From: Candidatus Copromonas faecavium (nom. illeg.)
Lineage (GTDB): Bacteria > Bacillota > Clostridia > Lachnospirales > Lachnospiraceae
Reading direction: 5' to 3'
Assembly (NCBI GenBank): GCA_018712915.1
Contig: DVGC01000029.1
Span: 1 to 64,000, forward strand
DNA: 64,000 nt
The notes under the pieces are model-generated. The model was not told the origin of the DNA. It saw only the letters and a list, made by a program, of their open reading frames with translations, and did not search any database. This document shows positions 1 to 64,000 of this stretch, piece by piece. Every line of letters starts with the position of its first letter. The first letter of the stretch is position 1. The position numbers and the translations under genes are program-made.

Positions 1-49
1 CAGAGGACTGAAAATCCTCGTGTCGCTGGTTCGATTCCGGCTCTGGGCA
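1..49 (+). tRNA. tRNA-Phe(GAA), 3' part
   Basis: The window opens inside a tRNA. The anticodon stem GAGGA/TCCTC encloses a seven-base loop CTGAAAA with anticodon GAA. A T-arm with the TTCGATT loop and a 3' acceptor strand TCTGGGC plus discriminator A follow. CCA is not encoded. The 5' half lies outside the window. Confidence 0.93.
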
Positions 50-62
50 TTTTCTTTATGAA

Positions 63-105
63 AGCTCGATGATTACTGTATTTTCAGTAATGATCGGGCT
101 TTTTT
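63..105 (+). terminator. Rho-independent terminator after tRNA-Phe
   Basis: AGCTCGAT and ATTACTG pair with CAGTAAT and ATCGGGCT, with one G-G mismatch and one G-U pair, followed by six T residues. It sits 14 bases after the tRNA. Confidence 0.85.
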
Positions 106-529
106 ATGATTTGCAGGATTTTTGTTGTCCATGGGACTTTTCCTTAAAATTATGGGAATCCTATTATTGTCATAAAAATGGAATTCCGATATAGAACCGG
201 ATGGAGACTGGTATCCGGTAAAATGGGAAGCGGCTAAGCATTCAGCATTCAGTCATCTGCAAACCAAAGAACTGGACAGATGCCAAATAGATATGCGCAT
301 CGGGCCAATTAAGCAAAGAATTTACCAGAATATGGAACCGATATGGTGGATAAAGATAATGAAAATGATGCGTTAAGTGGATATCCGGATAATAAAAACA
401 GTGAGAAACTTTCCGATTCATGTAGTTCCAGAAATACCTACAGAAATTCATATCAATCGAATGAGACTTGTTGGGATTTTTTAAGTCATAAATTCTTCTA
501 TAAAATTAGCACATAAACCGATTTTTTCA
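106..529. other. Gene-free AT-rich spacer between tRNA genes
   Basis: No convincing gene. An open plus-strand frame around 179-377 reads DIEPDGDWYPVKWEA near its start but has no ribosome site. It could be the tail of a decayed gene or chance. No RNA gene or repeat was recognised. Confidence 0.4.
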
Positions 530-558
530 TTGACAAGTTCTTCTTCTTGTGATATTAT
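530..558 (+). promoter_or_regulatory. Promoter of tRNA-Lys
   Basis: TTGACA at 530-535, a 17-base spacer and TATTAT at 553-558 form a near-consensus housekeeping promoter about 80 bases upstream of the tRNA. An overlapping TATAAT at 556-561 is an alternative -10. Confidence 0.7.
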
Positions 559-643
559 AATTAGGTACTGTGACAGAAACAGATGTTTTAGAGGAGATTC
601 CGTTTAAAGCATTGTGTCTGGTGCAAAACAACTCAGGTTGTGT

Positions 644-716
644 GGGATATTAGCTCAGGTGGTAGAGCACTTGACTTTTAATCAAGTTGTCCGGGGTTCG
701 AATCCCCGATGTCTCA
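644..716 (+). tRNA. tRNA-Lys(TTT)
   Basis: A complete 73-base cloverleaf. The acceptor GGGATAT pairs with ATGTCTC using two G-U pairs. D-arm TAGCTCAGGTGGTAGAGCA, anticodon stem CTTGA/TCAAG with loop CTTTTAA (anticodon TTT), and a T-arm with GGGGTTCGAATCCCC are all present. Discriminator is A and CCA is not encoded. It has its own promoter at 530 and terminator at 729. Confidence 0.97.
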
Positions 717-728
717 TGCCTTGTATTA

Positions 729-767
729 AGCGGAAGACCTTGATTTTGCTAGGTTTTCCGCTTTTTT
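729..767 (+). terminator. Terminator of tRNA-Lys
   Basis: AGCGGAA and ACC pair with GGT and TTCCGCT across an 11-base loop, followed by a run of T. Confidence 0.85.
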
Positions 768-800
768 CATGTAATTTATTGTATGCTTCTCTGGACGGAA

Positions 801-863
801 CTAAATGTTCCATTCTTGTTCCAGGCGGCCTTCTAAAAGCTAAATGTTCCATTTTTGTTCCAG
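801..863. repeat. Pair of 24-bp direct repeats, possible IS end remnant
   Basis: CTAAATGTTCCATTCTTGTT (start of 24 bases) at 801-824 recurs at 840-863 with one C/T change, 39 bases apart. Repeated GGAACA-type boxes like these resemble the multiple transposase-binding repeats at ends of IS21-family elements. No transposase gene is present, so this is at most a remnant. The IS link is an inference. Confidence 0.5.
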
Positions 864-962
864 ATTTTTGTGCTTATAATGCAAAGGATTCTGCAATCAC
901 TTCAAACCGGGTTTCATTCGGCTGATCCGCTGCAAAAGCTGAAAAACCAGAAGCAGAAATCG

Positions 963-1160
963 TCATCCATATTCCTGTAAAGATTTTTCTTTTGCATCGA
1001 CGATATGGCTGTATACATCTAACACCATGTGTTCATTATCCCCCAGTAACTGAGCGATTTTTTGCTAATATTTTGGAAGTTTGATAGCATGCGAAGGCTT
1101 TCTTGCGGCGCAGGCCATATCCGTATAGGGTGGTATAAACATAGGCGTGTTAATCATTAT
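963..1160 (-). pseudogene. Possible decayed tyrosine-recombinase (integrase) C-terminus
   Basis: Minus-strand translation gives QKIAQLLGDNEHMVLDVYSH followed by IVDAKEKSLQEYG and a stop at 963-965. This resembles the end of phage and ICE tyrosine integrases, where an LGH-like motif is followed by the catalytic Tyr in a YSH context. An in-frame TAG at 1065-1067 interrupts the frame. Upstream residues HAIKLPKY are compatible with the family but weak. There is no start codon with a ribosome site and the rest of the gene is missing. It lies about 250 bases from tRNA-Lys, a common integration target. Only the terminal motif supports the call. Confidence 0.45.
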
Positions 1161-1199
1161 CATCGTAAATAAAATTTAATGCAAAAGAATTTAGCACAA

Positions 1200-1240
1200 A
1201 AGAAGGACCTTGGGCTTGATTTTAACCCATGATCCTTCTT
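1200..1240 (-). terminator. Candidate terminator of the MBL-fold gene
   Basis: AAGAAGGA at 1200-1207 pairs with TCCTTCTT at 1233-1240, with an inner GGG/CCC. Read on the minus strand the stem is followed by a short T-rich stretch, and it lies about 110 bases past the 1348 stop. It could serve both strands. Confidence 0.45.
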
Positions 1241-1347
1241 TGGTTTTAGGCTATGTTTTTTCATAGACCCTTTGAAGTTTATAATTTACCTGATACACTC
1301 AATCGCTAACAGACCAGAAATATTCTGCTTTTTTGTCTGTATAAAAA

Positions 1348-2415
1348 TTACTGTTTTATACAGACATTACAGGGATCGGATTTTCCGGCGTTTAAGGCGT
1401 CATTCAGGCTTCCCGAGTTCACTGTTTTTGAACGAGACAGTGTGGAACAGCTGCGGCGGCTGTGGTAGGATTTTCCGCCTGGAGTCCAGTATACGACAGA
1501 CAGTGTTTCACTGGCGGAAGTATTTCCGGAAGGCTGGTTAGAGGACTGCGGCTGTGCAGGTACATCGTTGGGATCTCCGGGACTGTAGTCGTTGCATGGT
1601 TCCACGTTCCAGGTAATGCTGCTTCCGTCAGTGGAGGCAACAATGGTTCCCTGTTTATCGGTGCGGAATAAAGGAATGTCCATGGCCTGAAGCTTCTCCA
1701 TGGATTCAATATGAGGATGTCCGTAGGAATTTCCAGTACCGCAGGAGAGGACGGCATATTCCGGCACAGCGGCCTGCAGCAAATCCCAGCTGGTGGAAGT
1801 GCCGCTGCCATGGTGCCCCATCACGTAAACATCGCTGTCCAGTTCCAATCCGGAAGCAATCATTTCTGCCTCACTGTCAGCTACTGCATCTCCGGTAATC
1901 AGAAAACTGGTATCTCCGTCTTCCACCCGGATTGCAATGGAATAGTTATTGACATCCGTGTAATCGTCTCCGGAAGGGGCCAGAACTTGAATAACGGCGT
2001 CTCCCAGTGAATATTTGCTGCCGACAGATGGCTGAACGACGGAAAGTCCTTTTTCTTCTGCAGCAGAGCAGAAAGACTGATAGACTTTTGTATCCGTTTC
2101 ATAGGAGGGTCCCCAGACTTGTTTGACAGGAAACGCGTTTAATGCGCCGACGACTCCATTTAAATGGTCTGAATCATAATGGGAAGCAACCATATAGTCC
2201 AGAGAGGAAACCTGCTCATTTTGGAGATAGGATACAACATAACTGGATTTATGTGAATCTCCGCCGTCATAAAGCATGTAATGTCCATCTGATTCAATCA
2301 GAACGGAAAGCCCCTGTCCCACATCCAGAACGTGGACATTTGTTTGTCCGAATGCCGGAAAGCTTATCATACCGGCAAGTATCATAGCAGAAAATAGAAG
2401 TTGTTTCTTTTGCAT
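1348..2415 (-). CDS. Secreted MBL-fold (ComEC-like) hydrolase with C-terminal metal-site tail
   Basis: A 355-residue protein. An N-terminal signal peptide (residues 1-23, ending near AFGQ) implies export. The body matches the metallo-beta-lactamase fold of the ComEC/Rec2 C-terminal family: VLDVGQGLSVLIE, YDGGD, metal motif SHYDSDHLNG, later TGD and MGHHGSG. Residues about 265-305 are a Ser/Pro/Asn-rich linker. The last 50 residues hold YWTPGGKSYHSRRSCSTL then PCNVC, the small His/Cys tail often attached to surface MBL proteins. Likely a secreted phosphodiesterase or nuclease; the substrate is unknown. No membrane channel domain is present, so it is not full ComEC. Confidence 0.85.
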   Translation of the reverse strand: MQKKQLLFSAMILAGMISFPAFGQTNVHVLDVGQGLSVLIESDGHYMLYDGGDSHKSSYVVSYLQNEQVSSLDYMVASHYDSDHLNGVVGALNAFPVKQVWGPSYETDTKVYQSFCSAAEEKGLSVVQPSVGSKYSLGDAVIQVLAPSGDDYTDVNNYSIAIRVEDGDTSFLITGDAVADSEAEMIASGLELDSDVYVMGHHGSGTSTSWDLLQAAVPEYAVLSCGTGNSYGHPHIESMEKLQAMDIPLFRTDKQGTIVASTDGSSITWNVEPCNDYSPGDPNDVPAQPQSSNQPSGNTSASETLSVVYWTPGGKSYHSRRSCSTLSRSKTVNSGSLNDALNAGKSDPCNVCIKQ

Positions 2416-2483
2416 TTTGTCATACCTGGAACGGCTCCAGGTTCCTTTCTCAGTAGAGTATTCGTTTTATTGGCAACAGACTT

Positions 2484-2521
2484 CACCCGAAGGAGCGCTG
2501 TATCTTCTGCCCCTTCGGGTG
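2484..2521. repeat. Inverted repeat between AIM24-like and MBL genes
   Basis: CACCCGAAGG at 2484-2493 and CCTTCGGGTG at 2512-2521 form a perfect 10-bp stem with an 18-base loop. No T-run follows on the minus strand, so it may be a weak terminator or an RNA-processing or stabilising hairpin. Confidence 0.6.
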
Positions 2522-2544
2522 GATTTATACGGCCGTTCTTGATT

Positions 2545-3231
2545 TTATTTTCCGGAAGTTGGGATAAAGCGGGCAATACGTCCTGCAAAATCAGCGATAT
2601 TTTGAGTCTGAAGAACTACCCGGCCAGGACCGGTAAGCTTTGTTAAGAACAATCCTTCTCCTCCGAAGAAGATGTTGCCCAGCCCCTTTACGGTTTCAAT
2701 TTCATAATTGACGCTTCTCTCGAAAGCAACCACATTGCCCGTATCTACCTTTATTACTTCACCGGGGGCCAGTTGGCGGTCAACCATGTCTCCGTCAACT
2801 TCAAGAAAGACAAGGCCGCTTCCGCTGATGTCCTGAAGGATAAAACCTTCCCCTCCGAAGAGACCGGACGAGAATTTCTTGGTAAAGGTAATTTGGAGGT
2901 TTACGGTTTCCTGAGCACAGAGGAAAGCGCCTTTCTGACAAATCAATCCTCCGTTTACTCCCACATCTACAGGAAGAATCTGTCCGGGAGCTGTTGACGC
3001 GAAAGCAATGGTAGAATCGGGGCGTTCTGCCTCATAGGTAGCCATAAACAGCGATTCTCCGGCAAACATCCGGCCAATGCCTTTCATTAATCCGCCTCTG
3101 GTATTGGTGGACATCCGGATTCCATCTGACATCCAGGACATTCCTCCGGACTGGGTATACATGCTTTCACCGGCAGAGTCAAACTTGATCTCAACCGCAG
3201 GAACCGTAGTTCCTATTAAACGGTATTTCAT
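2545..3231 (-). CDS. AIM24 / TIGR00266 family protein
   Basis: A 228-residue soluble protein of the AIM24 (TIGR00266) family, a beta-rich trimeric fold of unclear function. The typical features are visible: a FDSAGESMYTQSGGMSWM segment near the start, GLMKGIGRMFAGESLFM, and repeated FGGEG turns (FSSGLFGGEGFILQDI and NIFFGGEGLFLTKL). There is no signal peptide or membrane segment. A strong AAGGAGGT ribosome site precedes the ATG. The MBL gene follows 130 bases downstream on the same strand and could be co-transcribed. Family assignment is firm; the role in bacteria is not established. Confidence 0.88.
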   Translation of the reverse strand: MKYRLIGTTVPAVEIKFDSAGESMYTQSGGMSWMSDGIRMSTNTRGGLMKGIGRMFAGESLFMATYEAERPDSTIAFASTAPGQILPVDVGVNGGLICQKGAFLCAQETVNLQITFTKKFSSGLFGGEGFILQDISGSGLVFLEVDGDMVDRQLAPGEVIKVDTGNVVAFERSVNYEIETVKGLGNIFFGGEGLFLTKLTGPGRVVLQTQNIADFAGRIARFIPTSGK

Positions 3232-3368
3232 AATGTACCTCCTTATGTTATCAACAGCATCAGCTTTTGGAACAATAGTGCAAACAAAGATAATTCTACG
3301 ATTATTTTATCATGAAAACGCATGATTTTCCAGAAAGTGATGTAAAGTTAAGGAAAAAGTAAGGTAAA

Positions 3369-4337
3369 TTATAAAATGCTGTCCATTATCTTCAGCCTGT
3401 TTTCTGCCATGGAAATAAATTCCAGAGAAGCTTTTGACATATAGCGGTTCTTTTTATATACAGCGGCAATGGTGCGCTTCGCAAGTTTGGGATCCAGTTT
3501 ATAAAAGAGGACGGAATTTTTCAAGGGGTTGCTTTTTATAACAGAATCGGTTACGAATGCACTCCCAAGTCCGGCCAGGGCGAACCGGTAACAGGTTGTC
3601 TGCTGATCCAGGTAAAACCGGATTTTAGGTTTAAAGCCATAATGCTCACATATTTTTGTGGCTCTGGAACAGGTCACAGTCTCCGGTCTCATGAACAGAA
3701 ACAATTCTTCCGAAAAAAGCTGAAGGGGTGCCTTTGGAAACTCAGGACGAAGATGAATATTATTCAGTATCTGCTCCTGGGTAAGGGCATAAGAAACCAG
3801 CTCTTGATTCAGAGGATTTTTCTTCGGCACGGTCAGAAGAAAATAGTCATTGAAAAGATGATGAGAGGAAAACAAAGTTTCTTCAAAATCCATAGGATCG
3901 ATAATGATGTCCAATTCTTCGTTCACGACCCGGTCTTTCAGCTCCAAAGAAGGTGCCTCCTGAACATCAATGGAGATGCCAGGATAAAGAGAGGAGAAAG
4001 AAGAAATGATGGGCAGAACGATTTCAGACAAAAGAAAATTGGAGGCGCCCAGCCGGAGCGTACCTGTCTTCAGGGAAGATAGGTCGTTGCAGTAAAGACG
4101 CAGGGAAGCTTCTTCCTTTTTTATGACTTCCACACTTTTGATATAAGCTTTCCCTGCTTCCGTCAGACGAATTTTTGAAGATCCGCGTTCAAAAATAGGC
4201 TGCCCCAGTTCTTTTTCTTCTTTTTTCACGGCAATGCTTAAGGCCGGCTGGGTCAGGTACAGATTTTTTGCTGCTTTTGAAAAACTTCCTGTTTTATAGA
4301 TTTCATAAATATAGTTCATGGATTGAAACAAAATCAT
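3369..4337 (-). CDS. LysR-family transcriptional regulator
   Basis: 322 residues, the usual LysR length. The N-terminal winged helix-turn-helix is clear (GSFSKAAKNLYLTQPALSIA, residues about 17-36), then a linker helix and a periplasmic-binding-like effector domain (GTLRLGASNFLLSEIVLPII onward). It is transcribed divergently from the TSUP exporter at 4436, with a 98-base AT-rich gap, the classic arrangement for a LysR protein controlling its neighbour. By analogy with TauE/SafE systems the effector could be a sulfur or organic anion, but nothing here identifies it. Confidence 0.92.
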   Translation of the reverse strand: MILFQSMNYIYEIYKTGSFSKAAKNLYLTQPALSIAVKKEEKELGQPIFERGSSKIRLTEAGKAYIKSVEVIKKEEASLRLYCNDLSSLKTGTLRLGASNFLLSEIVLPIISSFSSLYPGISIDVQEAPSLELKDRVVNEELDIIIDPMDFEETLFSSHHLFNDYFLLTVPKKNPLNQELVSYALTQEQILNNIHLRPEFPKAPLQLFSEELFLFMRPETVTCSRATKICEHYGFKPKIRFYLDQQTTCYRFALAGLGSAFVTDSVIKSNPLKNSVLFYKLDPKLAKRTIAAVYKKNRYMSKASLEFISMAENRLKIMDSIL

Positions 4338-4361
4338 CTCTCCTTATATAAATACAATTTA

Positions 4362-4413
4362 TTAATTTTATTAATATTATAAATTTGATTATAGATGAAA
4401 TTTGTGATATCTT
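4362..4413 (+). promoter_or_regulatory. Promoter and probable LysR operator region
   Basis: TTGATT at 4385-4390, 17 bases, then TATCTT at 4408-4413 is a plausible promoter for the exporter. Just upstream and overlapping are AT-rich imperfect palindromes (ATTATAAATTTGATTAT, about 4376-4392) with the T-N11-A spacing that LysR proteins prefer. Promoter call is moderate, operator is inferred. Confidence 0.45.
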
Positions 4414-4435
4414 CAATGGGAAAGGGGAGACATAA

Positions 4436-5206
4436 ATGAGTTATTTTCAAATGCTGCTAATCATCTGTCCTGTCTTTTTTGTGGGCGGAGTGATTGATTC
4501 TATTGGAGGAGGCGGAGGATTAATTGCCCTGCCGACCTATCTGATGCTGGGGATCCCGGTTCGGACTGCTTATGGATGCAACAAGCTGCAGGCCGGTCTT
4601 GGCAATCTGGTGTCTGCGATTAAATATTTTAAAAACCACATGGTGGATCTGAAAATTGCAATGATATCCGCCATTACTGCTTTAGTTGGCGCATACTTTG
4701 GAACGAAAATTATCTTTCTTCTTCCGGAGGAAACCATTCAGAAGGCTATTACCATTGCCCTTCCTGTGGTGGCATTGATTATGGTTTTAAGGAAATCCAG
4801 CGCCGGCAACACCATTATGAAAAGCGAGATTTCCAAAAAAACCGTTATTCAGGCACTGATTGTTGGAATTATTATGGGATTTTACAACAGCCTGTTCGGG
4901 CCTGGAATCGGAACTATCGCGATTATTGCGTTTTCCATGCTGATGCATTATGATGCCAGAGTTGCCTCCGGAAACGGAAAGGTACTGATTGTTTTGACCA
5001 ATGCGCTGGCTCTGGTCAGTTATATAAGAACCGGCAACATTGACTTTGCTGTGGCGATTCCGGCAGCTGCTTTTAATATTATCGGCAACCTGGTTGGCGT
5101 GAATTTTGCCATCAAGAAAGGTGAGAAGATTATTAAGCCGGTCATGCTGGTCGTTGTCATCCTGACGGTAATCAAATTTGCCTGGGATAACAATCTTTGG
5201 CGATAA
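4436..5206 (+). CDS. TSUP (TauE/SafE) family anion exporter
   Basis: A 256-residue integral membrane protein with about eight hydrophobic helices in two similar halves, as in the TSUP/TauE/SafE family (formerly DUF81). Family marks are the N-terminal GGVIDSIGGGGGLIALP and the matching second-half GFYNSLFGPGIGTI. Members move sulfite, sulfoacetate or other small organic anions across the cytoplasmic membrane; the substrate cannot be read from sequence. A GGGGAG ribosome site precedes the ATG. The divergent LysR gene is the likely regulator, and a strong terminator follows at 5274. Confidence 0.9.
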   Translation: MSYFQMLLIICPVFFVGGVIDSIGGGGGLIALPTYLMLGIPVRTAYGCNKLQAGLGNLVSAIKYFKNHMVDLKIAMISAITALVGAYFGTKIIFLLPEETIQKAITIALPVVALIMVLRKSSAGNTIMKSEISKKTVIQALIVGIIMGFYNSLFGPGIGTIAIIAFSMLMHYDARVASGNGKVLIVLTNALALVSYIRTGNIDFAVAIPAAAFNIIGNLVGVNFAIKKGEKIIKPVMLVVVILTVIKFAWDNNLWR

Positions 5207-5274
5207 TAGAGGAAGATTGTGGATAATATTTCTGTTTTCTTATGGTTTTGTGGATTTAATTTTTTATTCAATGG

Positions 5275-5305
5275 GACATCCTTTTGACGGGGATGTCTTT
5301 TTTTT
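5275..5305 (+). terminator. Terminator of TSUP gene
   Basis: GACATCC at 5275-5281 pairs with GGATGTC at 5291-5297, a 9-base loop, then eight T residues. Confidence 0.9.
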
Positions 5306-5438
5306 CGGAAAAACTGGATTGAATGGAAAAATACAGGACCATCCGTAAGAGATAGAACATTTAGTTGTACAGGAGGCAGCAGAATGATAAAATAAAGAAA
5401 CTGCATATGGCAGAGCCTTTTGAAAATCAGGCTGCAGG

Positions 5439-7061
5439 ATGAAACTGTTTCGCTACTTCAGTAATTCAAAAATGAAAAGAGAAAATATGGACGAGAGAAA
5501 GAAAACACAGGAGAAAAGCCTTCTTTTAAAATTAAAGCAATATGGGGAATCGGATTTTTATCCCTTCCATATGCCGGGGCATAAAAGGAGGGAGATTCCG
5601 GACGGATTCCCGGATGGGTTTCCAAACCCGTATGAAATCGACATTACAGAAATTGATGGATTTGATAATCTTCATCATGCGGAAGGAATTTTAAAGAGTT
5701 CCATGGAGCAGGCAGCAGAAATCTATGGAGCCGATCAGACGTTTTATCTGGTCAACGGCAGCACCTGCGGAATTTTAAGTGCAATTTTTGGATGTACTTC
5801 CGATGGCGGACGGATTTTGATGGCAAGAAACTGCCATAAATCTGTTTATCATGCCTTGGAACTTCGTCATCTGCAGGCCGAATATCTGTATCCGGAATAC
5901 CTTCCGGAATATGGAATCAACGGAGGCATCCGGCCGGAAGCTGTCAAGAAGGCGCTTGGCGAATCACTTCTGCCGGGAAAGGAAAAAATACAGGCGGTAT
6001 TCCTCACTTCACCGACCTATGAAGGCGTGGTATCAGATATCGAATCCATTGCAAAGATTGTTCATGAAGCAGGGATTCCGCTGATTGTGGATGAGGCCCA
6101 TGGAGCGCATTTCCCTTTTGGAAATAGCTGTTTTCCCAAATCGGCTCTGGAACTGGGAGCAGATGTGGTGATTCAGAGTCTGCATAAAACCCTTCCTTCT
6201 TTTACCCAGACAGCGGTTCTTCATATAAAAGGAACCATGGTCTCTCGGGAACAGATTGCAAAATATCTTGCCATGTTTCAAAGCTCCAGTCCATCGTATC
6301 TGTTTATGGCCGGCATGGAGCGCTGTATTCTGTATATGGCGCAGGGCGGAAGAAAGGAAATGGGACGGTATGGAGAGAGGATGGAGCGGTTTTATCGTTC
6401 TTTAGAGCCTCTGAAGGTTCTGAAACCGGTAAGAAAGCATATCTGCGGACAGGCGGCGGTTTATGATTGGGATTGTTCGAAAATTGTGATTTCCACCAGG
6501 GAAGCTCCGGGGCTGGATGGTCCTGGACTGGGAGATATTCTGCGGCAGCAGTATCATTTGGAAATGGAGATGTGCGCTCCGGAATATCTTGTGGCCATGA
6601 CATCTTTGATGGATACAGAAAAAGGTTTGAAACGGTTGTCCAGGGCACTTTTGGAAATTGATGCTGGATTGGCCGAAAAGCAATTCAGATTGGAACATCA
6701 AATGGCAGAAACGAAAGAAGATGCCCGAGATCTGATAGAAAATAGAAAAGGCGAAGATGATGAGAAAGCATTTAAGCCGGATTCTGCCATGACCATTTCA
6801 GAGGCTGCAGCGCTTCCTGGAGTGTCGGTTCCTCTTAGAAAGGCAGAAGGGCAGATTTCAAAAGAGTACCTTTACTTTTATCCTCCGGGAATCCCTCTTC
6901 TGGCACCCGGAGAACGAATTACCGGAGAGCTTATAGAGAAAGTGAAAACATACCAACGGGCCGGTTTCCCTGTCCAAGGGCTCTCCGACCCGACACTTAC
7001 CACAATAATAACAGTTGCACCAAAAAAGGAGAGTATGGTAAAATGTCCGCGTAAGCAATGA
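5439..7061 (+). CDS. Orn/Lys/Arg decarboxylase-like PLP enzyme (YaaO-type)
   Basis: 540 residues. A fold-type I PLP enzyme of the Orn/Lys/Arg decarboxylase major-domain family. Visible marks are FHMPGHKR near residue 45, NGSTCG for cofactor phosphate contact, VDEAHGAHF with the pyridine-contacting Asp, and QSLHKTLPSFTQ holding the Schiff-base Lys. The C-terminal domain ends with YPPGIPLLAPGE. In Bacillus subtilis the counterpart yaaO heads the tmk-holB-ricT block, as here. Substrate may be arginine, lysine or ornithine. The 5439 ATG has only a weak ribosome site; ATGs at 5472 and 5487 are alternatives. A charged insert near residues 420-450 lengthens it relative to homologues. Confidence 0.9.
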   Translation: MKLFRYFSNSKMKRENMDERKKTQEKSLLLKLKQYGESDFYPFHMPGHKRREIPDGFPDGFPNPYEIDITEIDGFDNLHHAEGILKSSMEQAAEIYGADQTFYLVNGSTCGILSAIFGCTSDGGRILMARNCHKSVYHALELRHLQAEYLYPEYLPEYGINGGIRPEAVKKALGESLLPGKEKIQAVFLTSPTYEGVVSDIESIAKIVHEAGIPLIVDEAHGAHFPFGNSCFPKSALELGADVVIQSLHKTLPSFTQTAVLHIKGTMVSREQIAKYLAMFQSSSPSYLFMAGMERCILYMAQGGRKEMGRYGERMERFYRSLEPLKVLKPVRKHICGQAAVYDWDCSKIVISTREAPGLDGPGLGDILRQQYHLEMEMCAPEYLVAMTSLMDTEKGLKRLSRALLEIDAGLAEKQFRLEHQMAETKEDARDLIENRKGEDDEKAFKPDSAMTISEAAALPGVSVPLRKAEGQISKEYLYFYPPGIPLLAPGERITGELIEKVKTYQRAGFPVQGLSDPTLTTIITVAPKKESMVKCPRKQ

Positions 7062-7067
7062 GCAGGG

Positions 7068-7134
7068 CATTCCTCCCCATACGGCCCCCCTCATCATGCT
7101 TGCATGAATGAGGGGGGCCGTATGGGGAGGAATG
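7068..7134. repeat. 27-bp perfect inverted repeat (long hairpin)
   Basis: The arm 7068-7094 (starting CATTCCTCCCCATACGG) is matched perfectly by its reverse complement at 7108-7134, with a 13-base centre that itself contains CATGCTTGCATG. It starts six bases after the decarboxylase stop. There is no T-run, so it is not a canonical terminator. It directly adjoins the tandem array at 7169. Confidence 0.97.
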
Positions 7135-7136
7135 GC

Positions 7137-7288
7137 GGGCGAATGCCCGCGAACGAGCGGCGAAGCCGCGAGTGCCGCCCTGCGGAGCAGAAGAAGTATC
7201 TGCAAGCCACGAGTACCGCCCTGCGGAGCAGAGAAATGCCCGCAAGGCGCGAGTGCAGCCCTGCGGAGCAGAAGAAGTACCAGCAAAC
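7137..7288. repeat. GC-rich tandem array, about 40-bp units with mini-hairpins
   Basis: Three units start with CGAG at 7169, 7210 and 7250 (41, 40 and about 39 bp), sharing the core GCCCTGCGGAGCAGA. Ahead of them lie GCGGGC-GAAT-GCCCGC and GCGGC-GAA-GCCGC mini-hairpins. Both strands are open in several frames but composition and repetitiveness argue against coding. Together with the hairpin this fills 7062-7405. Confidence 0.9.
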
Positions 7289-7405
7289 CGAGGGAATCAC
7301 ACCATGGTGTAAAGAAACTGCAGGCAGCACGGACACGCCTCTCGAAACAAAAGAAACCATTGATGATACATCTGCGATTCTGACGAATAAAAAGGAATTC
7401 CGCCA

Positions 7406-7981
7406 ATGACAAAAATTTATTATCTCATGGGAAAAAGCGCAACCGGAAAGGATACAGTTTTTAAAGAACTGTTAAGCCGCCATCCGGAATTGAAAACCAT
7501 CGTAATGTACACCACCAGGCCCATCCGGGACGGAGAGCGGGATGGGGTGGAATACTATTTTACCAATCAGAAAAAGCTGGAGGAATTATCACAGGCAGGG
7601 AAGGTCATTGAGCTTCGTACCTATGAAACGGTTCATGGACCATGGAGCTATTTTACGGCGGATGACGGTCAGTTTGATTTGGAAAGCGGTCAGAAGTACC
7701 TGATGATTGGGACGCTGGATTCCTATGAAAAGATGTGCCGGTATTTTGGAAACGAGGTCGTGGTGCCTTTGTATTTAGAGCTTCCGGACGGGGAACGCCT
7801 GATGCGTGCCCTGAAACGGGAGGAAAAGCAGAAGGAGCCCTGCTACCGGGAAGTCTGCCGAAGATATCTGGCGGATGAAAAGGATTTTTCGGAGGAGCGC
7901 CTGTTGGAGCTGGGCATTCAGAAGCGGTTTTCCAACATGAATTTGGAACATTGTGTTAAGGAAATCATAAGGGAATTGTAG
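7406..7981 (+). CDS. Guanylate-kinase-like nucleotide kinase
   Basis: A 191-residue P-loop kinase of the guanylate kinase family: Walker A GKSATGKDT (residues 9-17), then YTTRPIRDGERDGVEYYF, which corresponds to the GMP-binding TTRxPRxGExxGxxYxF signature. The lid and C-terminal part diverge from housekeeping Gmk (MIGTLDSYEKMCRYFG replaces the usual ExxxxGxxYG form), so GMP specificity is not assured. It sits where Bacillus has tmk, between the YaaO-like gene and holB. The ribosome site AAGGAATT is weak. Confidence 0.82.
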   Translation: MTKIYYLMGKSATGKDTVFKELLSRHPELKTIVMYTTRPIRDGERDGVEYYFTNQKKLEELSQAGKVIELRTYETVHGPWSYFTADDGQFDLESGQKYLMIGTLDSYEKMCRYFGNEVVVPLYLELPDGERLMRALKREEKQKEPCYREVCRRYLADEKDFSEERLLELGIQKRFSNMNLEHCVKEIIREL

Positions 7982-8091
7982 TGATTTTTATAAAAAGATA
8001 TGATAAAATAAGAAGGAAAAACAGTTAAAGGTTTTTGAATAATCAAAACAAAAAACGTCGGATAAAATGCCGGAAGATGGGAGGGATAGAT

Positions 8092-9099
8092 ATGGCAGAG
8101 GGAAGAATTACCAGTTTCCATGAAATTCTTGGAAATGAGATGATTAAGGAACATTTTCAAAAGGCAATAGAAACCCATCGGATTTCCCATGCCTATATTC
8201 TGACCGGGGAGGCGGGAACGGGAAGGAAATCCATTGCCAATGCGTTTGCAATGACACTTCTTTGTGAAAAGGGAGGAACAGAACCGTGTATGGTATGCCA
8301 CTCCTGCAAGCAGGTGCTAAGCGGCAACCATCCGGATTTGATTTACGTGACGCATGAAAAGCCCGCCAGCATCAGTGTGGATGATATCAGGGAGCAGATC
8401 AATGACACCATCATGATTCGCCCCTACAGCAGCTATTATAAAATTTATATTGTGGACGAAGCGGAAAAGATGACCATTCAGGCGCAGAATGCTCTTTTAA
8501 AGACGATTGAGGAGCCGCCGTCTTATGCGGTTATTATTCTTATTACCACCAATCAGGAGGCTTTTCTTCCTACTATTTTGTCCAGATGCGTGCAGTTAAA
8601 GCTGAAACCTTTAAAGGATTTCACGGTAAAAAGTTATCTGACGGAACATTTAAGCGTTCCGGAAAAGGATGCAGAAATCTGCGCGGCTTTTGCCAGGGGA
8701 AATCTTGGAAAGGCCATTCACCTTGCTTCTTCCGATGAGTTTAAAGAGCTTTACAAACGGGTCATGAACCTGATGAAGAATGTTGATACCATGGATATTG
8801 TTATGCTCTTGGACTGCATTCGGGAGATGAAGGAACAGAATTTCGATATTTACGAGGTTCTGGATTTGATGCAGCTCTGGTACCGGGATGTGCTGATGTA
8901 TAAAGTAACGAAGGATATGAACCTTCTGATTTTTAAAGACGAGTATCGAATGATCAATGAAATGGGGCAGAAAATCGATTATGCCGGCCTGGAGGAAATT
9001 CTAAAGGCAATCGATACGGCAAGAACCCGGCTGGACGCCAACGTAAATATGGAACTGGCTATGGAGCTTCTTCTGCTGACCATGAAGAACCCGTCATAA
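8092..9099 (+). CDS. holB: DNA polymerase III subunit delta'
   Basis: 335 residues from the ATG at 8092, chosen because GGGAGGGA lies seven bases upstream; a TTG further up lacks a ribosome site. Clamp-loader AAA+ protein: HAYILTGEAGTGRKS (Walker A position), zinc-binding cysteines in CEKGGTEPCMVCHSCK, IVDEAEKMTIQAQNALLKTIEEPP (Walker B and sensor region), and the SRC motif in TILSRCVQL. It acts with tau/gamma and delta to load the beta clamp in chromosome replication. Followed 13 bases later by ricT, as in Bacillus. Confidence 0.96.
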   Translation: MAEGRITSFHEILGNEMIKEHFQKAIETHRISHAYILTGEAGTGRKSIANAFAMTLLCEKGGTEPCMVCHSCKQVLSGNHPDLIYVTHEKPASISVDDIREQINDTIMIRPYSSYYKIYIVDEAEKMTIQAQNALLKTIEEPPSYAVIILITTNQEAFLPTILSRCVQLKLKPLKDFTVKSYLTEHLSVPEKDAEICAAFARGNLGKAIHLASSDEFKELYKRVMNLMKNVDTMDIVMLLDCIREMKEQNFDIYEVLDLMQLWYRDVLMYKVTKDMNLLIFKDEYRMINEMGQKIDYAGLEEILKAIDTARTRLDANVNMELAMELLLLTMKNPS

Positions 9100-9112
9100 G
9101 GAGCGAACAGGA

Positions 9113-10024
9113 ATGACGAAAGTAATAGGAGTCCGTTTCCGGAAGGCTGGAAAGGTATATTATTTCAGCCCCGGAGACAATGAAATAAAAAACGGGGACC
9201 ATGTGATTGTGGAAACCGCCCGCGGTGTGGAGTATGGTTATGTAGTTCTTGGCACCCATGAGGTGGAAGACAAGAAGGTGGTACAGCCTCTGAAACCGGT
9301 TATCCGAATGGCTACACCGGCGGATGAGGAAACAGAAATAAAGAATAAAGAGAAGGAAAAAGAGGCGTTCCAGATCTGCCTGGAGAAAATCAAAAAGCAT
9401 GGTCTGGAAATGAAGCTGATTGATACGGAATATACCTTTGACAATAACAAGGTGCTGTTTTATTTTACGGCTGACGGAAGAATCGATTTCAGAGAGTTGG
9501 TAAAGGATCTGGCATCTGTGTTTAAGACCAGAATCGAGCTGCGTCAGATCGGTGTGCGCGACGAGACAAAAATCCGCGGAGGAATCGGAATCTGCGGCCG
9601 TCCGCTTTGCTGCTCTTCCTATTTATCAGAATTTATTCCGGTATCCATTAAAATGGCCAAGGAGCAGAATCTGTCTTTGAATCCGTCAAAAATTTCCGGC
9701 GTATGCGGCCGTCTGATGTGCTGTTTAAAGTATGAGGAAGAGACATATGAGGATTTGAACAGCAAGCTTCCCAACATCGGGGATTATGTGATGACGGACG
9801 ATGGTTTAAGGGGCGAGGTTCAGAGCGTCAGCATCCTGCGGCAGCTGGTGAAGGTGATTGTAACCACCAACGGGGATGAGAAGGAAATCCGCGAATACCA
9901 TGTAAACCAGTTAAAATTCCGTCCCAGGAGAAAGAAAGAGAAGTCTCAGGTCAACGATGCGGAGTTAAAGCAGCTGGAGGCTCTGGAAAAAAAGGAAGGA
10001 AAATCGAAGCTGGATGACGATTAA
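9113..10024 (+). CDS. ricT: PSP1-domain protein RicT (YaaT)
   Basis: 303 residues. Opens with KVIGVRFRKAGKVYYFSPG and a GDHVIVETARGVEYGYV segment typical of PSP1 proteins. The central domain carries the conserved cysteines GICGRPLCCSSYL and GVCGRLMCCLKYE, the ligands of iron-sulfur clusters in the Bacillus RicAFT (YmcA-YlbF-YaaT) complex, which promotes RNase Y maturation of operon mRNAs. The C-terminal tail is Lys/Glu-rich. The gene overlaps trmN6 by 11 bases. RicA and RicF partners are not in this window. Confidence 0.94.
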   Translation: MTKVIGVRFRKAGKVYYFSPGDNEIKNGDHVIVETARGVEYGYVVLGTHEVEDKKVVQPLKPVIRMATPADEETEIKNKEKEKEAFQICLEKIKKHGLEMKLIDTEYTFDNNKVLFYFTADGRIDFRELVKDLASVFKTRIELRQIGVRDETKIRGGIGICGRPLCCSSYLSEFIPVSIKMAKEQNLSLNPSKISGVCGRLMCCLKYEEETYEDLNSKLPNIGDYVMTDDGLRGEVQSVSILRQLVKVIVTTNGDEKEIREYHVNQLKFRPRRKKEKSQVNDAELKQLEALEKKEGKSKLDDD

Positions 10025-10751
10025 GTTAAAAGAACAGGAACGGCTGGATGATCTGCAGAGAAATGGACTGAAAATCATTCAGAAAACGGATGGATTCTGT
10101 TTTGGAATGGATGCAGTTCTGCTTTCTGGATTTGCTGCAGTAAAGCCGGGAGAGAAGGTTCTGGATCTGGGGACGGGAACGGGGATCATCCCCCTTCTCC
10201 TTTCTGCAAAGACGGAGGGACAGCATTTTTCCGGCCTGGAGATTCAGGAAGAAGTTGCGGAAATGGCGGCCAGAAGCGTAGCGCTCAATGGCCTGGAAGA
10301 AAAAATTAAGATTGTTCACGGAGATATTAAGGAAGCCAGCCGGATATTCGGAGCGGCTTCCTTTGACGTCGTTGTCACAAATCCTCCTTATATGAATGAT
10401 GCTCATGGCCTGAAAAATCCGAATGAGGGGAAGGCAATTTCCAGACATGAGGTGCTCTGCACGCTGGAGGATGTGATCCGGGAAGGAACGAAAGTTTTAA
10501 AATCCGGAGGGCGGATGTATATGGTTCACCGGCCTCACCGGCTGATGGAAATCCTGGGGACCATGCGGGCTTATAAGCTGGAGCCGAAGAGAATGAAGTT
10601 CGTTCATCCGTATTTGGATAAAGAGGCAAATATGGTGCTAATCGAGGCTGTGCGCGGAGGCGGTACCTGGATGAAGGTGGAAGCGCCGGTGGTAGTTTAT
10701 CAGGCTCCCGGGGTTTATTCGGAAGAAATTTACCAGATTTATGGATATTGA
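10014..10751 (+). CDS. trmN6: tRNA1(Val) adenine-37 N6-methyltransferase family (YabB/YfiC)
   Basis: 245 residues. A class I SAM methyltransferase: motif I VLDLGTGTGIIPLLL (residues about 49-63) and the base-methylating signature NPPYM (about 123-127), which marks amino-methyltransferases on adenine. The start LKEQERLDDLQRNGLKIIQK is typical of the YabB/TrmN6 family that modifies A37 of tRNA1(Val). Overlap with ricT by 11 bases indicates translational coupling. Identity to the family is firm; the exact tRNA target is inferred. Confidence 0.92.
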   Translation: MTIKLKEQERLDDLQRNGLKIIQKTDGFCFGMDAVLLSGFAAVKPGEKVLDLGTGTGIIPLLLSAKTEGQHFSGLEIQEEVAEMAARSVALNGLEEKIKIVHGDIKEASRIFGAASFDVVVTNPPYMNDAHGLKNPNEGKAISRHEVLCTLEDVIREGTKVLKSGGRMYMVHRPHRLMEILGTMRAYKLEPKRMKFVHPYLDKEANMVLIEAVRGGGTWMKVEAPVVVYQAPGVYSEEIYQIYGY

Positions 10752-10785
10752 TGAGTAGGGGATGATTGAAAAATCATACAGGAGT

Positions 10786-10985
10786 CCGGGAAGAACTATC
10801 CGTAGCGGGAAAAGTTATCAGTATTGGAAAGAACTGTCAGAATCGGAAAGAGCCATCAGTATGAAAAAGAATTATCCGTATCTGGAAGAGCTATCAGCAT
10901 CAGAAAGAATTATCCGTGTCGGAAAGAGTTATCAGTGTGAAAGGATCAGCATCAATAAGAATTTTCAGTACCGAAAAGACATGTA
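10786..10985. repeat. Degenerate tandem repeat, about 19-bp period
   Basis: GGAAAGAAYTATC-like blocks recur near 10789, 10808, 10826, 10845, 10863, 10884, 10902, 10921, 10939 and 10972, i.e. every 18-20 bases, about ten copies. The plus strand is open from 10762 for 74 codons, but every repeat drifts and no ribosome site stands out, so I treat it as non-coding. It fills most of the gap between trmN6 and rsmI. Confidence 0.85.
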
Positions 10986-11043
10986 AGAATACAGGAAATC
11001 GGAAAGAACTGCCGGAATGAACCGGGAGCCGCAGGAGGAAGGT

Positions 11044-11910
11044 ATGCAGGGAAAGCTTTATTTGTGTGCGACGCCGATAGGAAATCTTGAGGACATTACG
11101 CTCAGGGTTCTGCGGACATTGCAGGAAGTGGATTTAATTGCAGCGGAGGATACGAGACACAGCATTAAGCTTCTGAATCATTTTGAGATTAAAACGCCCA
11201 TGACCAGCTACCATGAGTATAATAAGGTGGAAAAAGCCAGGTATCTTGTGGATAAGATGCGGGAAGGGCTTAATGTGGCGTTGATAACAGATGCCGGAAC
11301 GCCTGGAATTTCCGATCCGGGAGAGGAGCTGGTGCGGCAGTGTTATGAGGCCGGTATTGAACTGACGTCTCTGCCTGGCCCGGCGGCCTGTATTACCGCT
11401 CTTACTATTTCCGGACTTCCCACCAGACGGTTTGCGTTCGAGGCTTTTCTTCCTTCTGAAAAAAAAGAGCGCCAGAGAATTTTAAAGGAGATGGAACGGG
11501 AGACCAGGACCATTCTTTTATATGAAGCTCCTCACCGGCTGGTGCGAACCCTGACGGAGCTTCTGGAAGTGCTGGGCGATAGGAATATTACGATCTGCAG
11601 GGAACTGACAAAGAAATATGAGACTGCTTTCCGAACTACCTTTTCAGGTGCTCTGGCTCACTATGAGACAGAGGAACCGAAGGGGGAATGCGTGATTGTA
11701 ATAGAGGGAAAGAGTGCAGAGGAAATTCAGAAGGAACAGGAAAAATCCTGGGAATCCATGTCCATCGGGGAACATATGGAAATCTATCTGTCGTCCGGAA
11801 TGGAAAAAAAGGAGGCCATGAAACAGGTGGCAAAAGACAGAGGCATCAGTAAGAGAGAGGTTTATCAGTATCTGGTAAAAGGGGAGGAAGGAAAGGAGTC
11901 GTTGCAATAA
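11044..11910 (+). CDS. rsmI: 16S rRNA (cytidine-1402-2'-O)-methyltransferase
   Basis: 288 residues from ATG 11044, chosen for the GGAGGAAGG ribosome site just upstream. RsmI of the tetrapyrrole-methylase fold: LYLCATPIGNLEDITLRVL, AAEDTRHSIKLLNHF, ALITDAGTPGISDPGEELV, SLPGPAACITALTISGLP, and GECVIVIEG. It 2'-O-methylates C1402 in the ribosomal P site. It closes the holB-ricT-trmN6-rsmI block conserved with Bacillus (yabC). The last 50 residues form a helical tail (GEHMEIYLSSGMEKKEAMKQ) common in the family. Confidence 0.96.
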   Translation: MQGKLYLCATPIGNLEDITLRVLRTLQEVDLIAAEDTRHSIKLLNHFEIKTPMTSYHEYNKVEKARYLVDKMREGLNVALITDAGTPGISDPGEELVRQCYEAGIELTSLPGPAACITALTISGLPTRRFAFEAFLPSEKKERQRILKEMERETRTILLYEAPHRLVRTLTELLEVLGDRNITICRELTKKYETAFRTTFSGALAHYETEEPKGECVIVIEGKSAEEIQKEQEKSWESMSIGEHMEIYLSSGMEKKEAMKQVAKDRGISKREVYQYLVKGEEGKESLQ

Positions 11911-11960
11911 GGCTTGTAGTTATGCAAAACGACAATGAAACTGGATATTTAAAACAGCTG

Positions 11961-11999
11961 AACGGATCCTAAAATATTTTATTTGGGGATTCGTTTTTC
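11961..11999 (+). terminator. Terminator of the rsmI block
   Basis: AACGGATCC at 11961-11969 pairs with GGATTCGTT at 11987-11995 (one G-U), ending in a T-rich tract. Confidence 0.8.
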
Positions 12000-12094
12000 T
12001 ATAAAAATATTTTTAGTTTGTATATGAACCTGACGGAGAAGGGATACGTCTGATTCTCTATACACAATTTTAACAATCCATCCTGATTTCTGCA

Positions 12095-12123
12095 TTGCAA
12101 AAAACAGCAAAATGTGGTATACC
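12095..12123 (+). promoter_or_regulatory. Promoter of trk genes
   Basis: TTGCAA at 12095-12100, 17-base spacer, TATACC at 12118-12123; about 65 bases of leader precede the ATG. No c-di-AMP riboswitch was recognised in the leader. Confidence 0.5.
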
Positions 12124-12193
12124 TCCATATACCCACAGTTTTTTGGGGACAGATGATTTGAAAAATACGGAAGGAAAGAGGAGAATTATTTCG

Positions 12194-13498
12194 ATGGGTT
12201 TTATAAATTATATAAAACGTCAGCCATCAGGGCGCATTATTGCTTTGGGCTTTGCGCTGGTAATTTTAATTGGATCCGGACTTTTGATGCTTCCCTGCAG
12301 CATCCAGGAAGGGGTAACGGTCAGGTATATTGATGCGTTATACACATCTACCAGTGCGGTCTGTGTTACGGGACTGATAGCCATTGATGCGGGAGATACG
12401 TTTACGCCGTTAGGACAGTTTTTTCTGGGAATGCTAATTCAGATTGGCGGTCTTGGCGTGACTTCCGTTGGAGCCGGCGTGATTATCATTATGGGGCGGA
12501 AGGTGAATCTGAAGGGAAGAAACCTGATTCGGGAAGCCATGAATTTGGATTCCGGCAAGGGTCTGGTGGTATTTGTCAAGAGCATCTTTTATACAACGCT
12601 GTTTTTTGAACTGTTAGGAGCTCTTTTGAGTTTTACGGTGTTTATCCAGGATTACCCCTTTGTCAAAGCTGTAGGACTCAGCCTGTTCCATTCGGTTGCA
12701 GCTTTTAATAACTCCGGTTTTGACATTTTCGGCGGCGGAAAAAATATGATTCTTTACCAAAACAATGTGCTGCTGAATCTGGTGACCTGCGGCCTGATTT
12801 TTTTTGGCGGAATCGGATTCCTGGTAATCCGGGAACTTTTGGCGAAAAAATTTCGCTGGAAAAAGCTGACCATGCACAGCAGAGTGGTTTTGTCAGTCAG
12901 CGGTGCTTTGATTGTTGTGGGGACGGTGCTGCTTAAAATGACAGAGGATATCACCTGGCTGGGAGCATTTTTCCACAGCGTTTCTGCAAGAACGGCCGGT
13001 TTTTCTTCTTATCCGCTGAAGGAGTTTTCCAATGCGGGACTGTTTGTTTTGATTATTTTAATGTTTATCGGTGCATCTCCGGGTTCTACCGGCGGCGGTA
13101 TCAAAACCAGTACCTTTTTCACACTGATTCTGGGAATCAAGTCGGCAGCTACCAATCAGTCAGAGAAAGCCTTCCATTTTTCCCTTCCCAGGGATACATT
13201 CCGCAAGGCGGCGGTGATAACGCTGCTGGCACTGGCTGTGGTACTGACGGGAACTTATCTTATGATGATTATGGAACCGGATCTGCGGCTGATTGATATA
13301 CTGTTTGAAGTGACCAGTGCTTTTGGAACGGTTGGGCTTTCCACAGGAATCACAGGGGATCTGACTGACGGAAGCAAGCTGTTATCGATTTTGATTATGT
13401 ATATTGGCCGCCTGGGGCCGCTGACAATCGCTTCTCTTTGGTATTTTTCCAGAGGCGAGAGGGTTGGATATCCGGAGGGAAATATTGCCATCGGATAA
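12194..13498 (+). CDS. TrkH/KtrB potassium channel subunit
   Basis: 434 residues from ATG 12194, which has GAGGAG ten bases upstream; the frame extends 33 codons further but without a ribosome site. A four-fold-repeat K+ uptake protein with about eight membrane helices and four pore loops whose filter glycines are visible: TSAVCVTGL, NNSGFDIFGG, SARTAGFSS and SAFGTVGLSTG. GSTGGGIKTST matches the intramembrane loop of KtrB. The short N-terminus favours KtrB over TrkH. It works with the RCK protein encoded 130 bases downstream. Confidence 0.94.
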   Translation: MGFINYIKRQPSGRIIALGFALVILIGSGLLMLPCSIQEGVTVRYIDALYTSTSAVCVTGLIAIDAGDTFTPLGQFFLGMLIQIGGLGVTSVGAGVIIIMGRKVNLKGRNLIREAMNLDSGKGLVVFVKSIFYTTLFFELLGALLSFTVFIQDYPFVKAVGLSLFHSVAAFNNSGFDIFGGGKNMILYQNNVLLNLVTCGLIFFGGIGFLVIRELLAKKFRWKKLTMHSRVVLSVSGALIVVGTVLLKMTEDITWLGAFFHSVSARTAGFSSYPLKEFSNAGLFVLIILMFIGASPGSTGGGIKTSTFFTLILGIKSAATNQSEKAFHFSLPRDTFRKAAVITLLALAVVLTGTYLMMIMEPDLRLIDILFEVTSAFGTVGLSTGITGDLTDGSKLLSILIMYIGRLGPLTIASLWYFSRGERVGYPEGNIAIG

Positions 13499-13628
13499 CG
13501 GCGGACGAAAGGCCTGAAGTGAATCAGAGGGGTATGGGCGGTGATAGCGCTCATAACAAACAGGAAAGCCTCTTCGCAGTAAGATGGAAACGAACGCGAA
13601 AAGAGATGGGCAAAGGAGAATAGGGAAT

Positions 13629-14303
13629 ATGTTTTTTGGGAGAGATAAAAAGGAAAGAGATTCTTATGGAATTATCGGTCTGGGCCGGTTTGGCTATGCA
13701 TTGGCGGAAAGTCTGGCGGAGTCCGGCGCAGAGCTTTTAGTGATCGATAAGGATGAGGAAAAGGTACGGGCGGCCAGAGAATTTACGGAAAATGCGCTGG
13801 TGATTCATAATCTGGATAAAAAGACGTTAAAGGATACGGGCATTCAGAACTGCGATGTGGCTGTGGTCTGCATCGGAGAAAATATGGAATTTTCCATCCT
13901 TACCACCTTAAATCTGGTGAGTCTGGGAATTCCGACCGTTATTGCGAAGGCAACCAGCAAGGAGCACGGAGAAATTTTATCCCGTCTTGGAGCAGAAGTG
14001 GTTTATCCGGAAAGGGATATGGCCATTCGCCTGGCAAACCGGCTGGAAACGGCGAAGGTTCTTGATTATATTCAGCTGAGCGAACAGATTAATATTTCCA
14101 AGCTTCAGGTACCCCGCAATTTTATTGGAAAAACTGTGAAGGAGAGCGGGATCCGGCCAAAGTTTGGTCTGAATGTCATTGCCATTGAAAATAATGGTCA
14201 GGTGGAAGAAATTATTAAACCGGACTATTCATTCCGGGAAGGTGACGTGCTGATTGTCTCAGGAAACCGGGAAAATGTGCTCCGGCTGGCAGAGGAAAAA
14301 TAA
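13629..14303 (+). CDS. TrkA/KtrA RCK-domain regulatory subunit of K+ uptake
   Basis: 224 residues from ATG 13629 (AAGGAGAA upstream); an ATG 45 bases earlier lacks a site. N-terminal RCK/TrkA-N Rossmann domain: YGIIGLGRFGYALAESL (GxGxxG) with an acidic VIDKDEEKV at strand end; C-terminal TrkA-C domain from about residue 140 (NISKLQVPRNFIGKTVKESG), which binds c-di-AMP in KtrA homologues. This cytoplasmic ring gates the TrkH/KtrB pore. Pairing and order support a two-gene operon. Confidence 0.94.
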   Translation: MFFGRDKKERDSYGIIGLGRFGYALAESLAESGAELLVIDKDEEKVRAAREFTENALVIHNLDKKTLKDTGIQNCDVAVVCIGENMEFSILTTLNLVSLGIPTVIAKATSKEHGEILSRLGAEVVYPERDMAIRLANRLETAKVLDYIQLSEQINISKLQVPRNFIGKTVKESGIRPKFGLNVIAIENNGQVEEIIKPDYSFREGDVLIVSGNRENVLRLAEEK

Positions 14304-14675
14304 AGAAGGAAAAAGAAGACGGCCGAAGGGCAGCGAACGAGAAAGGTAAAAGGCGAGAAGAGGCAGAAGGCAGAAAAGTAAGCGAATAAAAGGCGGGAAA
14401 AGACAGACAGCAGAAGAACAAGAAAAGGAAAAGGCGAGAAGGAAGAAAAACAAGAGAGGCAAAGGTAAGCAAAGCCGAAAACGCGAAAAAACTGGATTTT
14501 CGTATTTTACATTTTCTTGTCAGTGATTTTACAAAGACAGGGTAGCGGGTACCGGTTGTTTTCAGATAGAATCATCCCATATGAATATTTCCGCAAACTG
14601 TGGTTCCATAAGGTGCGTATGCGTCCGACGGGCAAACGGTGCGGGAAATCAGAGGATGATTTCAGGAGGATGACG
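14304..14675. other. Purine-rich low-complexity spacer
   Basis: 14304-14470 is almost entirely A/G on the plus strand with recurring AGGCGAGAAG, GGCAGAAGGCAGAAAAG and similar words. No gene is supported. 14471-14675 is ordinary sequence holding the ribosome site of the next gene. The plus strand is open from 14517, in frame with the next gene, but shows no start signal before 14670. Confidence 0.6.
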
Positions 14676-16352
14676 ATGAGAATAACTGGAAAAAAAGCGC
14701 TGGCCCTGTCTTTTTGTGTGACGGCGGCTTTGCAGATGGGGGCATTTCCCGTATTGGCACAGGAAGTTTCAATGAGAAAAATTGCCGGATATGAAGCTGG
14801 ACAGTTTCATGTGGACGGCGGTGTAATGGAAATCGTAGCATATAACCGGGCGACAGACTATGCCTATGCTGTAAATGGTCAGACAGGAATGCTGACGGCC
14901 ATTCCTCTCGCCAATCTGACGGACGGAGGTTCTGCAGCAAATCTGCAGGGAACGGATATTGATGTGAAAAGCCTTGTGGAAGGACAGGATTCTTCTTTCG
15001 TTTACGGGGACATGACATCGGTTTCTGTTTCTCCGGACGGAACCCGGCTGGCGGTGGCTCTTCAGGCAGAAGGATATGCAGATTCCGGACGGGCAGCGAT
15101 TTTTGGCTGCAGCAGTGACGGATCCCTTACACTCCGGGGAATTGTAGAAACGGGAGTTCAGCCGGACATGATTGTGTTTGCCACCAATCAGACGGTTCTC
15201 ACGGCTGATGAAGGAGAGCCCAGGGAAGGATACGGGGAAGGAACCGTGGATCCGAGGGGTTCGGTGACGGTGATTGACGCGGATCAGCTGACCGGTACTG
15301 TGACAGGCTTTGATGCGTTTGATTCTGAAGAACAGAGAGCAGCCCTGGTTTCCTCCGGTGTTGTTCTGAAAAAAGGAACCAGTCTGTCTGTTGATCTGGA
15401 GCCGGAATATATCGCCGTTTCTGACGGAAAAGCGTATGTGACCCTGCAGGAGGCCAATGCCATTGCGGTTTTCAATATCACGGGACAGGCGTTTGAGGGA
15501 ATTTATTCCGCGGGCTTTGAAGATTACAGCGTGACTCCGGTGGATATTGACAAGAAGGATGACGGTTATGCAGCGAAAACGTATCCGTCTCTGATGGGAA
15601 TCCGGATGCCCGATGGAATTGCTGCATATTCTGTCAATGGAACCACTTATCTGGTGACAGCCAATGAAGGCGACGGACGGGAATGGGGAGACGAGGATCT
15701 GGGAACCTTCTATCTGAATGAGGACGAAAGAGACTTCGGAGACGGAGATGTTTCGCCCACTGGCGCGATTACGGCAGCCAATTCCGGTTTGAGCGGAAAG
15801 GTGACGTTCTTTGAAAGCGGGGATTATGACGGACTGGACGGAAGGAAGGATTATCTGTTCGGAGGCAGAAGCTTTACTCTTTATCAGGTTTCTGAAACCG
15901 GTATTTCTCCGGTATATTCCAGTGGAGATGCCTTTGAATCCCTGACAGCGTCCGCTCTGCCGGAGTATTATAACAGCTCCAACGATAACGCGGTGCTGGA
16001 TGACCGGTCCGGCAAAAAGGGTCCGGAACCGGAGAGCGTAACGGTAGGCTCTGTGGACGGAAGAACTTACGCGTTTGTGGCACTGGAGCGTACCGGAGGA
16101 ATCATGGCTTATGATGTGACGGATCCGGCGGCGGTTTCCTGCGAAACCTATATTAACACCAGAGATTTTGCTTCCGTCGTAAGTGGGTCGGAAGAATACG
16201 AAGATGGTGAGCTGGATAAGTGGGTGACCGGCGGCGATGTGGCGCCGGAAGGACTGGCCTTCATTCCGGCAGAGGAAAGCCCGACGGGTGAGGCGCTGCT
16301 TCTTGCCGCCTGTGAGGTATCTGGAACCGTTGCTGTCTATCAGGTGCAGTAA
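14676..16352 (+). CDS. Secreted choice-of-anchor I family beta-propeller protein
   Basis: 558 residues from ATG 14676 (AGGAGG six bases upstream). Signal peptide MRITGKKALALSFCVTAALQ with cleavage near VLAQE. The mature protein has the choice-of-anchor I pattern: a YVTN/LVIVD-type beta-propeller with VSPDGTRLAVALQ, a TADEGEPREGYGEG motif, VTANEGDGREWG, and KGPEPESVTVGSVDGRTYAFVALERTGGI near the end, where many family members have the same Glu-Pro-Glu and LER strings. Often annotated as alkaline-phosphatase-like, but no phosphatase active site is seen. No sortase or lipid anchor, so probably released or wall-associated. Confidence 0.88.
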   Translation: MRITGKKALALSFCVTAALQMGAFPVLAQEVSMRKIAGYEAGQFHVDGGVMEIVAYNRATDYAYAVNGQTGMLTAIPLANLTDGGSAANLQGTDIDVKSLVEGQDSSFVYGDMTSVSVSPDGTRLAVALQAEGYADSGRAAIFGCSSDGSLTLRGIVETGVQPDMIVFATNQTVLTADEGEPREGYGEGTVDPRGSVTVIDADQLTGTVTGFDAFDSEEQRAALVSSGVVLKKGTSLSVDLEPEYIAVSDGKAYVTLQEANAIAVFNITGQAFEGIYSAGFEDYSVTPVDIDKKDDGYAAKTYPSLMGIRMPDGIAAYSVNGTTYLVTANEGDGREWGDEDLGTFYLNEDERDFGDGDVSPTGAITAANSGLSGKVTFFESGDYDGLDGRKDYLFGGRSFTLYQVSETGISPVYSSGDAFESLTASALPEYYNSSNDNAVLDDRSGKKGPEPESVTVGSVDGRTYAFVALERTGGIMAYDVTDPAAVSCETYINTRDFASVVSGSEEYEDGELDKWVTGGDVAPEGLAFIPAEESPTGEALLLAACEVSGTVAVYQVQ

Positions 16353-16439
16353 AGGGTCAGATGCAGGAAAGGCCAGGTACAATAATGGGTCAAATTCTGG
16401 AAAAGCCAGGTACAGTAAATGGCCGGATATGGAAAACAC
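16341..16439. repeat. 33-bp tandem repeat that includes the stop codon
   Basis: CAGGTGCAGTAA at 16341, the last three codons and stop of the propeller gene, recurs as CAGGTACAATAA at 16374 and CAGGTACAGTAA at 16407: exact 33-bp spacing. Each unit also carries a GGRTCA / GGAAAA-GCCAGG core; the third fades by 16439. Confidence 0.9.
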
Positions 16440-16473
16440 TTAGGCGTTGAAAGATTGACTGCAGTAAGAAAAT

Positions 16474-16564
16474 AAAAAGACCGGACGGTCTGGAAAACCG
16501 CCCCGTAAGCCAGAGAAAGCTCTCATGGCCGGGGCGGTTATAAACCAGCCGTCCGGTCTTTTTT
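16474..16564. terminator. Bidirectional terminator between convergent genes
   Basis: A two-stage hairpin: AAAAGACCGGACGG pairs with CCGTCCGGTCTTTT on the outside and ACCGCCCCG with CGGGGCGGT inside. A-run on the left and T-run on the right serve both strands. Confidence 0.92.
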
Positions 16565-16565
16565 C

Positions 16566-17903
16566 TTATAAACGGAATAATGTATCCCGTTTTTTCCAGT
16601 AATAAATCAGTCCTGTCAAATCGGCCAGGAACCATCCGATGGGAACGGACCACCAGATTCCTGCCACTCCGATTTCCGGTATGGAAGAAAGTGAGTAGGC
16701 CAGAGCGACCCGGGTTCCCAGAGAGATAATTGTAAGAATGACGGACATGCCCGGCTTTCCCACGGCCCGGTAAAGGCCATAGAGCAGGAACAGGCAGCCG
16801 ATTCCGCAGTAGAACGATCCTTCGATATGCAGATACCGGACACCCTCGGCGATGATGGCAGTTTCTTTTGCATCCACAAACAGAAGCATCAGCGGACGGG
16901 CCAGAAGCCATATGCCTGCTGTAATGAAGAGGCAGAAGCCCATGGAGGTTAAAATTGCGTACTTTAATCCTTCACGGATGCGCTTTTCCTGACCGGCGCC
17001 GAAATTCTGGGCAATAAAGGTGGAGACAGCATTTCCAAAATCCTGAACCGGCATATAGGCGAAGGCATCGATCTTTACTGCGGCGGCGAAGGCGGCCATG
17101 ACTGCCGGGCCGAAGCTGTTGACCCGCCCCTGGACCATTAAAATGCCCAGATTCATCACGGACTGCTGGATGCAGGTCAGGGCAGAGAAGCTGATGATTT
17201 CTTTCATGCAGGAAAGGCGGACTTTCACCCCCTTGCCCTGGGGCCGGATCAATGGGAATTTAAGGAAGGCATAGATAGCAATCCCGATTCCAGAAACATA
17301 CTGAGAGATAACCGTTGCCTCTGCAGCTCCGGCGACGCCGCGGTTTAAACCTAATACAAACCATAAATCCAGAACGATATTCAGAACGGCGGATACTGCG
17401 AGGAAAAGAAGAGGCACCCTGGAGTTTCCCAGAGCACGCAGCAGGGAGGCAAAATAATTATAAAGGAAGATACCGATAAGGCCGGCGAAAATCACCACCA
17501 GATAATCCCGCATGTACCCCTGAATTTCTTCCGGAACCTTCATGAATATCAGAATCCAGTCGGTTCCGGCAAAGACCAGAATGTTTAAAATGACCGTAAT
17601 GCCGGCCAGAAGAAGGAAAGAGGCATAAATCCGCTCTTTTAAGCCCTGGATGTCTTTTTGCCCGTAGCGGATGGAGAAGACCACGCCGCTTCCCATGGAC
17701 AGTCCCAGAAGGATGGAGGTTAAGAAGGTCATCAAAGAGAAGGAAGATCCTACGGCGGCCAGAGCATCCGCTCCGAGAAACTGCCCCACGATCAGAGTAT
17801 CAGCCACATTGTAGCATTGCTGCAGCAGATCACCCAGAATCATGGGGATGGCAAAGCGCAGCAGAGATTTCAGCACAGGTCCTTGTGTCAATTCATAATC
17901 CAT
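16566..17903 (-). CDS. MATE-family multidrug/Na+ (or H+) antiporter
   Basis: 445 residues from the ATG at 17903, preferred because AAGAGG lies nine bases upstream; the frame runs 17 codons further. Twelve membrane helices in two homologous halves with typical MATE features: QGPVLKSLLRFAIPMILGDLLQQCYNVADTLIVGQFLGADALAAVG at the start (the polytopic DinF/NorM type), and a second-half counterpart FSALTCIQQSVMNLGILMVQGRVNSFG. Exports drugs or metabolites through the cytoplasmic membrane. A consensus promoter at 17954-17982 drives it, back-to-back with the Lrp/AsnC gene. Confidence 0.93.
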   Translation of the reverse strand: MDYELTQGPVLKSLLRFAIPMILGDLLQQCYNVADTLIVGQFLGADALAAVGSSFSLMTFLTSILLGLSMGSGVVFSIRYGQKDIQGLKERIYASFLLLAGITVILNILVFAGTDWILIFMKVPEEIQGYMRDYLVVIFAGLIGIFLYNYFASLLRALGNSRVPLLFLAVSAVLNIVLDLWFVLGLNRGVAGAAEATVISQYVSGIGIAIYAFLKFPLIRPQGKGVKVRLSCMKEIISFSALTCIQQSVMNLGILMVQGRVNSFGPAVMAAFAAAVKIDAFAYMPVQDFGNAVSTFIAQNFGAGQEKRIREGLKYAILTSMGFCLFITAGIWLLARPLMLLFVDAKETAIIAEGVRYLHIEGSFYCGIGCLFLLYGLYRAVGKPGMSVILTIISLGTRVALAYSLSSIPEIGVAGIWWSVPIGWFLADLTGLIYYWKKRDTLFRL

Positions 17904-17953
17904 TGTACGCATCCTCTTTCTAAACGAAATAATATGCTTTCGCATCGTAACCA

Positions 17954-17982
17954 ATTATAGGAAAAGAACCTGGATCTGTCAA
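17954..17982 (-). promoter_or_regulatory. Promoter of MATE gene
   Basis: On the minus strand TTGACA (17982-17977), 17 bases, TATAAT (17959-17954): a perfect consensus promoter. Confidence 0.85.
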
Positions 17983-17992
17983 TTATGAATTG
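17980..17992. promoter_or_regulatory. Palindromic operator candidate between divergent promoters
   Basis: CAATT-ATG-AATTG is a perfect 13-bp palindrome that overlaps the -35 boxes of both divergent promoters. Binding by the adjacent Lrp/AsnC protein is inferred. Confidence 0.5.
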
Positions 17993-18018
17993 CATGGTAT
18001 CTGAATTTCATTTATAAT
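17990..18018 (+). promoter_or_regulatory. Promoter of Lrp/AsnC gene
   Basis: TTGCAT at 17990-17995, 17 bases, TATAAT at 18013-18018. Confidence 0.75.
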
Positions 18019-18043
18019 AGTTAGAAGCGATGGAGGGAATGCC

Positions 18044-18502
18044 ATGTTTTTGGAAGGATTGGACGCTTTGGACCAGAAAATTCTCCTGCTTTTGATTGAG
18101 AATGCCAGAATTTCTTATTCCGATATTGGCAAGCAGGTGGGAATTTCCCGGGTGGCAGTGAAGATGCGGGTTCAGGCGATGGAACAGAAGGGAATTATTG
18201 AAGAATATACGACTATTGTGAATCCGCAGAAAATAAGCGGCGCGGTTTCCTGCTATTTTGAGATTGAAACGACGCCGAAGGCATTGCCGGAGGTGACGAA
18301 GATCTTAAAGGAAAATGATACCATTACCCAGATTTACCGGGTGACGGGAAAAAACAAGCTCCATGTCCATGCAGTAGCCTCCAGCGCGGAAGAAATGGAA
18401 ACATTGATGCGGGAGGTGATCGATCCCCTTCCCGGCGTGATCGACAGCAGCTGCAATATGATTCTTTCAAGAATCAAGGATATCAAGGGCCTGCGGCTGT
18501 AG
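18044..18502 (+). CDS. Lrp/AsnC-family transcriptional regulator
   Basis: 152 residues, standard for the family. N-terminal AsnC helix-turn-helix (LDALDQKILLLLIENARISY and IGKQVGISRVAVKMRVQAME, residues about 6-46) and C-terminal RAM ligand-binding domain (AVSCYFEIETTPKALPEVTK onward, with VTGKNKLHVHAVASS). Such proteins sense amino acids and often control an adjacent exporter, as Lrp does for BrnFE. Divergence from the MATE gene and a shared palindrome fit that model. Ribosome site GGAGGG precedes the ATG. Confidence 0.94.
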   Translation: MFLEGLDALDQKILLLLIENARISYSDIGKQVGISRVAVKMRVQAMEQKGIIEEYTTIVNPQKISGAVSCYFEIETTPKALPEVTKILKENDTITQIYRVTGKNKLHVHAVASSAEEMETLMREVIDPLPGVIDSSCNMILSRIKDIKGLRL

Positions 18503-18520
18503 AGAAGGAGGCGCGGACAG

Positions 18521-19345
18521 ATGGAAGGAAAGGAAGGTTCCTGGAAGGACAGCCCGGATGCTCAGGAAGTTTTTTCCCGGATTCCCTCGGTTTTGGTGGG
18601 CCGGGATTTAAAGGATTTCAACAGGAAGCGGTATGATGAATCCTTTGAACGGTACGTGGAAGAGATCTGTGGGGTGTTCAGGCGGCTCCAGCAAATCTGC
18701 TTTGCCAATCCGGAGCAGACAGAAGATATTTTAACAGCCGCTTGTGCTGCTGTACTGGACGGTGTCCAGGCGGAATTAAACAAGCCGAAAGGACTGAAAG
18801 GGCTCAACTCAAAGGCGCTTTTAAAGGATACGTATAAGATGTTCCTTGTGGCATATCTGACGCCGGCCGTTTTTGAACTGGGACTTGGCATCAGCCAGGA
18901 TTTTAACGAGCAGTTAAGGGCTGAGTGGCTTATCCGCTATCCGGGGGACTCCTACGAGCTGATTCATGTGGACAAGGTCAGATCCGGGTTTGAATCAAGC
19001 TGGAAAAAGTGTTATATTACTCAGGCAGTCTGCAGCTATCTTGGCCGTGAGGACGACGGCTATGAGCTGACGGCATTCCGGAATTTCCGGGATACATACC
19101 TGGCGTCTTCTCCCGGCGGGCCGGAGCTGATTGCAGAATATTATGACAGTGCGCCCCAGGTGGTGATGGTCATTGAGTTCAGCGGAAATGCCGGCAGAGA
19201 ATATCCCAGGATCTGGTCAGAATACCTTTCTTTCTGCTTAAAGGATATCGAATCAGGAAAACTTGTGGAATGCAGAGAGCGGTATGTGCGGATGGTCCGG
19301 GAACTGAAGGCTCATTACACGCCCTGGGAGAAGTTTACGGCCTGA
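18521..19345 (+). CDS. Hypothetical protein with CFI-box-like C-terminal region
   Basis: 274 residues, soluble, no signal peptide. The N-terminal 140 residues are helical and unrecognised (FERYVEEICGVFRRLQQICF, LNKPKGLKGLNSKALL). From about residue 164 the sequence CYITQAVCSYLGREDDGYEL then TAFRNFRDTYLASSPGGPEL IAEYYDSAPQVV matches the layout of the CFI-box-CTERM domain (Cys, then LRxFRD and a GxxxVxxYYxxSP block). Function unknown. It begins 18 bases after the Lrp/AsnC stop and is probably co-transcribed with it. No terminator separates it from the fab promoter. Confidence 0.7.
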   Translation: MEGKEGSWKDSPDAQEVFSRIPSVLVGRDLKDFNRKRYDESFERYVEEICGVFRRLQQICFANPEQTEDILTAACAAVLDGVQAELNKPKGLKGLNSKALLKDTYKMFLVAYLTPAVFELGLGISQDFNEQLRAEWLIRYPGDSYELIHVDKVRSGFESSWKKCYITQAVCSYLGREDDGYELTAFRNFRDTYLASSPGGPELIAEYYDSAPQVVMVIEFSGNAGREYPRIWSEYLSFCLKDIESGKLVECRERYVRMVRELKAHYTPWEKFTA

Positions 19346-19373
19346 AACCGCCGGCAGGAAGAAAAACAGCGGA

Positions 19374-19413
19374 TTTTGCAGAATTTTGCAGACAAAATGG
19401 ATGGCTTTGCAGA
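19374..19413. repeat. Three TTTGCAGA boxes upstream of the fab promoter
   Basis: TTTGCAGA occurs at about 19375, 19386 and 19405, upstream of the -35. Could be regulator contacts or simple sequence; no assignment made. Confidence 0.35.
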
Positions 19414-19423
19414 TAAATTCAGC

Positions 19424-19452
19424 TTGACAAAATCCATGGCAGGAGATACCAT
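19424..19452 (+). promoter_or_regulatory. Promoter of the fatty-acid synthesis operon
   Basis: TTGACA at 19424-19429, 17 bases, TACCAT at 19447-19452. Predicted start near 19459, leaving a leader of about 150 bases before fabH. Confidence 0.7.
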
Positions 19453-19463
19453 AAACGTAAATC

Positions 19464-19480
19464 ACTTTGAGTTTCAAAGT
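19464..19480. promoter_or_regulatory. FabT-type operator
   Basis: ACTTTGA-GTT-TCAAAGT is a perfect palindrome with the TTTGA-N3-TCAAA core of the FabT (MarR-family) box known from streptococcal fab operons. It lies just downstream of the predicted transcription start, where a bound protein would block transcription. No fabT gene is in the window, so the regulator must be encoded elsewhere. Confidence 0.75.
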
Positions 19481-19609
19481 ATTTGCGAGAGGTTCAGCCG
19501 GGCGGCTGCAGCAAGGAGCATGGAAAGAAAAATGAAACGGGAGCGTTCGTCGGATATCCTGCCGGTGCGGGAAGCGGCTGTGCGTATCTCGTGAGACAAG
19601 GATGGAACA

Positions 19610-20584
19610 ATGACAGCCAGAATGATTGGAATCGGTGCTTATGTGCCGGAAAATATTGTTACCAACGAGGATTTGTCAAAGATTGTGGATACCAGCGACG
19701 AGTGGATCCAGTCCCGGACAGGGATCCGGGAAAGGAGAATTTCCACCTGTGAGGGAACCAGTGGACTGGCGGCAGAGGCAGCCAGGAGGGCCCTTGAGAA
19801 CGCGGGGGTGAAGCCGGAGGAGCTGGATATCATTATCCTGGGAACCTCTTCACCGGACTGCAATTATCCAAGTGATGCCTGTACGGTTCAGGCGGCTATC
19901 GGAGCAGTCAATGCAGTGGCCTTTGACATTTCAGCCGCATGTGCGGGCTTTATTTTTGCCCTGAATATTGTCCAGGGCTTTTTCCAGGCCGGAATTTACA
20001 GGACGGCTCTGATTATCGGGGCGGAAACCTTAAGCAAGGTAACGGACTGGAGCGACAGGGGAACCTGTGTGCTGTTCGGAGATGGTGCGGGAGCGGCCGT
20101 TTTGCGGGCAGCGGAAACGGGAGTCATCGATATGACGATGGGCTCTGACGGAACCAAGGGAAGTGCTCTGGCCTGTACATCCAGGACTCTGGGAAACTTT
20201 CTTACGGGGACGAAACCGGAAATTGGTTTTATGACCATGGACGGACGGGAGGTATTCAGCTTTGCGGTGCGTAAGGTGCCGGAGAGTGTGGAATATCTTC
20301 TGGAGAAAACGAAGACGGCCAAGGAAGAGATCAAATATTACGTTCTTCATCAGGCCAACGAGCGGATTGTCGAAGCGGCTGCCAGGCGGTTAAAGGAGCC
20401 CATGGATAAATTTCCGATGACCATTGGAAAGTATGGGAATACCTCCACAGCATCCATTCCGCTGCTGTTAAATGACATGGTGCAGGCTGATATGCTGCAT
20501 CCGGGAGACAAGATTGTCATGTCCGGCTTTGGAGCCGGAATGACCTGGGGAGCCGTTCTGATGGAATGGACCCTTGGAGCATAA
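19610..20584 (+). CDS. fabH: 3-oxoacyl-ACP synthase III
   Basis: 324 residues. Initiates fatty-acid synthesis by condensing an acyl-CoA with malonyl-ACP. Thiolase-fold with DTSDEWIQSRTGIRERR, the catalytic Cys111 in DISAACAGF, His in YYVLHQANERI and Asn in KYGNTSTASIP, completing the Cys-His-Asn triad. The final GFGAGMTWGAVLM is typical. First gene of the operon, preceded by an AAGGA ribosome site. Order fabH-acpP-fabK-fabD-fabG-fabF-accB-fabZ-accC-accD-accA is that of the streptococcal operon, minus fabT. Confidence 0.97.
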   Translation: MTARMIGIGAYVPENIVTNEDLSKIVDTSDEWIQSRTGIRERRISTCEGTSGLAAEAARRALENAGVKPEELDIIILGTSSPDCNYPSDACTVQAAIGAVNAVAFDISAACAGFIFALNIVQGFFQAGIYRTALIIGAETLSKVTDWSDRGTCVLFGDGAGAAVLRAAETGVIDMTMGSDGTKGSALACTSRTLGNFLTGTKPEIGFMTMDGREVFSFAVRKVPESVEYLLEKTKTAKEEIKYYVLHQANERIVEAAARRLKEPMDKFPMTIGKYGNTSTASIPLLLNDMVQADMLHPGDKIVMSGFGAGMTWGAVLMEWTLGA

Positions 20585-20691
20585 ACTGACGGCATTGGGA
20601 GAATGACAGAATAGAAGGACTGCCGGACAGAGAAAACAGAAGGCATGTCTGTAAAAAAAGAAAAACAAAAAAGAGAAGGAGATTAAAAATC

Positions 20692-20925
20692 ATGTTGGAG
20701 AAGATGAAAGAGATTATTGCGGAGCAGTTAAGCGTTGATGCGGAGAGCATTACGGAGGCTACCTCTTTTAAGGACGACCTGGGAGCAGATTCCCTGGATT
20801 TATTTGAGCTGGTTATGGCTTTGGAGGACGAGTATTCCGTAGAAATTCCGGCGGAGGATCTTCAGCAGATGGCTACCGTTGGAGACGTTATGAACTACTT
20901 AAAGAGCAAGGGCGTTGAGGAATAA
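20692..20925 (+). CDS. acpP: Acyl carrier protein
   Basis: 77 residues, very acidic. Four-helix ACP with the 4'-phosphopantetheine Ser34 in DDLGADSLDLFELVMALED. Carries growing acyl chains between the Fab enzymes encoded on both sides. Strong GAAGGAGA ribosome site. Confidence 0.97.
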   Translation: MLEKMKEIIAEQLSVDAESITEATSFKDDLGADSLDLFELVMALEDEYSVEIPAEDLQQMATVGDVMNYLKSKGVEE

Positions 20926-20994
20926 GACAGAAAAGGTACAGCGGGCGCCGCAAACATAAGACAGAAATTCAGGAGCAGGAGAAAAGCAGATAGT

Positions 20995-21921
20995 ATGAAA
21001 ACAAGAATCACAGAGATGTTGGGAATCGAGTATCCGATTATCCAGGGCGGAATGGCCTGGGTGGCGGAGCACAATCTGGCAGCAGCGGTATCTGAAGCCG
21101 GAGGTCTTGGACTCATCGGCGGCGCCAGCGCACCTGGCGAGGTAGTCCGCGAGGAAATCAGAAAAGCAAAGGAACTGACAAAGAAACCCTTTGGCGTAAA
21201 TGTCATGTTAATGAGTCCTCATGCGGATGATGTGGCGAAGGTTGTAGTGGAAGAAGGCGTTAAGGTGGTCACCACCGGTGCCGGAAACCCTGCAAAATAT
21301 ATGAAGATGTGGAAAGAAGCCGGAATTATTGTGATCCCGGTGGTTGCGTCCGTAGCTCTGGCAAAACTGATGGAGCGGGGCGGAGCCGATGCCGTTGTGG
21401 CAGAAGGAACGGAATCCGGCGGACATATCGGCGAGGCTACGACCATGACCCTGGTTCCCCAGGTAGTGGATGCCGTTTCCATTCCGGTTATAGCAGCCGG
21501 AGGAATTGCCGATGGAAGGGGAATCGCGGCCGCCTTTATGCTGGGTGCTGAAGCGGTTCAGATTGGTACCCGTTTTGTGGTTTCCAAGGAATCCATTGTA
21601 CATGAGAATTACAAGCAGAGAATTATCAAGGCGAAGGACATTGATTCTGCCGTGACAGGAAGAAGTCATGGGCATCCGGTTCGCTGTCTGAGAAATCAGA
21701 TGACGCGGGAATACAACCGGCTGGAGGCAGAAGGCAAGAGCTTTGAGGAGCTGGAATACCTGACCCTGGGAAGTCTGCGCAAGGCAGTTATGGAGGGAGA
21801 TGTGACCAATGGAACCGTGATGGCCGGTCAGATCGCCGGAATGATTACCAAAGAGCAGACCTGTAAGGAAATGATTGAGGAAATGATGAATCAGGCAGAA
21901 ACCCTGCTTGGCAGAAAGTAA
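20995..21921 (+). CDS. fabK: Enoyl-ACP reductase II (FMN)
   Basis: 308 residues. TIM-barrel flavoenzyme of the FabK/nitronate monooxygenase superfamily: IIQGGMAWVAEHNLAAAVSE, NVMLMSP, EGTESGGHIG, IPVIAAGGIADGRG and GAEAVQIGTRFVVSKE (FMN phosphate contacts). Reduces trans-2-enoyl-ACP in elongation. Position between acpP and fabD and the absence of fabI make FabK assignment strong; FabK enzymes are known to resist triclosan. Confidence 0.95.
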   Translation: MKTRITEMLGIEYPIIQGGMAWVAEHNLAAAVSEAGGLGLIGGASAPGEVVREEIRKAKELTKKPFGVNVMLMSPHADDVAKVVVEEGVKVVTTGAGNPAKYMKMWKEAGIIVIPVVASVALAKLMERGGADAVVAEGTESGGHIGEATTMTLVPQVVDAVSIPVIAAGGIADGRGIAAAFMLGAEAVQIGTRFVVSKESIVHENYKQRIIKAKDIDSAVTGRSHGHPVRCLRNQMTREYNRLEAEGKSFEELEYLTLGSLRKAVMEGDVTNGTVMAGQIAGMITKEQTCKEMIEEMMNQAETLLGRK

Positions 21922-21931
21922 GCAAATCCGT

Positions 21932-21948
21932 TGGGCGCCAGGCGCCCA
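21932..21948. repeat. Short perfect palindrome between fabK and fabD
   Basis: TGGGCGCC-A-GGCGCCCA lies 11 bases after the fabK stop. Too tight a loop for a full stem and no T-run; may be an mRNA-stability or processing element. Confidence 0.6.
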
Positions 21949-21971
21949 TCAATCGTATATAAGGGGAAAAC

Positions 21972-22880
21972 ATGGGAAAAACAGCATTTATCTTTCCGGG
22001 CCAGGGCGCGCAGGTCTGCGGCATGGGCCAGGACTTTTATGAGCAGACAAAAACAGGAAAAGAAATTTTTGACCGGGCCACAGAGCTTTTGGGATTTTCC
22101 ATGCCGGAGCTCTGCTTTGAGAAAAATGACCGGCTGGATATTACGGAATATACGCAGGCGGCCATGGTAACAGCCAGCACGGCCATGTTAAAGGTTATGG
22201 AGGAACAGGGATTCCGCCCGGATGTAACCGCAGGACTGAGCCTGGGAGAATACTGTGCTCTGGCTGCAGCCGGCGTGATGTCGGAGGATGATGCGATCCG
22301 CACGGTACGTCAGAGGGGAATCTTAATGCAGGAGGCCGTTCCGGCCGGCATCGGTGGGATGAGCGCCGTTCTTGGCATGAATGCGGAGCAGATCAACGCG
22401 GTGGTGGATCCCATTGCCAATGTTCAGGTGGCGAATTATAACTGCCCGGGCCAGATCGTGATTTCCGGTCTGAAGGAAGCAGTAGAGGAGGCGGCGGAGA
22501 AGTTAAAGGAAGCCGGTGCACGCCGGATCATTCCTTTAAACGTCAGCGGTCCCTTCCATTCTTATCTGCTTGAGGAGGCAGGAAAGAAGCTGGGAGAATT
22601 TCTGGAGCAGGTGGAAATTCACCGTCCGGAGATTCCTTACGTGGCCAATGTGACGGCTCAGTATGTGACAGAGGCAGATGAGGTGAAGCCTCTGCTGATC
22701 CGGCAGGTATCTTCCTCTGTTCGCTGGCAGCAGAGTGTGGAATATATGATTGCGGACGGAGTGGACCGGTTTGTGGAAATCGGCCCGGGAAAAACTCTGG
22801 CCGGATTTGTGAAGAAGATCAGCAGGGATGTAACGGTTCTTAATATAGAAAAACTGGACGATTTGGAAAAGCTCAAATAA
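21972..22880 (+). CDS. fabD: Malonyl-CoA:ACP transacylase
   Basis: 302 residues. Transfers malonyl from CoA to ACP. FIFPGQGAQVCGMG at the N-terminus, nucleophile Ser90 in AGLSLGEYCAL (the usual GHSLGE has Leu in place of His here), Arg in VRQRGILMQEAVP, and catalytic His in NVSGPFHSYLL. The ending VEIGPGKTLAGFVKKI is characteristic. AAGGGG ribosome site. Confidence 0.96.
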   Translation: MGKTAFIFPGQGAQVCGMGQDFYEQTKTGKEIFDRATELLGFSMPELCFEKNDRLDITEYTQAAMVTASTAMLKVMEEQGFRPDVTAGLSLGEYCALAAAGVMSEDDAIRTVRQRGILMQEAVPAGIGGMSAVLGMNAEQINAVVDPIANVQVANYNCPGQIVISGLKEAVEEAAEKLKEAGARRIIPLNVSGPFHSYLLEEAGKKLGEFLEQVEIHRPEIPYVANVTAQYVTEADEVKPLLIRQVSSSVRWQQSVEYMIADGVDRFVEIGPGKTLAGFVKKISRDVTVLNIEKLDDLEKLK

Positions 22881-22955
22881 ATCATGGGAAAAGCGAAATG
22901 ATTTAAAAGAGCCTGGACGAATCGGCTTTAGCTTGAAAATAACAGGAGTAAAAGA

Positions 22956-23699
22956 ATGAATCTGAGTGGAAAGATTGCCCTGGTAACAGGAGCCAGCCGC
23001 GGCATTGGACGGCAGATTGCCCTGACTCTGGCAGGATACGGAGCCACGGTTATCGTCAATTACAACGGTTCTGAGGCAAAGGCAAAAGAAGTTCTTAAGG
23101 AAATTGAAGAGGCCGGGGGAACAGCGGAAGCAATTCAGTGCAGTGTGGCGGACTTTGCCGCTTCTCAGGACATGATCCAGGGAATTGTAAAGAAGTATGG
23201 ACGTCTGGATATCCTGGTCAATAATGCCGGCATCACCAGAGACAATCTGATTATGAAAATGTCGGAAGAAGATTTCGATGCAGTTCTGGATACGAACTTA
23301 AAGGGCGCTTTTAACTGTATTAAGCATGTGTCAAGGCAGATGTTAAAACAGAGAAGCGGACGGATTATTAATATCTCCTCTGTATCCGGCGTCATGGGAA
23401 ATGCCGGACAGGCCAATTACTGCGCCTCCAAGGCCGGTGTGATCGGACTGACAAAGTCCGTGGCCAGAGAGCTTGGAAGCAGAGGAATTACCTGCAATGC
23501 GGTGGCACCCGGATTTATTAAAACGGAGATGACAGAGGTGCTGCCGGAGGACGTGAAAACGGCCATGGGCGAACAGATTCCGTTAAAACGGTTTGGTGAG
23601 ACAAGCGATGTTGCGGAGGCGGTTGCTTTCCTCGCATCTGATCATGCGTCTTATATCACAGGTCAGGTGCTTTCCGTGGACGGCGGAATGGCCATGTAA
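22956..23699 (+). CDS. fabG: 3-oxoacyl-ACP reductase
   Basis: 247 residues. Classical short-chain dehydrogenase: [12 protein letters not shown] nucleotide site, [14 protein letters not shown], catalytic Ser in [19 protein letters not shown] with Tyr and Lys, and the FabG ending [22 protein letters not shown]-dependent reduction of 3-oxoacyl-ACP. Preceded by an AGGAG ribosome site. Confidence 0.97.
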
Positions 23700-23824
23700 T
23701 CATCTGTCCATCAGGGACGGTTTGCGCATCGGAACGAGACGGCGGCTCCAATCCGGAGCAGCCATGCGCGAAAAATGCGGTCTGCGTCAGGTTCCGCAGG
23801 CAAGGGTTGCAAAAAGGAGTGCAT

Positions 23825-25060
23825 ATGAACAGAGTTGTTGTAACGGGCATGGGAGCCATTACTCCCATTGGAAATGACGTAGAGTCTTTCTGGAACGGAT
23901 TGAAGGAAAAAAAGCTGGGATTTGGCCCGATTACGTATTTTGACACGACTGATTATAAGGCAAAGCTGGCTGCTGAGGTCAAGAATTTTGATCCGAAGCA
24001 GTATATGGATCCCAAGGCGGCAAGACGGATGGAGGTATTTTCTCAGTATGCGGTAGCGGCTGCCGGCCAGGCGTTAAAGGATGCAGGAATCGACATGGAA
24101 AAAGAAGATCCATACCGGGTTGGCGTCTGTGTCAGCTCAGGCATCGGAAGCCTTCAGGCGGTGGAGAGAGAATATAAAAAACTTCTGGATAAAGGGCCCG
24201 GCCGGGTGAATCCGCTGCTGGTTCCGTTAATGATCAGCAACATGGCGGCGGGAAATGTATCCATCCAGTTTGGCTTAAAGGGTAAGAGTATCAATGTGGT
24301 GACTGCCTGTGCCACCGGAACTCATTCCATTGGGGAAGCTATGCGCTCGATTCAGCACGGCGAGGCCGATGTAATGGTAGCCGGAGGAACGGAAAGCAGT
24401 ATTACGCCCACTGGCGTTGCCGGATTTACGGCATTGACTGCCCTGTCTTCGGCCACAGATCCGGAGCGGGCCTCCATTCCTTTTGATGCGGAGCGCAGCG
24501 GCTTTGTTATGGGAGAAGGCGCCGGCGTTGTGGTGCTGGAGTCCCTGGAGCATGCCAAAGCCCGCGGGGCAAAGATTTATGCGGAGCTTGCCGGTTACGG
24601 CGCCACCAGTGACGCTTATCACATTACTTCTCCGGCAGAGGATGGAAGCGGAGCGGCCATGGCCATGAAATTTGCCATGGAAGATGCGGGAGTGAAGCCG
24701 GAAGAAGTTGATTACATCAATGCTCACGGAACAGGAACGCACCATAACGATTTGTTTGAAACCCTGGCTATTAAGACGGCTCTTGGGGATCATGCGTATA
24801 ACGTTAAAATTAATTCCACCAAATCCATGGTGGGCCATTTGCTGGGGGCTGCCGGCGGCGTGGAGTTTATCACCTGTGTGAAATCCATCGAGGAGGGATT
24901 TGTTCATGCAACGGCCGGTCTGCAGGTGGATGATCCGGAATGTGACCTGGACTATACCAAGGGCGATGGAGTGGCCATGGAGGTAAGATGTGCCATCAGC
25001 AATTCCCTGGGATTCGGCGGCCATAACGCCAGCCTGCTGGTGAAACGGTTTGAGGAATAG
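23825..25060 (+). CDS. fabF: 3-oxoacyl-ACP synthase II
   Basis: 411 residues from ATG 23825 (AAAGGAG seven bases upstream); a TTG six codons earlier would overlap that site. Elongating condensing enzyme: catalytic Cys162 in VTACATGTHSIG, His in NAHGTGTHHND and His in KSMVGHLLGAAGG. The start RVVVTGMGAITPIGND is typical of FabF. Confidence 0.97.
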   Translation: MNRVVVTGMGAITPIGNDVESFWNGLKEKKLGFGPITYFDTTDYKAKLAAEVKNFDPKQYMDPKAARRMEVFSQYAVAAAGQALKDAGIDMEKEDPYRVGVCVSSGIGSLQAVEREYKKLLDKGPGRVNPLLVPLMISNMAAGNVSIQFGLKGKSINVVTACATGTHSIGEAMRSIQHGEADVMVAGGTESSITPTGVAGFTALTALSSATDPERASIPFDAERSGFVMGEGAGVVVLESLEHAKARGAKIYAELAGYGATSDAYHITSPAEDGSGAAMAMKFAMEDAGVKPEEVDYINAHGTGTHHNDLFETLAIKTALGDHAYNVKINSTKSMVGHLLGAAGGVEFITCVKSIEEGFVHATAGLQVDDPECDLDYTKGDGVAMEVRCAISNSLGFGGHNASLLVKRFEE

Positions 25061-25088
25061 AACTGGTGTTCAAAGGTAAGGAGAAGAT

Positions 25089-25661
25089 ATGGAAATCAAG
25101 GACATGATTAAGCTGATGCAGGCTGTGGCAGAAAACGGCCTTACAAGCTTTGAACTGGAGGAAGGCGACTGGAAGCTGACGATGAAACGGGAAAAAAAGA
25201 TTGTTTCTTCCGGAAGTCAGGCTCCTGTTGTGGTTCCTGTGCCGGGCGCGCCGGATTTGTCCGCAGTATACGGACAGAGCCTGGCAGGACTGAATGCGGC
25301 CGGTGCAGCCGGACGTGGTTCTGGGAGTCTGGCAGCTGCCGGTGCTTCCGCTGCCGGACAGGAAGGGAGCGGAACACAGAACGCCGGAAACGAATTGCAG
25401 GCTTCTGCCGGAACCGGCGTGTCTGCGGATAAGGTGGTGACCTGCCCGCTGGTAGGAACCTTTTATTCGGCGCCGTCGCCTGATGCGGAGGATTTTGTTA
25501 AGGTAGGCGATGTGGTGAAAAAAGGACAGGTTCTTGGAATCGTGGAGGCCATGAAACTGATGAATGAAATTGAAAGTGATTATGACGGCGTGGTGGAAGC
25601 GATTCTGGTAAAGAACGAGGAAACCGTGGAATACGGACAGCCTTTGTTCCGGATTCACTAG
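25089..25661 (+). CDS. accB: Acetyl-CoA carboxylase biotin carboxyl carrier protein
   Basis: 190 residues. The N-terminal segment ([20 protein letters not shown]) is followed by a long Ala/Gly/Pro-rich linker (about 55-110) and a C-terminal biotinyl domain with the biotinylated Lys in [12 protein letters not shown]. Carries CO2 between biotin carboxylase and the carboxyltransferase. The linker makes it somewhat longer than the E. coli protein. It lies 28 bases after fabF. Confidence 0.95.
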
Positions 25662-25672
25662 GAGGAAAGCAT

Positions 25673-26095
25673 ATGTTGGGAATTAAAGAGATTCAGGAAA
25701 TTATCCCCCACAGACATCCGTTCCTGCTGATCGACTGCGTTGAGGAGCTGGAACCGGGAGTCCGGGCGGTGGGATATAAGTCCGTTACCTATAATGAGCC
25801 GTATTTTGCTGGACATTTCCCGTCGGAGCCGGTAATGCCCGGTGTGCTGATTGTGGAAGCTCTTGCTCAGACAGGGGCTGTTGCGATTTTAAGTGTGGAA
25901 GGCAATAAGGGAAAGACCGCATATTTTGGCGGAATGGATCATGTGAAATTTAAAAAGAAGGTGGTTCCCGGCGATAAACTGCGCCTGGAATGCCAGATTA
26001 TTAGGCAAAAAGGACCGGTGGGTGTCGGCAGCGCCGTTGCGACGGTGGATGGAAAAGTAGCCGTTTCCGCCGAGCTTACTTTTATGGTTGGTTAG
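25673..26095 (+). CDS. fabZ: 3-hydroxyacyl-ACP dehydratase
   Basis: 140 residues, hot-dog fold. [20 protein letters not shown] and [20 protein letters not shown] carry the catalytic His and Glu. Dehydrates 3-hydroxyacyl-ACP. Strong AGGAGG ribosome site; 11 bases after accB. Confidence 0.97.
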
Positions 26096-26107
26096 GCTGG
26101 TGAATCT

Positions 26108-27460
26108 ATGTTTCAGAAAATTTTGATTGCAAACCGCGGTGAAATTGCGGTGCGGATTATCCGTGCCTGCCGGGAAATGGGCATTAAGACGGTTGCTGTT
26201 TATTCCGAGGCGGATCGGGATGCCCTTCATACCCTGCTGGCGGACGAGGCCATCTGCATCGGTCCGGCGCCGTCTGCGGACAGCTATCTGGATATGGAGC
26301 GGATCCTGTCGGCCTGCGTGGCCATGAAGGCGGATGCAATCCATCCGGGTTTTGGCTTCCTGTCGGAGAATGCCAGGTTTGCTGAGCTTTGTGAAAAATG
26401 CAGTATCCGGTTTATCGGCCCCTCTGCGGCAGTCATCAGCAAGATGGGAAATAAGTCTGAGGCCAGACGGACCATGATTGAGGCCGGTGTCCCGGTGGTT
26501 CCGGGAAGCAAGGAGCCGGTGTTTACGGTGGCGGAAGGCCTGGAAACCGCAAAACAGGTAGGGTTTCCGGTGATGATTAAAGCCTCCAGCGGCGGCGGCG
26601 GAAAGGGAATGCGGGTTTCCTATTCGGAGGAAGATTTCGAGGCCAACTTTCAGAGCGCTCAGATGGAATCCATCAAGGGATTTTCCGATAATACCATGTA
26701 CATTGAGCGGTTCGTGGAGCAGCCCAGACACATTGAGTTCCAGATTCTGGCAGACAGCTTCGGAAACGTGGTTCATCTTGGCGAACGGGACTGTTCGATT
26801 CAGCGGCGTCATCAGAAGGTGCTGGAGGAATCTCCGTCTGTGGCCATTTCCGATGAGCTGAGAAAACGGATGGGCGAAACGGCTGTCCGGGCGGCCAGAG
26901 CCGTTGGATACGAGAATGCAGGAACCATTGAGTTCCTTCTGGATAAGAATAAAAATTTCTATTTTATGGAAATGAACACCAGAATCCAGGTAGAACATCC
27001 GGTTACTGAGGAGGTTACGGACCTGGATCTGGTAAAGGAACAGATCCGGATTGCAGCCGGGGAACCGTTGTCGTTCAGCCAGGAGGACGTGAAGATTTCC
27101 GGCCACGCCATCGAGTGCCGAATCAATGCAGAGAACCCGGAGCGGAATTTTATGCCGTGTCCCGGTGTGATTACGGATGTCCACCTTCCCGGAGGCCGGG
27201 GAGTGCGGGTGGATACGGCAGTATACAGCAATTACCGGATTCCGCCCAACTATGATTCCATGATTTTAAAGCTGATTGTTCATGATAAGGATCGTCCGTC
27301 GGCCATTGCCAAGATGCGGAGCGCCCTGGGTGAACTGATCATCGAAGGAATTGATACTAATCTGGACTTCCAGTATGAAATCATCAACGACGAAGATTTT
27401 GAAGCGGGAAATGTGGATACGGACTTTATTCCGACCCATTTTCCGGGTTATGTAAAGTAA
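26108..27460 (+). CDS. accC: Acetyl-CoA carboxylase, biotin carboxylase subunit
   Basis: 450 residues, normal length. ATP-grasp enzyme: KILIANRGEIAVRIIRACRE, ATP-binding SSGGGGKGMRV, CSIQRRHQKVLEESP, EFLLDKNKNFYFMEMNTRIQ and VEHPVTE. Carboxylates biotin on AccB using ATP and bicarbonate. Begins 12 bases after fabZ. Confidence 0.97.
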   Translation: MFQKILIANRGEIAVRIIRACREMGIKTVAVYSEADRDALHTLLADEAICIGPAPSADSYLDMERILSACVAMKADAIHPGFGFLSENARFAELCEKCSIRFIGPSAAVISKMGNKSEARRTMIEAGVPVVPGSKEPVFTVAEGLETAKQVGFPVMIKASSGGGGKGMRVSYSEEDFEANFQSAQMESIKGFSDNTMYIERFVEQPRHIEFQILADSFGNVVHLGERDCSIQRRHQKVLEESPSVAISDELRKRMGETAVRAARAVGYENAGTIEFLLDKNKNFYFMEMNTRIQVEHPVTEEVTDLDLVKEQIRIAAGEPLSFSQEDVKISGHAIECRINAENPERNFMPCPGVITDVHLPGGRGVRVDTAVYSNYRIPPNYDSMILKLIVHDKDRPSAIAKMRSALGELIIEGIDTNLDFQYEIINDEDFEAGNVDTDFIPTHFPGYVK

Positions 27461-27563
27461 CGGTCTGAAAACAGGAAATGCTGGTATGGGCTGATGGCTT
27501 CCGAAAGGAGGCCGGAGGTCTTTAAGGCTGCCTAAGGGGCAGGAAGAATGAGGGATTTTTGGC

Positions 27564-29384
27564 ATGTTAAGAGATATGTTTAAAAAAACATATACCATCA
27601 TCGATACCAAGCGGGTTTCCGGCGAGAAACCGGAGGAAAAGGGAGGAGATGCTTCTCCGACGGTGCCGGCCGGCCTGTGGAGAAAATGCAACAAGTGTGG
27701 AAAGCCGATTTATGTAGAGGACGTAAGAAATAACTATTATATCTGTCCAAAATGCGGAGGCTATTTCCGCGTCCATGCGTATCGCAGGATTGAAATTACT
27801 GCCGATGAGGGAACCTTTGAGGAATGGGATAAGGAAATGCCGGTGTCCAATCCCCTGAACTTTCCGGGATACGAGAAAAAACTGGCGGCAGCCAGGGAAA
27901 AGACCAAACTGGATGAGGCCATTGTCATTGGAAAATGCTCCATCGGAGACTATCCGGCGGTGCTTGGGGTCTGTGACGCCAGGTTTCTTATGAGCAGCAT
28001 GGGTCACAATGTGGGAGAAAAAATTACCCGGGCCATCGAGCGGGCCACAAAGGAAAAGCTTCCTGTGATTCTTTTCGCCTGCTCCGGCGGCGCCAGAATG
28101 CAGGAGGGAATGGTTTCCTTAATGCAGATGGCAAAAACGGCGGCGGCTCTGAAGCGTCATCATGAGGCGGGTCAGCTGTTTATCAGTGTTCTGACCGATC
28201 CGACTACGGGTGGAGTGACGGCCAGCTTTGCCATGCTGGGAGATATTATCCTTGCAGAGCCGGGCGCGCTGATCGGTTTTGCCGGTCCCAGAGTCATTGA
28301 GCAGACCATCGGACAGAAGCTCCCGGAAGGATTTCAGAGATCGGAATTTCTTCTGGAGCATGGATTTGTGGATAAGATTGTCAAGCGGGAAGAAATGAAG
28401 GAGACGCTGGCTCTGTTCTTAAAGCTTCATGCGAAACGGCCGGAGAGCGTGTTCCAGGCCGGATGGGAGCCGGAACGGGTACAGGAGACGGAGGATGAGA
28501 GCGGGATCAACACATCCGGAGCAGACGATGGCGTCAGTAAAGACGGCGCGGCTGCCAGACGAAATGTCCGCCGTACAAAGATATTTTCTGCGGGGGCCGT
28601 TCTTCGCAGCGCCTGGGATTCGGTTCTTCTTTCCAGAAAATCGGATCGTCCAGTGGCATCGGATTATATTTCCGCTCTGTTTGATGATTTTGTGGAGCTT
28701 CATGGAGACCGGTACTATAAGGATGACAGTGCAGTAGTAGGCGGAATCGCCAGCTTCCATGGCATTCCTGTGACGGTCATCGGGCAGGAAAAAGGCCGGA
28801 GCACCAAGGAGAATATTCGCAGAAACTTCGGAATGCCTTCTCCCGATGGCTACCGGAAGGCACTGCGTTTAATGAAGCAGGCGGAGGCCTTTGGAAGACC
28901 GGTTATCTGCTTTGTGGATACTCCCGGTGCATTCTGCGGCATCGAAGCGGAGGAGCGGGGCCAGGGAGAAGCCATCGCAAGAAATTTGTTTGAGATGTCC
29001 AGCCTGAAGGTTCCGGTGCTCTCCATTGTAATCGGAGAAGGAGGAAGCGGCGGAGCGCTGGCGATGGCAGTGGCCAATGAAGTCTGGATGATGGAGAATG
29101 CCATTTATTCCGTTCTTTCTCCGGAGGGTTTTGCATCCATTCTCTGGAAAGACAGCAAGCGGGCTGATGAGGCTGCCAAGGTGATGAAGGTAACGGCTGC
29201 CGAATTGAAAGAACTGGGTATCATTGAGCGGGTGATTCCGGAAAATGCGCCGGCCAGTCCGGAGACTTTGCCGGATATTGCGGATGTGATGGACGGAGCA
29301 ATTGAAGAATTTTTGAAAACCTGGGGACCGATGAGCGGAGAAGAACTGGCTTCAAAGCGGTACGACCGGTTCCGGAGCTTTTAA
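27564..29384 (+). CDS. accDA: Fused acetyl-CoA carboxylase carboxyltransferase beta-alpha (AccD-AccA)
   Basis: 606 residues in one uninterrupted frame. Residues 1 to about 290 are AccD: zinc ribbon Cys42, Cys45, Cys61, Cys64 (CNKCGKPIY and CPKCGGYF), then [19 protein letters not shown] and [18 protein letters not shown] hydrophilic linker (about 305-345, [20 protein letters not shown]) joins Acc[39 protein letters not shown] and [20 protein letters not shown]. AccA's N-terminal helix is shortened. Transfers carboxyl from biotin to acetyl-CoA. In most bacteria these are two polypeptides. ATG 27564 has GAGG ten bases upstream; ATG 27576 is possible. Confidence 0.95.
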
Positions 29385-29403
29385 CAGGGGAACGGAGGAA
29401 GCT

Positions 29404-30540
29404 ATGGTGCAGAAGCCGACGGATTTAAGGCCGCTTACAATCGGAACAAAGACTGCAAAACGGCCGGTGATTCAGGGGGGAATGGGGGTTGGCATCAGCC
29501 TGTCCTCTCTTGCGGGTGCTGTTGCAAAGGCTGGAGGAATCGGAATCATTTCCACGGCCCAGATTGGGTTCCGCAGCCCGGATTTTAAGAAGAATCCCAT
29601 GGAGGCAAACTTAAAGGCGATTCACGAGGAACTGAAGAAGGCCAGGGAGATCGCGCCTGACGGGATTTTGGGCTTTAATATTATGGTGGCTACCAAGGAA
29701 TATGCCCAATATGTAAAAGAGGCTGTGAAGGCCGGGGCGGATGTGATTATTTCCGGCGCCGGACTTCCGGTGGATATGCCTAAATATGTGAAAGAAGCAG
29801 AGGGCCAGGAAGACTGCTCCGTCCGGAAAACCATGATTGCACCCATTGTTTCTTCTGTGAAATCGGCCATGGTGATCTGTAAGATGTGGGACAGGAAATA
29901 TAAGACAGCTCCTGATTTTGTAGTCATTGAGGGTCCCTGTGCCGGAGGCCATCTGGGCTTTTCCAGGGAACAGCTGACGGAATACGGGGCGGACACGAAG
30001 GAAGTGGCCAAAACCTATGAGAAAGAGAAATATGATGGGGAAATCCGCGGCATTATTGAGCTGGTGAAGAGCTTTGCGGAAAAATACGGAAAAAAGATTC
30101 CGGTGATTTCCGCCGGCGGCGTTTTCGATCATCAGGATGTCCTTCACCAGATGGAACTGGGGGCAGACGGTGTTCAGGCGGCTACCCGGTTCGTGACCAC
30201 AGAGGAATGCGATGCGCCCATGGCGTATAAGCAGGCCTATCTGGATGCGAAGGAAGAGGACATTGTGATTGTGAAAAGCCCGGTGGGGATGCCGGGGCGG
30301 GCCATTAAAAATAAATTTCTGGAGCGGATTGCCCAGGGGCCTCTGAAGGTGGAATGGTGCTTCCGGTGTCTGGAGCACTGCAACCCGGCTCAGGTTCCCT
30401 ACTGCATCACCAAGGCTTTGATTAACGCGGCGGAAGGCCGGATTGATGATGCCCTTCTGTTCTGCGGAAGCAATGCTTACCGGTGCCGCCAGATTGAGAC
30501 GGTGGAGGACGTTATGCGGGATCTGTGCGGGGAAATGTAG
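29404..30540 (+). CDS. Nitronate monooxygenase / FabK-like flavoprotein
   Basis: 378 residues. TIM-barrel FMN enzyme of the 2-nitropropane dioxygenase superfamily: PVIQGGMGVGISLSSLAGAV, FNIMVATKEY, VIEGPCAGGHLGFS, IPVISAGGVFDHQD, GADGVQAATRFVTTEECDA. The C-terminal third is Cys-rich (VEWCFRCLEHCNPAQVPYC, FCGSNAYRC), unlike FabK, and typical of a clostridial subfamily. It lies 19 bases after accDA and probably belongs to the operon, hinting at a lipid-linked or protective redox role. It could instead be an accessory enoyl reductase; real substrate unknown. Confidence 0.85.
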   Translation: MVQKPTDLRPLTIGTKTAKRPVIQGGMGVGISLSSLAGAVAKAGGIGIISTAQIGFRSPDFKKNPMEANLKAIHEELKKAREIAPDGILGFNIMVATKEYAQYVKEAVKAGADVIISGAGLPVDMPKYVKEAEGQEDCSVRKTMIAPIVSSVKSAMVICKMWDRKYKTAPDFVVIEGPCAGGHLGFSREQLTEYGADTKEVAKTYEKEKYDGEIRGIIELVKSFAEKYGKKIPVISAGGVFDHQDVLHQMELGADGVQAATRFVTTEECDAPMAYKQAYLDAKEEDIVIVKSPVGMPGRAIKNKFLERIAQGPLKVEWCFRCLEHCNPAQVPYCITKALINAAEGRIDDALLFCGSNAYRCRQIETVEDVMRDLCGEM

Positions 30541-30592
30541 TTGAGAATTCGCAGGCCGGATACAGATCTCAGGGACAGTTAAACATAAATCC

Positions 30593-30632
30593 TGCTTTTT
30601 TGTCATAAAATCTGGCAGAAGGGCGGGATTTT
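30593..30632 (+). terminator. Possible terminator of the fab operon
   Basis: AATCCTGC near 30588-30596 can pair with GCGGGATT near 30623-30630, and CTGC/GCAG pairs inside, followed by a T-run that abuts the spmA start codon. The stem also masks the weak spmA ribosome site. Confidence 0.45.
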
Positions 30633-30633
30633 T

Positions 30634-31455
30634 ATGTTAAACTATCTTTGGGCAGGAATGCTGGCCTTGGGAATTTTATGGGCGGCGTTTCATGGGAATA
30701 TGGAGGCCGTGACCAACGGAGTTCTGGATTCGGCCAGGGAGGCAGTTTCCCTGTGTGTCACCATGCTGGGAATCATGTCCTTCTGGTGCGGAATCTTAAA
30801 GGTCGGTGAAAAAGCTGGTCTGATTCGTCAGCTGTCGGAAAAAATGAAGCCGGTGATTCGTTTCCTGTTCCCCAGTCTGCCGGATAACCACCCGGCGGCC
30901 GCTTATATTTCCACCAACATGATCGCCAATATGCTGGGGCTTGGCTGGGCGGCCACGCCGGCCGGATTAAGGGCCATGGAGGAGCTGGAGCATCTGGAGG
31001 AGGAGCGGAGGGGAGAAGCCGGGGACGAGGGACCGGAAAGAGAACGGGACAGTGCCTGGGAAGAGAAGCTAAGCAGCGGTCAGCCTGTGAAGTCAGGCGG
31101 GAGCAGGGAAGGAAAACAGGACAACATTTGGGAAGAAACGCCGGGCGATGGCCAGATTGGGAGGGCAGGCAGAATCCGGGAAGGAAGGTCGGGCAGTATT
31201 CGAAGGGGGAAGTCGAAGAATGGCTTGAACGGAAAAAACAGGCTGGTCCGTCCAAGAGGAACGGCCGGAAACGAAATGTGTACGTTTCTGATTGTGAATA
31301 TTTCCTCTTTGCAGTTAATTCCGATTAACATGATTGCCTACCGCAGCCAGTACGGGAGCGTGAATCCGGCAGCCGTCGCGGGCCCGGCGCTTTTGGCGAC
31401 CCTGGTAAGCACAGGGGTAGGAGTGCTGTTCTGTAAACTGATGGACCGGGGATAA
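30634..31455 (+). CDS. spmA: Spore maturation protein A-like membrane protein with hydrophilic insert
   Basis: 273 residues. Residues 1-120 (LGILWAAFHGNMEAVTNGVL, ISTNMIANMLGLGWAATPAGLRAMEELE) and 212-273 (NEMCTFLIVNISSLQLIPINMIAYRSQYGS) match SpmA of the nucleoside-recognition Gate family, a membrane protein of spore maturation. Between them about 90 residues of Gly/Arg/Glu-rich low-complexity sequence are inserted in frame; the usual protein is about 190 residues. SpmB normally follows but is absent here. The ribosome site (GCGGGA) is weak. Gene likely functional since both halves keep their frame. Confidence 0.85.
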   Translation: MLNYLWAGMLALGILWAAFHGNMEAVTNGVLDSAREAVSLCVTMLGIMSFWCGILKVGEKAGLIRQLSEKMKPVIRFLFPSLPDNHPAAAYISTNMIANMLGLGWAATPAGLRAMEELEHLEEERRGEAGDEGPERERDSAWEEKLSSGQPVKSGGSREGKQDNIWEETPGDGQIGRAGRIREGRSGSIRRGKSKNGLNGKNRLVRPRGTAGNEMCTFLIVNISSLQLIPINMIAYRSQYGSVNPAAVAGPALLATLVSTGVGVLFCKLMDRG

Positions 31456-31520
31456 GGAAGCGGCGCTGCAGAAAGCGGCAGAGCCCGACTGCTCTGGCAG
31501 GGCAGGAGAAGGAGGTACAG

Positions 31521-32204
31521 ATGAAGCGTTCAGAAATCAACAGGATTATCAGAGAATTTGAGACTTTGTTAAGGGAGCATCAGTTTGAGCTTCCGCCTTA
31601 CCTGAGTTTTACTCCGGAACAGTGGAAGGAAAAGGGACATGAATTCGATGAGATTCGTGATAATGGTCTTGGGTGGGATGTGACGGATTATGGACTTGGA
31701 ACCTTTGACCAGGTAGGCCTGTCCCTGATTACTTTGCGGAACGGAAATCCGAATAATCCGAAGTACCGGAAAACCTATGCGGAAAAAATTATGATGCTGC
31801 GGGAGGGGCAGCTCTCTCCCAATCATTTCCACTGGAATAAAATGGAGGATATTATTAACCGGGGAGGAGGAACCCTGACCTTCCGGCTCTGGAACTCCAC
31901 GAAAGAGGGGGAGCTCTCCGAGGAGGATGTCACGGTTTACCGCGATGGCTGCACGTATCAGGTGCCGGCCGGAAGCGAGATCCATTTAAAGCCGGGGGAA
32001 TCCCTTACTCTTTACCCCGGCTGCTATCATGAGTTTTACGTGAAGAAGGGCGAAAAGAGCTGCCTGATTGGAGAGGTATCCATGTGCAATGACGATAACA
32101 GAGATAACCGTTTTTACGAGCCTGTCGGCAGATTTCCGGTTATCGAGGAGGACGAGCCTGCTTACCGGCTTCTGTGCAATGAATATCCGGAGGCAGAAGG
32201 ATGA
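31521..32204 (+). CDS. D-lyxose/D-mannose ketol-isomerase (cupin)
   Basis: 227 residues. Cupin sugar isomerase of the lyxose isomerase family. The metal site is visible in SPNHFHWNKMEDIINRGGG (His, His, Glu) and GCYHEFYV (His), with GLSLITLRNG and SCLIGEVSMCNDDNRDNRF ahead of the end, all typical. Interconverts D-lyxose with D-xylulose and D-mannose with D-fructose. Strong AGGAGGT ribosome site. It stands alone, without sugar transport genes nearby. Confidence 0.92.
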   Translation: MKRSEINRIIREFETLLREHQFELPPYLSFTPEQWKEKGHEFDEIRDNGLGWDVTDYGLGTFDQVGLSLITLRNGNPNNPKYRKTYAEKIMMLREGQLSPNHFHWNKMEDIINRGGGTLTFRLWNSTKEGELSEEDVTVYRDGCTYQVPAGSEIHLKPGESLTLYPGCYHEFYVKKGEKSCLIGEVSMCNDDNRDNRFYEPVGRFPVIEEDEPAYRLLCNEYPEAEG

Positions 32205-32255
32205 CATCGGAGCCAATACAAAGCTGCGAACAACAGAAAACAGCAGCAGAATTGT

Positions 32256-32303
32256 AAATGAAAACCCCCAGAAGCAGCGGCTCTGGGGGCAATTTCATTT
32301 TTA
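32256..32303. terminator. Bidirectional terminator
   Basis: AATGAAAACCCCCAGA pairs with TCTGGGGGCAATTTCATT around an AGCAGCGGC loop, with A/T runs at both sides, between convergent genes. Confidence 0.9.
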
Positions 32304-32311
32304 TCCGTTGT

Positions 32312-32869
32312 TTAATCATAAATGCTTTCTGCATCCCATTCCAGAATGGTTCCTGTCTGGGCATCTATTTCAAATTCATACTCCATTTCGTTATAGAAAA
32401 ATTTTCCTTCGTATACGGTGCGTCCGTCATCCCGATCCTGTCTTACAGACAGGTGAGAGGCCTGGCTTTCTGCGATTCCGGCCTGGTCGAGGGCGATTTT
32501 CTTTGCTTCTGCTTCCGAAATCTGGCCGGAACCGGAAGCTGTGCCGGACACTCCTGCTTCTTTGCCGGCCGGAACGTAATACTCCGCATCATGATCATAT
32601 GCTACAATGTTTCCCGTTGCTGCTTCTATTTCATAATCATACTCTGTTCCCCCGCTGGTAACGAACTCTACTTCATAAACCAGGCGGCGGTCATCATAAT
32701 CCTGTTCCACTTTACTGAAAACCAAATCAGATTCTTTAGTCTTTGCATGCTCCAGGGCGATTTTCTTTGCCCGGTCACCGGAAATATCTGCAGCGAAAGC
32801 ATGAATTGATGTTGCCAGTACCAGCGCTCCCAGTGTAACGGCAGTTCCTAATGCAATTCTTTTCTTCAT
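32312..32869 (-). CDS. Secreted protein with two PepSY domains
   Basis: 185 residues. Signal peptide MKKRIALGTAVTLGALVLAT ending near HAFAAD. Two PepSY repeats: residues 29-90 (ISGDRAKKIALEHAKTKESD, YEVEFVTSGGTEYDYEIEAATG) and 115-180 (ISEAEAKKIALDQAGIAESQ, YEGKFFYNEMEYEFEIDAQT). PepSY domains bind or restrain peptidases and occur with two-component genes. Divergent from the response regulator at 33059, whose operon ends with a related lipoprotein. Precise role unknown. GGAGG lies 11 bases ahead of the ATG. Confidence 0.9.
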   Translation of the reverse strand: MKKRIALGTAVTLGALVLATSIHAFAADISGDRAKKIALEHAKTKESDLVFSKVEQDYDDRRLVYEVEFVTSGGTEYDYEIEAATGNIVAYDHDAEYYVPAGKEAGVSGTASGSGQISEAEAKKIALDQAGIAESQASHLSVRQDRDDGRTVYEGKFFYNEMEYEFEIDAQTGTILEWDAESIYD

Positions 32870-32948
32870 CCTTATTTTTCCTCCATTTCTGTTCTATATG
32901 AGTTTGCTGTTGTTTTGTTTTGATATGGTTATGATAAAAGGTAAATAT

Positions 32949-33014
32949 TAAAAAATCATTAGAAGTTTTAAAAATTCGGCAGATATTTAAAAAAATCCTG
33001 AGATGAGCTATAAT
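32949..33014 (+). promoter_or_regulatory. Promoter region of the PepSY-linked two-component operon
   Basis: TATAAT at 33009-33014 with a poor -35 (TTTAAA, 32986-32991), implying an activator. Direct repeats TTAAAAAATC at 32949 and TTAAAAAAATC at 32988 are plausible response-regulator boxes. Confidence 0.45.
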
Positions 33015-33058
33015 GGGGCTGACAGTAACTCATGGTGGAAGCAGGGGAGGAATTTTCA

Positions 33059-33733
33059 ATGAGGATTCTGGTTGCGGAAGATGAAAAGGACATGAACCGT
33101 CTGATTACAAGGACACTGGAAAAAGAGGGCTATGGAGTCGATTCCTGCTATGATGGGCAGGAAGCTTTAGACTATCTGGAGAGTGCGGAGTATGATGGGG
33201 CCATTTTGGATATTATGATGCCGAAGCTGGATGGTCATCAGGTTTTAAAGCGTCTCCGGGCCAGAGGAAGCGATCTGCCGGTCCTGTTTTTAACGGCCAG
33301 AGACAGTGTGGCAGACCGGGTTGCCGGACTGGATTTGGGCGCCGATGATTATCTGGTGAAACCATTTGATTTTGATGAGCTTCTGGCAAGAATCCGTGTC
33401 ATGCTGCGGAAACGGAGCAGACATAAGACCAGCGTGATTACAATCGGCGATTTAAAGATTGATACGGGAAGCCATTCTGTTGCACGGGGCGAGAGAACCA
33501 TCGAGCTGTCTTCCAGAGAATACTCTATTTTGGAATATATGGCCATGCATCCCGGACAGGTTCTTTCCCGGGAGCAGATTGAAACCCATGTCTGGAACTT
33601 TGATTACAGCGGCGGTTCCAATGTGGTGGATGTTTATATCAGCTACCTGAGAAAGAAGATCGACGGAGGCGAGGCGGTCAAGCTGATCCGGACGGTATGG
33701 GGGAGCGGATGGATGATTAAGGAGGGTCAATGA
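33059..33733 (+). CDS. OmpR/PhoB-family response regulator
   Basis: 224 residues from ATG 33059 (GGGAGGAA upstream). Receiver domain with phosphorylated Asp51 in AILDIMMPKLDG, the acidic pocket EDE at 7-9, and Lys in YLVKPFDFDELLAR. C-terminal winged-helix DNA-binding domain with SSREYSILEYMAMHPGQVLS and VDVYISYLRKKIDG. Overlaps the kinase gene by four bases, so the pair is co-translated. Likely targets are its own operon and the divergent PepSY gene. Confidence 0.95.
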   Translation: MRILVAEDEKDMNRLITRTLEKEGYGVDSCYDGQEALDYLESAEYDGAILDIMMPKLDGHQVLKRLRARGSDLPVLFLTARDSVADRVAGLDLGADDYLVKPFDFDELLARIRVMLRKRSRHKTSVITIGDLKIDTGSHSVARGERTIELSSREYSILEYMAMHPGQVLSREQIETHVWNFDYSGGSNVVDVYISYLRKKIDGGEAVKLIRTVWGSGWMIKEGQ

Positions 33734-35085
33734 GAGGAAGAATATCCATAAAATTAAAGATGACCCTCTGGGTTGCCGCGTTTATGATTCTGACGGCAGG
33801 CCTTTGCCTTGGTCTGGTTCTTATGATCAGCGGCCGGGTCGCAAGGCGGGAGGCCGTCAGCGTTTTGACCATAACGGCGCGGGAGCAGGTATCCGGCGTG
33901 AGCCTTGCGGACGGACAGCTGATTCTGGATGAGGACTTCAGCTTCTATAAAAATGATGTCTATTTTCTTCTCTATAATAAAAACCAGGCATTATTGGCGG
34001 GACAGACGCCTCCCGGTTTTTCCGTCAGCACCCCTTTTGAAAACGGGGTGACCAGGCTGGCGGAGGGGGAGGACGGGAATTTTTATGTATTCGATCTCTG
34101 GATTCCGTCGGGATGGGAAGACGGCACCTGGCTGCGGGGCGTAATGCGGGCGGCAGATGGAGGTCAGACGGAACATCAGATTCTGGCCATTTTTTCCCTT
34201 ATTATGCCAGTGGTGATTTTAACGGCAGCGCTGGGCGGATATCTGATTGCACGAAGAGCTTTAAGACCCATTGAGCAGATTACCATGGCAGCGGAAAGCA
34301 TTTCCGGCGGAAAGGATTTGAGCCGGCGGATTGGCCTGCGCCGGGGAAAGGATGAGGTAGGACGGCTGGCGGCAGCTTTTGACCAGATGTTTGAGCGGCT
34401 GGAGCAGTCCTTTGAGGCTGAGAAGCAGTTTGCTTCGGATGCTTCCCATGAACTTCGGACGCCGACGGCTGTGATTGTGGCTCAGTGCTCTTATCTGGAA
34501 AAGTATGCACAGCAGCCGGAGGATTATAAGGAAGGCGTGGCAGTCATTCACCGGCAGGCGGATAAGATGACTCAGCTGATTAACCAGCTTCTGGATATGA
34601 CCAGGCTGGATTTTGGAACGAGAAAGCTGAACCTGGAGGAGATTGATTTCAGCGCTTTTTTAACGGCGGTCTGTGAGGAAGAGGATACGGGAGAAAGGGG
34701 AATTTCTATTTCCATGGACATCCCGGGCGGGATTCGCGCCAATGTTGATGAAAGTCTGTTTTCCCGGGTGATTCATAATCTGATGGAAAATGCCAGAAAA
34801 TATGGGAAAGAGGGCGGATGGATCCGCGTCTCCTTAAGCTGCGGGGAGAAAACCGTGATTTTGAAGGTGGAGGATAATGGAATCGGGATCGACGAAGCTC
34901 ATCTGAATAAGATCTGGCAGCGGTTTTATCAGGTCAGTACGTCCAGAGAGTCCGGGGCCGGACTGGGCCTTGGCCTGTCTATGGTGCGCCAGATTGTTCA
35001 TCTTCATGGCGGAGAAGTGTCTGCAGAAAGCAGACCGGGGGAAGGCAGCATGTTTACGGTGATTCTTCCGAAGCCGGGTGCATAA
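33730..35085 (+). CDS. Sensor histidine kinase (HAMP-HisKA-HATPase)
   Basis: 451 residues. Two membrane helices (about 12-34 and 152-173) flank an extracellular sensor of about 115 residues. Then HAMP (RRALRPIEQITMAAESIS), HisKA with phospho-acceptor His240 in SDASHELRTPTA, and the ATPase: N-box NLMENARKYGKEG, G1 VEDNGIGID, G2 GAGLGLGLSMV. CssS/ArlS-like layout. With PepSY proteins on both sides it may sense envelope or cation stress, by association only. Confidence 0.95.
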   Translation: MRGRISIKLKMTLWVAAFMILTAGLCLGLVLMISGRVARREAVSVLTITAREQVSGVSLADGQLILDEDFSFYKNDVYFLLYNKNQALLAGQTPPGFSVSTPFENGVTRLAEGEDGNFYVFDLWIPSGWEDGTWLRGVMRAADGGQTEHQILAIFSLIMPVVILTAALGGYLIARRALRPIEQITMAAESISGGKDLSRRIGLRRGKDEVGRLAAAFDQMFERLEQSFEAEKQFASDASHELRTPTAVIVAQCSYLEKYAQQPEDYKEGVAVIHRQADKMTQLINQLLDMTRLDFGTRKLNLEEIDFSAFLTAVCEEEDTGERGISISMDIPGGIRANVDESLFSRVIHNLMENARKYGKEGGWIRVSLSCGEKTVILKVEDNGIGIDEAHLNKIWQRFYQVSTSRESGAGLGLGLSMVRQIVHLHGGEVSAESRPGEGSMFTVILPKPGA

Positions 35086-35284
35086 GCGCTGGAGACCGGC
35101 AGGTGCGGCTTCGTGTTTCTCATGAAATTTTAATATTTTTTTGCTAGGATAACCATAGAAACAAAAGGAAGAAGATGGAAAATAAAAGAGAAAACCAAAT
35201 GATAAAAGGCAGAAAATAAAAGACAGAAGATGGACAGCCGGGAATCCGGACAGGAAAGAAAAATAGGAAAAGGAGAAAGGAATC
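35086..35284. other. Purine-rich spacer between kinase and lipoprotein
   Basis: Contains AAAAGGAAGAAGATGGAAAA, GGCAGAAAATAAAAGACAG and similar A/G words. A GATAACC-type -10 is not convincing. Ends in AAAGGAGAAAGG, the ribosome site of the lipoprotein. Confidence 0.5.
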
Positions 35285-36289
35285 ATGAAAAAAATAGGAT
35301 CTATTGTTTTAGGAATTGCATGTATGGCGGCACTTGGCGGATGCCAGAGTCAGGCGGCATCGGAAACGGCAGAATATATTGGGATTGAAGCGGCAAAAGA
35401 GGCGGCTGTAAAATCTGCCGGAATTGCCGGAGACCAGGCAGACTTTTCTACAGCAGGCCTGGATAACCGCAACGGGACTTTTTTTTACCAGGTGAACTTC
35501 ACCGCGGACGGAACCGAGTATGAATATGCCATCGATGCCGTAACCGGAGTGGTGATTGAGGAGAGCATGGGAGCCGGCGGAGAAACGGCTGAAAACGGTA
35601 CGGAAATTTCCGGAGAAGAAGCTGGTACGGAGGATTCCGGTAACGCGGCAGAACAAAATGGCGAAACGGCTGCAGCGGAAGCAAATGGCGCGGCTGTGGC
35701 TGAACGTGAAGAAGGAACGACGGATCCCACGGCAGGGACAGAATCGTCTGCAGCCGGCGGACAGGATTCCGGAGCAGGACAAAATTCTGCATCGGCGCAG
35801 AGCACTGGTTCCGGACAGAATGGTGCTTCTGATTCCGGAATGATTGGGGAAGAGAAGGCGAAGGAGCTGGCCCTTTCCCATGCCGGTCTGACAGAGGAGC
35901 AGGTGCGCTATTTGAAGGTCAGGAGAGACTATGATGATGGACGTTCGATTTATGAAGTAGAGTTTTACGGGGAAGGAACGGATGAATATGATTACGAAAT
36001 CAATGCGATTACCGGTGAGATTATCGCTTTTGATTCGGATCTCTATGATAACGGTACTGTTGCTTCGTCTGAAAGCCAGTCTCCCGTCTCAGAGGAGGAA
36101 GTACGTGCCACGGTTTTGGAACGTGTACCGGGAGCCTCTGAGGAGAACCTTTTTATCCGGCTGGAGAGAGATGACGGACGGCTGGAATATGAAGGAGAGC
36201 TGATTTATGATAATATGGAGTACGAATTTAAAGTAGATGCCTACAGCGGGACCGTTATTGAATGGGAGGCGGAGCAGATTCGCCGGTAA
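35285..36289 (+). CDS. Lipoprotein with three PepSY-like domains
   Basis: 334 residues. Lipobox LGGC at residues 17-20 after a short signal peptide predicts a lipid anchor. PepSY 1 at about 30-95 (IGIEAAKEAAVKSAGIAGDQ), then a 90-residue Ala/Gly/Glu/Ser-rich linker, PepSY 2 at about 188-252 (IGEEKAKELALSHAGLTEEQ) and PepSY 3 at about 262-332 (SEEEVRATVLERVPGASEEN, ending TVIEWEAEQ). The last domain closely resembles the end of the secreted PepSY protein at 32312. Outer-face location matches the neighbouring kinase's sensor domain. Purine-rich spacer precedes it. Confidence 0.92.
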   Translation: MKKIGSIVLGIACMAALGGCQSQAASETAEYIGIEAAKEAAVKSAGIAGDQADFSTAGLDNRNGTFFYQVNFTADGTEYEYAIDAVTGVVIEESMGAGGETAENGTEISGEEAGTEDSGNAAEQNGETAAAEANGAAVAEREEGTTDPTAGTESSAAGGQDSGAGQNSASAQSTGSGQNGASDSGMIGEEKAKELALSHAGLTEEQVRYLKVRRDYDDGRSIYEVEFYGEGTDEYDYEINAITGEIIAFDSDLYDNGTVASSESQSPVSEEEVRATVLERVPGASEENLFIRLERDDGRLEYEGELIYDNMEYEFKVDAYSGTVIEWEAEQIRR

Positions 36290-36373
36290 CCGATGAGAGA
36301 ACGGAAAGGCGAAGGAAGTCCGCTTTCCAGAAACAGGGCCGAACGGAGAGTTTGTTAAATTTTTGAGAGGGGA

Positions 36374-36424
36374 TAAAAAAGAGCCAGGATTCCGGATATC
36401 ATCCGGATTCTGGCTCTTTTTGGA
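36374..36424. terminator. Bidirectional terminator
   Basis: AAAAAAGAGCCAG and ATCCGGAT pair with their complements in ATCCGGATTCTGGCTCTTTT. Shared by the lipoprotein gene and the convergent peptidase gene. Confidence 0.93.
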
Positions 36425-36434
36425 AAACAGAAAC

Positions 36435-37793
36435 TTACTTACAGTAATCAAGAGTAATGGTTCCGTCTTCGTTGTAAACAACAGCGTCCTTATCCATGGT
36501 CAGCTTATCAATTGCGGCCAGGTATTCTTCTTTGGACTTGAAGTAGGGATTTGATTCGGCGATGACTTTCTTAGCCAGGGCAGCATCATCGGAGAGCAGT
36601 TTGGCAGCCGTCAGCGTTAAGCATTCTGCCGGATACAGGCAGCCCAGCTTCTTATCGGCAACATAATAGTCTTTGCCGTGTCCAATTCCAATGGAACCGC
36701 TGCAGTGGGGATGGATTGCCGGCATAATAGCGGAAACATCACCCATATCTGTGCTGCCGGTGCCCCAGCTTCCGTCTTCAATTACCGAACCGGGACCGGC
36801 CACGGTCTCCATCGCTTCCGTCATAATCTTGGCCAGGTTGGGATCGTTATTCAGCGGGAAGTAGCCGGGATGGTCATCCAGCTCCACGTTGCAGCCGATG
36901 GCAGCAGCGGAAGCGGCCAGCGCACGGTTTACTGTTTTGTTGTATTCATAGATGCTGTCGAAGGTGGCGCCGCGGACATAGGATTCCACCTTGGCGGTTT
37001 CAGGGATGGCGTTTACAGCCAGACCGGCCTCTGTTATAATCGGATGGAACCGGATATGCTGGTCATCAATGAAGGTTTCACGAAGGGCGTTGACGGCATT
37101 TAAACCGCAGGTTGCTGCATAGAGTGCATTTCTGCCGCTCTGAGGAGAACCGCCGGCGTGTGCAGAAACACCCTTGAAGGTAATGTTTTTGGTAATGCAG
37201 CCGTTGCAGCCTTTGGAAATAGATAAAGCTTTTCCTTCAGCCAGTTTTCCGGAATGAATCATCATGGAGATATCGACGCCGTCCAGATAACCACGGGAGA
37301 TGAACTCAACCTTGCCGCCGTAATATTTGATGATACCCTGCTTGCGCAGCTCTTCACGATATCCAAGCTCGATCAGCTCTTCAGCAGGAACAGAGATAAA
37401 GCGGATGGATCCGCAGAGGCCGTCAAGGGCGCCTGGCTCTTTCATCGCAGCGGCAACGCCTAAGAGAATGGCACACTGTGCGTTATGGCCGCAGGCATGG
37501 ACTGCAGAGGTTTCCGGATCTGCATCGGGATGGTTGGCTACGATCAGGGAGTCCAGTTCGCCCAGAATGGCGATTTTCGGTCCTGGTTTTCCTGTGTCCA
37601 AATCTGCATAAAAGCCGGGGATATTGCCGGCGCGAACCAGAGTGTAGCCCAGCTTTTCAAACTGCTCCTCCATGTACGCGGAGGTCTTCCATTCACGATA
37701 GCCGGTTTCCGGATGTTTCCAGATATGATCGGCAGCTTCGTAGATAAGAGATTCATACTTTTCTACCATTTTTAACAGTTTTTCTGCTTCCAT
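36435..37793 (-). CDS. M20-family amidohydrolase, AbgB-like (p-aminobenzoyl-glutamate hydrolase subunit B)
   Basis: 452 residues from the ATG at 37793, which has AAAGGAGA seven bases upstream; the frame stays open 171 codons further into unrelated sequence. Metallopeptidase of the M20D type: LGELDSLIVANHPDAD, the metal-binding HACGHNAQC, PAEELIELGYREE, KGVSAHAGGSPQSGRNALYA dimerisation region, and SWGTGSTDMGDVSAIMPAIH with HCSGSIGIGHG. Cytoplasmic, no signal peptide. Likely cleaves amide bonds of aminobenzoyl-glutamate or N-acyl amino acids. Confidence 0.92.
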   Translation of the reverse strand: MEAEKLLKMVEKYESLIYEAADHIWKHPETGYREWKTSAYMEEQFEKLGYTLVRAGNIPGFYADLDTGKPGPKIAILGELDSLIVANHPDADPETSAVHACGHNAQCAILLGVAAAMKEPGALDGLCGSIRFISVPAEELIELGYREELRKQGIIKYYGGKVEFISRGYLDGVDISMMIHSGKLAEGKALSISKGCNGCITKNITFKGVSAHAGGSPQSGRNALYAATCGLNAVNALRETFIDDQHIRFHPIITEAGLAVNAIPETAKVESYVRGATFDSIYEYNKTVNRALAASAAAIGCNVELDDHPGYFPLNNDPNLAKIMTEAMETVAGPGSVIEDGSWGTGSTDMGDVSAIMPAIHPHCSGSIGIGHGKDYYVADKKLGCLYPAECLTLTAAKLLSDDAALAKKVIAESNPYFKSKEEYLAAIDKLTMDKDAVVYNEDGTITLDYCK

Positions 37794-37899
37794 TGTTTGA
37801 TCTCCTTTCGTTGTCTGACGGATATATTCAGATACCCAAAGTATAGCATAAAACTTGTCAGAAGGGTATATGAAATTTCGCTTTTTAATGAAATTTTCA

Positions 37900-38068
37900 T
37901 TCACATAAACGTACGGATTCGGAAGGCAGAGGCGGAGAAAGCACAGAGCGGCAGACAAAAGGAGAAAAGCGGAAACAGCAGACAAAAAGAGAAGCGTGGG
38001 GAAAGGAAAACGGCAGACAAAAAGAAAATGGCGAACAAGAAGAAAATGGAAAGGGGCTAAAGAGAACG
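37900..38068. repeat. Purine-rich spacer with GCAGACAAAAAG repeats
   Basis: GGCAGACAAAAGGAGAAAAG, CAGACAAAAAGAGAAG and GGCAGACAAAAAGAAAATGG recur at about 30-base spacing. Non-coding. It runs into the AAGGGG ribosome site of the next gene. Confidence 0.7.
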
Positions 38069-38794
38069 ATGCAGGAATATGATAACGAGCATTTTTTTGA
38101 AGAATACGCAAAAATGGGAAGAAGCAGGCAGGGGCTTTCCGGGGCAGGGGAATGGCACCAGTTAAAGCTTCTGTTTCCGGACCTGAAGGGAAAATCCGTA
38201 CTGGATCTGGGCTGCGGCTATGGATGGCACTGTAAATATTCCATCCAGCAGGGAGCCGGTGAGGTGCTGGGCATTGATTCCAGTATGAGAATGCTCGAAG
38301 AGGCAAAGAAACGAAATGGAGATGAAAAGATTACCTACCGGGTCTGCGGAGTGGAGGAATATGAATATCCGGAAAACCGATGGGATTTTGTAATTTCTAA
38401 TCTGGTTCTTCATTATATTGAAAATCTGGATGAGGTGTACCGGAATGTGAAGAAAACATTGAAGCCCGGAGGGATGTTCCTCTTTAATATTGAACATCCG
38501 ACCTTTACGGCCGGCGTGCGCGAAGACTGGATTTATGATGAACATCATCATCCTCTTTACTGGCCGGTAGATCAGTATTTTATGCCGGGAGAACGAATCA
38601 CCAATTTCCTCGGATGTGAAGTCAGAAAACAGCATCATACGCTGACGCAGATCCTGATGGGGTTAATTGGCAGCGGATTTGTCCTGGAAGCGGTGGAGGA
38701 AGCCATGCCGCCGGAAGAAATGATGGAGCTTCCGGGGATGGCGGATGAACTCAGGCGGCCCATGATGCTGCTGGTACGGGCGTCTGTCCGATAA
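38069..38794 (+). CDS. Class I SAM-dependent methyltransferase
   Basis: 241 residues. SAM-binding motif I SVLDLGCGYGWHCKYSI (about residues 39-55), then VLGIDSSMRMLEEAK (acidic ribose contact), and DFVISNLVLHYIENLDEVYR. This is a UbiE/Methyltransf_11-type protein acting on a small molecule; the substrate cannot be named. KTLKPGGMFLFNIEHP is the typical post-IV motif. It is probably monocistronic; the next gene has its own promoter. Confidence 0.9.
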   Translation: MQEYDNEHFFEEYAKMGRSRQGLSGAGEWHQLKLLFPDLKGKSVLDLGCGYGWHCKYSIQQGAGEVLGIDSSMRMLEEAKKRNGDEKITYRVCGVEEYEYPENRWDFVISNLVLHYIENLDEVYRNVKKTLKPGGMFLFNIEHPTFTAGVREDWIYDEHHHPLYWPVDQYFMPGERITNFLGCEVRKQHHTLTQILMGLIGSGFVLEAVEEAMPPEEMMELPGMADELRRPMMLLVRASVR

Positions 38795-38812
38795 AAGACT
38801 GGCGGTTCGTAC

Positions 38813-38842
38813 GGAAGGATATCCTTGTATGGAAGGATATCC
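38813..38842. repeat. Direct repeat of a palindromic dodecamer
   Basis: GGAAGGATATCC occurs at 38813-38824 and again at 38831-38842, 18 bases apart, just after the methyltransferase stop. Each contains the palindrome GGATATCC. Confidence 0.8.
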
Positions 38843-38906
38843 GTATCTCAGCATGGGTTTTTGGCAGCCAAACAGGAAGACGTTCTGAATTTTCAGGCTG
38901 TCGGGG

Positions 38907-38920
38907 CAACAAATTTGTTG
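38907..38920. promoter_or_regulatory. Palindromic operator candidate upstream of the Etf operon
   Basis: CAACAAATTTGTTG, a perfect 14-bp palindrome, lies 17 bases upstream of the -35. The shape suits a GntR- or Rex-type regulator but matches neither consensus exactly. Confidence 0.5.
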
Positions 38921-38937
38921 AATGTGGGGGAAAAGTA

Positions 38938-38966
38938 TCGACATTAATGCGTTTAAGCGTTATAAT
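38938..38966 (+). promoter_or_regulatory. Promoter of the EtfBA-oxidase operon
   Basis: TCGACA at 38938-38943, 17 bases, TATAAT at 38961-38966. Confidence 0.75.
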
Positions 38967-39016
38967 ATAAAAGTTTAAAGCAACAAAGTGTAACGGAAGG
39001 CAGGAAAACGAAAACC

Positions 39017-39805
39017 ATGAAAATTCTTGTTTGCATGAAACAGGTTCCGGCGGGTACGAAGGTGGAAATTGACCCGGAAACCGGGGCTATGAAGCGAATG
39101 TCCGGCGATACACGGACCAACCCCTATGATCTGTTTGCTCTGGAAACGGCGCTGCACCTCAGAGAACAGACTGGGGGAACGGTGACGGTTCTGACCATGG
39201 GCCCCTCTCAGGCGGAGGAAATGATGAAGGATGCATATGCCATGGGAGCCGATGACGCAGTCATATTATCCGATCGAAAATTTGCAGGAGCCGATGTACT
39301 GGCCACCTCCTATGCCCTTTCTCAGGCCATACAGGTCCTTGGAGGAGCGGATTTAATTTTATGCGGCCGCCAGACTACTGACGGTGATACGGCTCAGGTG
39401 GGTCCGGCCATTGCCGAGCATATGCACATTCCTCACGCTGCATGGGTGTCGGAAGTGGTGGAAGCAGATGAAACGTCTGTCACGGTCCGTCAGGAATTGG
39501 GAAGTGTCCTTCAGGTATCCAGACTTCCTTATCCATGTCTGCTGACGGTGGATAAGGACATGTGCGTGCCCAGGCTTCCGTCTTATCGGATGAAGAAGAA
39601 AACGGAGGGCCGTCCGGTCCGGTTCATGAGCTTTGAGGATATGCCGGATCAGGATCTGAGCCGGTATGGCCTGGTTGGTTCTCCCACATCAGTGGAGCGG
39701 ATGTTTGCTCCGGATGAGACGGAAACAAAGATTTATCTGGAGGGGACTCCGGAGGAAAAAACGGAAAAGCTGTATCAGGTACTTTCCGGAAAGAAGCTGA
39801 TTTAG
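39017..39805 (+). CDS. etfB: Electron transfer flavoprotein beta subunit
   Basis: 262 residues. MKILVCMKQVPAGTKVEIDP opening, TNPYDLFALETALHLRE, LTMGPSQAEEMMKDAYAMGADDAVILSD, ATSYALSQAIQ and GRQTTDGDTAQVGPAIAE (AMP/FAD-binding) are characteristic. Pairs with EtfA, encoded nine bases downstream. In Acetobacterium the LctBC homologues with LctD confurcate electrons from lactate and ferredoxin to reduce NAD+. Confidence 0.95.
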   Translation: MKILVCMKQVPAGTKVEIDPETGAMKRMSGDTRTNPYDLFALETALHLREQTGGTVTVLTMGPSQAEEMMKDAYAMGADDAVILSDRKFAGADVLATSYALSQAIQVLGGADLILCGRQTTDGDTAQVGPAIAEHMHIPHAAWVSEVVEADETSVTVRQELGSVLQVSRLPYPCLLTVDKDMCVPRLPSYRMKKKTEGRPVRFMSFEDMPDQDLSRYGLVGSPTSVERMFAPDETETKIYLEGTPEEKTEKLYQVLSGKKLI

Positions 39806-39814
39806 GAGGAGACC

Positions 39815-41026
39815 ATGGAGTTTATTAAATTTGACGCGAAAAAATGCAGCCTCTGCGAAGTCTGCGTGGAGAAATGTCCGTTTGGAGCGCTCTCCATGGA
39901 GGAGGACGGGATTCATGTAAGTGCTGCCTGCCGGATGTGCGGTCTCTGCGTCCGACTCTGTCCGGAAAAGGCCATTAAATTTGAGCAGAAGGCTGGAGCG
40001 GTGGATAAAAGCCAGTGGAAGGATTTCCTGATTTTTGCCGAACAGGAATATGGAGACATTCATCCGGTGGTTTATGAGCTGATCGGAGAAGCGAGAAAAA
40101 TGGCGGCCAAAGTAGGCTATCGGGTTCATTGTGTGATCGTAGGCGGTGAGGGGACAGAGGAAAATGCGAAAAAACTTCTTCCCTACGGCGTGGATCAGGT
40201 GTTTGTATATGAACATCCCGGTTTTGAAGGATTCCGGGCCGACTGTTATGCGGATGCGGTGGCCGACTGCATCGCGGCTGTAAAGCCAAGCTCGGTTTTA
40301 ATCGGCGCAACGGCTCTCGGGCGTTCCCTTGCGCCACGGCTTTCCACCAGGTTCCATACAGGACTGACGGCAGACTGTACGACCCTGGATATCAAGCCAA
40401 ACACGGATTTGGTACAGATCCGGCCGGCTTTCGGCGGAAACGTGATGGCTCAGATTGCCATTACAAAATCCAGGCCCCAGTTTGCTACGGTCCGTTATCG
40501 TGTTATGGATAAGGCAAAACGGGTGGAGCATCCAACGGGAACGGTGGTCTGCTGCGCAGTAACGGATGACATGGCCCGCTCCAGGATTGAAATTGTATCC
40601 TCAAAACTGATGGATAAGGTGAAAAGCCTGGAGGAAGAAGATATTATTGTTGTGGCCGGACGGGGCGCCAAAGACGAACGGGGCGTTAAACTCTGCAGGG
40701 AGCTGGCAGAGGCTCTGGGAGGGCAGCTGGCCTTTACCCGTCCCATGGTGGAGAACGGGTTTGGCGATACGGCTCATCAGATTGGCCTTTCCGGCCGTAC
40801 CGTGCGGCCCAGGCTGATTATCACCTGCGGCGTGTCCGGCGCCATTCAGTTTACCTCCTGCATGAACGGAGCAGAGTGTATCGTGGCGGTTAATTCCGAT
40901 CCGGAAGCACAGATCTTTCAGACGGCTCATTATTGCCTTGTAGACGACCTTTATGAGATTGTTCCCAGGCTGACGGAGCTGGTAAAAAAGCAGAAGGAGG
41001 AAGAAAAACATGCCGTTTCCATATAA
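39815..41026 (+). CDS. etfA: Electron transfer flavoprotein alpha subunit with N-terminal ferredoxin domain
   Basis: 403 residues. The first 60 are a 2[4Fe-4S] ferredoxin: Cys 11, 14, 17, 21 (CSLCEVCVEKC) and Cys 39, 42, 45, 49 (CRMCGLCVRLC). EtfA proper follows, ending with the FAD-binding domain: VAGRGAKDERGVKLCRELAE, SRPMVENG-like TRPMVENGFG, IGLSGRTVRPRLIITCGVSG and QFTSCMNGAECIVAVNSDP. The ferredoxin head matches bifurcating/confurcating LctC-type proteins. Overlaps the next gene by 17 bases. Confidence 0.95.
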   Translation: MEFIKFDAKKCSLCEVCVEKCPFGALSMEEDGIHVSAACRMCGLCVRLCPEKAIKFEQKAGAVDKSQWKDFLIFAEQEYGDIHPVVYELIGEARKMAAKVGYRVHCVIVGGEGTEENAKKLLPYGVDQVFVYEHPGFEGFRADCYADAVADCIAAVKPSSVLIGATALGRSLAPRLSTRFHTGLTADCTTLDIKPNTDLVQIRPAFGGNVMAQIAITKSRPQFATVRYRVMDKAKRVEHPTGTVVCCAVTDDMARSRIEIVSSKLMDKVKSLEEEDIIVVAGRGAKDERGVKLCRELAEALGGQLAFTRPMVENGFGDTAHQIGLSGRTVRPRLIITCGVSGAIQFTSCMNGAECIVAVNSDPEAQIFQTAHYCLVDDLYEIVPRLTELVKKQKEEEKHAVSI

Positions 41027-42434
41027 GAAAATGACGCAGGAGGACTTTGACGCCATTCAGGAGATGACGGATCCTGACAGAGTCTGGACCGGCGAGGAAA
41101 TTGCGCCGGAGTATTACCACGACGAGATGCCGGAATACGGAATTTTTCTGCCGGAACTTTACGTGGAAGTCGTGAATAAAGAAGAAATTTCAAAAATTAT
41201 GGCATATGCCTGGAAGGAGAATATTCCGGTGGTCTGCCGCGGGGCCGGTACCGGTCTGGCCGGAGGAGCGACCTGCAAATACGGCGGGATCATGCTGTCG
41301 GTGATGCGGATGAACCGGATTTTCCCGGTGGATCACAAGAACCAGACCATTACAGCCGAGCCGGGCGCTCTGCTGATCGATATTCAGGCGGCAGCAGCGG
41401 CAGAAGGGCTTTTCTATCCGCCGGATCCGGGCGAGAAAACAGCATCCATCGGTGGAAACGTGATTACCAATGCGGGTGGAATGAAGGCCGTCCGGTATGG
41501 GCTGACAAGGGATTTTGTCCGCTGCATCGAAGCGGTGATGCCGGACGGTTCCATCATGAATTTTTCCTCCAACGTGGTAAAGAACACCACAGGTTATGAC
41601 ATCAAGGATCTGGTCATCGGTTCGGAAGGTACGTTATGTATTCTGACTCAGGTGACCTTAAAGCTTCTGCCGGCTCCTACCTGTTCCTGTACGATGGTTA
41701 TGCCCTTTAACAGCCTGGAAGAATGCGCCGACATGGTGCCCAGGGTACTGGAGCTCCCCTTTGTGCCCACGGCCATTGAGTTCCTGGAACGGGAGCTGAT
41801 TGATATTGTGGAACGAAACTTAAATAAAATGTTCCCGGTGAAGCAGGGAGAAGCAGTTCTAATCGTTATGTATGACGCCTCCAGCAAACAGGAGCTGGAT
41901 TCTGCGGTGGAGGCTGCGGCCGAGGCAGCTTTGAAGAACGGTGCGCTGGACTGCTTCCTGGCAGACACACCGGAACGGTCCGGAACCGTCTGGGCGGTTC
42001 GGGGAGGAATCCTGGAAGGAATGAAGGCAGATTCCGTGTCCCAGGAGGAATGCGATGTGGTGGTTCCCAGAGCGAGAATCGCCGAATACGTAAAAGCAGC
42101 TAAACGGATTGCTTTATCCTATGGTATCCGGGTAGAGCCCTGCGGCCATTGCGGAGACGGAAACATCCATACGGAAATGCTGCGCGGACCGGAAATGAGC
42201 GATGAAGAATGGAAATCCGCTACACATGCCTGCTTAAAGGAGCTGTATGCGCTGTCCAAGGAGCTGGGAGGCCAGCTGTCCGGTGAACATGGAATCGGTA
42301 ATGGAAGACTGGAGTTCCTGGAGGAATTTGTAGGTCCGAGAATGATTGAGCTTTATAAGGCCATTAAGCTGGCCTTTGATGAGAAGCTGATTCTCAATCC
42401 GGGAAAGGTGATTGAGTTTCAGAAAGGAAATTAA
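41010..42434 (+). CDS. FAD-linked 2-hydroxyacid dehydrogenase (GlcD/LctD-like)
   Basis: 474 residues. PCMH-type FAD domain: VCRGAGTGLAGGATCKYGGI, AEPGALLIDIQAAAAAEG, YPPDPGEKTASIGGNVITNA, NTTGYDIKDLVIGSEGTL. C-terminal oxidase domain with PCGHCGDGNIHTEM and SGEHGIGNGRLEFL (substrate and metal residues). Family oxidises D-lactate or glycolate; next to EtfBA it most likely forms an LDH/Etf complex that drives endergonic NAD+ reduction with ferredoxin. Lactate specificity is not provable here. Translational overlap with etfA supports a complex. Confidence 0.93.
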   Translation: MPFPYKKMTQEDFDAIQEMTDPDRVWTGEEIAPEYYHDEMPEYGIFLPELYVEVVNKEEISKIMAYAWKENIPVVCRGAGTGLAGGATCKYGGIMLSVMRMNRIFPVDHKNQTITAEPGALLIDIQAAAAAEGLFYPPDPGEKTASIGGNVITNAGGMKAVRYGLTRDFVRCIEAVMPDGSIMNFSSNVVKNTTGYDIKDLVIGSEGTLCILTQVTLKLLPAPTCSCTMVMPFNSLEECADMVPRVLELPFVPTAIEFLERELIDIVERNLNKMFPVKQGEAVLIVMYDASSKQELDSAVEAAAEAALKNGALDCFLADTPERSGTVWAVRGGILEGMKADSVSQEECDVVVPRARIAEYVKAAKRIALSYGIRVEPCGHCGDGNIHTEMLRGPEMSDEEWKSATHACLKELYALSKELGGQLSGEHGIGNGRLEFLEEFVGPRMIELYKAIKLAFDEKLILNPGKVIEFQKGN

Positions 42435-42451
42435 AAGGGGGAACATGTACG

Positions 42452-43633
42452 ATGAGCAGTGGGAAACATTCATTGCTGGTGGATAAAAGTAAGATGCCGT
42501 TGACTCTGGGTCTGGCTTTTGTAGCCTTTACGACTCAGTTCGGAGGAGGATTCGCCTCCGGGGCACAGATCTATCAGTATTTTATCAACTATGGAATCTG
42601 GTGCCTGGTGCTGCCGCTTCTGTCTCAGGGACTTTATGCATTGTTTTTCTGGTATGGGATGCGGTATGCCTATAAGCATAAAACCTATGATTACCGGAGC
42701 TTTTCTGACAGTCTTTACGGGGAGACGAGACATCTCATGTCCAATCTTTATGAAATCTGCTATCTGATTATGATTGGAACGGCTTCGGCAGCGGCTTTTG
42801 CCACCGGCGGCTCCACGATTTCCACATTGTTTGGGATTCCTTACTGGATGAGTACGGTGATTATCGGCGCGTTTATCTTTTTTATCGCTCTGTTTGGAAC
42901 CAGCGTGGTAAGAAAGTGTGCTTCCACCCTAAGCGTGCTGATCATAGCCGGACTGGTGCTGGTTCTTGTTCCAAATATTATCGCCCAGTGGAGCGATATT
43001 ACGGTTTCGGTGAGCCGGATGGCGGGAGGAGAAATGTCAGTGCTTTCCAGTGAATCCGGCGCCTTTGGCTCTGCCTTATGGTCTGCGGTTCTTTATTTCT
43101 TCTTCCAGCTTGCTTCTGTATCGGTGATGTATCAGCAGATGGAGGAGGTAACAGACGTAAAGCAGATTAACCGGGCCGCGGTCTGGATGTTTGTCTGTAA
43201 TTTTGTGGCCATGGAGCTTTCCATCATTGGCCTTCTGGCCGTGGCCTATGTGGCGGAGCTGGCCACAGCATCCATTCCTATGCTGGTTCTGGTACAGAAC
43301 GGTGTCGGCGCGAAAATTCTGACGCCGGTGATTTCGGCGCTGATCATCCTTGGCGCTATTTCCACAGCCGTCAATATGATTTCCGGAATCGTCACCAGAT
43401 GCGTAAACGCGGTGGAAAGACGTAAAACATCAAAAGAGGAAAAAGAAAAAGGCCATCTGGCGCGCAACGCAGTTTTTACGCTGCTGTTTACGTTCCTGGC
43501 CTTTGGAATTGCTCAGTTCGGTCTGATGGCTGTGGTGAGCAGAGGATATGCATATCTGGGTTATGCGGCGTTTGTCACCTTGTTTGTTCCCTTTATTCTT
43601 CATGCGGCTGTAACCAGAATGAAGGAAATTTAG
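42452..43633 (+). CDS. YkvI-family membrane transporter
   Basis: 393 residues with about ten membrane helices of the YkvI type, distantly related to the APC/NSS transporters. The first helix has FVAFTTQFGGGFASGAQIYQ, the unwound Gly-rich segment typical of LeuT-fold proteins. Later helices include GTASAAAFATGGSTI and FFFQLASVSVMYQQMEEV. It follows the FAD dehydrogenase by 18 bases and takes the place of the lactate permease found in lct operons, so it may import the hydroxyacid; that is inference. Its stop codon overlaps the convergent MmcQ stop. Confidence 0.85.
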   Translation: MSSGKHSLLVDKSKMPLTLGLAFVAFTTQFGGGFASGAQIYQYFINYGIWCLVLPLLSQGLYALFFWYGMRYAYKHKTYDYRSFSDSLYGETRHLMSNLYEICYLIMIGTASAAAFATGGSTISTLFGIPYWMSTVIIGAFIFFIALFGTSVVRKCASTLSVLIIAGLVLVLVPNIIAQWSDITVSVSRMAGGEMSVLSSESGAFGSALWSAVLYFFFQLASVSVMYQQMEEVTDVKQINRAAVWMFVCNFVAMELSIIGLLAVAYVAELATASIPMLVLVQNGVGAKILTPVISALIILGAISTAVNMISGIVTRCVNAVERRKTSKEEKEKGHLARNAVFTLLFTFLAFGIAQFGLMAVVSRGYAYLGYAAFVTLFVPFILHAAVTRMKEI

Positions 43634-44136
43634 AAAGAGACACGGCGACGGTTTTCGGCAGGTTTTCCGGCAGTCCGCTCATAGCTGATGGATAAAAGCT
43701 GCAGAACCTGTCCGGTGCCGGTTGAGCCGTCCAGAAGAATGGAAATCCAGTGCCGTTTGTTCATATGATAGGCCGGCAGGATGCCTTTTGCGGAAAGCAG
43801 GGACGGAATCATGTCCGGATCGCATTTTACGTTCAGAATCTCTGCGTTCCCGCCTCCGGTCAGTCCAAGCCTTGCTCTGGAAACATTCATAAAAACAGCA
43901 AACCACTTCTGATTTTCTTTATGGCGCAGCACGGCGTACTCCGGGTGAGAGGCCCAGAGATATTCCGGCTGCGCTTTGTATGTCTGAATGGCTTCCTGAA
44001 GAATTTTCTTTTTTATGGACGGGGATTTTCCGGATGAAGCCTCTGTGGGAGAAGTATTTCCGGACGAAGCATCTGCGGATAAAAGTTCCACGGGCGAGGC
44101 TTCTGCGGACGAATACGGCTCAGACGGCACTGCCAT
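43630..44136 (-). CDS. MmcQ/YjbR family protein with low-complexity N-terminus
   Basis: 168 residues. The last 115 are a MmcQ/YjbR (CyaY-like) double-stranded-DNA-binding fold: WASHPEYAVLRHKENQKWFA, VSRARLGLTGGGNAEILNVK, LPAYHMNKRHWISILLDGS. The first 42 residues are a Ser/Ala/Glu-rich repeat (SPVELLSADASSGNTSPTEA) not usual for the family; the real start could be later, but no better ribosome site was seen. Overlaps the upstream GNAT gene by 17 bases and the convergent YkvI gene by four. Function unknown. Confidence 0.85.
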   Translation of the reverse strand: MAVPSEPYSSAEASPVELLSADASSGNTSPTEASSGKSPSIKKKILQEAIQTYKAQPEYLWASHPEYAVLRHKENQKWFAVFMNVSRARLGLTGGGNAEILNVKCDPDMIPSLLSAKGILPAYHMNKRHWISILLDGSTGTGQVLQLLSISYERTAGKPAENRRRVSF

Positions 44137-44683
44137 TGGAACCGCTCTCCTCTCCGGATAACTTTACCATATGGATATGGTCCTCCCATTTTCCGTTGAT
44201 TTTCAGATAGTTTTTCGCCAGTCCTTCCTTTACGTACCCGTTTTTTTCCAGAACCCTGAGAGACGCTTCGTTCCAGGGCATCACATTGGCTTCGATCCGG
44301 TGGAGGCCAAGATTCTGGAAGGCATATTCTGTCATCATGCCGACGGCCATGGTCATATAGCCTTTATTGATGTATTCTTGATCCATTTTGTAGCCCAGGA
44401 AAGCAGAGCAGAAGGCGCCGCGGATAATTCCGGTCAGACTGATGGTACCGATGATGCCGGACTGTGCGCCGGCTTCCTGGATATAGAAACAGCAGGAGCT
44501 TCCGGTCTTCTGTGCCGCAATTTCATCCCCAAGCAATTCCTGCTGAACCCTAAGAGAGTAAAATTCGGGACTGCGAAGCGGTTCGTATTTCCGGAAAAAT
44601 TCCCGGTTCCTTCTGTAAAATTCTGTCAGGTCCCGCGCCAGGGAACGCCTTGGAGGAACCAGCTGAATCCATTGATTTTTCAT
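44120..44683 (-). CDS. GNAT N-acetyltransferase, RimJ/RimL type
   Basis: 187 residues. Acetyl-CoA-dependent transferase: IIGTISLTGIIRGAFCSAFL, GYKMDQEYINKGYMTMAVGM (pyrophosphate loop region), NLGLHRIEANVMPWNEASLR and VLEKNGYVKEGLAKNYLKIN, the classic RimJ/RimL ending. May acetylate a ribosomal protein N-terminus or an antibiotic-like amine. AAAGGA ribosome site. Confidence 0.93.
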   Translation of the reverse strand: MKNQWIQLVPPRRSLARDLTEFYRRNREFFRKYEPLRSPEFYSLRVQQELLGDEIAAQKTGSSCCFYIQEAGAQSGIIGTISLTGIIRGAFCSAFLGYKMDQEYINKGYMTMAVGMMTEYAFQNLGLHRIEANVMPWNEASLRVLEKNGYVKEGLAKNYLKINGKWEDHIHMVKLSGEESGSNGSAV

Positions 44684-44698
44684 GTTGAAATCCTTTCA

Positions 44699-45250
44699 TT
44701 ACATACAGCGGACATAACGGATGGGTTCATCAAAGCCGAAGGTCCGCTTTCCGTTCATTTCCATGGTCTCGGTTACTTCCAGGCATGCTTCTGAAAACCG
44801 TTCGTGCAGGGTGAATTTCAAGACCGGAGTAAACATGCTGATACTGCCGCCTTCCCATATTCCATCGGTCTCTGTATACAGAGCAGGCGTAAATTTGGCC
44901 GATGGTTTCAGACTGGAAAACTCCACAGGAGCCAGGTTTTCATAGGTGAAGGTATTCTTATCATATCCGTCCGGGATTTCATAGGAAGTCAGAAGAATCC
45001 CGTCTTTTTCTTCCGTAAAAAGAAACAGGTGGTGAGAGCCATGGGTGTGGCCGCCGGTGGTATAATAACTTTCCTCCACCATAAAAATTCCCTGAAAATG
45101 TTCGGGAAGATGAAGAATTTTGCCGTTGCAGACATGATTGATATGACGGGCAAAGGGGAATTCCTTCTGCTCCTTTTGCATTTGCTCATATTGTTTGGAA
45201 TTATCAAAGCTGCCTGTCAGAAGGCTCATAAATTGTTCAAGTTTTGTCAT
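44699..45250 (-). CDS. Hypothetical protein, CpcT/CpeT-like
   Basis: 183 residues, soluble. Opening LEQFMSLLTGSFDNSKQYEQ, then FQGIFMVEESYYT, and mid-region strands resemble the CpcT/CpeT family, a lipocalin-like barrel named for cyanobacterial chromophore lyases but present in bacteria without phycobilins. GGHTHGSHHLFLFTE carries clustered histidines that could bind metal. Real role unknown. AAGGAG ribosome site. Transcribed with GNAT and MmcQ, possibly as one operon. Confidence 0.55.
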   Translation of the reverse strand: MTKLEQFMSLLTGSFDNSKQYEQMQKEQKEFPFARHINHVCNGKILHLPEHFQGIFMVEESYYTTGGHTHGSHHLFLFTEEKDGILLTSYEIPDGYDKNTFTYENLAPVEFSSLKPSAKFTPALYTETDGIWEGGSISMFTPVLKFTLHERFSEACLEVTETMEMNGKRTFGFDEPIRYVRCM

Positions 45251-45275
45251 GGGAACACTCCTTCTTAAATCATGA

Positions 45276-46682
45276 TTATAGATTTGCCGCCTTTGGCAGA
45301 GTGAAAATAAACTCCGTTCCTACGCCGGCGGTGCTGACCACATCAATGTTTTCTCCATGGGCCTGGATGATTTCCTTTACAATGGCAAGTCCCAGACCTG
45401 TGCCTTTTTTGTCCTTTCCACGGGATGTGTCGGATTTATAGAACCGGTCCCAGATCTTTTTGATGTTTTCTCTTGGGATTCCGATTCCCGTATCTTTGAC
45501 GGAAACGAATACTTTTTCATACCGCAGTACGGTCTGAATATAGATGACGGAGTTTTCGTGACTGAATTTAATGGCGTTGTCAATTAAATTATAAAGCACC
45601 TGCTGGATTTTTCCCAGATCGGCATAAACCATCTGTACATCGTTGGAGAAGGTTAAATCCAGGACAATATTCCTTGCATTGCAGGTTCCCTCAAAGGAAG
45701 CGGCCGTATCCTTGATGACCCGGTTGATGTCAAAATTGCTGCGGGAAAGGAATCCTTTGCTGTCCAGAGAATTGAGGGTCAGCATTCCCTCTGTCAGTTT
45801 ATTCAGCCGCTCTGTCTCGGAAATAACGATATTCAGGTATTTTTCCTGCAGCTGAGGCGGGACGGTACCGTCCAGGATGGCTTCCAGATAGCCTTTAATG
45901 GAAGTCAGGGGAGAGCGGAAATCGTGGGAGACATTGGCGATGAAGGATTTCTGGTATTCTTCCATTTTGTTCAGCTCGCTGGACATATAATTCAGAGTAT
46001 CTGCCAGATACCCCATTTCATCGGAGGTATCCACTTTAATGGTGTATTCCAGATTTCCCTGTGCATATTCGGTGGCCCCGGCCGTTATCTTCTTTAAAGG
46101 CAGATAAACGGTTTTGGTAAAGACGAGAAGAATGATCAGGGACAGAAAGAAAATAATCGCAGCCGTAAGGTAGACGATATTTAAAATTTCCGTGTGATCT
46201 GTCAGAACCTGGCTCATGGACCGATGGATGACCACATATCCATAAGTGTTGAAATTTCCGGTAATGGGAGCCAGAACGGAAAGGGTGTCTGAGTCGAAGG
46301 TTCCGAAGAAGTTTCCGATCATGTAGACCCGGTTTCCGGCGGCCGTTGGATCAAATCCTTCGATGACTGTATCCAGATGAGCGGCCGGAGATGTTTCCGC
46401 AACCACCGTTCCCCGCTGATCCAGAACCCAGGCCTGAGCGCGCAGATAGGTAGCCACCGCCTGAAGCTGGGGATTGGCGGTGGAAAGACTGATGTTTTTT
46501 CCCTGGTAGATGTCGCTGTAGGTGCCGGCCAGCAGATTCGCTTCGTCATAGAGCGCTGCCGATTCCTCCCTGACCAGATACCGGTAGGTAATATGGGAGG
46601 AGAAGGTGGCAATGAAGACAAAGCCGATCAGCCCGAACACCAGATAGCCCAGGATGAATTTGGTATAAAGAGAATGGGTCAT
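45276..46682 (-). CDS. Sensor histidine kinase, PhoR/ResE-like
   Basis: 468 residues. Membrane helices at about 8-28 and 168-189 enclose an extracellular sensor of about 140 residues. HAMP (LPLKKITAGATEYAQGNLEY), HisKA with His253 in IANVSHDFRSPLTSIKGYLE, N-box NLIDNAIKFSHEN, G1 VKDTGIGIPRENI, F-box region FYKSDTSRGKDKKGTG and LGLAIVKEII. Four-base ATGA overlap with the regulator gene. The family senses envelope or phosphate state; no specific signal is visible. Confidence 0.95.
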   Translation of the reverse strand: MTHSLYTKFILGYLVFGLIGFVFIATFSSHITYRYLVREESAALYDEANLLAGTYSDIYQGKNISLSTANPQLQAVATYLRAQAWVLDQRGTVVAETSPAAHLDTVIEGFDPTAAGNRVYMIGNFFGTFDSDTLSVLAPITGNFNTYGYVVIHRSMSQVLTDHTEILNIVYLTAAIIFFLSLIILLVFTKTVYLPLKKITAGATEYAQGNLEYTIKVDTSDEMGYLADTLNYMSSELNKMEEYQKSFIANVSHDFRSPLTSIKGYLEAILDGTVPPQLQEKYLNIVISETERLNKLTEGMLTLNSLDSKGFLSRSNFDINRVIKDTAASFEGTCNARNIVLDLTFSNDVQMVYADLGKIQQVLYNLIDNAIKFSHENSVIYIQTVLRYEKVFVSVKDTGIGIPRENIKKIWDRFYKSDTSRGKDKKGTGLGLAIVKEIIQAHGENIDVVSTAGVGTEFIFTLPKAANL

Positions 46683-47389
46683 CGTTTTACCTCAAATTTG
46701 TATCCAATTCCCCAGACGGTGGAAAGGGCCCAGTGCTCATCATCTTTGATTTTCTCCCGAAGCCGCTTGATATGGACGTCCACGGTTCTGGTGTCGCCGA
46801 TGTATTCATATCCCCAGATATGGTCCAGAAGCTGTTCTCTGGTGAATACCTGGTTGGGAGAGGATGCGAGAAAATATAACAGTTCCAGCTCTTTGGGCGG
46901 CATATCAATGGAATGTCCTTTGTAAAGAACGGAATAGTTGGTCAGGTTTACCACCAGATTGGGATATTCCACAAACTCCCCTTGCTGCTTGGAGGCATTG
47001 GACAGAGAAGCGGGGCCGGCCTGATAACGGCGCAGCACGGCTTTGACCCGGGCCACCAGTTCTTTGGAATCGAAGGGTTTTATCATATAGTCATCAGCTC
47101 CCAGCTCCAGACCCAGTACCTTGTCGAATACCTCGCCCTTTGCGGACAGCATGATGATGGGAACCTGAGAGGAGGTACGGATTTCCCGGCAGACCTGATA
47201 GCCGTCCATGCCGGGGAGCATCAGATCCAGCAGAATCAGGTTGGGTTTGAAAACAGGAACTTCCTTCAGGGCTGCCTCCCCGTCTCCCACAATTTTTGTT
47301 TCGTAGCATTCCTTAATCAGATACAGAGAAATCAGTTCCGCAATGTTGTCGTCGTCATCTACAATGAGAATCCTCTGCTTGTCTACCAT
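46679..47389 (-). CDS. OmpR/PhoB-family response regulator
   Basis: 236 residues. Receiver with Asp55 in LILLDLMLPGMDGYQV and Lys in YMIKPFDSKELVAR; C-terminal winged helix with MPPKELELLYFLASSPNQVF and RTVDVHIKRLREKI. A YycF/ResD-like layout. First gene of the pair, with AAGGAGGAG ahead of the ATG. Confidence 0.95.
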   Translation of the reverse strand: MVDKQRILIVDDDDNIAELISLYLIKECYETKIVGDGEAALKEVPVFKPNLILLDLMLPGMDGYQVCREIRTSSQVPIIMLSAKGEVFDKVLGLELGADDYMIKPFDSKELVARVKAVLRRYQAGPASLSNASKQQGEFVEYPNLVVNLTNYSVLYKGHSIDMPPKELELLYFLASSPNQVFTREQLLDHIWGYEYIGDTRTVDVHIKRLREKIKDDEHWALSTVWGIGYKFEVKR

Positions 47390-47544
47390 GGGGTCTCCTC
47401 CTTTTCAGGTAAATGTTTCAATCGCATTTTCCGTAAATCAGGCTGCCGGCTGAAGCTTCTTTGCTGATAAGATAGAAGCGTTTCTTATCTTCCCGGCGAT
47501 TTGCAGCAATCAAACGAACCAGCGTTTGAAACTGCTTTTCTTAT

Positions 47545-49938
47545 TTATTTAAATGTAACAATGGTAACACCTGTGTCTCCCTCTCCAAAATCTCCCAGAC
47601 GGAATTCTTTCACGTATTTGAGCTTTCGCAGATGCTTGTGAACGCCCGCTTTTAAAGCACCGGTTCCCCGCCCATGAACGACCCGCACCTGAGGCAGATG
47701 AGCCAGATAAGCGTCGTCCAGATACTTGTCAAGAACAGGAATGGCCTCATCCACCGTCATTCCAATCAGATTGACCTCCGGAGAGACGGAGAAGGACTTT
47801 GACATTTTTATTTTTCCGGCGCCGGTGGCATTTTTCTTTCCGGCCAGATCCATGCCGGGGCCGGTGACGGACGGCTCATTGAGAAGCTCCAGATCCTTGA
47901 TATTAACCAGGGAGCGGAGAATCCCCATCTGAACGTATAAATCCCCTTTGGCGTTTGGCAGGCTGCTGACGGTTCCGTTGAGGTTCATGGTCAGCACCCG
48001 GACACCGTCTCCGATTTTGATTTTTTTCGGGGAAATGGTCTTTTTCGGTCCTTTGCTGTTTTTCAGACTCAGGTTCTTATCCACCTGCTCCAGCTTGCTG
48101 CGGAGCCTGGTTCTTTCTGCCTCCAGCTCTTTTCCGACACCGGAACTGGATGCCAGCTTATTGATGTTCCGGATGGTCTGATCGGCAGTTTCCTTGGCTT
48201 CTCTGAGGATGCGCTGTGCCTCCTCGTTGGCGCTGCGGAGAAGCTTTTCCTTCCGCTCATCCAGCCGTTCCTCTTTCTTTTCCAGACTGTTTTTCAGACG
48301 GGCGATTTCTTCTTTGTAGGAGGCGATTTCCTCCCGCTCTTTTTCGATGGTGACCCGGCTTTCCTCCAAATTGGCCAGCAGATCTTCGAAGGCCTGGTCA
48401 TTGGATTCCAGGCGGTTTTTCGCATCGTCGATGATATATTCCGGAAGTCCCAGCTTTTTCGAGATGGCGAATGCATTGCTCTTTCCGGGGATTCCGATTA
48501 AGAGCCGGTAGGTAGGTCTTAAGGTTTCCACATTAAATTCACAGCAGGCATTTTCCACTCCCGGTGTGGTCAGGGCAAACACCTTTAATTCGCTGTAGTG
48601 GGTTGTGGCCATGGTCCTGCACTTCATATTGTGAAGGAAGGAAAGGACTGCGATGGCAAGGGCAGCGCCTTCTGTCGGGTCCGTTCCGGCTCCCAGCTCG
48701 TCGAACAGACAGAGGGAGCGGCTGTCGGCCTGCTCCAGGATGGAAACAATGTTTTTCATATGACCGGAGAAGGTACTTAAGCTCTGCTCAATGCTTTGCT
48801 CATCGCCGATATCGGCAAAAACGTCATCAAATACGGCAAGCTCTGAACCTTCAAAAGCAGGGATCTGCAGGCCGGCCTGTCCCATCAGGGTGAACAGTCC
48901 CACGGTTTTTAAGGATACGGTCTTTCCGCCGGTATTGGGGCCGGTGACGATCAGAAGGTCAAAGTCTTTTCCCAGCCAGATGTTGATAGGTACCACGGTC
49001 TTGGGATCCAGCAGGGGATGGCGGCCGTCCTTGATATGGATATACCCCTTTTTATTAAAGACCGGCATGCTGCAGCGGTAAATCCGGGAAAGGGCCGCTT
49101 TGGCAAAAATGAAATCCAGACGGGAAAGAAGCTGGAAATCTGTCTTTATCATTTCGGTATAAGGCACCAGTTCCATGCTGAGGGCGGCAAGAACCATTTC
49201 AATTTCCTTCCGCTCCTGCAGTTCCAGCTCACGCAGCTCGTTGTTAAGCTTGATGATGGCCATGGGCTCAATAAACAGAGTGGAGCCGGTGGAGGACTGG
49301 TCATGAACCATGCCCGGAAACTGGCTTTTATATTCGGACTTGACCGGCAGGCAATACCGGCCGTCCCGCATGGTGATCACCGCATCCTGCAGAAGGGAGC
49401 GGCTGGAATTTAAAATGGAATTTAACTGGGTATGAACCCGGTCCGCTGTGATTTTCATCTGGCGGCGTACATGACGCAGCCCCGGGCTTGCGTCGTCTGC
49501 AATCTCTTCTTCTGAGAGGATGCAGCGGGTGATTTCCTGATTGACAATGGTTAACGGTTCCAGAGAGCGGAACATCTCGTCCAGGGAATCATCAGGCAGC
49601 TCCTGATTTTCCGGATGACGCCCATAGTTTTTCGCCCTTGCGGCACAGGTCAGCAGACCGCTGATGGAAAGCAGTTCATGGGCGCTTAAGCTGCCGCCGA
49701 TTTCCAGCCGCTTTAGGGAATCTCCGATATTCGAAACGCCGGCAAAGGAAAGGTTTCCCTTTTGCCGGATACGGGCCGCAGCGTCAGCCGTTTCCGTCTG
49801 GCTCTGAACGACCTCATCAAAATCAGAGGACGGTACCAGTTCCCGGCACAGCTTTTTTCCCGGTTCGGAGTGGGCACATTCTGTCAGCTTTTCTATGATT
49901 TTATAAAACTCAAGTGTTTTCAGAACTTTTTGATTCAT
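47545..49938 (-). CDS. mutS2: Endonuclease MutS2
   Basis: 797 residues from the ATG at 49938 (AAAGGA upstream). MutS core ATPase: TGPNTGGKTVSLKTVGL (Walker A), SLCLFDELGAGTDPTEGAAL (Walker B), THYSELKVFA. Long coiled coil at about 515-605, then a KOW-like segment and a C-terminal Smr nuclease domain (VNLIGMTVDEAIPVLDKYLD, VRVVHGRGTGALKAGVHKHL). It lacks MutS mismatch-reading domains. Known to act on recombination intermediates and on collided ribosomes. Two small inverted repeats past the stop (47466-47489 and 47511-47531) lack T-runs. Confidence 0.96.
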   Translation of the reverse strand: MNQKVLKTLEFYKIIEKLTECAHSEPGKKLCRELVPSSDFDEVVQSQTETADAAARIRQKGNLSFAGVSNIGDSLKRLEIGGSLSAHELLSISGLLTCAARAKNYGRHPENQELPDDSLDEMFRSLEPLTIVNQEITRCILSEEEIADDASPGLRHVRRQMKITADRVHTQLNSILNSSRSLLQDAVITMRDGRYCLPVKSEYKSQFPGMVHDQSSTGSTLFIEPMAIIKLNNELRELELQERKEIEMVLAALSMELVPYTEMIKTDFQLLSRLDFIFAKAALSRIYRCSMPVFNKKGYIHIKDGRHPLLDPKTVVPINIWLGKDFDLLIVTGPNTGGKTVSLKTVGLFTLMGQAGLQIPAFEGSELAVFDDVFADIGDEQSIEQSLSTFSGHMKNIVSILEQADSRSLCLFDELGAGTDPTEGAALAIAVLSFLHNMKCRTMATTHYSELKVFALTTPGVENACCEFNVETLRPTYRLLIGIPGKSNAFAISKKLGLPEYIIDDAKNRLESNDQAFEDLLANLEESRVTIEKEREEIASYKEEIARLKNSLEKKEERLDERKEKLLRSANEEAQRILREAKETADQTIRNINKLASSSGVGKELEAERTRLRSKLEQVDKNLSLKNSKGPKKTISPKKIKIGDGVRVLTMNLNGTVSSLPNAKGDLYVQMGILRSLVNIKDLELLNEPSVTGPGMDLAGKKNATGAGKIKMSKSFSVSPEVNLIGMTVDEAIPVLDKYLDDAYLAHLPQVRVVHGRGTGALKAGVHKHLRKLKYVKEFRLGDFGEGDTGVTIVTFK

Positions 49939-50081
49939 ATTATGGAAATCCTTTCTGCACATGAAGACATCGGGAACCGGTTATTTTGTCCACCAATATC
50001 ACATGAAAAGTATAACACAAACCACCGGATTACCCAAGCGATATTTTTGTTGCATAAAATAGAAAGAGAAATTATAATGGA

Positions 50082-50262
50082 GGAAGAATACCAGCTTTGC
50101 TGGTATTCTTCCGATACGCAAACGAAGCGAAGTTTGCGGTACCCGTCCGATACGCAAACGGAGCAAAGCGGAGTTCACGGTGCCCGTCCGATACGCAAAC
50201 GGAGCAAAGCGGAGTCCACGGTATCCGCCTGATACGTAAACGAAGCGAAGTTTGCGGTATTT
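50082..50262. repeat. Hairpin plus GC-rich tandem array
   Basis: A perfect 14-bp stem (GGAAGAATACCAGC, 50082-50095, with its complement at 50099-50112, TTT loop) is followed by four units beginning at CCGATACG near 50111, 50147, 50188 and 50229 (36, 41 and 41 bp apart). The core is GCAAACGGAGCAAAGCGGAG, varying to a self-pairing CAAACGAAGCGAAGTTTG. With a short AT-rich lead it fills the gap 49939-50306. Minus- and plus-strand frames are open across it but are judged non-coding. Confidence 0.95.
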
Positions 50263-50306
50263 GCCCGAGATCATCACGTAAACCGATACAGACAAAGGAG
50301 TTTCCC

Positions 50307-51623
50307 ATGACAGATTCGCCTAATGAAAAGAAATTCATGAGGGAAAAAATTGTGAAGCCCCCGATTAACAAGCGCAGGCTGGCTGGACGCATCCTGTGCC
50401 TGTGTCTTTTTGCGGTCATTTTGGGAGTCGTTGCGGCGGTCAGCTTTGTTGTATCCATGCCGGTGGTGGAAAAGTTCCTGGGAACGGAGCCGCCGACCAC
50501 CAGTATTCCCATTACCATTGAGCAGGATTCGGATCCGGCGACAAGGGAACCGGCCGGAGAAACCATGGTGGAAACCACGGCAGAAAGTCTGCAGCCGGAG
50601 GAAATGCGTGAGGAAATGGAGGAGATGGTGAGCGAGGCCATGGGAGATTTCCCGTGGACAACCAAGAACCTTCAGGAATTTAATGAGGCCATCCGGGCTA
50701 TTTATCTGGAGTCGGAAAAAAGCATTGTTACCGTGTCGTCCATCCGTCAGGAAACAGACTGGTTTGATAATCCGGTTGTGAATACCGGCCAGTATGCAGG
50801 GATTATTACCACCATCAATTCCAGCGAGGTGGTGATTCTGACGGGAGAGAATGCGGTAGAAGAAGCAGATTCGCTGGGCGTCACGTTTGGTGACGGCAGT
50901 ACGGCTTCCGTTGAGGTGAAGCAGAAGGATACGGTGGCGGGTATGGCTGTTGTCCGTGTCAGTACGTCCGAACTCAGTGAACAGACGCTAAACTGGATCA
51001 AGGCGGTGGAGCTTGGAAATTCCTATTCCGTCCGTACCGGAGATCTGATTCTTGCGGTGGGAAGCCCGGCGGGACATGTTCATTCTGTAAAGTCTGGTAT
51101 GATTTCCTATGTGGCCCGCGGCGTTCAGGTGGCTGACGGGCAGACCAGGATGCTGTATACAGATTTTGACGGTGAGGGCGATCAGGGAGTCTTTCTTTTG
51201 AACCTTTCCGGCCAGCTGATTGGCTGGATAACGGAGCATGCAGATGCAGAGGATATTGCCGGAGCGTCTTTGGCCATGCCGATTTCGGAATATAAGTGGA
51301 TGCTGGAGCGCCTCAGCAATGGAATTGCGATTCCCTATGTGGGGATTCAGGGGCAGGATGTCAGCGATGCCATGCTGGAACAGGGGATTCCCCAGGGAGT
51401 CTATATCACGGAATCCATTGCAGACAGCCCGGCGTATCAGGCAGGAATTCAGAGCGGAGATATTCTTGTCCGGTTTAACGGGCAGGAAATTGTGTCTCTC
51501 AGGGATTTCCAAAGCTGCCTGGAAGATGTGGAAAGCGGAGAAACGGTGACGGCGGTTGTCTGCCGGAAATCCATTGATGAATACAGAGAAATTGAATATC
51601 ATATAACGATAGGAGCCAGGTAA
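50307..51623 (+). CDS. HtrA-like membrane protein with PDZ domain, catalytic residues missing
   Basis: 438 residues from ATG 50307 (AAAGGAG upstream). One membrane helix (about 31-53) then a Thr/Glu-rich stalk and a trypsin-like domain of the S1C/HtrA kind (about 145-335), followed by a PDZ domain (350-435; IPYVGIQGQDV, SPAYQAGIQSGDILVRFNGQ). The active site appears dead: the His-containing TNNHV position reads ILTGENAV, and GNSGGPL reads GDQGVFLLN, so His and Ser are lost. Probably a binding or regulatory pseudoprotease on the outer face of the membrane. It is followed by a hairpin and yhaM. Confidence 0.85.
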   Translation: MTDSPNEKKFMREKIVKPPINKRRLAGRILCLCLFAVILGVVAAVSFVVSMPVVEKFLGTEPPTTSIPITIEQDSDPATREPAGETMVETTAESLQPEEMREEMEEMVSEAMGDFPWTTKNLQEFNEAIRAIYLESEKSIVTVSSIRQETDWFDNPVVNTGQYAGIITTINSSEVVILTGENAVEEADSLGVTFGDGSTASVEVKQKDTVAGMAVVRVSTSELSEQTLNWIKAVELGNSYSVRTGDLILAVGSPAGHVHSVKSGMISYVARGVQVADGQTRMLYTDFDGEGDQGVFLLNLSGQLIGWITEHADAEDIAGASLAMPISEYKWMLERLSNGIAIPYVGIQGQDVSDAMLEQGIPQGVYITESIADSPAYQAGIQSGDILVRFNGQEIVSLRDFQSCLEDVESGETVTAVVCRKSIDEYREIEYHITIGAR

Positions 51624-51634
51624 TTGCCTGGCTC
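51613..51634 (+). terminator. Short hairpin at the end of the HtrA-like gene
   Basis: GAGCCAGG-TAATTG-CCTGGCTC, eight perfect pairs, contains the stop codon in its loop. No T-run, so attenuation or mRNA protection is more likely than full termination. Confidence 0.45.
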
Positions 51635-51656
51635 AGAATCTGAAGGGAGAAGGATT

Positions 51657-52601
51657 ATGAAATTTATCGAGACATTCCGGGAGGGAATGCATATATCAGA
51701 TGTTTATTTATGCAAAACCAAACAGATTGCACTGACGAAGAGCGGAAAGGAGTACGGCTCTTTAAATCTCCAGGACAAAACAGGCAATGTGGATGCAAAG
51801 ATCTGGGAATTGAATTCTCCTGGCATCAATGAGTTCTCTGCCATGGATTACGTATTTGTAGATGCGGATGTGACGGTATTCCAGGGACAGTATCAGTTAA
51901 ATGTGAAGCGAATCCGCAGAGCAGATGAAAATGAGTATCATCCCGGAGATTATCTTCCTGTAACCTCCAAAGATGTAAAAACCATGCATCATGATCTGGT
52001 TCAGTATATTACGACGATCCGGAACGAATATTTAAGAAAGCTGGCCGCCGGATTTTTCATGAATGATGAGGCGTTTATTAAGGAGTTCTGTGCCCATTCT
52101 GCGGCGAAGAGCGTTCACCACAGCTTTGTAGGCGGACTTTTGGAGCATACGTTAAGCGTTGTGAAAATGTGTGATTACTTCTGCAAACAGTATCCGGTGC
52201 TGAACCGGGACCTTCTGCTGGTGTCGGCCATGTTCCATGACATCGGAAAGACGAAGGAGCTTTCGGCATTTCCGGAGAATGATTATACGGATGAAGGCCA
52301 GTTGGTGGGACACATTATTATCGGGGCACAGATGGTGAAGGCCCGGATTGATGCCATGCCCGGATTTCCGAAGAAGCTGGAAAATGAGCTGATTCACTGT
52401 ATCCTGGCTCATCATGGGGAGCTGGAATACGGTTCGCCGAAGAAGCCTGCCTTAATCGAGGCTCTTGCGTTAAACCTGGCGGATAATGCGGATGCGAAAC
52501 TGGAAACCATGACAGAGATTCTGAAGGGAGCCGGTGACAATACCGGATGGCTGGGATATAACCGGTTTATGGAAAGCAATGTAAGAAAGACCGGAGAATA
52601 G
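51657..52601 (+). CDS. yhaM: 3'-5' exoribonuclease YhaM family
   Basis: 314 residues from ATG 51657 (GGGAGAAGG upstream). N-terminal OB-fold (residues about 10-90: YGSLNLQDKTGNVDAKIWEL) and an HD nuclease domain (about 145-300) with HSFVGGLLEHTLSVVKMCDY, SAMFHDIGKTKELS, and ILAHHGELEYGSPK as metal ligands. Degrades RNA and DNA from the 3' end and processes transcript ends in Firmicutes. Length and domain order match YhaM. Confidence 0.95.
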   Translation: MKFIETFREGMHISDVYLCKTKQIALTKSGKEYGSLNLQDKTGNVDAKIWELNSPGINEFSAMDYVFVDADVTVFQGQYQLNVKRIRRADENEYHPGDYLPVTSKDVKTMHHDLVQYITTIRNEYLRKLAAGFFMNDEAFIKEFCAHSAAKSVHHSFVGGLLEHTLSVVKMCDYFCKQYPVLNRDLLLVSAMFHDIGKTKELSAFPENDYTDEGQLVGHIIIGAQMVKARIDAMPGFPKKLENELIHCILAHHGELEYGSPKKPALIEALALNLADNADAKLETMTEILKGAGDNTGWLGYNRFMESNVRKTGE

Positions 52602-52650
52602 GAAAGCCAAAAAGATAGTCGAAAATTACAAATTACTGAAATTTTGAGAT

Positions 52651-52690
52651 GGAGGCAGTCAGTTTCCTGTTATCAGATCCTGACTGCTCC
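52651..52690 (+). terminator. Hairpin after yhaM
   Basis: GGAGGCAGTCAG at 52651-52662 pairs with CTGACTGCTCC at 52680-52690. No clear T-run, so termination is uncertain. The next gene is convergent. Confidence 0.5.
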
Positions 52691-52742
52691 ATAACTTGAG
52701 GTGGAGAAGCCTTATTTTTTCCAGGACTATTGAATCTTGCCC

Positions 52743-53294
52743 TTACAGGATTTGAAATCTTATACTTAGATATCCCACAACGAGAGCAATAAAAAAAGCA
52801 ATGGAATGGATAACGAGAGTAGAAATATTTTTAGAAAAAACTGGCAGATTTCCTAAGATTCCATAACCGATGATCCAAGCAGCATAGGTGGTATTGGTTT
52901 GAAATCGGGGAAGGTCGGGCCGAAGAAACTGAAGAATAACGATGAAACCAATCAGAGAGAAAACAACAGGTGAACCTCCTACGCTGGTGCTGTCGGGGTA
53001 GATGAAAGAAAACAGAATGTTTGTAAGGGTGCCTGTAACAGTGGAAAAAAGAAGCAGCTTCCAACCGTCGACTTGGCCATGCAGAAAAACGGAAACCCAG
53101 TAGAGAGAACACATGTTAATAACTGTGTGAAAGAGATTCACATGAATTAGCAGACCTGTAAAGAAACGATAATATTGATTTCCGATAATGTGTATCCCTT
53201 TGTTTCCCAACAGTTCTATGCAGTCAAATCTGAGCCCGAGCAAGAAAAACACACCCCATAAAATCTCCCAGAAATACAGGCTATATTCGCGCAA
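52743..53294 (-). CDS. Rhomboid-family intramembrane serine protease
   Basis: 183 residues starting at the TTG at 53294. The upstream ATG at 53312 overlaps the GGGAGGAGGG ribosome site that sits eight bases before the TTG, so TTG is preferred. About six membrane helices. Marks: YRFFTGLLIHVNLFHTVINM (helix 2 His and Asn), VGGSPVVFSLIG holding the Ser nucleophile in a GxS motif, and VIHSIAFFIALVVGYL with the catalytic His. It cleaves membrane proteins within the bilayer; target unknown. Base composition is more AT-rich than its neighbours, which may hint at transfer. Confidence 0.82.
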   Translation of the reverse strand: MREYSLYFWEILWGVFFLLGLRFDCIELLGNKGIHIIGNQYYRFFTGLLIHVNLFHTVINMCSLYWVSVFLHGQVDGWKLLLFSTVTGTLTNILFSFIYPDSTSVGGSPVVFSLIGFIVILQFLRPDLPRFQTNTTYAAWIIGYGILGNLPVFSKNISTLVIHSIAFFIALVVGYLSIRFQIL

Positions 53295-53334
53295 TTTTGT
53301 CCCTCCTCCCATAAAAATATGAGTAATTCCGGAT

Positions 53335-53363
53335 ATTATACTACATTTTTATTGTATTTTAAC
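53335..53363 (-). promoter_or_regulatory. Possible promoter of the rhomboid gene
   Basis: TATAAT on the minus strand (53340-53335) with a poor GTTAAA -35 17 bases away. Confidence 0.35.
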
Positions 53364-53482
53364 ATGGAGAATATAAAACTGTCAATAAAGGCGGTTTAGA
53401 ATAGTGCAACATAACAACAGGTTATACCAGATATTACCACTGGGACGTAGTGCAGTATCAAAGAAAAATTGCGATAAACTAT

Positions 53483-53510
53483 TGACATTTCTAAAATTTT
53501 GATTAAAATT
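53483..53510 (+). promoter_or_regulatory. Promoter of the T-box/CstA transcript
   Basis: TTGACA at 53483-53488, 16 bases, TAAAAT at 53505-53510, about 55 bases upstream of the T-box start. Confidence 0.6.
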
Positions 53511-53559
53511 AGGATCATTCAATATTTGAAATGCAACGAACAGGATACGACCTTTCATT

Positions 53560-53827
53560 TATCCCTTTTCAGAGACCTGCCGGCTGGTGAGAGGCAGGAA
53601 AGGACATGAGAGGCCATCACCTGCAAGCAGCCCGGGCGAACGGCTTACAAGTAGTCCGAGACGGCAATCCCTCCGTTACAGGGGAACGTATTCATCCGCG
53701 CCGGTGAGGAGAGGTGCAGAGGATACGGACTGAGGGACCGGATGTCCGGTAATTGAAGTGGTAACGCGGAGGAATCATATGCCTTCGTCTTCTGACAGAG
53801 TAATCTGCGGGAGACGGAGGCTTTTTT
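53560..53827 (+). ncRNA. T-box riboswitch leader
   Basis: Stem I opens with AGAGACCTGCCGGCTGGTGA at 53571, including the CTGCC-GGCTGGTGAGA-GGCAG element. Stem III resembles ACGGCAATCCCTCCGT before 53676. The T-box sequence GAAGTGGTAACGCGG is at 53755-53769 (consensus AGGGTGGNACCGCG). A terminator follows: GCCTTCGTCT (53781) pairs with AGACGGAGGC ending at 53821, then six T. Uncharged tRNA would stabilise the antiterminator. The specifier is ambiguous; GAACGGCTTACAAGTAG offers CTT (Leu) or TAC (Tyr). No aminoacyl-tRNA synthetase follows; the first gene is cstA. Confidence 0.88.
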
Positions 53828-54084
53828 GTTAATGAGGAACCTTGCTCCCTGTTCCGTAAAGCACTCCGCAGGCTGCGCACCCGCGTGAAAGGGAAATGAG
53901 CCGTTGGAGCGGCCGCGCACAGAGCGGCAATGCGGCTGGTTTTTCCGGCACAAGGGATAGAACCGGCAGAGCTGCATGAGTGCCGGGCCAAAGAAGGAAT
54001 TTCCTTTCGCGGTGCTTCTTATGGGTGACCGGACCGTCAGGAATTGAAGAAGATGAAAAATCTATACTAAAGGAGTGGAGAAGT
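53828..54084 (+). other. Leader between T-box terminator and cstA
   Basis: About 255 bases with no gene and no second terminator recognised. It ends with AGGAGTGGAG, the ribosome site of cstA. A small GC-rich hairpin-prone section lies near 53900-53935. Confidence 0.5.
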
Positions 54085-55803
54085 ATGAACACACTGGTAA
54101 TTGTTCTGATTGCTGCCGTGTGCCTGCTGGGAGGCTATACTCTTTACGGGCGCTGGCTGGCAAAGACATGGGGAATCGATCCCAAAGCCAAAACTCCTGC
54201 CTATGTCCATGAGGACGGTCAGGATTATGTACCTACAGACGGATGGACGGTGTTTGCCCATCAGTTTTCTTCTATCGCAGGAGCGGGCCCTGTAACAGGT
54301 GCCATTCAGGCAGCAGCATTTGGATGGCTTCCCGTTCTTCTCTGGATTCTTTTGGGCGGCATTTTCTTTGGCGCCGTTACGGACTTCGGAGCGCTGTATG
54401 CCAGCGTAAAGAATGATGGAAAATCCATGGGCCTTCTGATTGAGAAATATATCGGAAAGACAGGAAGAAAGCTGTTTCTTGTTTTCTGCTGGCTGTTTAC
54501 CTTGCTGGTTATCGCAGCATTTGCCGATATGGTGGCAGGAACCTTTAATGCCTACGTGGTAACAGACGGCGTCAGGGAGCTGGCTGCAACGGCCCAGACC
54601 AATGGAGCGGCCGGTACCATTTCCATTTTGTTCATTTTCCTAGCTATGTTGTTTGGCGTTATTCAGAAAAAATTTCACCTGACCGGAGCAGCCGAAGTGA
54701 TTGTTGGTCTGGCCTGCACGCTGGTGGCTCTGGCTGTGGGAATGATGTTCCCGCTAATCGGCGGAAACGATGCATGGATTGCATTTACTTTTGCTTACAT
54801 TTTCTTTGCGTCCGTACTTCCCATGTGGCTTTTGAAGCAGCCCCGTGATTACATGACCACGTTCATGTTTGCAGGAATGATTCTTGGAGCGGTTGTAGGA
54901 ATTGTGGTTGCTCATCCGTCCATGAATCTGCCGGCCTATACCGGATTTTCCAACGAAAGTCTTGGCAACCTGTTCCCCATTCTGTTTGTCACGGTTGCAT
55001 GCGGAGCAGTGTCCGGTTTCCACAGCCTGGTGTCTTCCGGTACCTCTTCCAAAACCGTTGCCAACGAAAAAGATATGCTGAAAGTTGGCTATGGAGCCAT
55101 GGTTCTTGAGAGCCTGCTGGCAGTTTTAGCGCTTTGCGTGGCCGGTGCGGCTGCGGCAGCAGATGGAACTGCAGCGGCCGGAACTCCGTTCCAGATTTTC
55201 TCCGCCGGTGTTGCCGGACTTTTGGAGATGTTTGGCGTTCCGATTTATGTGGCTCAGTGCTTTATGACCATGTGTGTATCCGCACTCGCATTAACCAGCC
55301 TGGATGCGGTGGCCCGGATTGGAAGAATGTCCTTCCAGGAGCTGTTCAGTGTGGATGATATGGAGCATGCGGAAGGATGGAGAAAGCTCCTTTGCAATAA
55401 GTATTTTTCCACGGTTATCACTCTGGCCTGCGGTTACATTCTTACAAGAATCGGTTATTCCAATATCTGGCCGCTGTTTGGAAGCGCAAACCAGCTTCTG
55501 AGTGCTCTGGTACTGATTACACTTTGCGTCTTCTTAAAGGTAACCGGGCGTGAAAACAAAACTCTGTTCCCGCCGCTTCTGATTATGCTTTGCGTAACCT
55601 TTACGGCTCTGGTACAGAGAAGCATCGGACTCGTTCAGGCATTCAGCGCCGGAACAGGAACGGTGATGGTTGAGGGACTTCAGCTTCTGATTGCAGTTTT
55701 GCTGATGATTCTTGGAATTACCATTGTAGTAACTTCCGGTAAAGAACTTCTTAACAAGAAGGCACCTGAGACGGTGAAAAACCCGGAGGTAAAAGTCGGG
55801 TAA
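54085..55803 (+). CDS. cstA: CstA-family transporter (carbon starvation protein)
   Basis: 572 residues from ATG 54085 with AAAGGAGTGGAG upstream; frame extends further into the T-box leader but has no start. About 15 membrane helices. CstA signature: YVPTDGWTVFAHQFSSIAGA, GPVTGAIQAAAFGWLPVLLW, SLGNLFPILFVTVACGAVSG, FHSLVSSGTSSKTVANEKDM, and SNIWPLFGSANQLLSALVLI. E. coli CstA and BtsT take up peptides and pyruvate. The T-box suggests control by amino-acid starvation and supports a peptide or amino-acid role. Terminator at 55919. Confidence 0.94.
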   Translation: MNTLVIVLIAAVCLLGGYTLYGRWLAKTWGIDPKAKTPAYVHEDGQDYVPTDGWTVFAHQFSSIAGAGPVTGAIQAAAFGWLPVLLWILLGGIFFGAVTDFGALYASVKNDGKSMGLLIEKYIGKTGRKLFLVFCWLFTLLVIAAFADMVAGTFNAYVVTDGVRELAATAQTNGAAGTISILFIFLAMLFGVIQKKFHLTGAAEVIVGLACTLVALAVGMMFPLIGGNDAWIAFTFAYIFFASVLPMWLLKQPRDYMTTFMFAGMILGAVVGIVVAHPSMNLPAYTGFSNESLGNLFPILFVTVACGAVSGFHSLVSSGTSSKTVANEKDMLKVGYGAMVLESLLAVLALCVAGAAAAADGTAAAGTPFQIFSAGVAGLLEMFGVPIYVAQCFMTMCVSALALTSLDAVARIGRMSFQELFSVDDMEHAEGWRKLLCNKYFSTVITLACGYILTRIGYSNIWPLFGSANQLLSALVLITLCVFLKVTGRENKTLFPPLLIMLCVTFTALVQRSIGLVQAFSAGTGTVMVEGLQLLIAVLLMILGITIVVTSGKELLNKKAPETVKNPEVKVG

Positions 55804-55918
55804 AACCGTAAGAAATATATTTTATTCTGTAAAATCCATTCAGTTCCCCAAAGCTGTGGATGCCAGCGAGAACGGGGACAATCGATTCAGATGTAAATGA
55901 TTCGATATGACAGCCAGA

Positions 55919-55967
55919 ACGGCAAAGATGAAGAAATCTTCGGGTTCCTTTGTCTTTGTCGTTTTTT
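55919..55967 (+). terminator. Terminator after cstA
   Basis: ACGGCAAAGA at 55919-55928 pairs with TCTTTGTCGT at 55953-55962 (one G-U), then six T. Confidence 0.7.
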
Positions 55968-55992
55968 GATGCTTCCTGTGGCTTGATGCTTC

Positions 55993-56060
55993 GGCTTTAT
56001 CTCCCTGTGGGGTTTTAGTTTTATGTCTCCGTGCGGTTTTAGTTTTATGCTTCTGTGGGG
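55993..56060. repeat. 24-bp tandem repeat
   Basis: GGTTTTAGTTTTATG recurs at 56011 and 56035 with CTCC(C)TGTGG-type fill; flanking partial copies extend to about 55993 and 56060. It occupies the gap between cstA and rlmD. Confidence 0.8.
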
Positions 56061-56116
56061 GGAGTGCATCGCTTCAGCTTCCGGCTTTGCATACCGGCAG
56101 TGCTTTCAATTTACAG

Positions 56117-56146
56117 TTGCAAAGAAAGATTGGGTTCCGTTATACT
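56117..56146 (+). promoter_or_regulatory. Promoter of rlmD
   Basis: TTGCAA at 56117-56122, 18 bases, TATACT at 56141-56146. Confidence 0.6.
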
Positions 56147-56189
56147 ATAGCCAAAGGACGTGCAGTCAGACGAAGGGAATGAAGAATTC

Positions 56190-57626
56190 ATGAAAGAAAT
56201 CAAAAAGAATGATACATTTGTAGTGACCATAGAAGATATGAGTGATACAGGCGCAGGAATCGGCAAACTGGAGGGGTATACCTGGTTTATTAAAGACGGA
56301 CTGATTGGAGACGTGGTGGAGGCATCCGCCATGAAAATGAAAAAAAATTATGGATTTGCCAGGCTGGTTCGGGTGCTGGAGCCGGCCAAAGGACGCGTTC
56401 CGGCCAGATGTCCGGTGGCGAGAGCCTGCGGCGGGTGCCAGCTGCAGGAGCTTTCCTATGACGAGCAGCTGAAGTTCAAGGAACGAACCGTTTATAACCA
56501 TTTAAAACGAATCGGCGGGCTGGAGCATCTTTATCTGCCCCAGGAAAAAGAGGCGGCTGCCGGAGTACCGGACGCGGTGATGATGGAGCCGATCATCGGG
56601 ATGGAAAATCCATGGAGATACCGGAATAAGGCTCAGTATCCCATCGGAACGGGAAAGGATGGTCTGCCTGCCGCCGGTTTTTTTGCCGGCCGGACCCATA
56701 CGCTGATTCCCATACCGAATCAGGACTGTCTGTTGGGCTGCGAGGAAAACCGGGAGATTTTGAACATTGTCCTGCAGTATATGAGGGACAATGGAGTTTC
56801 GCCTTATCATGAGGAGACTCATCAGGGCCTGGTGCGCCATGTGCTGATTCGCAAGGGCTTCACCAGCGGCCAGCTTCTTGTGTGCATGGTAATAAACGGC
56901 AGAAGCCTGCCCCATGGAGAGCGGCTGGTGGAAGCATTGGTAAAAGTCGGGGTAAACAGTGTTTCTCTGTCTGTCAACCGGGAGAAAACCAACGTGATAA
57001 TGGGAACGGAAATCATCAATCTTTACGGGCCCGGATACATTGAGGACTGGATTGGCCCTGTGCGTTTTCGCATTTCTCCGCTGTCCTTTTTCCAGGTGAA
57101 TCCGGTGCAGACGGAGCGGCTTTACGGGACGGCTCTGGAATTTGCAGAACTTTCCGGAGGGGAGACGGTTTGGGATTTGTACTGCGGCATCGGTACGATT
57201 TCCTTGTTTCTGGCCCAGAAAGCCGGCAGGGTATATGGCGTGGAAGTGATTCCCCAGGCCATTGAGGATGCGCGTGAAAATGCAAGAAATAATGGAATGG
57301 AACATGTGGAGTTTTTTGTCGGGAAGGCCGAGGAGGTTTTGCCGGAACAGTATGAGAAAAACCATGTTTCTGCAGATGTGATTGTGGTTGACCCGCCCAG
57401 AAAAGGGTGTGATCAGGCCTGCCTGGACACAATCGTGAAGATGAAACCCAAGCGGGTGGTGTACGTCAGCTGTGATTCTGCAACTCTGTCCAGGGATGTG
57501 AAATATTTGCGGAAATTTGGGTATGAGGTAAAAAGAGTCAGACCGGTGGATATGTTCGGGCAGTCGGTGCACTGTGAATGCGTGGTGAAGCTGGAAAAGG
57601 AACAAACAGACAGAGCGGTTGGATAG
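56190..57626 (+). CDS. rlmD: 23S rRNA (uracil-C5)-methyltransferase, RlmD/RumA family
   Basis: 478 residues from ATG 56190 (GAAGGGA upstream, longish spacing). TRAM RNA-binding domain (residues about 5-60), [4Fe-4S] cysteines in CPVARACGGC, then a SAM-fold: VWDLYCGIGTISLFLAQ (motif I), VDPPRKGCD, and catalytic Cys in YVSCDSATLSRDVKYL. The family methylates U1939 or U747 of 23S rRNA; paralogues exist in clostridia, so the exact base is uncertain. The kinase gene follows three bases later. Confidence 0.94.
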   Translation: MKEIKKNDTFVVTIEDMSDTGAGIGKLEGYTWFIKDGLIGDVVEASAMKMKKNYGFARLVRVLEPAKGRVPARCPVARACGGCQLQELSYDEQLKFKERTVYNHLKRIGGLEHLYLPQEKEAAAGVPDAVMMEPIIGMENPWRYRNKAQYPIGTGKDGLPAAGFFAGRTHTLIPIPNQDCLLGCEENREILNIVLQYMRDNGVSPYHEETHQGLVRHVLIRKGFTSGQLLVCMVINGRSLPHGERLVEALVKVGVNSVSLSVNREKTNVIMGTEIINLYGPGYIEDWIGPVRFRISPLSFFQVNPVQTERLYGTALEFAELSGGETVWDLYCGIGTISLFLAQKAGRVYGVEVIPQAIEDARENARNNGMEHVEFFVGKAEEVLPEQYEKNHVSADVIVVDPPRKGCDQACLDTIVKMKPKRVVYVSCDSATLSRDVKYLRKFGYEVKRVRPVDMFGQSVHCECVVKLEKEQTDRAVG

Positions 57627-57629
57627 AAT

Positions 57630-58154
57630 ATGAAAGAAAAACAATTATATCTGATTGGCGGCACGATGGGGGCAGGGAAAACAACCGTCGGCCGGATTTT
57701 AAAGAAGCAGCTGCCGGACTGCGTGTTTCTGGACGGGGACTGGTGCTGGGATATGGATCCGTTTCAGGTTACAGAGGAGACAAAAAAGATGGTCATGAAA
57801 AATATCATCTTTTTGCTGAACAGCTTTTTAACCTGCAGCGCTTATAAAAACGTGGTATTTTGCTGGGTCATGCATGAACAGGCCATCATAGATGAAATTC
57901 TCGGCGGTTTGGATTTAAACGGGTGTCAGGTTCATCTGTTTTCTCTGATATGCAGTCCAAAAGAGCTGGCAGGCCGTCTGGAAAAAGATATAGAACAGGG
58001 ACTTCGGGATGAAGATGTGGTAAATCGCAGTTTGGCCCGTCTGCCTTTTTATGAAAAACTGAATACGATAAAAATAGATACGACCGGCTGCAGCCCGAAA
58101 ATGGTGGCAGAAAGGATTACGAAAGCGTCCGGAAGGAAGAGATGGGATCCATAA
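57630..58154 (+). CDS. P-loop nucleotide kinase-like protein
   Basis: 174 residues. Walker A GGTMGAGKTTVGRIL (residues about 10-24) then a shikimate/gluconate-kinase-like layout: FLDGDWCWDM (acidic substrate loop), LICSPKELAGRLEKDIEQGL (lid). Substrate unknown; resembles AAA/CPT-like small kinases. It starts three bases after rlmD and is likely co-translated. The tandem repeat at 58147 overlaps its last codons. Confidence 0.75.
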   Translation: MKEKQLYLIGGTMGAGKTTVGRILKKQLPDCVFLDGDWCWDMDPFQVTEETKKMVMKNIIFLLNSFLTCSAYKNVVFCWVMHEQAIIDEILGGLDLNGCQVHLFSLICSPKELAGRLEKDIEQGLRDEDVVNRSLARLPFYEKLNTIKIDTTGCSPKMVAERITKASGRKRWDP

Positions 58155-58229
58155 AGAAGAAATAGAATCTATTAAAGAAGAAATAAGATCTATTAATGAA
58201 GAGACAGAATCTGGAAACAGGAAATGGCA
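58147..58229. repeat. 21-bp tandem repeat overlapping a stop codon
   Basis: ATCCATAAAGAAGAAATAGA at 58147 (holding the kinase stop TAA) is followed by ATCTATTAAAGAAGAAATAA at 58167, ATCTATTAATGAAGAGACAG at 58188 and a degenerate copy at 58209. Period is 20-21 bases. Confidence 0.9.
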
Positions 58230-58284
58230 GTTCAGAATCATAGCTGAGACCGCAGGAAACTTTGCGGAAAATAGGCCGCATTGC

Positions 58285-58313
58285 TTCCATTTTCTTTCAC
58301 AATTTGGTATACT
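58285..58313 (+). promoter_or_regulatory. Possible promoter of malic enzyme gene
   Basis: TATACT at 58308-58313 with a weak TTCCAT -35 17 bases upstream. AGAAGGAG precedes the ATG. Confidence 0.4.
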
Positions 58314-58378
58314 TTTTTTAGAAAAATAAGGTTGAAAATGCCGAAAAGCATTCGGCAAAGGAAAGAAGGAGAAGGAAC

Positions 58379-59554
58379 ATGAATTACAATGAAGAAGCGC
58401 TGAAGCTTCATGAGGAGCACAGAGGAAAGATCGAAGTTGTAAGCAAGGTGCCTGTAAAAACCAGGGATGATTTAAGTACAGCCTATACGCCCGGTGTGGC
58501 AGAGCCCTGCAGAAAGATTCATGAAGACAAAAAGAATGTTTATAAGTACACCAATAAGGGAAATATGGTGGCGGTTGTATCCGACGGAACGGCGGTTCTC
58601 GGACTGGGAAACATTGGACCGGAAGCGGCTATGCCGGTTATGGAAGGAAAGGCAATCCTGTTTAAGGAATTTGGCGGGGTGGATGCATTCCCGATCTGTC
58701 TTGATACGACGGATCCAGAAGAAATTATTAAAACTGTAAAAAACATTGCTCCCTGCTTTGGAGGAATTAACCTGGAGGATATTGCGTCCCCGAAATGCTT
58801 TGAGGTAGAGGCGCGTCTTGAGAAAGAACTGGACATTCCCGTTTTCCATGATGACCAGCATGGAACGGCTGTGGTTGTGACAGCCGCTCTTTTAAATGCG
58901 CTGAAAGTGGTTGGAAAGAAACTGGAAGAAATTCATGTGGTATTAAACGGACCTGGTTCGGCCGGAACTGCGATTATCAAAATGCTGCTGGCCACCGGTG
59001 TGAAGCATGTGATTGCCTGTGATGAGCATGGAATCCTTTATAAAGAACGGGGAATCGGCATTAAGGACCATAAAGAAATGCTCTGCTCCATTACCAATCT
59101 GGAGGATAAGCGGGGAACACTGGCAGATGCCCTTGTGGGCGCCGACGTGTTTATCGGCGTATCGGTGGCAGGCGCTTTGAAACCGGAAATGATTAAAACC
59201 ATGGCAAAAGATCCGATTGTTTTTGCAATGGCGAATCCGACGCCGGAAATTATGTACGATGAGGCCATGGCTGCCGGCGTTAAGGTTATGGGAACGGGCC
59301 GTTCGGATTTCCCGAATCAGATTAACAACGTACTGGCATTTCCCGGAATCTTCCGCGGAGCATTGGACAGCGGAGCCAGGGATATTAATGATGCCATGAA
59401 GGTGGCAGCAGCTAAAGCTATCGCGGAGCTGGTAACACCGGATAAGCTTTGTCCTGAATATATTATTCCGGGCGCTTTGGAGCCGGGCGTTGCTGCTCAT
59501 GTGGCCAAGCGGGTGGCGGAAGCTGCCGTTACTTCAGGAGCGGTAAGAAAGTAA
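58379..59554 (+). CDS. NAD(P)-dependent malic enzyme
   Basis: 391 residues, the short bacterial form. Oxidative decarboxylation of malate to pyruvate. STAYTPGVAEPCRKI holds the catalytic Tyr; VSDGTAVLGLGNIGPEAAMP, EDIASPKCFEVEARLEKELD and IPVFHDDQHGTA carry metal and substrate residues; the Rossmann segment is VVLNGPGSAGTAIIKMLL; ANPTPEI and NQINNVLAFPGIFRG are near the end. Cofactor preference not clear. Own terminator at 59576. Confidence 0.96.
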   Translation: MNYNEEALKLHEEHRGKIEVVSKVPVKTRDDLSTAYTPGVAEPCRKIHEDKKNVYKYTNKGNMVAVVSDGTAVLGLGNIGPEAAMPVMEGKAILFKEFGGVDAFPICLDTTDPEEIIKTVKNIAPCFGGINLEDIASPKCFEVEARLEKELDIPVFHDDQHGTAVVVTAALLNALKVVGKKLEEIHVVLNGPGSAGTAIIKMLLATGVKHVIACDEHGILYKERGIGIKDHKEMLCSITNLEDKRGTLADALVGADVFIGVSVAGALKPEMIKTMAKDPIVFAMANPTPEIMYDEAMAAGVKVMGTGRSDFPNQINNVLAFPGIFRGALDSGARDINDAMKVAAAKAIAELVTPDKLCPEYIIPGALEPGVAAHVAKRVAEAAVTSGAVRK

Positions 59555-59575
59555 GATTTGAATTGGTCATATTTT

Positions 59576-59619
59576 AACACCCCTCATGCATACAATGTAT
59601 AGCAGAGGGGTGTTTTTTT
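59576..59619 (+). terminator. Terminator of malic enzyme gene
   Basis: ACACCCCTC at 59577-59585 pairs with GAGGGGTGT at 59605-59613, then seven T. Confidence 0.95.
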
Positions 59620-59758
59620 GCCTTGAAGCGGGATGGCAGGTATAAAGAATCCGGCCTGTTACATAATGCCAGATGGTATGGATTCTGATGCCAGGCAGAA
59701 GGACCCTCGTAAAGAACATGATGGTGTGAGGAAATAGTACAGGAGGACGGGCATAGCA

Positions 59759-61483
59759 ATGGCGGATTATCGAAGGCTGATTTCTTATATTTATGAGTAC
59801 GAGGGAAAAGAAAAAGGAAAGAACGTGGGTTTTGCCAAACTGGAAACGCGGAATGGGCAGTGCCGGCTCAATGTGAGCGTGAAAAAGATATATATGGGAG
59901 GCAATGCCATCGGCGTTTATCTGCTGGGACAGGAGGGGCGCGAGACGTTCCTTGGAAATTTATTTGTCCGGGGAGGGAATGGAGAATTTCGGACATCGGT
60001 TGATGCCGGAAATGTGGATGGGAAAGGGGCAGGGCTGGAAACGTATTACGGGCTGACGGTTCATGATGTAAAAAATCCGTGGAGATCGTATAAGACCATC
60101 TGGGAAGACGGGGCGCTTCCGGATCACACGCCTGCGTCTTCGGCGGCAGCGCCAGTGACCGTATCTTCGGCGTCCGTATCTTCGGCAGCGGCAGCTCCGG
60201 TGACTGCCGGTCTGGCGGCTCAGAACGTGTCGGAAAGGAAAAACGGTTCGGGAGGCAAAACAGCGGCTGGAGACAAAGCAGCGATGGGAAACAAAATGGC
60301 GTCTTCCGGCGGAAAAACCTCTGCACCAGAAGTTTCGCTGGAATCCGGTACAGGAAATGCCGCTGGAAGAACCGGAGGCGGAAATCGCCTGGGAGCTTAT
60401 GCAAATCTGGCGGCAGGGATTGCGCTGGGCGCCGGCGGAGCTCTGCGTGCCGGAACGGGGGCAGGATCCGGCATGAATGAAGGCGGCGGGAGAAATGCGG
60501 GAGGCAGGCCAAATATGGGAGAAGGGCGGAACGCGGGGACCGGTATGAATGCGGATGGAAGCCCGAATTCGGGAGAGACCAGTACGGCTGCCGGGAGAAT
60601 GGACTGCAGCGCTGGAAGAGATGGGGATGCGAAAAACCGGAATGGCACCGGAGGGACACAGTCCAGGAGGACCTTTGAGGCAGCAGACGTGGTCGGCAGC
60701 AATCTGATGGTACCGGGAGGAATGAATACGGCATCGGAGGTTCTGCCCGGAATGGAAGCGGTCGCGCCGGGAAAAATAATTTCCAGAGCGGTTCGTGAGA
60801 TTGAGGAAGAAATTGAACGGGAAGAACAGAGGAGAGAGGCGGAAAGGCAAAAGGAGGAACAGCAGAGAACGGAAGCGGAGAGAAGAGAAAGAGAACAGGG
60901 GAATCTCCGCAAAGAAGAAAGACGAACCGGAGAAGAGCCAGGACAGGAGAAGGATGGGTGCGCTGCGGGAGAGAAAACGGAGGAACACACACAGGAAGGA
61001 GAGATGACGGCGGAACAGGGAGCCAACGAGCGTGCCGGGGAGCCGGTTCAGTCTCCGGAACTTGAAAATCCGGAGGTTTTAAGGTATCTGCAGGAAACGG
61101 AAACCCTGACAGAGGATCCGGAACGGCTGTGGAAGGAACTGCGCAAACAATATCCGAAAATTCAGCCCTTTGACTATGAAGACGGGTGTGAAATTCTTAC
61201 CATTCGCCCCCAGGATATCGGCCGTCTGCCGCGGGAAAGCTGGATTTATGGGAATAACAGCTTTCTGCTTCATGGCTATTATAATTTCCGCTATATTATT
61301 CTTGTGAGGCTTGGCGGAGAAAAGATGAGAGCCAGGTACTTGATTGGAGTTCCGGGTCATTATTACAGCAATGAGAAATATATGGCATCTATGTTTGGCT
61401 TTCCTAATTTTGTTTTGTCAAAAAAACAGCCGCCCAATGACGGCCGTTTTGGATACTGGTATACGGATATCAAGCTTCACTGA
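59759..61483 (+). CDS. DUF6128-like protein with long low-complexity linker
   Basis: 574 residues. Conserved ends flank a variable middle. N-terminal about 115 residues (RRLISYIYEYEGKEKGKNVG, NVSVKKIYMGGNAIGVYLLG, TYYGLTVHDVKNPWRSYKT) form a predicted beta-rich domain. Residues about 125-440 are Ala/Gly/Ser/Glu-rich with Gly-Asn-Met runs (NEGGGRNAGGRPNMGEGRNA) and an acidic coiled-coil-like stretch. The C-terminal 140 (YGNNSFLLHGYYNFRYIILV, GVPGHYYSNEKYMASMFGFP) resemble the DUF6128 proteins of Lachnospiraceae. No signal peptide. Role unknown. AGGAGG is 12 bases ahead of the ATG. Confidence 0.8.
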   Translation: MADYRRLISYIYEYEGKEKGKNVGFAKLETRNGQCRLNVSVKKIYMGGNAIGVYLLGQEGRETFLGNLFVRGGNGEFRTSVDAGNVDGKGAGLETYYGLTVHDVKNPWRSYKTIWEDGALPDHTPASSAAAPVTVSSASVSSAAAAPVTAGLAAQNVSERKNGSGGKTAAGDKAAMGNKMASSGGKTSAPEVSLESGTGNAAGRTGGGNRLGAYANLAAGIALGAGGALRAGTGAGSGMNEGGGRNAGGRPNMGEGRNAGTGMNADGSPNSGETSTAAGRMDCSAGRDGDAKNRNGTGGTQSRRTFEAADVVGSNLMVPGGMNTASEVLPGMEAVAPGKIISRAVREIEEEIEREEQRREAERQKEEQQRTEAERREREQGNLRKEERRTGEEPGQEKDGCAAGEKTEEHTQEGEMTAEQGANERAGEPVQSPELENPEVLRYLQETETLTEDPERLWKELRKQYPKIQPFDYEDGCEILTIRPQDIGRLPRESWIYGNNSFLLHGYYNFRYIILVRLGGEKMRARYLIGVPGHYYSNEKYMASMFGFPNFVLSKKQPPNDGRFGYWYTDIKLH

Positions 61484-61486
61484 ACC

Positions 61487-62182
61487 TTAATAATCAATTC
61501 CGCGCAGCTCGGCATGTCCTACATAGGGTGCTGCGATTCGCAGATAGGACAGAAGCTCATCTTTTGTGCATCCGGAAAAACCGTCCATCAGAACATTGCC
61601 GGAATCCACGAAATTCTGCAGATAATAGTTGGGGCATCCGGAAATCCACGGGCCTATTTTTTCAAAATCCTCTGCGGAATGCAGCTCTTTGACGACCGTG
61701 GTCCGAAATTCAAAGGGAATTTTGGATGCCATTAAATAATGCATGCTTTCTTCAATTGCTTCTATATGAATGGACGGTATTCCGGCAACCAGGGAATACC
61801 GTTCTTTGCATGTTTTGATATCCATGGCCACATAATCCACCAGCTGCTTTTCACATAAATCTTTTAATATTTCCGGTTTATAGCCGTTGGTATCCAGCTT
61901 AATTTGAAGGCCAAGACTGCGAATCTGCCGGATAAAGTCTTCCAAATCCGGCTGCAGCGTCGGCTCCCCTCCGGTAATGGCAACGCCTTCAAGGATTCCG
62001 GCCCTTTTTGAAAGGAAGGAAAGAACCTCCTCTTCGGAGAATGCAGGGGGAACATCGCTGCCCAGCAGATCGCTGTTATGGCAGAAAGGGCATCGGAAAT
62101 TGCAGCCGCCGGTGAAGATGGTGGCTGCCACATGACCGGGAAAATCAAGAAGCGTGGTTTTTTGCAGACCGCATATTTTCAT
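61487..62182 (-). CDS. nrdG: Anaerobic ribonucleotide reductase activating protein (radical SAM)
   Basis: 231 residues from ATG 62182, which has GAGGGA about eight bases upstream; an ATG five codons earlier is the alternative. Radical-SAM cysteines in TGGCNFRCPFCHN (CxxxCxxC), SAM-contact AITGGEPTLQPDLEDFI, and LDTNGYKPEILKDLC. It would install the glycyl radical on NrdD, allowing oxygen-free deoxynucleotide synthesis. NrdD is not in the window, and the fold could also serve another glycyl-radical enzyme. Convergent with the DUF6128 gene, separated by three bases. Confidence 0.85.
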   Translation of the reverse strand: MKICGLQKTTLLDFPGHVAATIFTGGCNFRCPFCHNSDLLGSDVPPAFSEEEVLSFLSKRAGILEGVAITGGEPTLQPDLEDFIRQIRSLGLQIKLDTNGYKPEILKDLCEKQLVDYVAMDIKTCKERYSLVAGIPSIHIEAIEESMHYLMASKIPFEFRTTVVKELHSAEDFEKIGPWISGCPNYYLQNFVDSGNVLMDGFSGCTKDELLSYLRIAAPYVGHAELRGIDY

Positions 62183-62439
62183 GGAAATATCCCTCATTTC
62201 TTATCATCTTTAAGCTTCATCAGTTTCTCGGAGAGAGTATCGGAATCTAAATGGAGCAGGAACATTGCAAATGGAACAAATTCAGTATAATTGGTTTTTG
62301 ACCGGGAGTAAATAGGGAGAATGAAATACGAAGAAACGGCTCTTTGGGAGATGGGTATGGCGGAGAAGATTTAAGGGATACGTCATGGCGGAGAGATTTT
62401 AGGGTCCGTACCGGAACAGAGGGGGCTTAAGACCGGAGC
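62183..62439. other. Gene-free spacer before tadA
   Basis: Purine-biased, with two near-copies of an ATGGCGGAGA-GATTT motif near 62355 and 62389. SRP RNA, often near tadA in clostridia, was not recognised. Confidence 0.4.
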
Positions 62440-62468
62440 TTGCCATGGCCAGGCCTTTTCTGTATAAT
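62440..62468 (+). promoter_or_regulatory. Promoter of tadA
   Basis: TTGCCA at 62440-62445, 17 bases, TATAAT at 62463-62468. Confidence 0.8.
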
Positions 62469-62532
62469 GGGTTTAAAACAGTGCTGAAAAAGACGGCATA
62501 TGGAATGCGTATAATGAAGGTGATGAGGAAAA

Positions 62533-63054
62533 ATGCCGGTGAAAATATCGTTGGATGAAAAATACATGAAGGAAGCGATTCGGCAGGCCAGAAAGGCGGC
62601 TGCATTAAAGGAAGTTCCCATTGGCTGCGTGATCGTTCATGAGGGAAAAATAATTGGCCGCGGATATAACAGGCGTACCACAGACGGCAATGTCCTGGCG
62701 CATGCGGAGATTCTGGCAATTCGGAAAGCCTGCCGGGCCATGGGGGACTGGAGGCTGGAAGAATGTACCATGTATGTGACGCTGGAACCCTGCCCGATGT
62801 GTGCCGGGGCCATTGTTCAGGCCAGGATTCCCCGGGTGGTCATTGGATGTATGAATCCCAAGGCCGGCTGTGCCGGATCAGTTTTGGATTTGCTTCATGA
62901 AAAGGGATTTAACCACCAGGTGGAAACGGAAATTGGATTGTGTGGAGAGGAATGCTCCTCCATGCTGAAAAATTTTTTTAGGGAACTGAGAGCAGAAGGG
63001 AAACGAAGAAAAGAAGAAAAAGGAAAAGAAGGGGAGGAAAAAGAGGGAGAGTAA
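62533..63054 (+). CDS. tadA: tRNA-specific adenosine deaminase
   Basis: 173 residues. Zinc deaminase that converts A34 to inosine in tRNA-Arg(ACG). Zinc site: HAEILAIRKA (His and catalytic Glu) and EPCPMCAGAIVQARI (two Cys). DYMKEAIRQA-like N-terminus (KYMKEAIRQARKAAALKEVP). The C-terminal 20 residues are a Lys/Glu-rich run (EEKGKEGEEKEGE) that continues the purine-rich spacer and is not part of the fold. GGAAAA before the ATG is a weak ribosome site. Confidence 0.95.
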   Translation: MPVKISLDEKYMKEAIRQARKAAALKEVPIGCVIVHEGKIIGRGYNRRTTDGNVLAHAEILAIRKACRAMGDWRLEECTMYVTLEPCPMCAGAIVQARIPRVVIGCMNPKAGCAGSVLDLLHEKGFNHQVETEIGLCGEECSSMLKNFFRELRAEGKRRKEEKGKEGEEKEGE

Positions 63055-63125
63055 AAAAAGAGAGGAAAAGAAGAGGGAAAAGAAAAAGAGCGAAAAGAAG
63101 AAAAGGATAACGGCGAGGAGGAAAC
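63055..63125. other. Purine-only spacer
   Basis: Almost entirely A and G on the plus strand, ending in the GAGGAGG ribosome site of the lipoprotein. Confidence 0.6.
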
Positions 63126-64000
63126 ATGAAAAAGAGGAGAAATAAAATAGGAAGATTTCTGGCGGGAACAGTTCTTCTGGCGCTTGTGAGTGCGGGAATG
63201 ACCGGCTGCGCGCAGGGAGAGAGCGGAAACAGTGAGGAAGCGGCCAGTATTGGCGGAAGCAATGAGGAAGCGACCAGCATTGGCGGAAGCAATGAGGAAG
63301 CGACCAGCATTGGCGGAAGTGATGAGGAAGCAGTCAGCATTGGTGGAAGCGATGAAGAGGCGGCCGGCATTGGCGGCGGCAGTGGGGAGGTTGTCAGCGT
63401 TATCGGAGGAGCCGATGGACCCACTTCTATTTTTGTTGCGGGAAAAACGGGGGATGAGGAAGGAACACCGGCCGCACAGCTGGATATAACCCAGGCAAAA
63501 GGGGAAGACTTTGGAGGAGCGGCTGTTCTGGATTATGTAAGTGCGGATAAAATTTCGTTTCACTGCCCGCTGGGATATATGGTATTTCAGGCGGATGAGT
63601 CAGGGAAGCTTGCTCCGGTACTGGGAGTCACGTTTGAAGAGGCCGGAGGCCTGGTGATGGAAGGAGACGGAAGGACTGCGGTTCTGGGAGGCGATACGGG
63701 AGCCATGGTGATTCCCGGGGCATATCAGGAAAGCGGAGCGGAAACGCTTTATGTTTTCGAGGAAGAAAGCGGGCAGATATTCGAATCTCCCATGACGGAA
63801 GATATGATGGAAATGATAAAAGAAGTCGAAGCGCAGAAGCCATCGGTTTCCGAAGAAGTCAGAGGGCAGCTGGAAGAAGCGGTGGATGAGCAGACGGGCA
63901 GCCGGATTCTGGTCGATCCGGTTGCGGTTCCGGAATTTGATGCCAATGTGTACGGATTTCTGGCGGCTGACGGAGAGCGGCTGGAGGATATCTGGTATGG
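63126..64000 (+). CDS. Repeat-bearing lipoprotein, 3' end outside window
   Basis: Frame open from ATG 63126 (GAGGAGG upstream) to the window end, over 291 codons. Signal peptide MKKRRNKIGRFLAGTVLLAL then SAGMTGC lipobox (Cys28). Next come five copies of a 10-residue repeat SIGGSNEEAT (about 36-88), running into VVSVIGGADGPTSIFVAGK, a string that matches the start of the decarboxylase beta-subunit (OadB) conserved core. After that, a soluble region of about 180 residues including DFGGAAVLDYVSADKISFHC. No OadB membrane helices seen in the visible part. Function unknown. Confidence 0.8.
   Translation, partial: MKKRRNKIGRFLAGTVLLALVSAGMTGCAQGESGNSEEAASIGGSNEEATSIGGSNEEATSIGGSDEEAVSIGGSDEEAAGIGGGSGEVVSVIGGADGPTSIFVAGKTGDEEGTPAAQLDITQAKGEDFGGAAVLDYVSADKISFHCPLGYMVFQADESGKLAPVLGVTFEEAGGLVMEGDGRTAVLGGDTGAMVIPGAYQESGAETLYVFEEESGQIFESPMTEDMMEMIKEVEAQKPSVSEEVRGQLEEAVDEQTGSRILVDPVAVPEFDANVYGFLAADGERLEDIWY
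63228..63377. repeat. 30-bp tandem repeat inside the lipoprotein gene
   Basis: Units reading AGCAATGAGGAAGCGACCAG plus CATTGGCGGA recur every 30 bases from about 63228 to 63377, in frame, five copies; copies two and three are nearly identical, so the array is young. Confidence 0.93.

Follow-up and report, generated by a model that had tools for sequence, protein, structure and literature searches.

The closest described relative of the element reported here is Clostridiales-1 (RF01699), which Weinberg et al. 2010 (PMC2864571) scored as probably an RNA and 'probably not' cis-regulatory, with no function assigned. Our literature search found RF01699 named as a structured RNA only in that 2010 description (PMC2864571), and in the years since 2010 no function has been described for this parent family. 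For other small bacterial repeats, cleavage by RNase III (Correia) and by RNase E (ERIC) is reported (PMC3049150, PMC12306157), and PMC12306157 also describes REP sequences near stop codons that can stall ribosomes. We compare with these systems a locus in 64,000 nucleotides of Candidatus Copromonas faecavium DNA, the whole analysed stretch being referred to below as the window.

Layout and fold of the locus

An earlier note on the window had pointed to a 27-bp perfect inverted repeat starting six bases after a stop codon and followed by mini-hairpins and three 40-bp units, and each of these parts was located. The 27-nt arms lie at 7068-7094 and 7108-7134 around a spacer of 13 nt, the first arm beginning 6 bases past the TGA (7059-7061) of ORF 5439-7061; the hairpin they form (7068-7134) is the longest in the window, the runner-up being one of 14 bp at 50082-50112. 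What that note missed is the plus-strand order of promoter, hairpin, array and gene, as well as the larger multi-copy element around the hairpin. On this strand an extended -10 box, TGGTAAAAT (7036-7044), assigned from sequence to a promoter of gmk and holB, overlaps the 3' end of a gene for an Orn/Lys/Arg decarboxylase (PF01276, 5439-7061, plus strand), whose last codons run through the -10 box into the head of the element. A simple scan found no TTGACA-type -35 for this promoter. The co-oriented gene downstream encodes guanylate kinase (gmk; PF00625, 7406-7981, plus strand), and is followed by that for DNA polymerase III delta' (holB).

The core of the element spans about 136 nt (7050-7185, plus strand) and is best read as a four-way-junction structured RNA of a divergent Clostridiales-1 type, matching our own model R1 (see below) at 123.8 bits. 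RNA 7051-7195 has a folding energy of -101.5 kcal/mol, with z = -10.9, so that the structure is not due to chance. From its 5' end the plus-strand core comprises a conserved head, AAGCAATGAGCAGGG (7053-7067), which takes in TGA 7059-7061 and GCAGGG (7062-7067), the 5' strand of closing stem P1; P2 (7068-7134), the 27-bp perfect hairpin, copy-specific in sequence except for a tip, UCAUGCUUGCAUGA, that is invariant in 13 copies; P3 (7135-7150), the mini-hairpin GCGGGC-GAAT-GCCCGC; P4 (7154-7174), here reduced to CGAGCGGCGAAGCCGCGAGTG where other copies have GAGCGAGATGGAGCGAAGCGGAATCGAGC; and P1' (CCCTGC, 7178-7183), the 3' strand of the closing stem. The second of the two mini-hairpins 3' of P2 is GCGGC-GAA-GCCGC. 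P1' is repeated at 7219 and 7259, and each repeat could alternatively form a small hairpin, CTGC-GGA-GCAG. These repeats belong to a tandem array (7163-7290, plus strand), delimited by TRF and by the unit cores, of about three units of 40-41 bp that each carry the 3' end of P4 together with P1'; the three units have in common the core CCCTGCGGAGCAG (7178-7190, 7219-7231 and 7259-7271).

Two other identities for parts of the locus were discarded. The array could be taken as coding sequence, but the stems change freely in copies and relatives and the overlapping ORFs are not kept in either, and its coding potential was rejected on these grounds. The miRNA families that matched the hairpin in a permissive scan would fit any long perfect hairpin.

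The window holds further repeats and one further structured leader. Purine-rich tandem arrays lie at 10791-10942, 14336-14448 and 16341-16419 (periods of about 19/38, 40 and 33 bp), the first two intergenic, and none resembles the element in sequence. Near the start of a CDS with a lipoprotein-like signal, five in-frame 30-bp repeats encode GSNEEAASI-type units (63223-63376), preceded by a purine-rich repeat at 63008-63106. A T-box leader (Rfam RF00230, 103.9 bits) occupies 53527-53795, upstream of an ORF at 53980.

Relation to Clostridiales-1 and copies across genomes

Rfam gives no match at the 7068 locus at gathering score, which for RF01699 is 48 bits. With a relaxed threshold RF01699 aligns with copies of the element over its full length (model positions 1-166, P1-P4), at 28.8 bits in one (E = 0.0066 in 15 kb; E = 0.00015 on a short stretch) and at 25.3 bits in another. 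No copy in the search of the window's own genome (G000) attained the cut-off and, RF01699 being silent at genome scale there, we built our own model, R1, from an alignment (A1) of 13 copies. Among nine distant R1 loci examined, three are matched by RF01699, the best at 44.3 bits, still below 48; the same relative scores 108.7 bits by R1. Of 246 genomes from the order, 40 contain RF01699 itself, with up to 46 copies in one relative. At one orthologous response-regulator promoter the element is of R1 type here and canonical Clostridiales-1 (123.8 bits) in a congener. Given the full-length matches below the cut-off and this swap of types at a single promoter, we regard the element as a probable divergent sister lineage of Clostridiales-1 and not as a formal member. 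The two have in common the four-way layout, the full-length match, multiple copies in Lachnospirales, a long P2 of variable sequence whose tip, UGCUUGCA, is conserved, and a P4 core of GGAG/CGGA; they differ in that the element scores only 25-44 bits (below 48) and has P3 reduced to a simple hairpin. Within Clostridiales-1 proper, one genome (G110, loci L162-L169) carries near-identical canonical copies of 130-150 bits, in either orientation and mostly TA-flanked on both sides, which look like a recently spread subfamily.

The own genome (2.56 Mb in 64 contigs, from the genus of Ca. Copromonas, Lachnospiraceae) yielded further copies of the element when searched with the locus. The head pattern GTAAGCAATGAGCAGGG occurs there in 22 places, about a dozen of which proved on reading to be true copies, and the only named genome with a match to the head-plus-tip pattern is that of Ca. 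Copromonas avistercoris (G246), of the same genus as the window. The head, the invariant hairpin tip TCATGCTTGCATGA, P3 (GCGUGCGAAUGCACGC) and P4 (GAGCGAGAUGGAGCGAAGCGGAAUCGAGC) are common to the copies; each has its own version of the long stem P2. A genome search for unit and arm, as the earlier note had proposed, gave a divided answer: neither the 40-bp array of the 7068 locus nor the P2 arm, a possible guide or target, has a second match within the own genome, but the element containing the hairpin is multi-copy, and the single-copy array is itself noncoding and part of that repeated element.

RNAalifold applied to the 13 copies returned a four-way junction with four stems and 44 pairs, 25 of which show compensatory changes on both sides. 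Covariation scores 0.456; shuffling lowers this to 0.174, with 0 of 500 shuffles attaining 0.456, and sliding the partner strand to at most 0.13. Read on the sense strand, G-U cells outnumber A-C cells by 31 to 7 (cells that are not independent of one another); this excess points to RNA-level pairing of the sense RNA, and supports, while not proving, a pairing constraint that acts on it.

R1 finds 16 matches in the own genome and 12 in the congener G246. Among the 16, 11 score 124-157 bits, and a divergent copy scores 87 bits. At E <= 1e-4 it is present in 92 of 200 Lachnospiraceae genomes, sampled one per genus, with as many as about 15 scored copies in a single genome. Close to half of the genera sampled from this dominant gut family carry a structured RNA that the current Rfam model largely misses. 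That the hairpin and array represent a class of element, as the earlier note proposed, is therefore borne out for 7068 by the 11 strong copies and the divergent one, by the 92 of 200 genera, and by presence and absence between congeners.

The same cannot be said of 50082, which the note had named as a second member. The architectural likeness does hold: a candidate kin locus of similar plan (50073-50250, plus strand) has TATAAT at 50073-50078, the 14-bp hairpin at 50082-50112 and an array of 41-bp units at 50125-50250, upstream of a co-oriented gene for a trypsin-like/PDZ protease (start 50307), and so repeats the plus-strand order of promoter -10, hairpin, array and co-oriented gene seen at 7068. 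R1 gives no match at the 50082 locus, which is single-copy, and we rejected it as an R1 copy. Nevertheless the P4 core GGAGCGAAGCGGA occurs twice in its array, each time with one mismatch; the window has no other such match (0.13 expected; 0 of 100 shuffles with two), and the 50082 array likely shares a module with the element. The congener G246 has at the corresponding place the leader TATAATGGAGAAAGAATATCAG without hairpin and array, and the stretch inserted at 50082 opens with the reverse complement of that leader, which is what template switching would produce.

Gain, loss and origin of copies

The gmk promoters of G246 (TTTGATACAAT) and of another genome, G265 (TATGATACAAT), lack the element at the equivalent place. 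In G246 the site carries GCAGGGCCTGCGGAG right past the -10 box, which resembles the two P1 strands joined, and we interpret it as the scar of a deletion. For four other copies in the own genome (at a GH25 gene on C53, and on C23, C32 and C12:15888) the corresponding gene of G246 has a -10 box and a short leader. The promoter sequence of the GH25 gene is recognisably common to both genomes, and since the promoter is thus present in element-free orthologues, it belongs to the host gene. Other sites are kept in both species, with stems that have diverged yet remain paired (G000:C12:8977 and G246:C124, where P2 is identical at 41 of 61 positions). In another genus, sister species differ in having a complete element, a reduced one or none at their speE junction. 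A check of target sites shows element-free orthologous leaders, with the scar-like G246 gmk site among them. As for the mobility that the earlier note had considered, gain and loss do occur and suggest it, but at least one apparently empty site has the look of a deletion scar.

The speE gap has an unrelated occupant as well: in the genus of G150, loci L224 and L225 have a different repeat (CCCTCATCCGCCCTACGGGCACCTTCTCCCC...) where sister species have Clostridiales-1, and the gap resembles a hot spot.

Such a record is also what might be left by a small repeat, selfish and non-autonomous in the manner of MITEs or BOX, whose insertions after promoters, terminators and stop codons do little harm and whose fold would serve its mobility and not the host. 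The reading we prefer has its main rival in such a selfish element, given a strong bias in placement. It would account for the multiple copies, for presence and absence between congeners at at least four orthologous promoters and within one genus at the speE junction, for a modular layout with tandem duplications as in BOX (PMC3049150), and for the homogeneous, TA-flanked copies of G110 in either orientation. Stems at orthologous sites are rebuilt and not decaying, however, which is not what such a repeat would predict.

Duplications of the 3' module occur also at G000:C12:8977, G246:C124, G041:C6:152116 and L235, and by comparison of these sites it is such duplications that make the tandem array. 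PMC8794818 presents template switching as creator and keeper of RNA hairpins, and stems that are copy-specific yet perfect are best explained by template-switch mutations in which one arm would be templated by the other. The orthologous sites at which stems were rebuilt may serve as a bacterial test case for template switching as a process that makes and keeps RNA hairpins.

A separate arrangement was seen on G000:C53, C16 and C32 (L005 1390-1520, L016 and L019), where, upstream of the element, the host -10 to +1 region is directly followed by an inverted copy of itself (GGTATAATGTCCGC-AGA-GCGGACATTATACC; in C32 ..GACCAC-AAA-GTGGTC..). Between the inverted promoter copy and the element stand the hairpin modules TTTGTGCGTTCACCGCACAAATCCGGGCGCA and CATACTATGGCCGAAGGCCATGGTATAATG, which elsewhere stand 3' of the element.

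Placement, function and comparison with known repeats

For the counts of genomic context, genes were called with a simple codon model and -10 boxes by consensus match. The element and the gene after it have the same orientation in 36 of 40 cases drawn from 43 R1 matches, and in 43 of 56 RF01699 copies, most exceptions being from G110; 24 of 44 co-oriented genes upstream of RF01699 copies end between -10 and +3 nt from the 5' end of the element. In the window's genus a -10 box precedes, by no more than 18 nt, every one of the 13 copies that are not stop-adjacent; control windows in the same flanks lead one to expect 1.8. An independent set of 40 R1 matches from 40 other genera, none used in building R1, repeats this pattern: 30 of 36 have a co-oriented gene downstream, 16 of the 40 start at the stop codon of the gene before them, and a -10 box precedes 13 of the 24 non-stop copies (2.2 expected). 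Particular junctions recur across genera, after rpsI, tuf and rubrerythrin (the last also here) and between the V-ATPase genes for subunits B and D. Sense placement right after -10 boxes or stop codons fits the role in transcription punctuation that the earlier note had suggested; the nucleoid site that it named as another option found no support.

There is a third kind of placement among canonical RF01699 copies, many of which, when not at stop codons, start right past the apparent T-run of the preceding gene's intrinsic terminator (for example G102:C37, G151:C46, G074:C4 and G182:C80). Outward extension of P1 into host flanks is in weak excess (mean 1.5 against 0.9 nt) and was dropped as a rule for that reason, although single cases are striking (the G281 speE junction).

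Insertion favouring transcription starts and gene ends could yield much of the same pattern, and so the selfish repeat bears on these counts too. It fits less well with the strong sense bias, with the prevalence of G-U over A-C pairs on the sense strand, and with the occupation of the same junctions in several genera; BOX, RUP and SPRITE, moreover, are enriched between convergent genes instead (PMC3049150). We consider it possible but on the unlikely side.

A -10 box directly upstream of most copies in the window's genus might instead mark stand-alone genes for trans-acting sRNAs with their own promoters, as the Rfam type 'Gene; sRNA' implies, and the copy-unique arms could then be target-specific. 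This seems very improbable: the promoter is that of the host gene, common to element-free orthologues, many copies adjoin stop codons without any promoter, the P2 arm matches nothing else in the genome, and in none of the 11 leader copies of the own genome does a terminator-like hairpin stand between element and start codon, which would leave each without a terminator of its own before the next gene. The absence of a terminator 3' of the element in all 11 copies argues equally against a cis-regulatory sensing leader, in which a ligand, a protein or the passage of ribosomes would attenuate downstream transcription or translation. Leader position and co-orientation are as such a leader would have them, P1' has a choice between pairing with P1 and folding into the CTGC-GGA-GCAG hairpin, and P2 is terminator-like in some leaders, with a T-tract in its 3' arm in 10 of 29 leader copies that would suit an attenuator too; but the downstream genes are functionally unrelated, and P2, the largest part of the element, has no conserved sequence except at its tip. 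We judge a sensing leader improbable.

We hypothesize instead, giving the idea about an even chance, that this is a sense-strand RNA element that opens untranslated stretches of mRNA and influences in cis what becomes of the transcript. Copy number, the compensated four-way fold, sense orientation, placement at -10 boxes and stop codons, and gain and loss are each established from sequence, and from them we infer a cis action on mRNA fate. The element would be transcribed in sense, here from just behind the gmk/holB promoter and through the stop codon of the decarboxylase gene, and its RNA would fold on leaving RNA polymerase in promoter copies or right behind the terminating ribosome in stop copies. 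A perfect duplex of about 26 bp is a textbook substrate of RNase III, and a structured start or end of an RNA alters its decay. An RNase III-type cleavage of the ~26-bp P2 duplex could thus set an mRNA boundary, with the structured end shielding the downstream message. At the ends of transcription units P2 may often double as an intrinsic-terminator-like hairpin: its 3' arm has a T-tract in 11 of 15 stop copies without a near co-oriented gene, against 5 of 17 stop copies with one. Against this cis reading count the 'probably not' cis-regulatory score of Clostridiales-1 (PMC2864571) and the closely similar canonical copies that G110 carries in both orientations. The placement rule (first nucleotides past a -10 box or stop codon, in sense) leads to specific testable predictions. 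It is tempting, if rather doubtful, to extend the cis reading to a general Lachnospiraceae device that would mark the first nucleotides of untranslated RNA and protect ribosome-free RNA from early termination or decay whatever gene is served, its stems regenerated by template switching and only one branch of it caught by Rfam.

Several small repeat systems resemble the element in part. Correia elements of Neisseria likewise have inverted repeats, and according to PMC3049150 they are transcribed, cleaved by RNase III and can bring promoters; there is no kinship with them, and cleavage of the element by RNase III is predicted from its ~26-bp duplex. REP/BIME sequences of enterobacteria also often start near a stop codon, REP palindromes lying within 15 nt of it (PMC12306157 and the study it cites). 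Their consensus bears no likeness to the element by eye, and unlike REP, a short hairpin of conserved sequence, the element is a four-way junction with variable stems that stands at promoters as well. With BOX of Streptococcus pneumoniae (PMC3049150), to which no sequence or fold kinship is evident, it has in common that it is a small modular intergenic repeat with a strong fold when transcribed and an internal tandem module in variable number, and BOX affects downstream genes. BOX, however, is enriched between convergent genes (PMC3049150), whereas the element lies in sense past -10 boxes and stop codons, with stems that covary.
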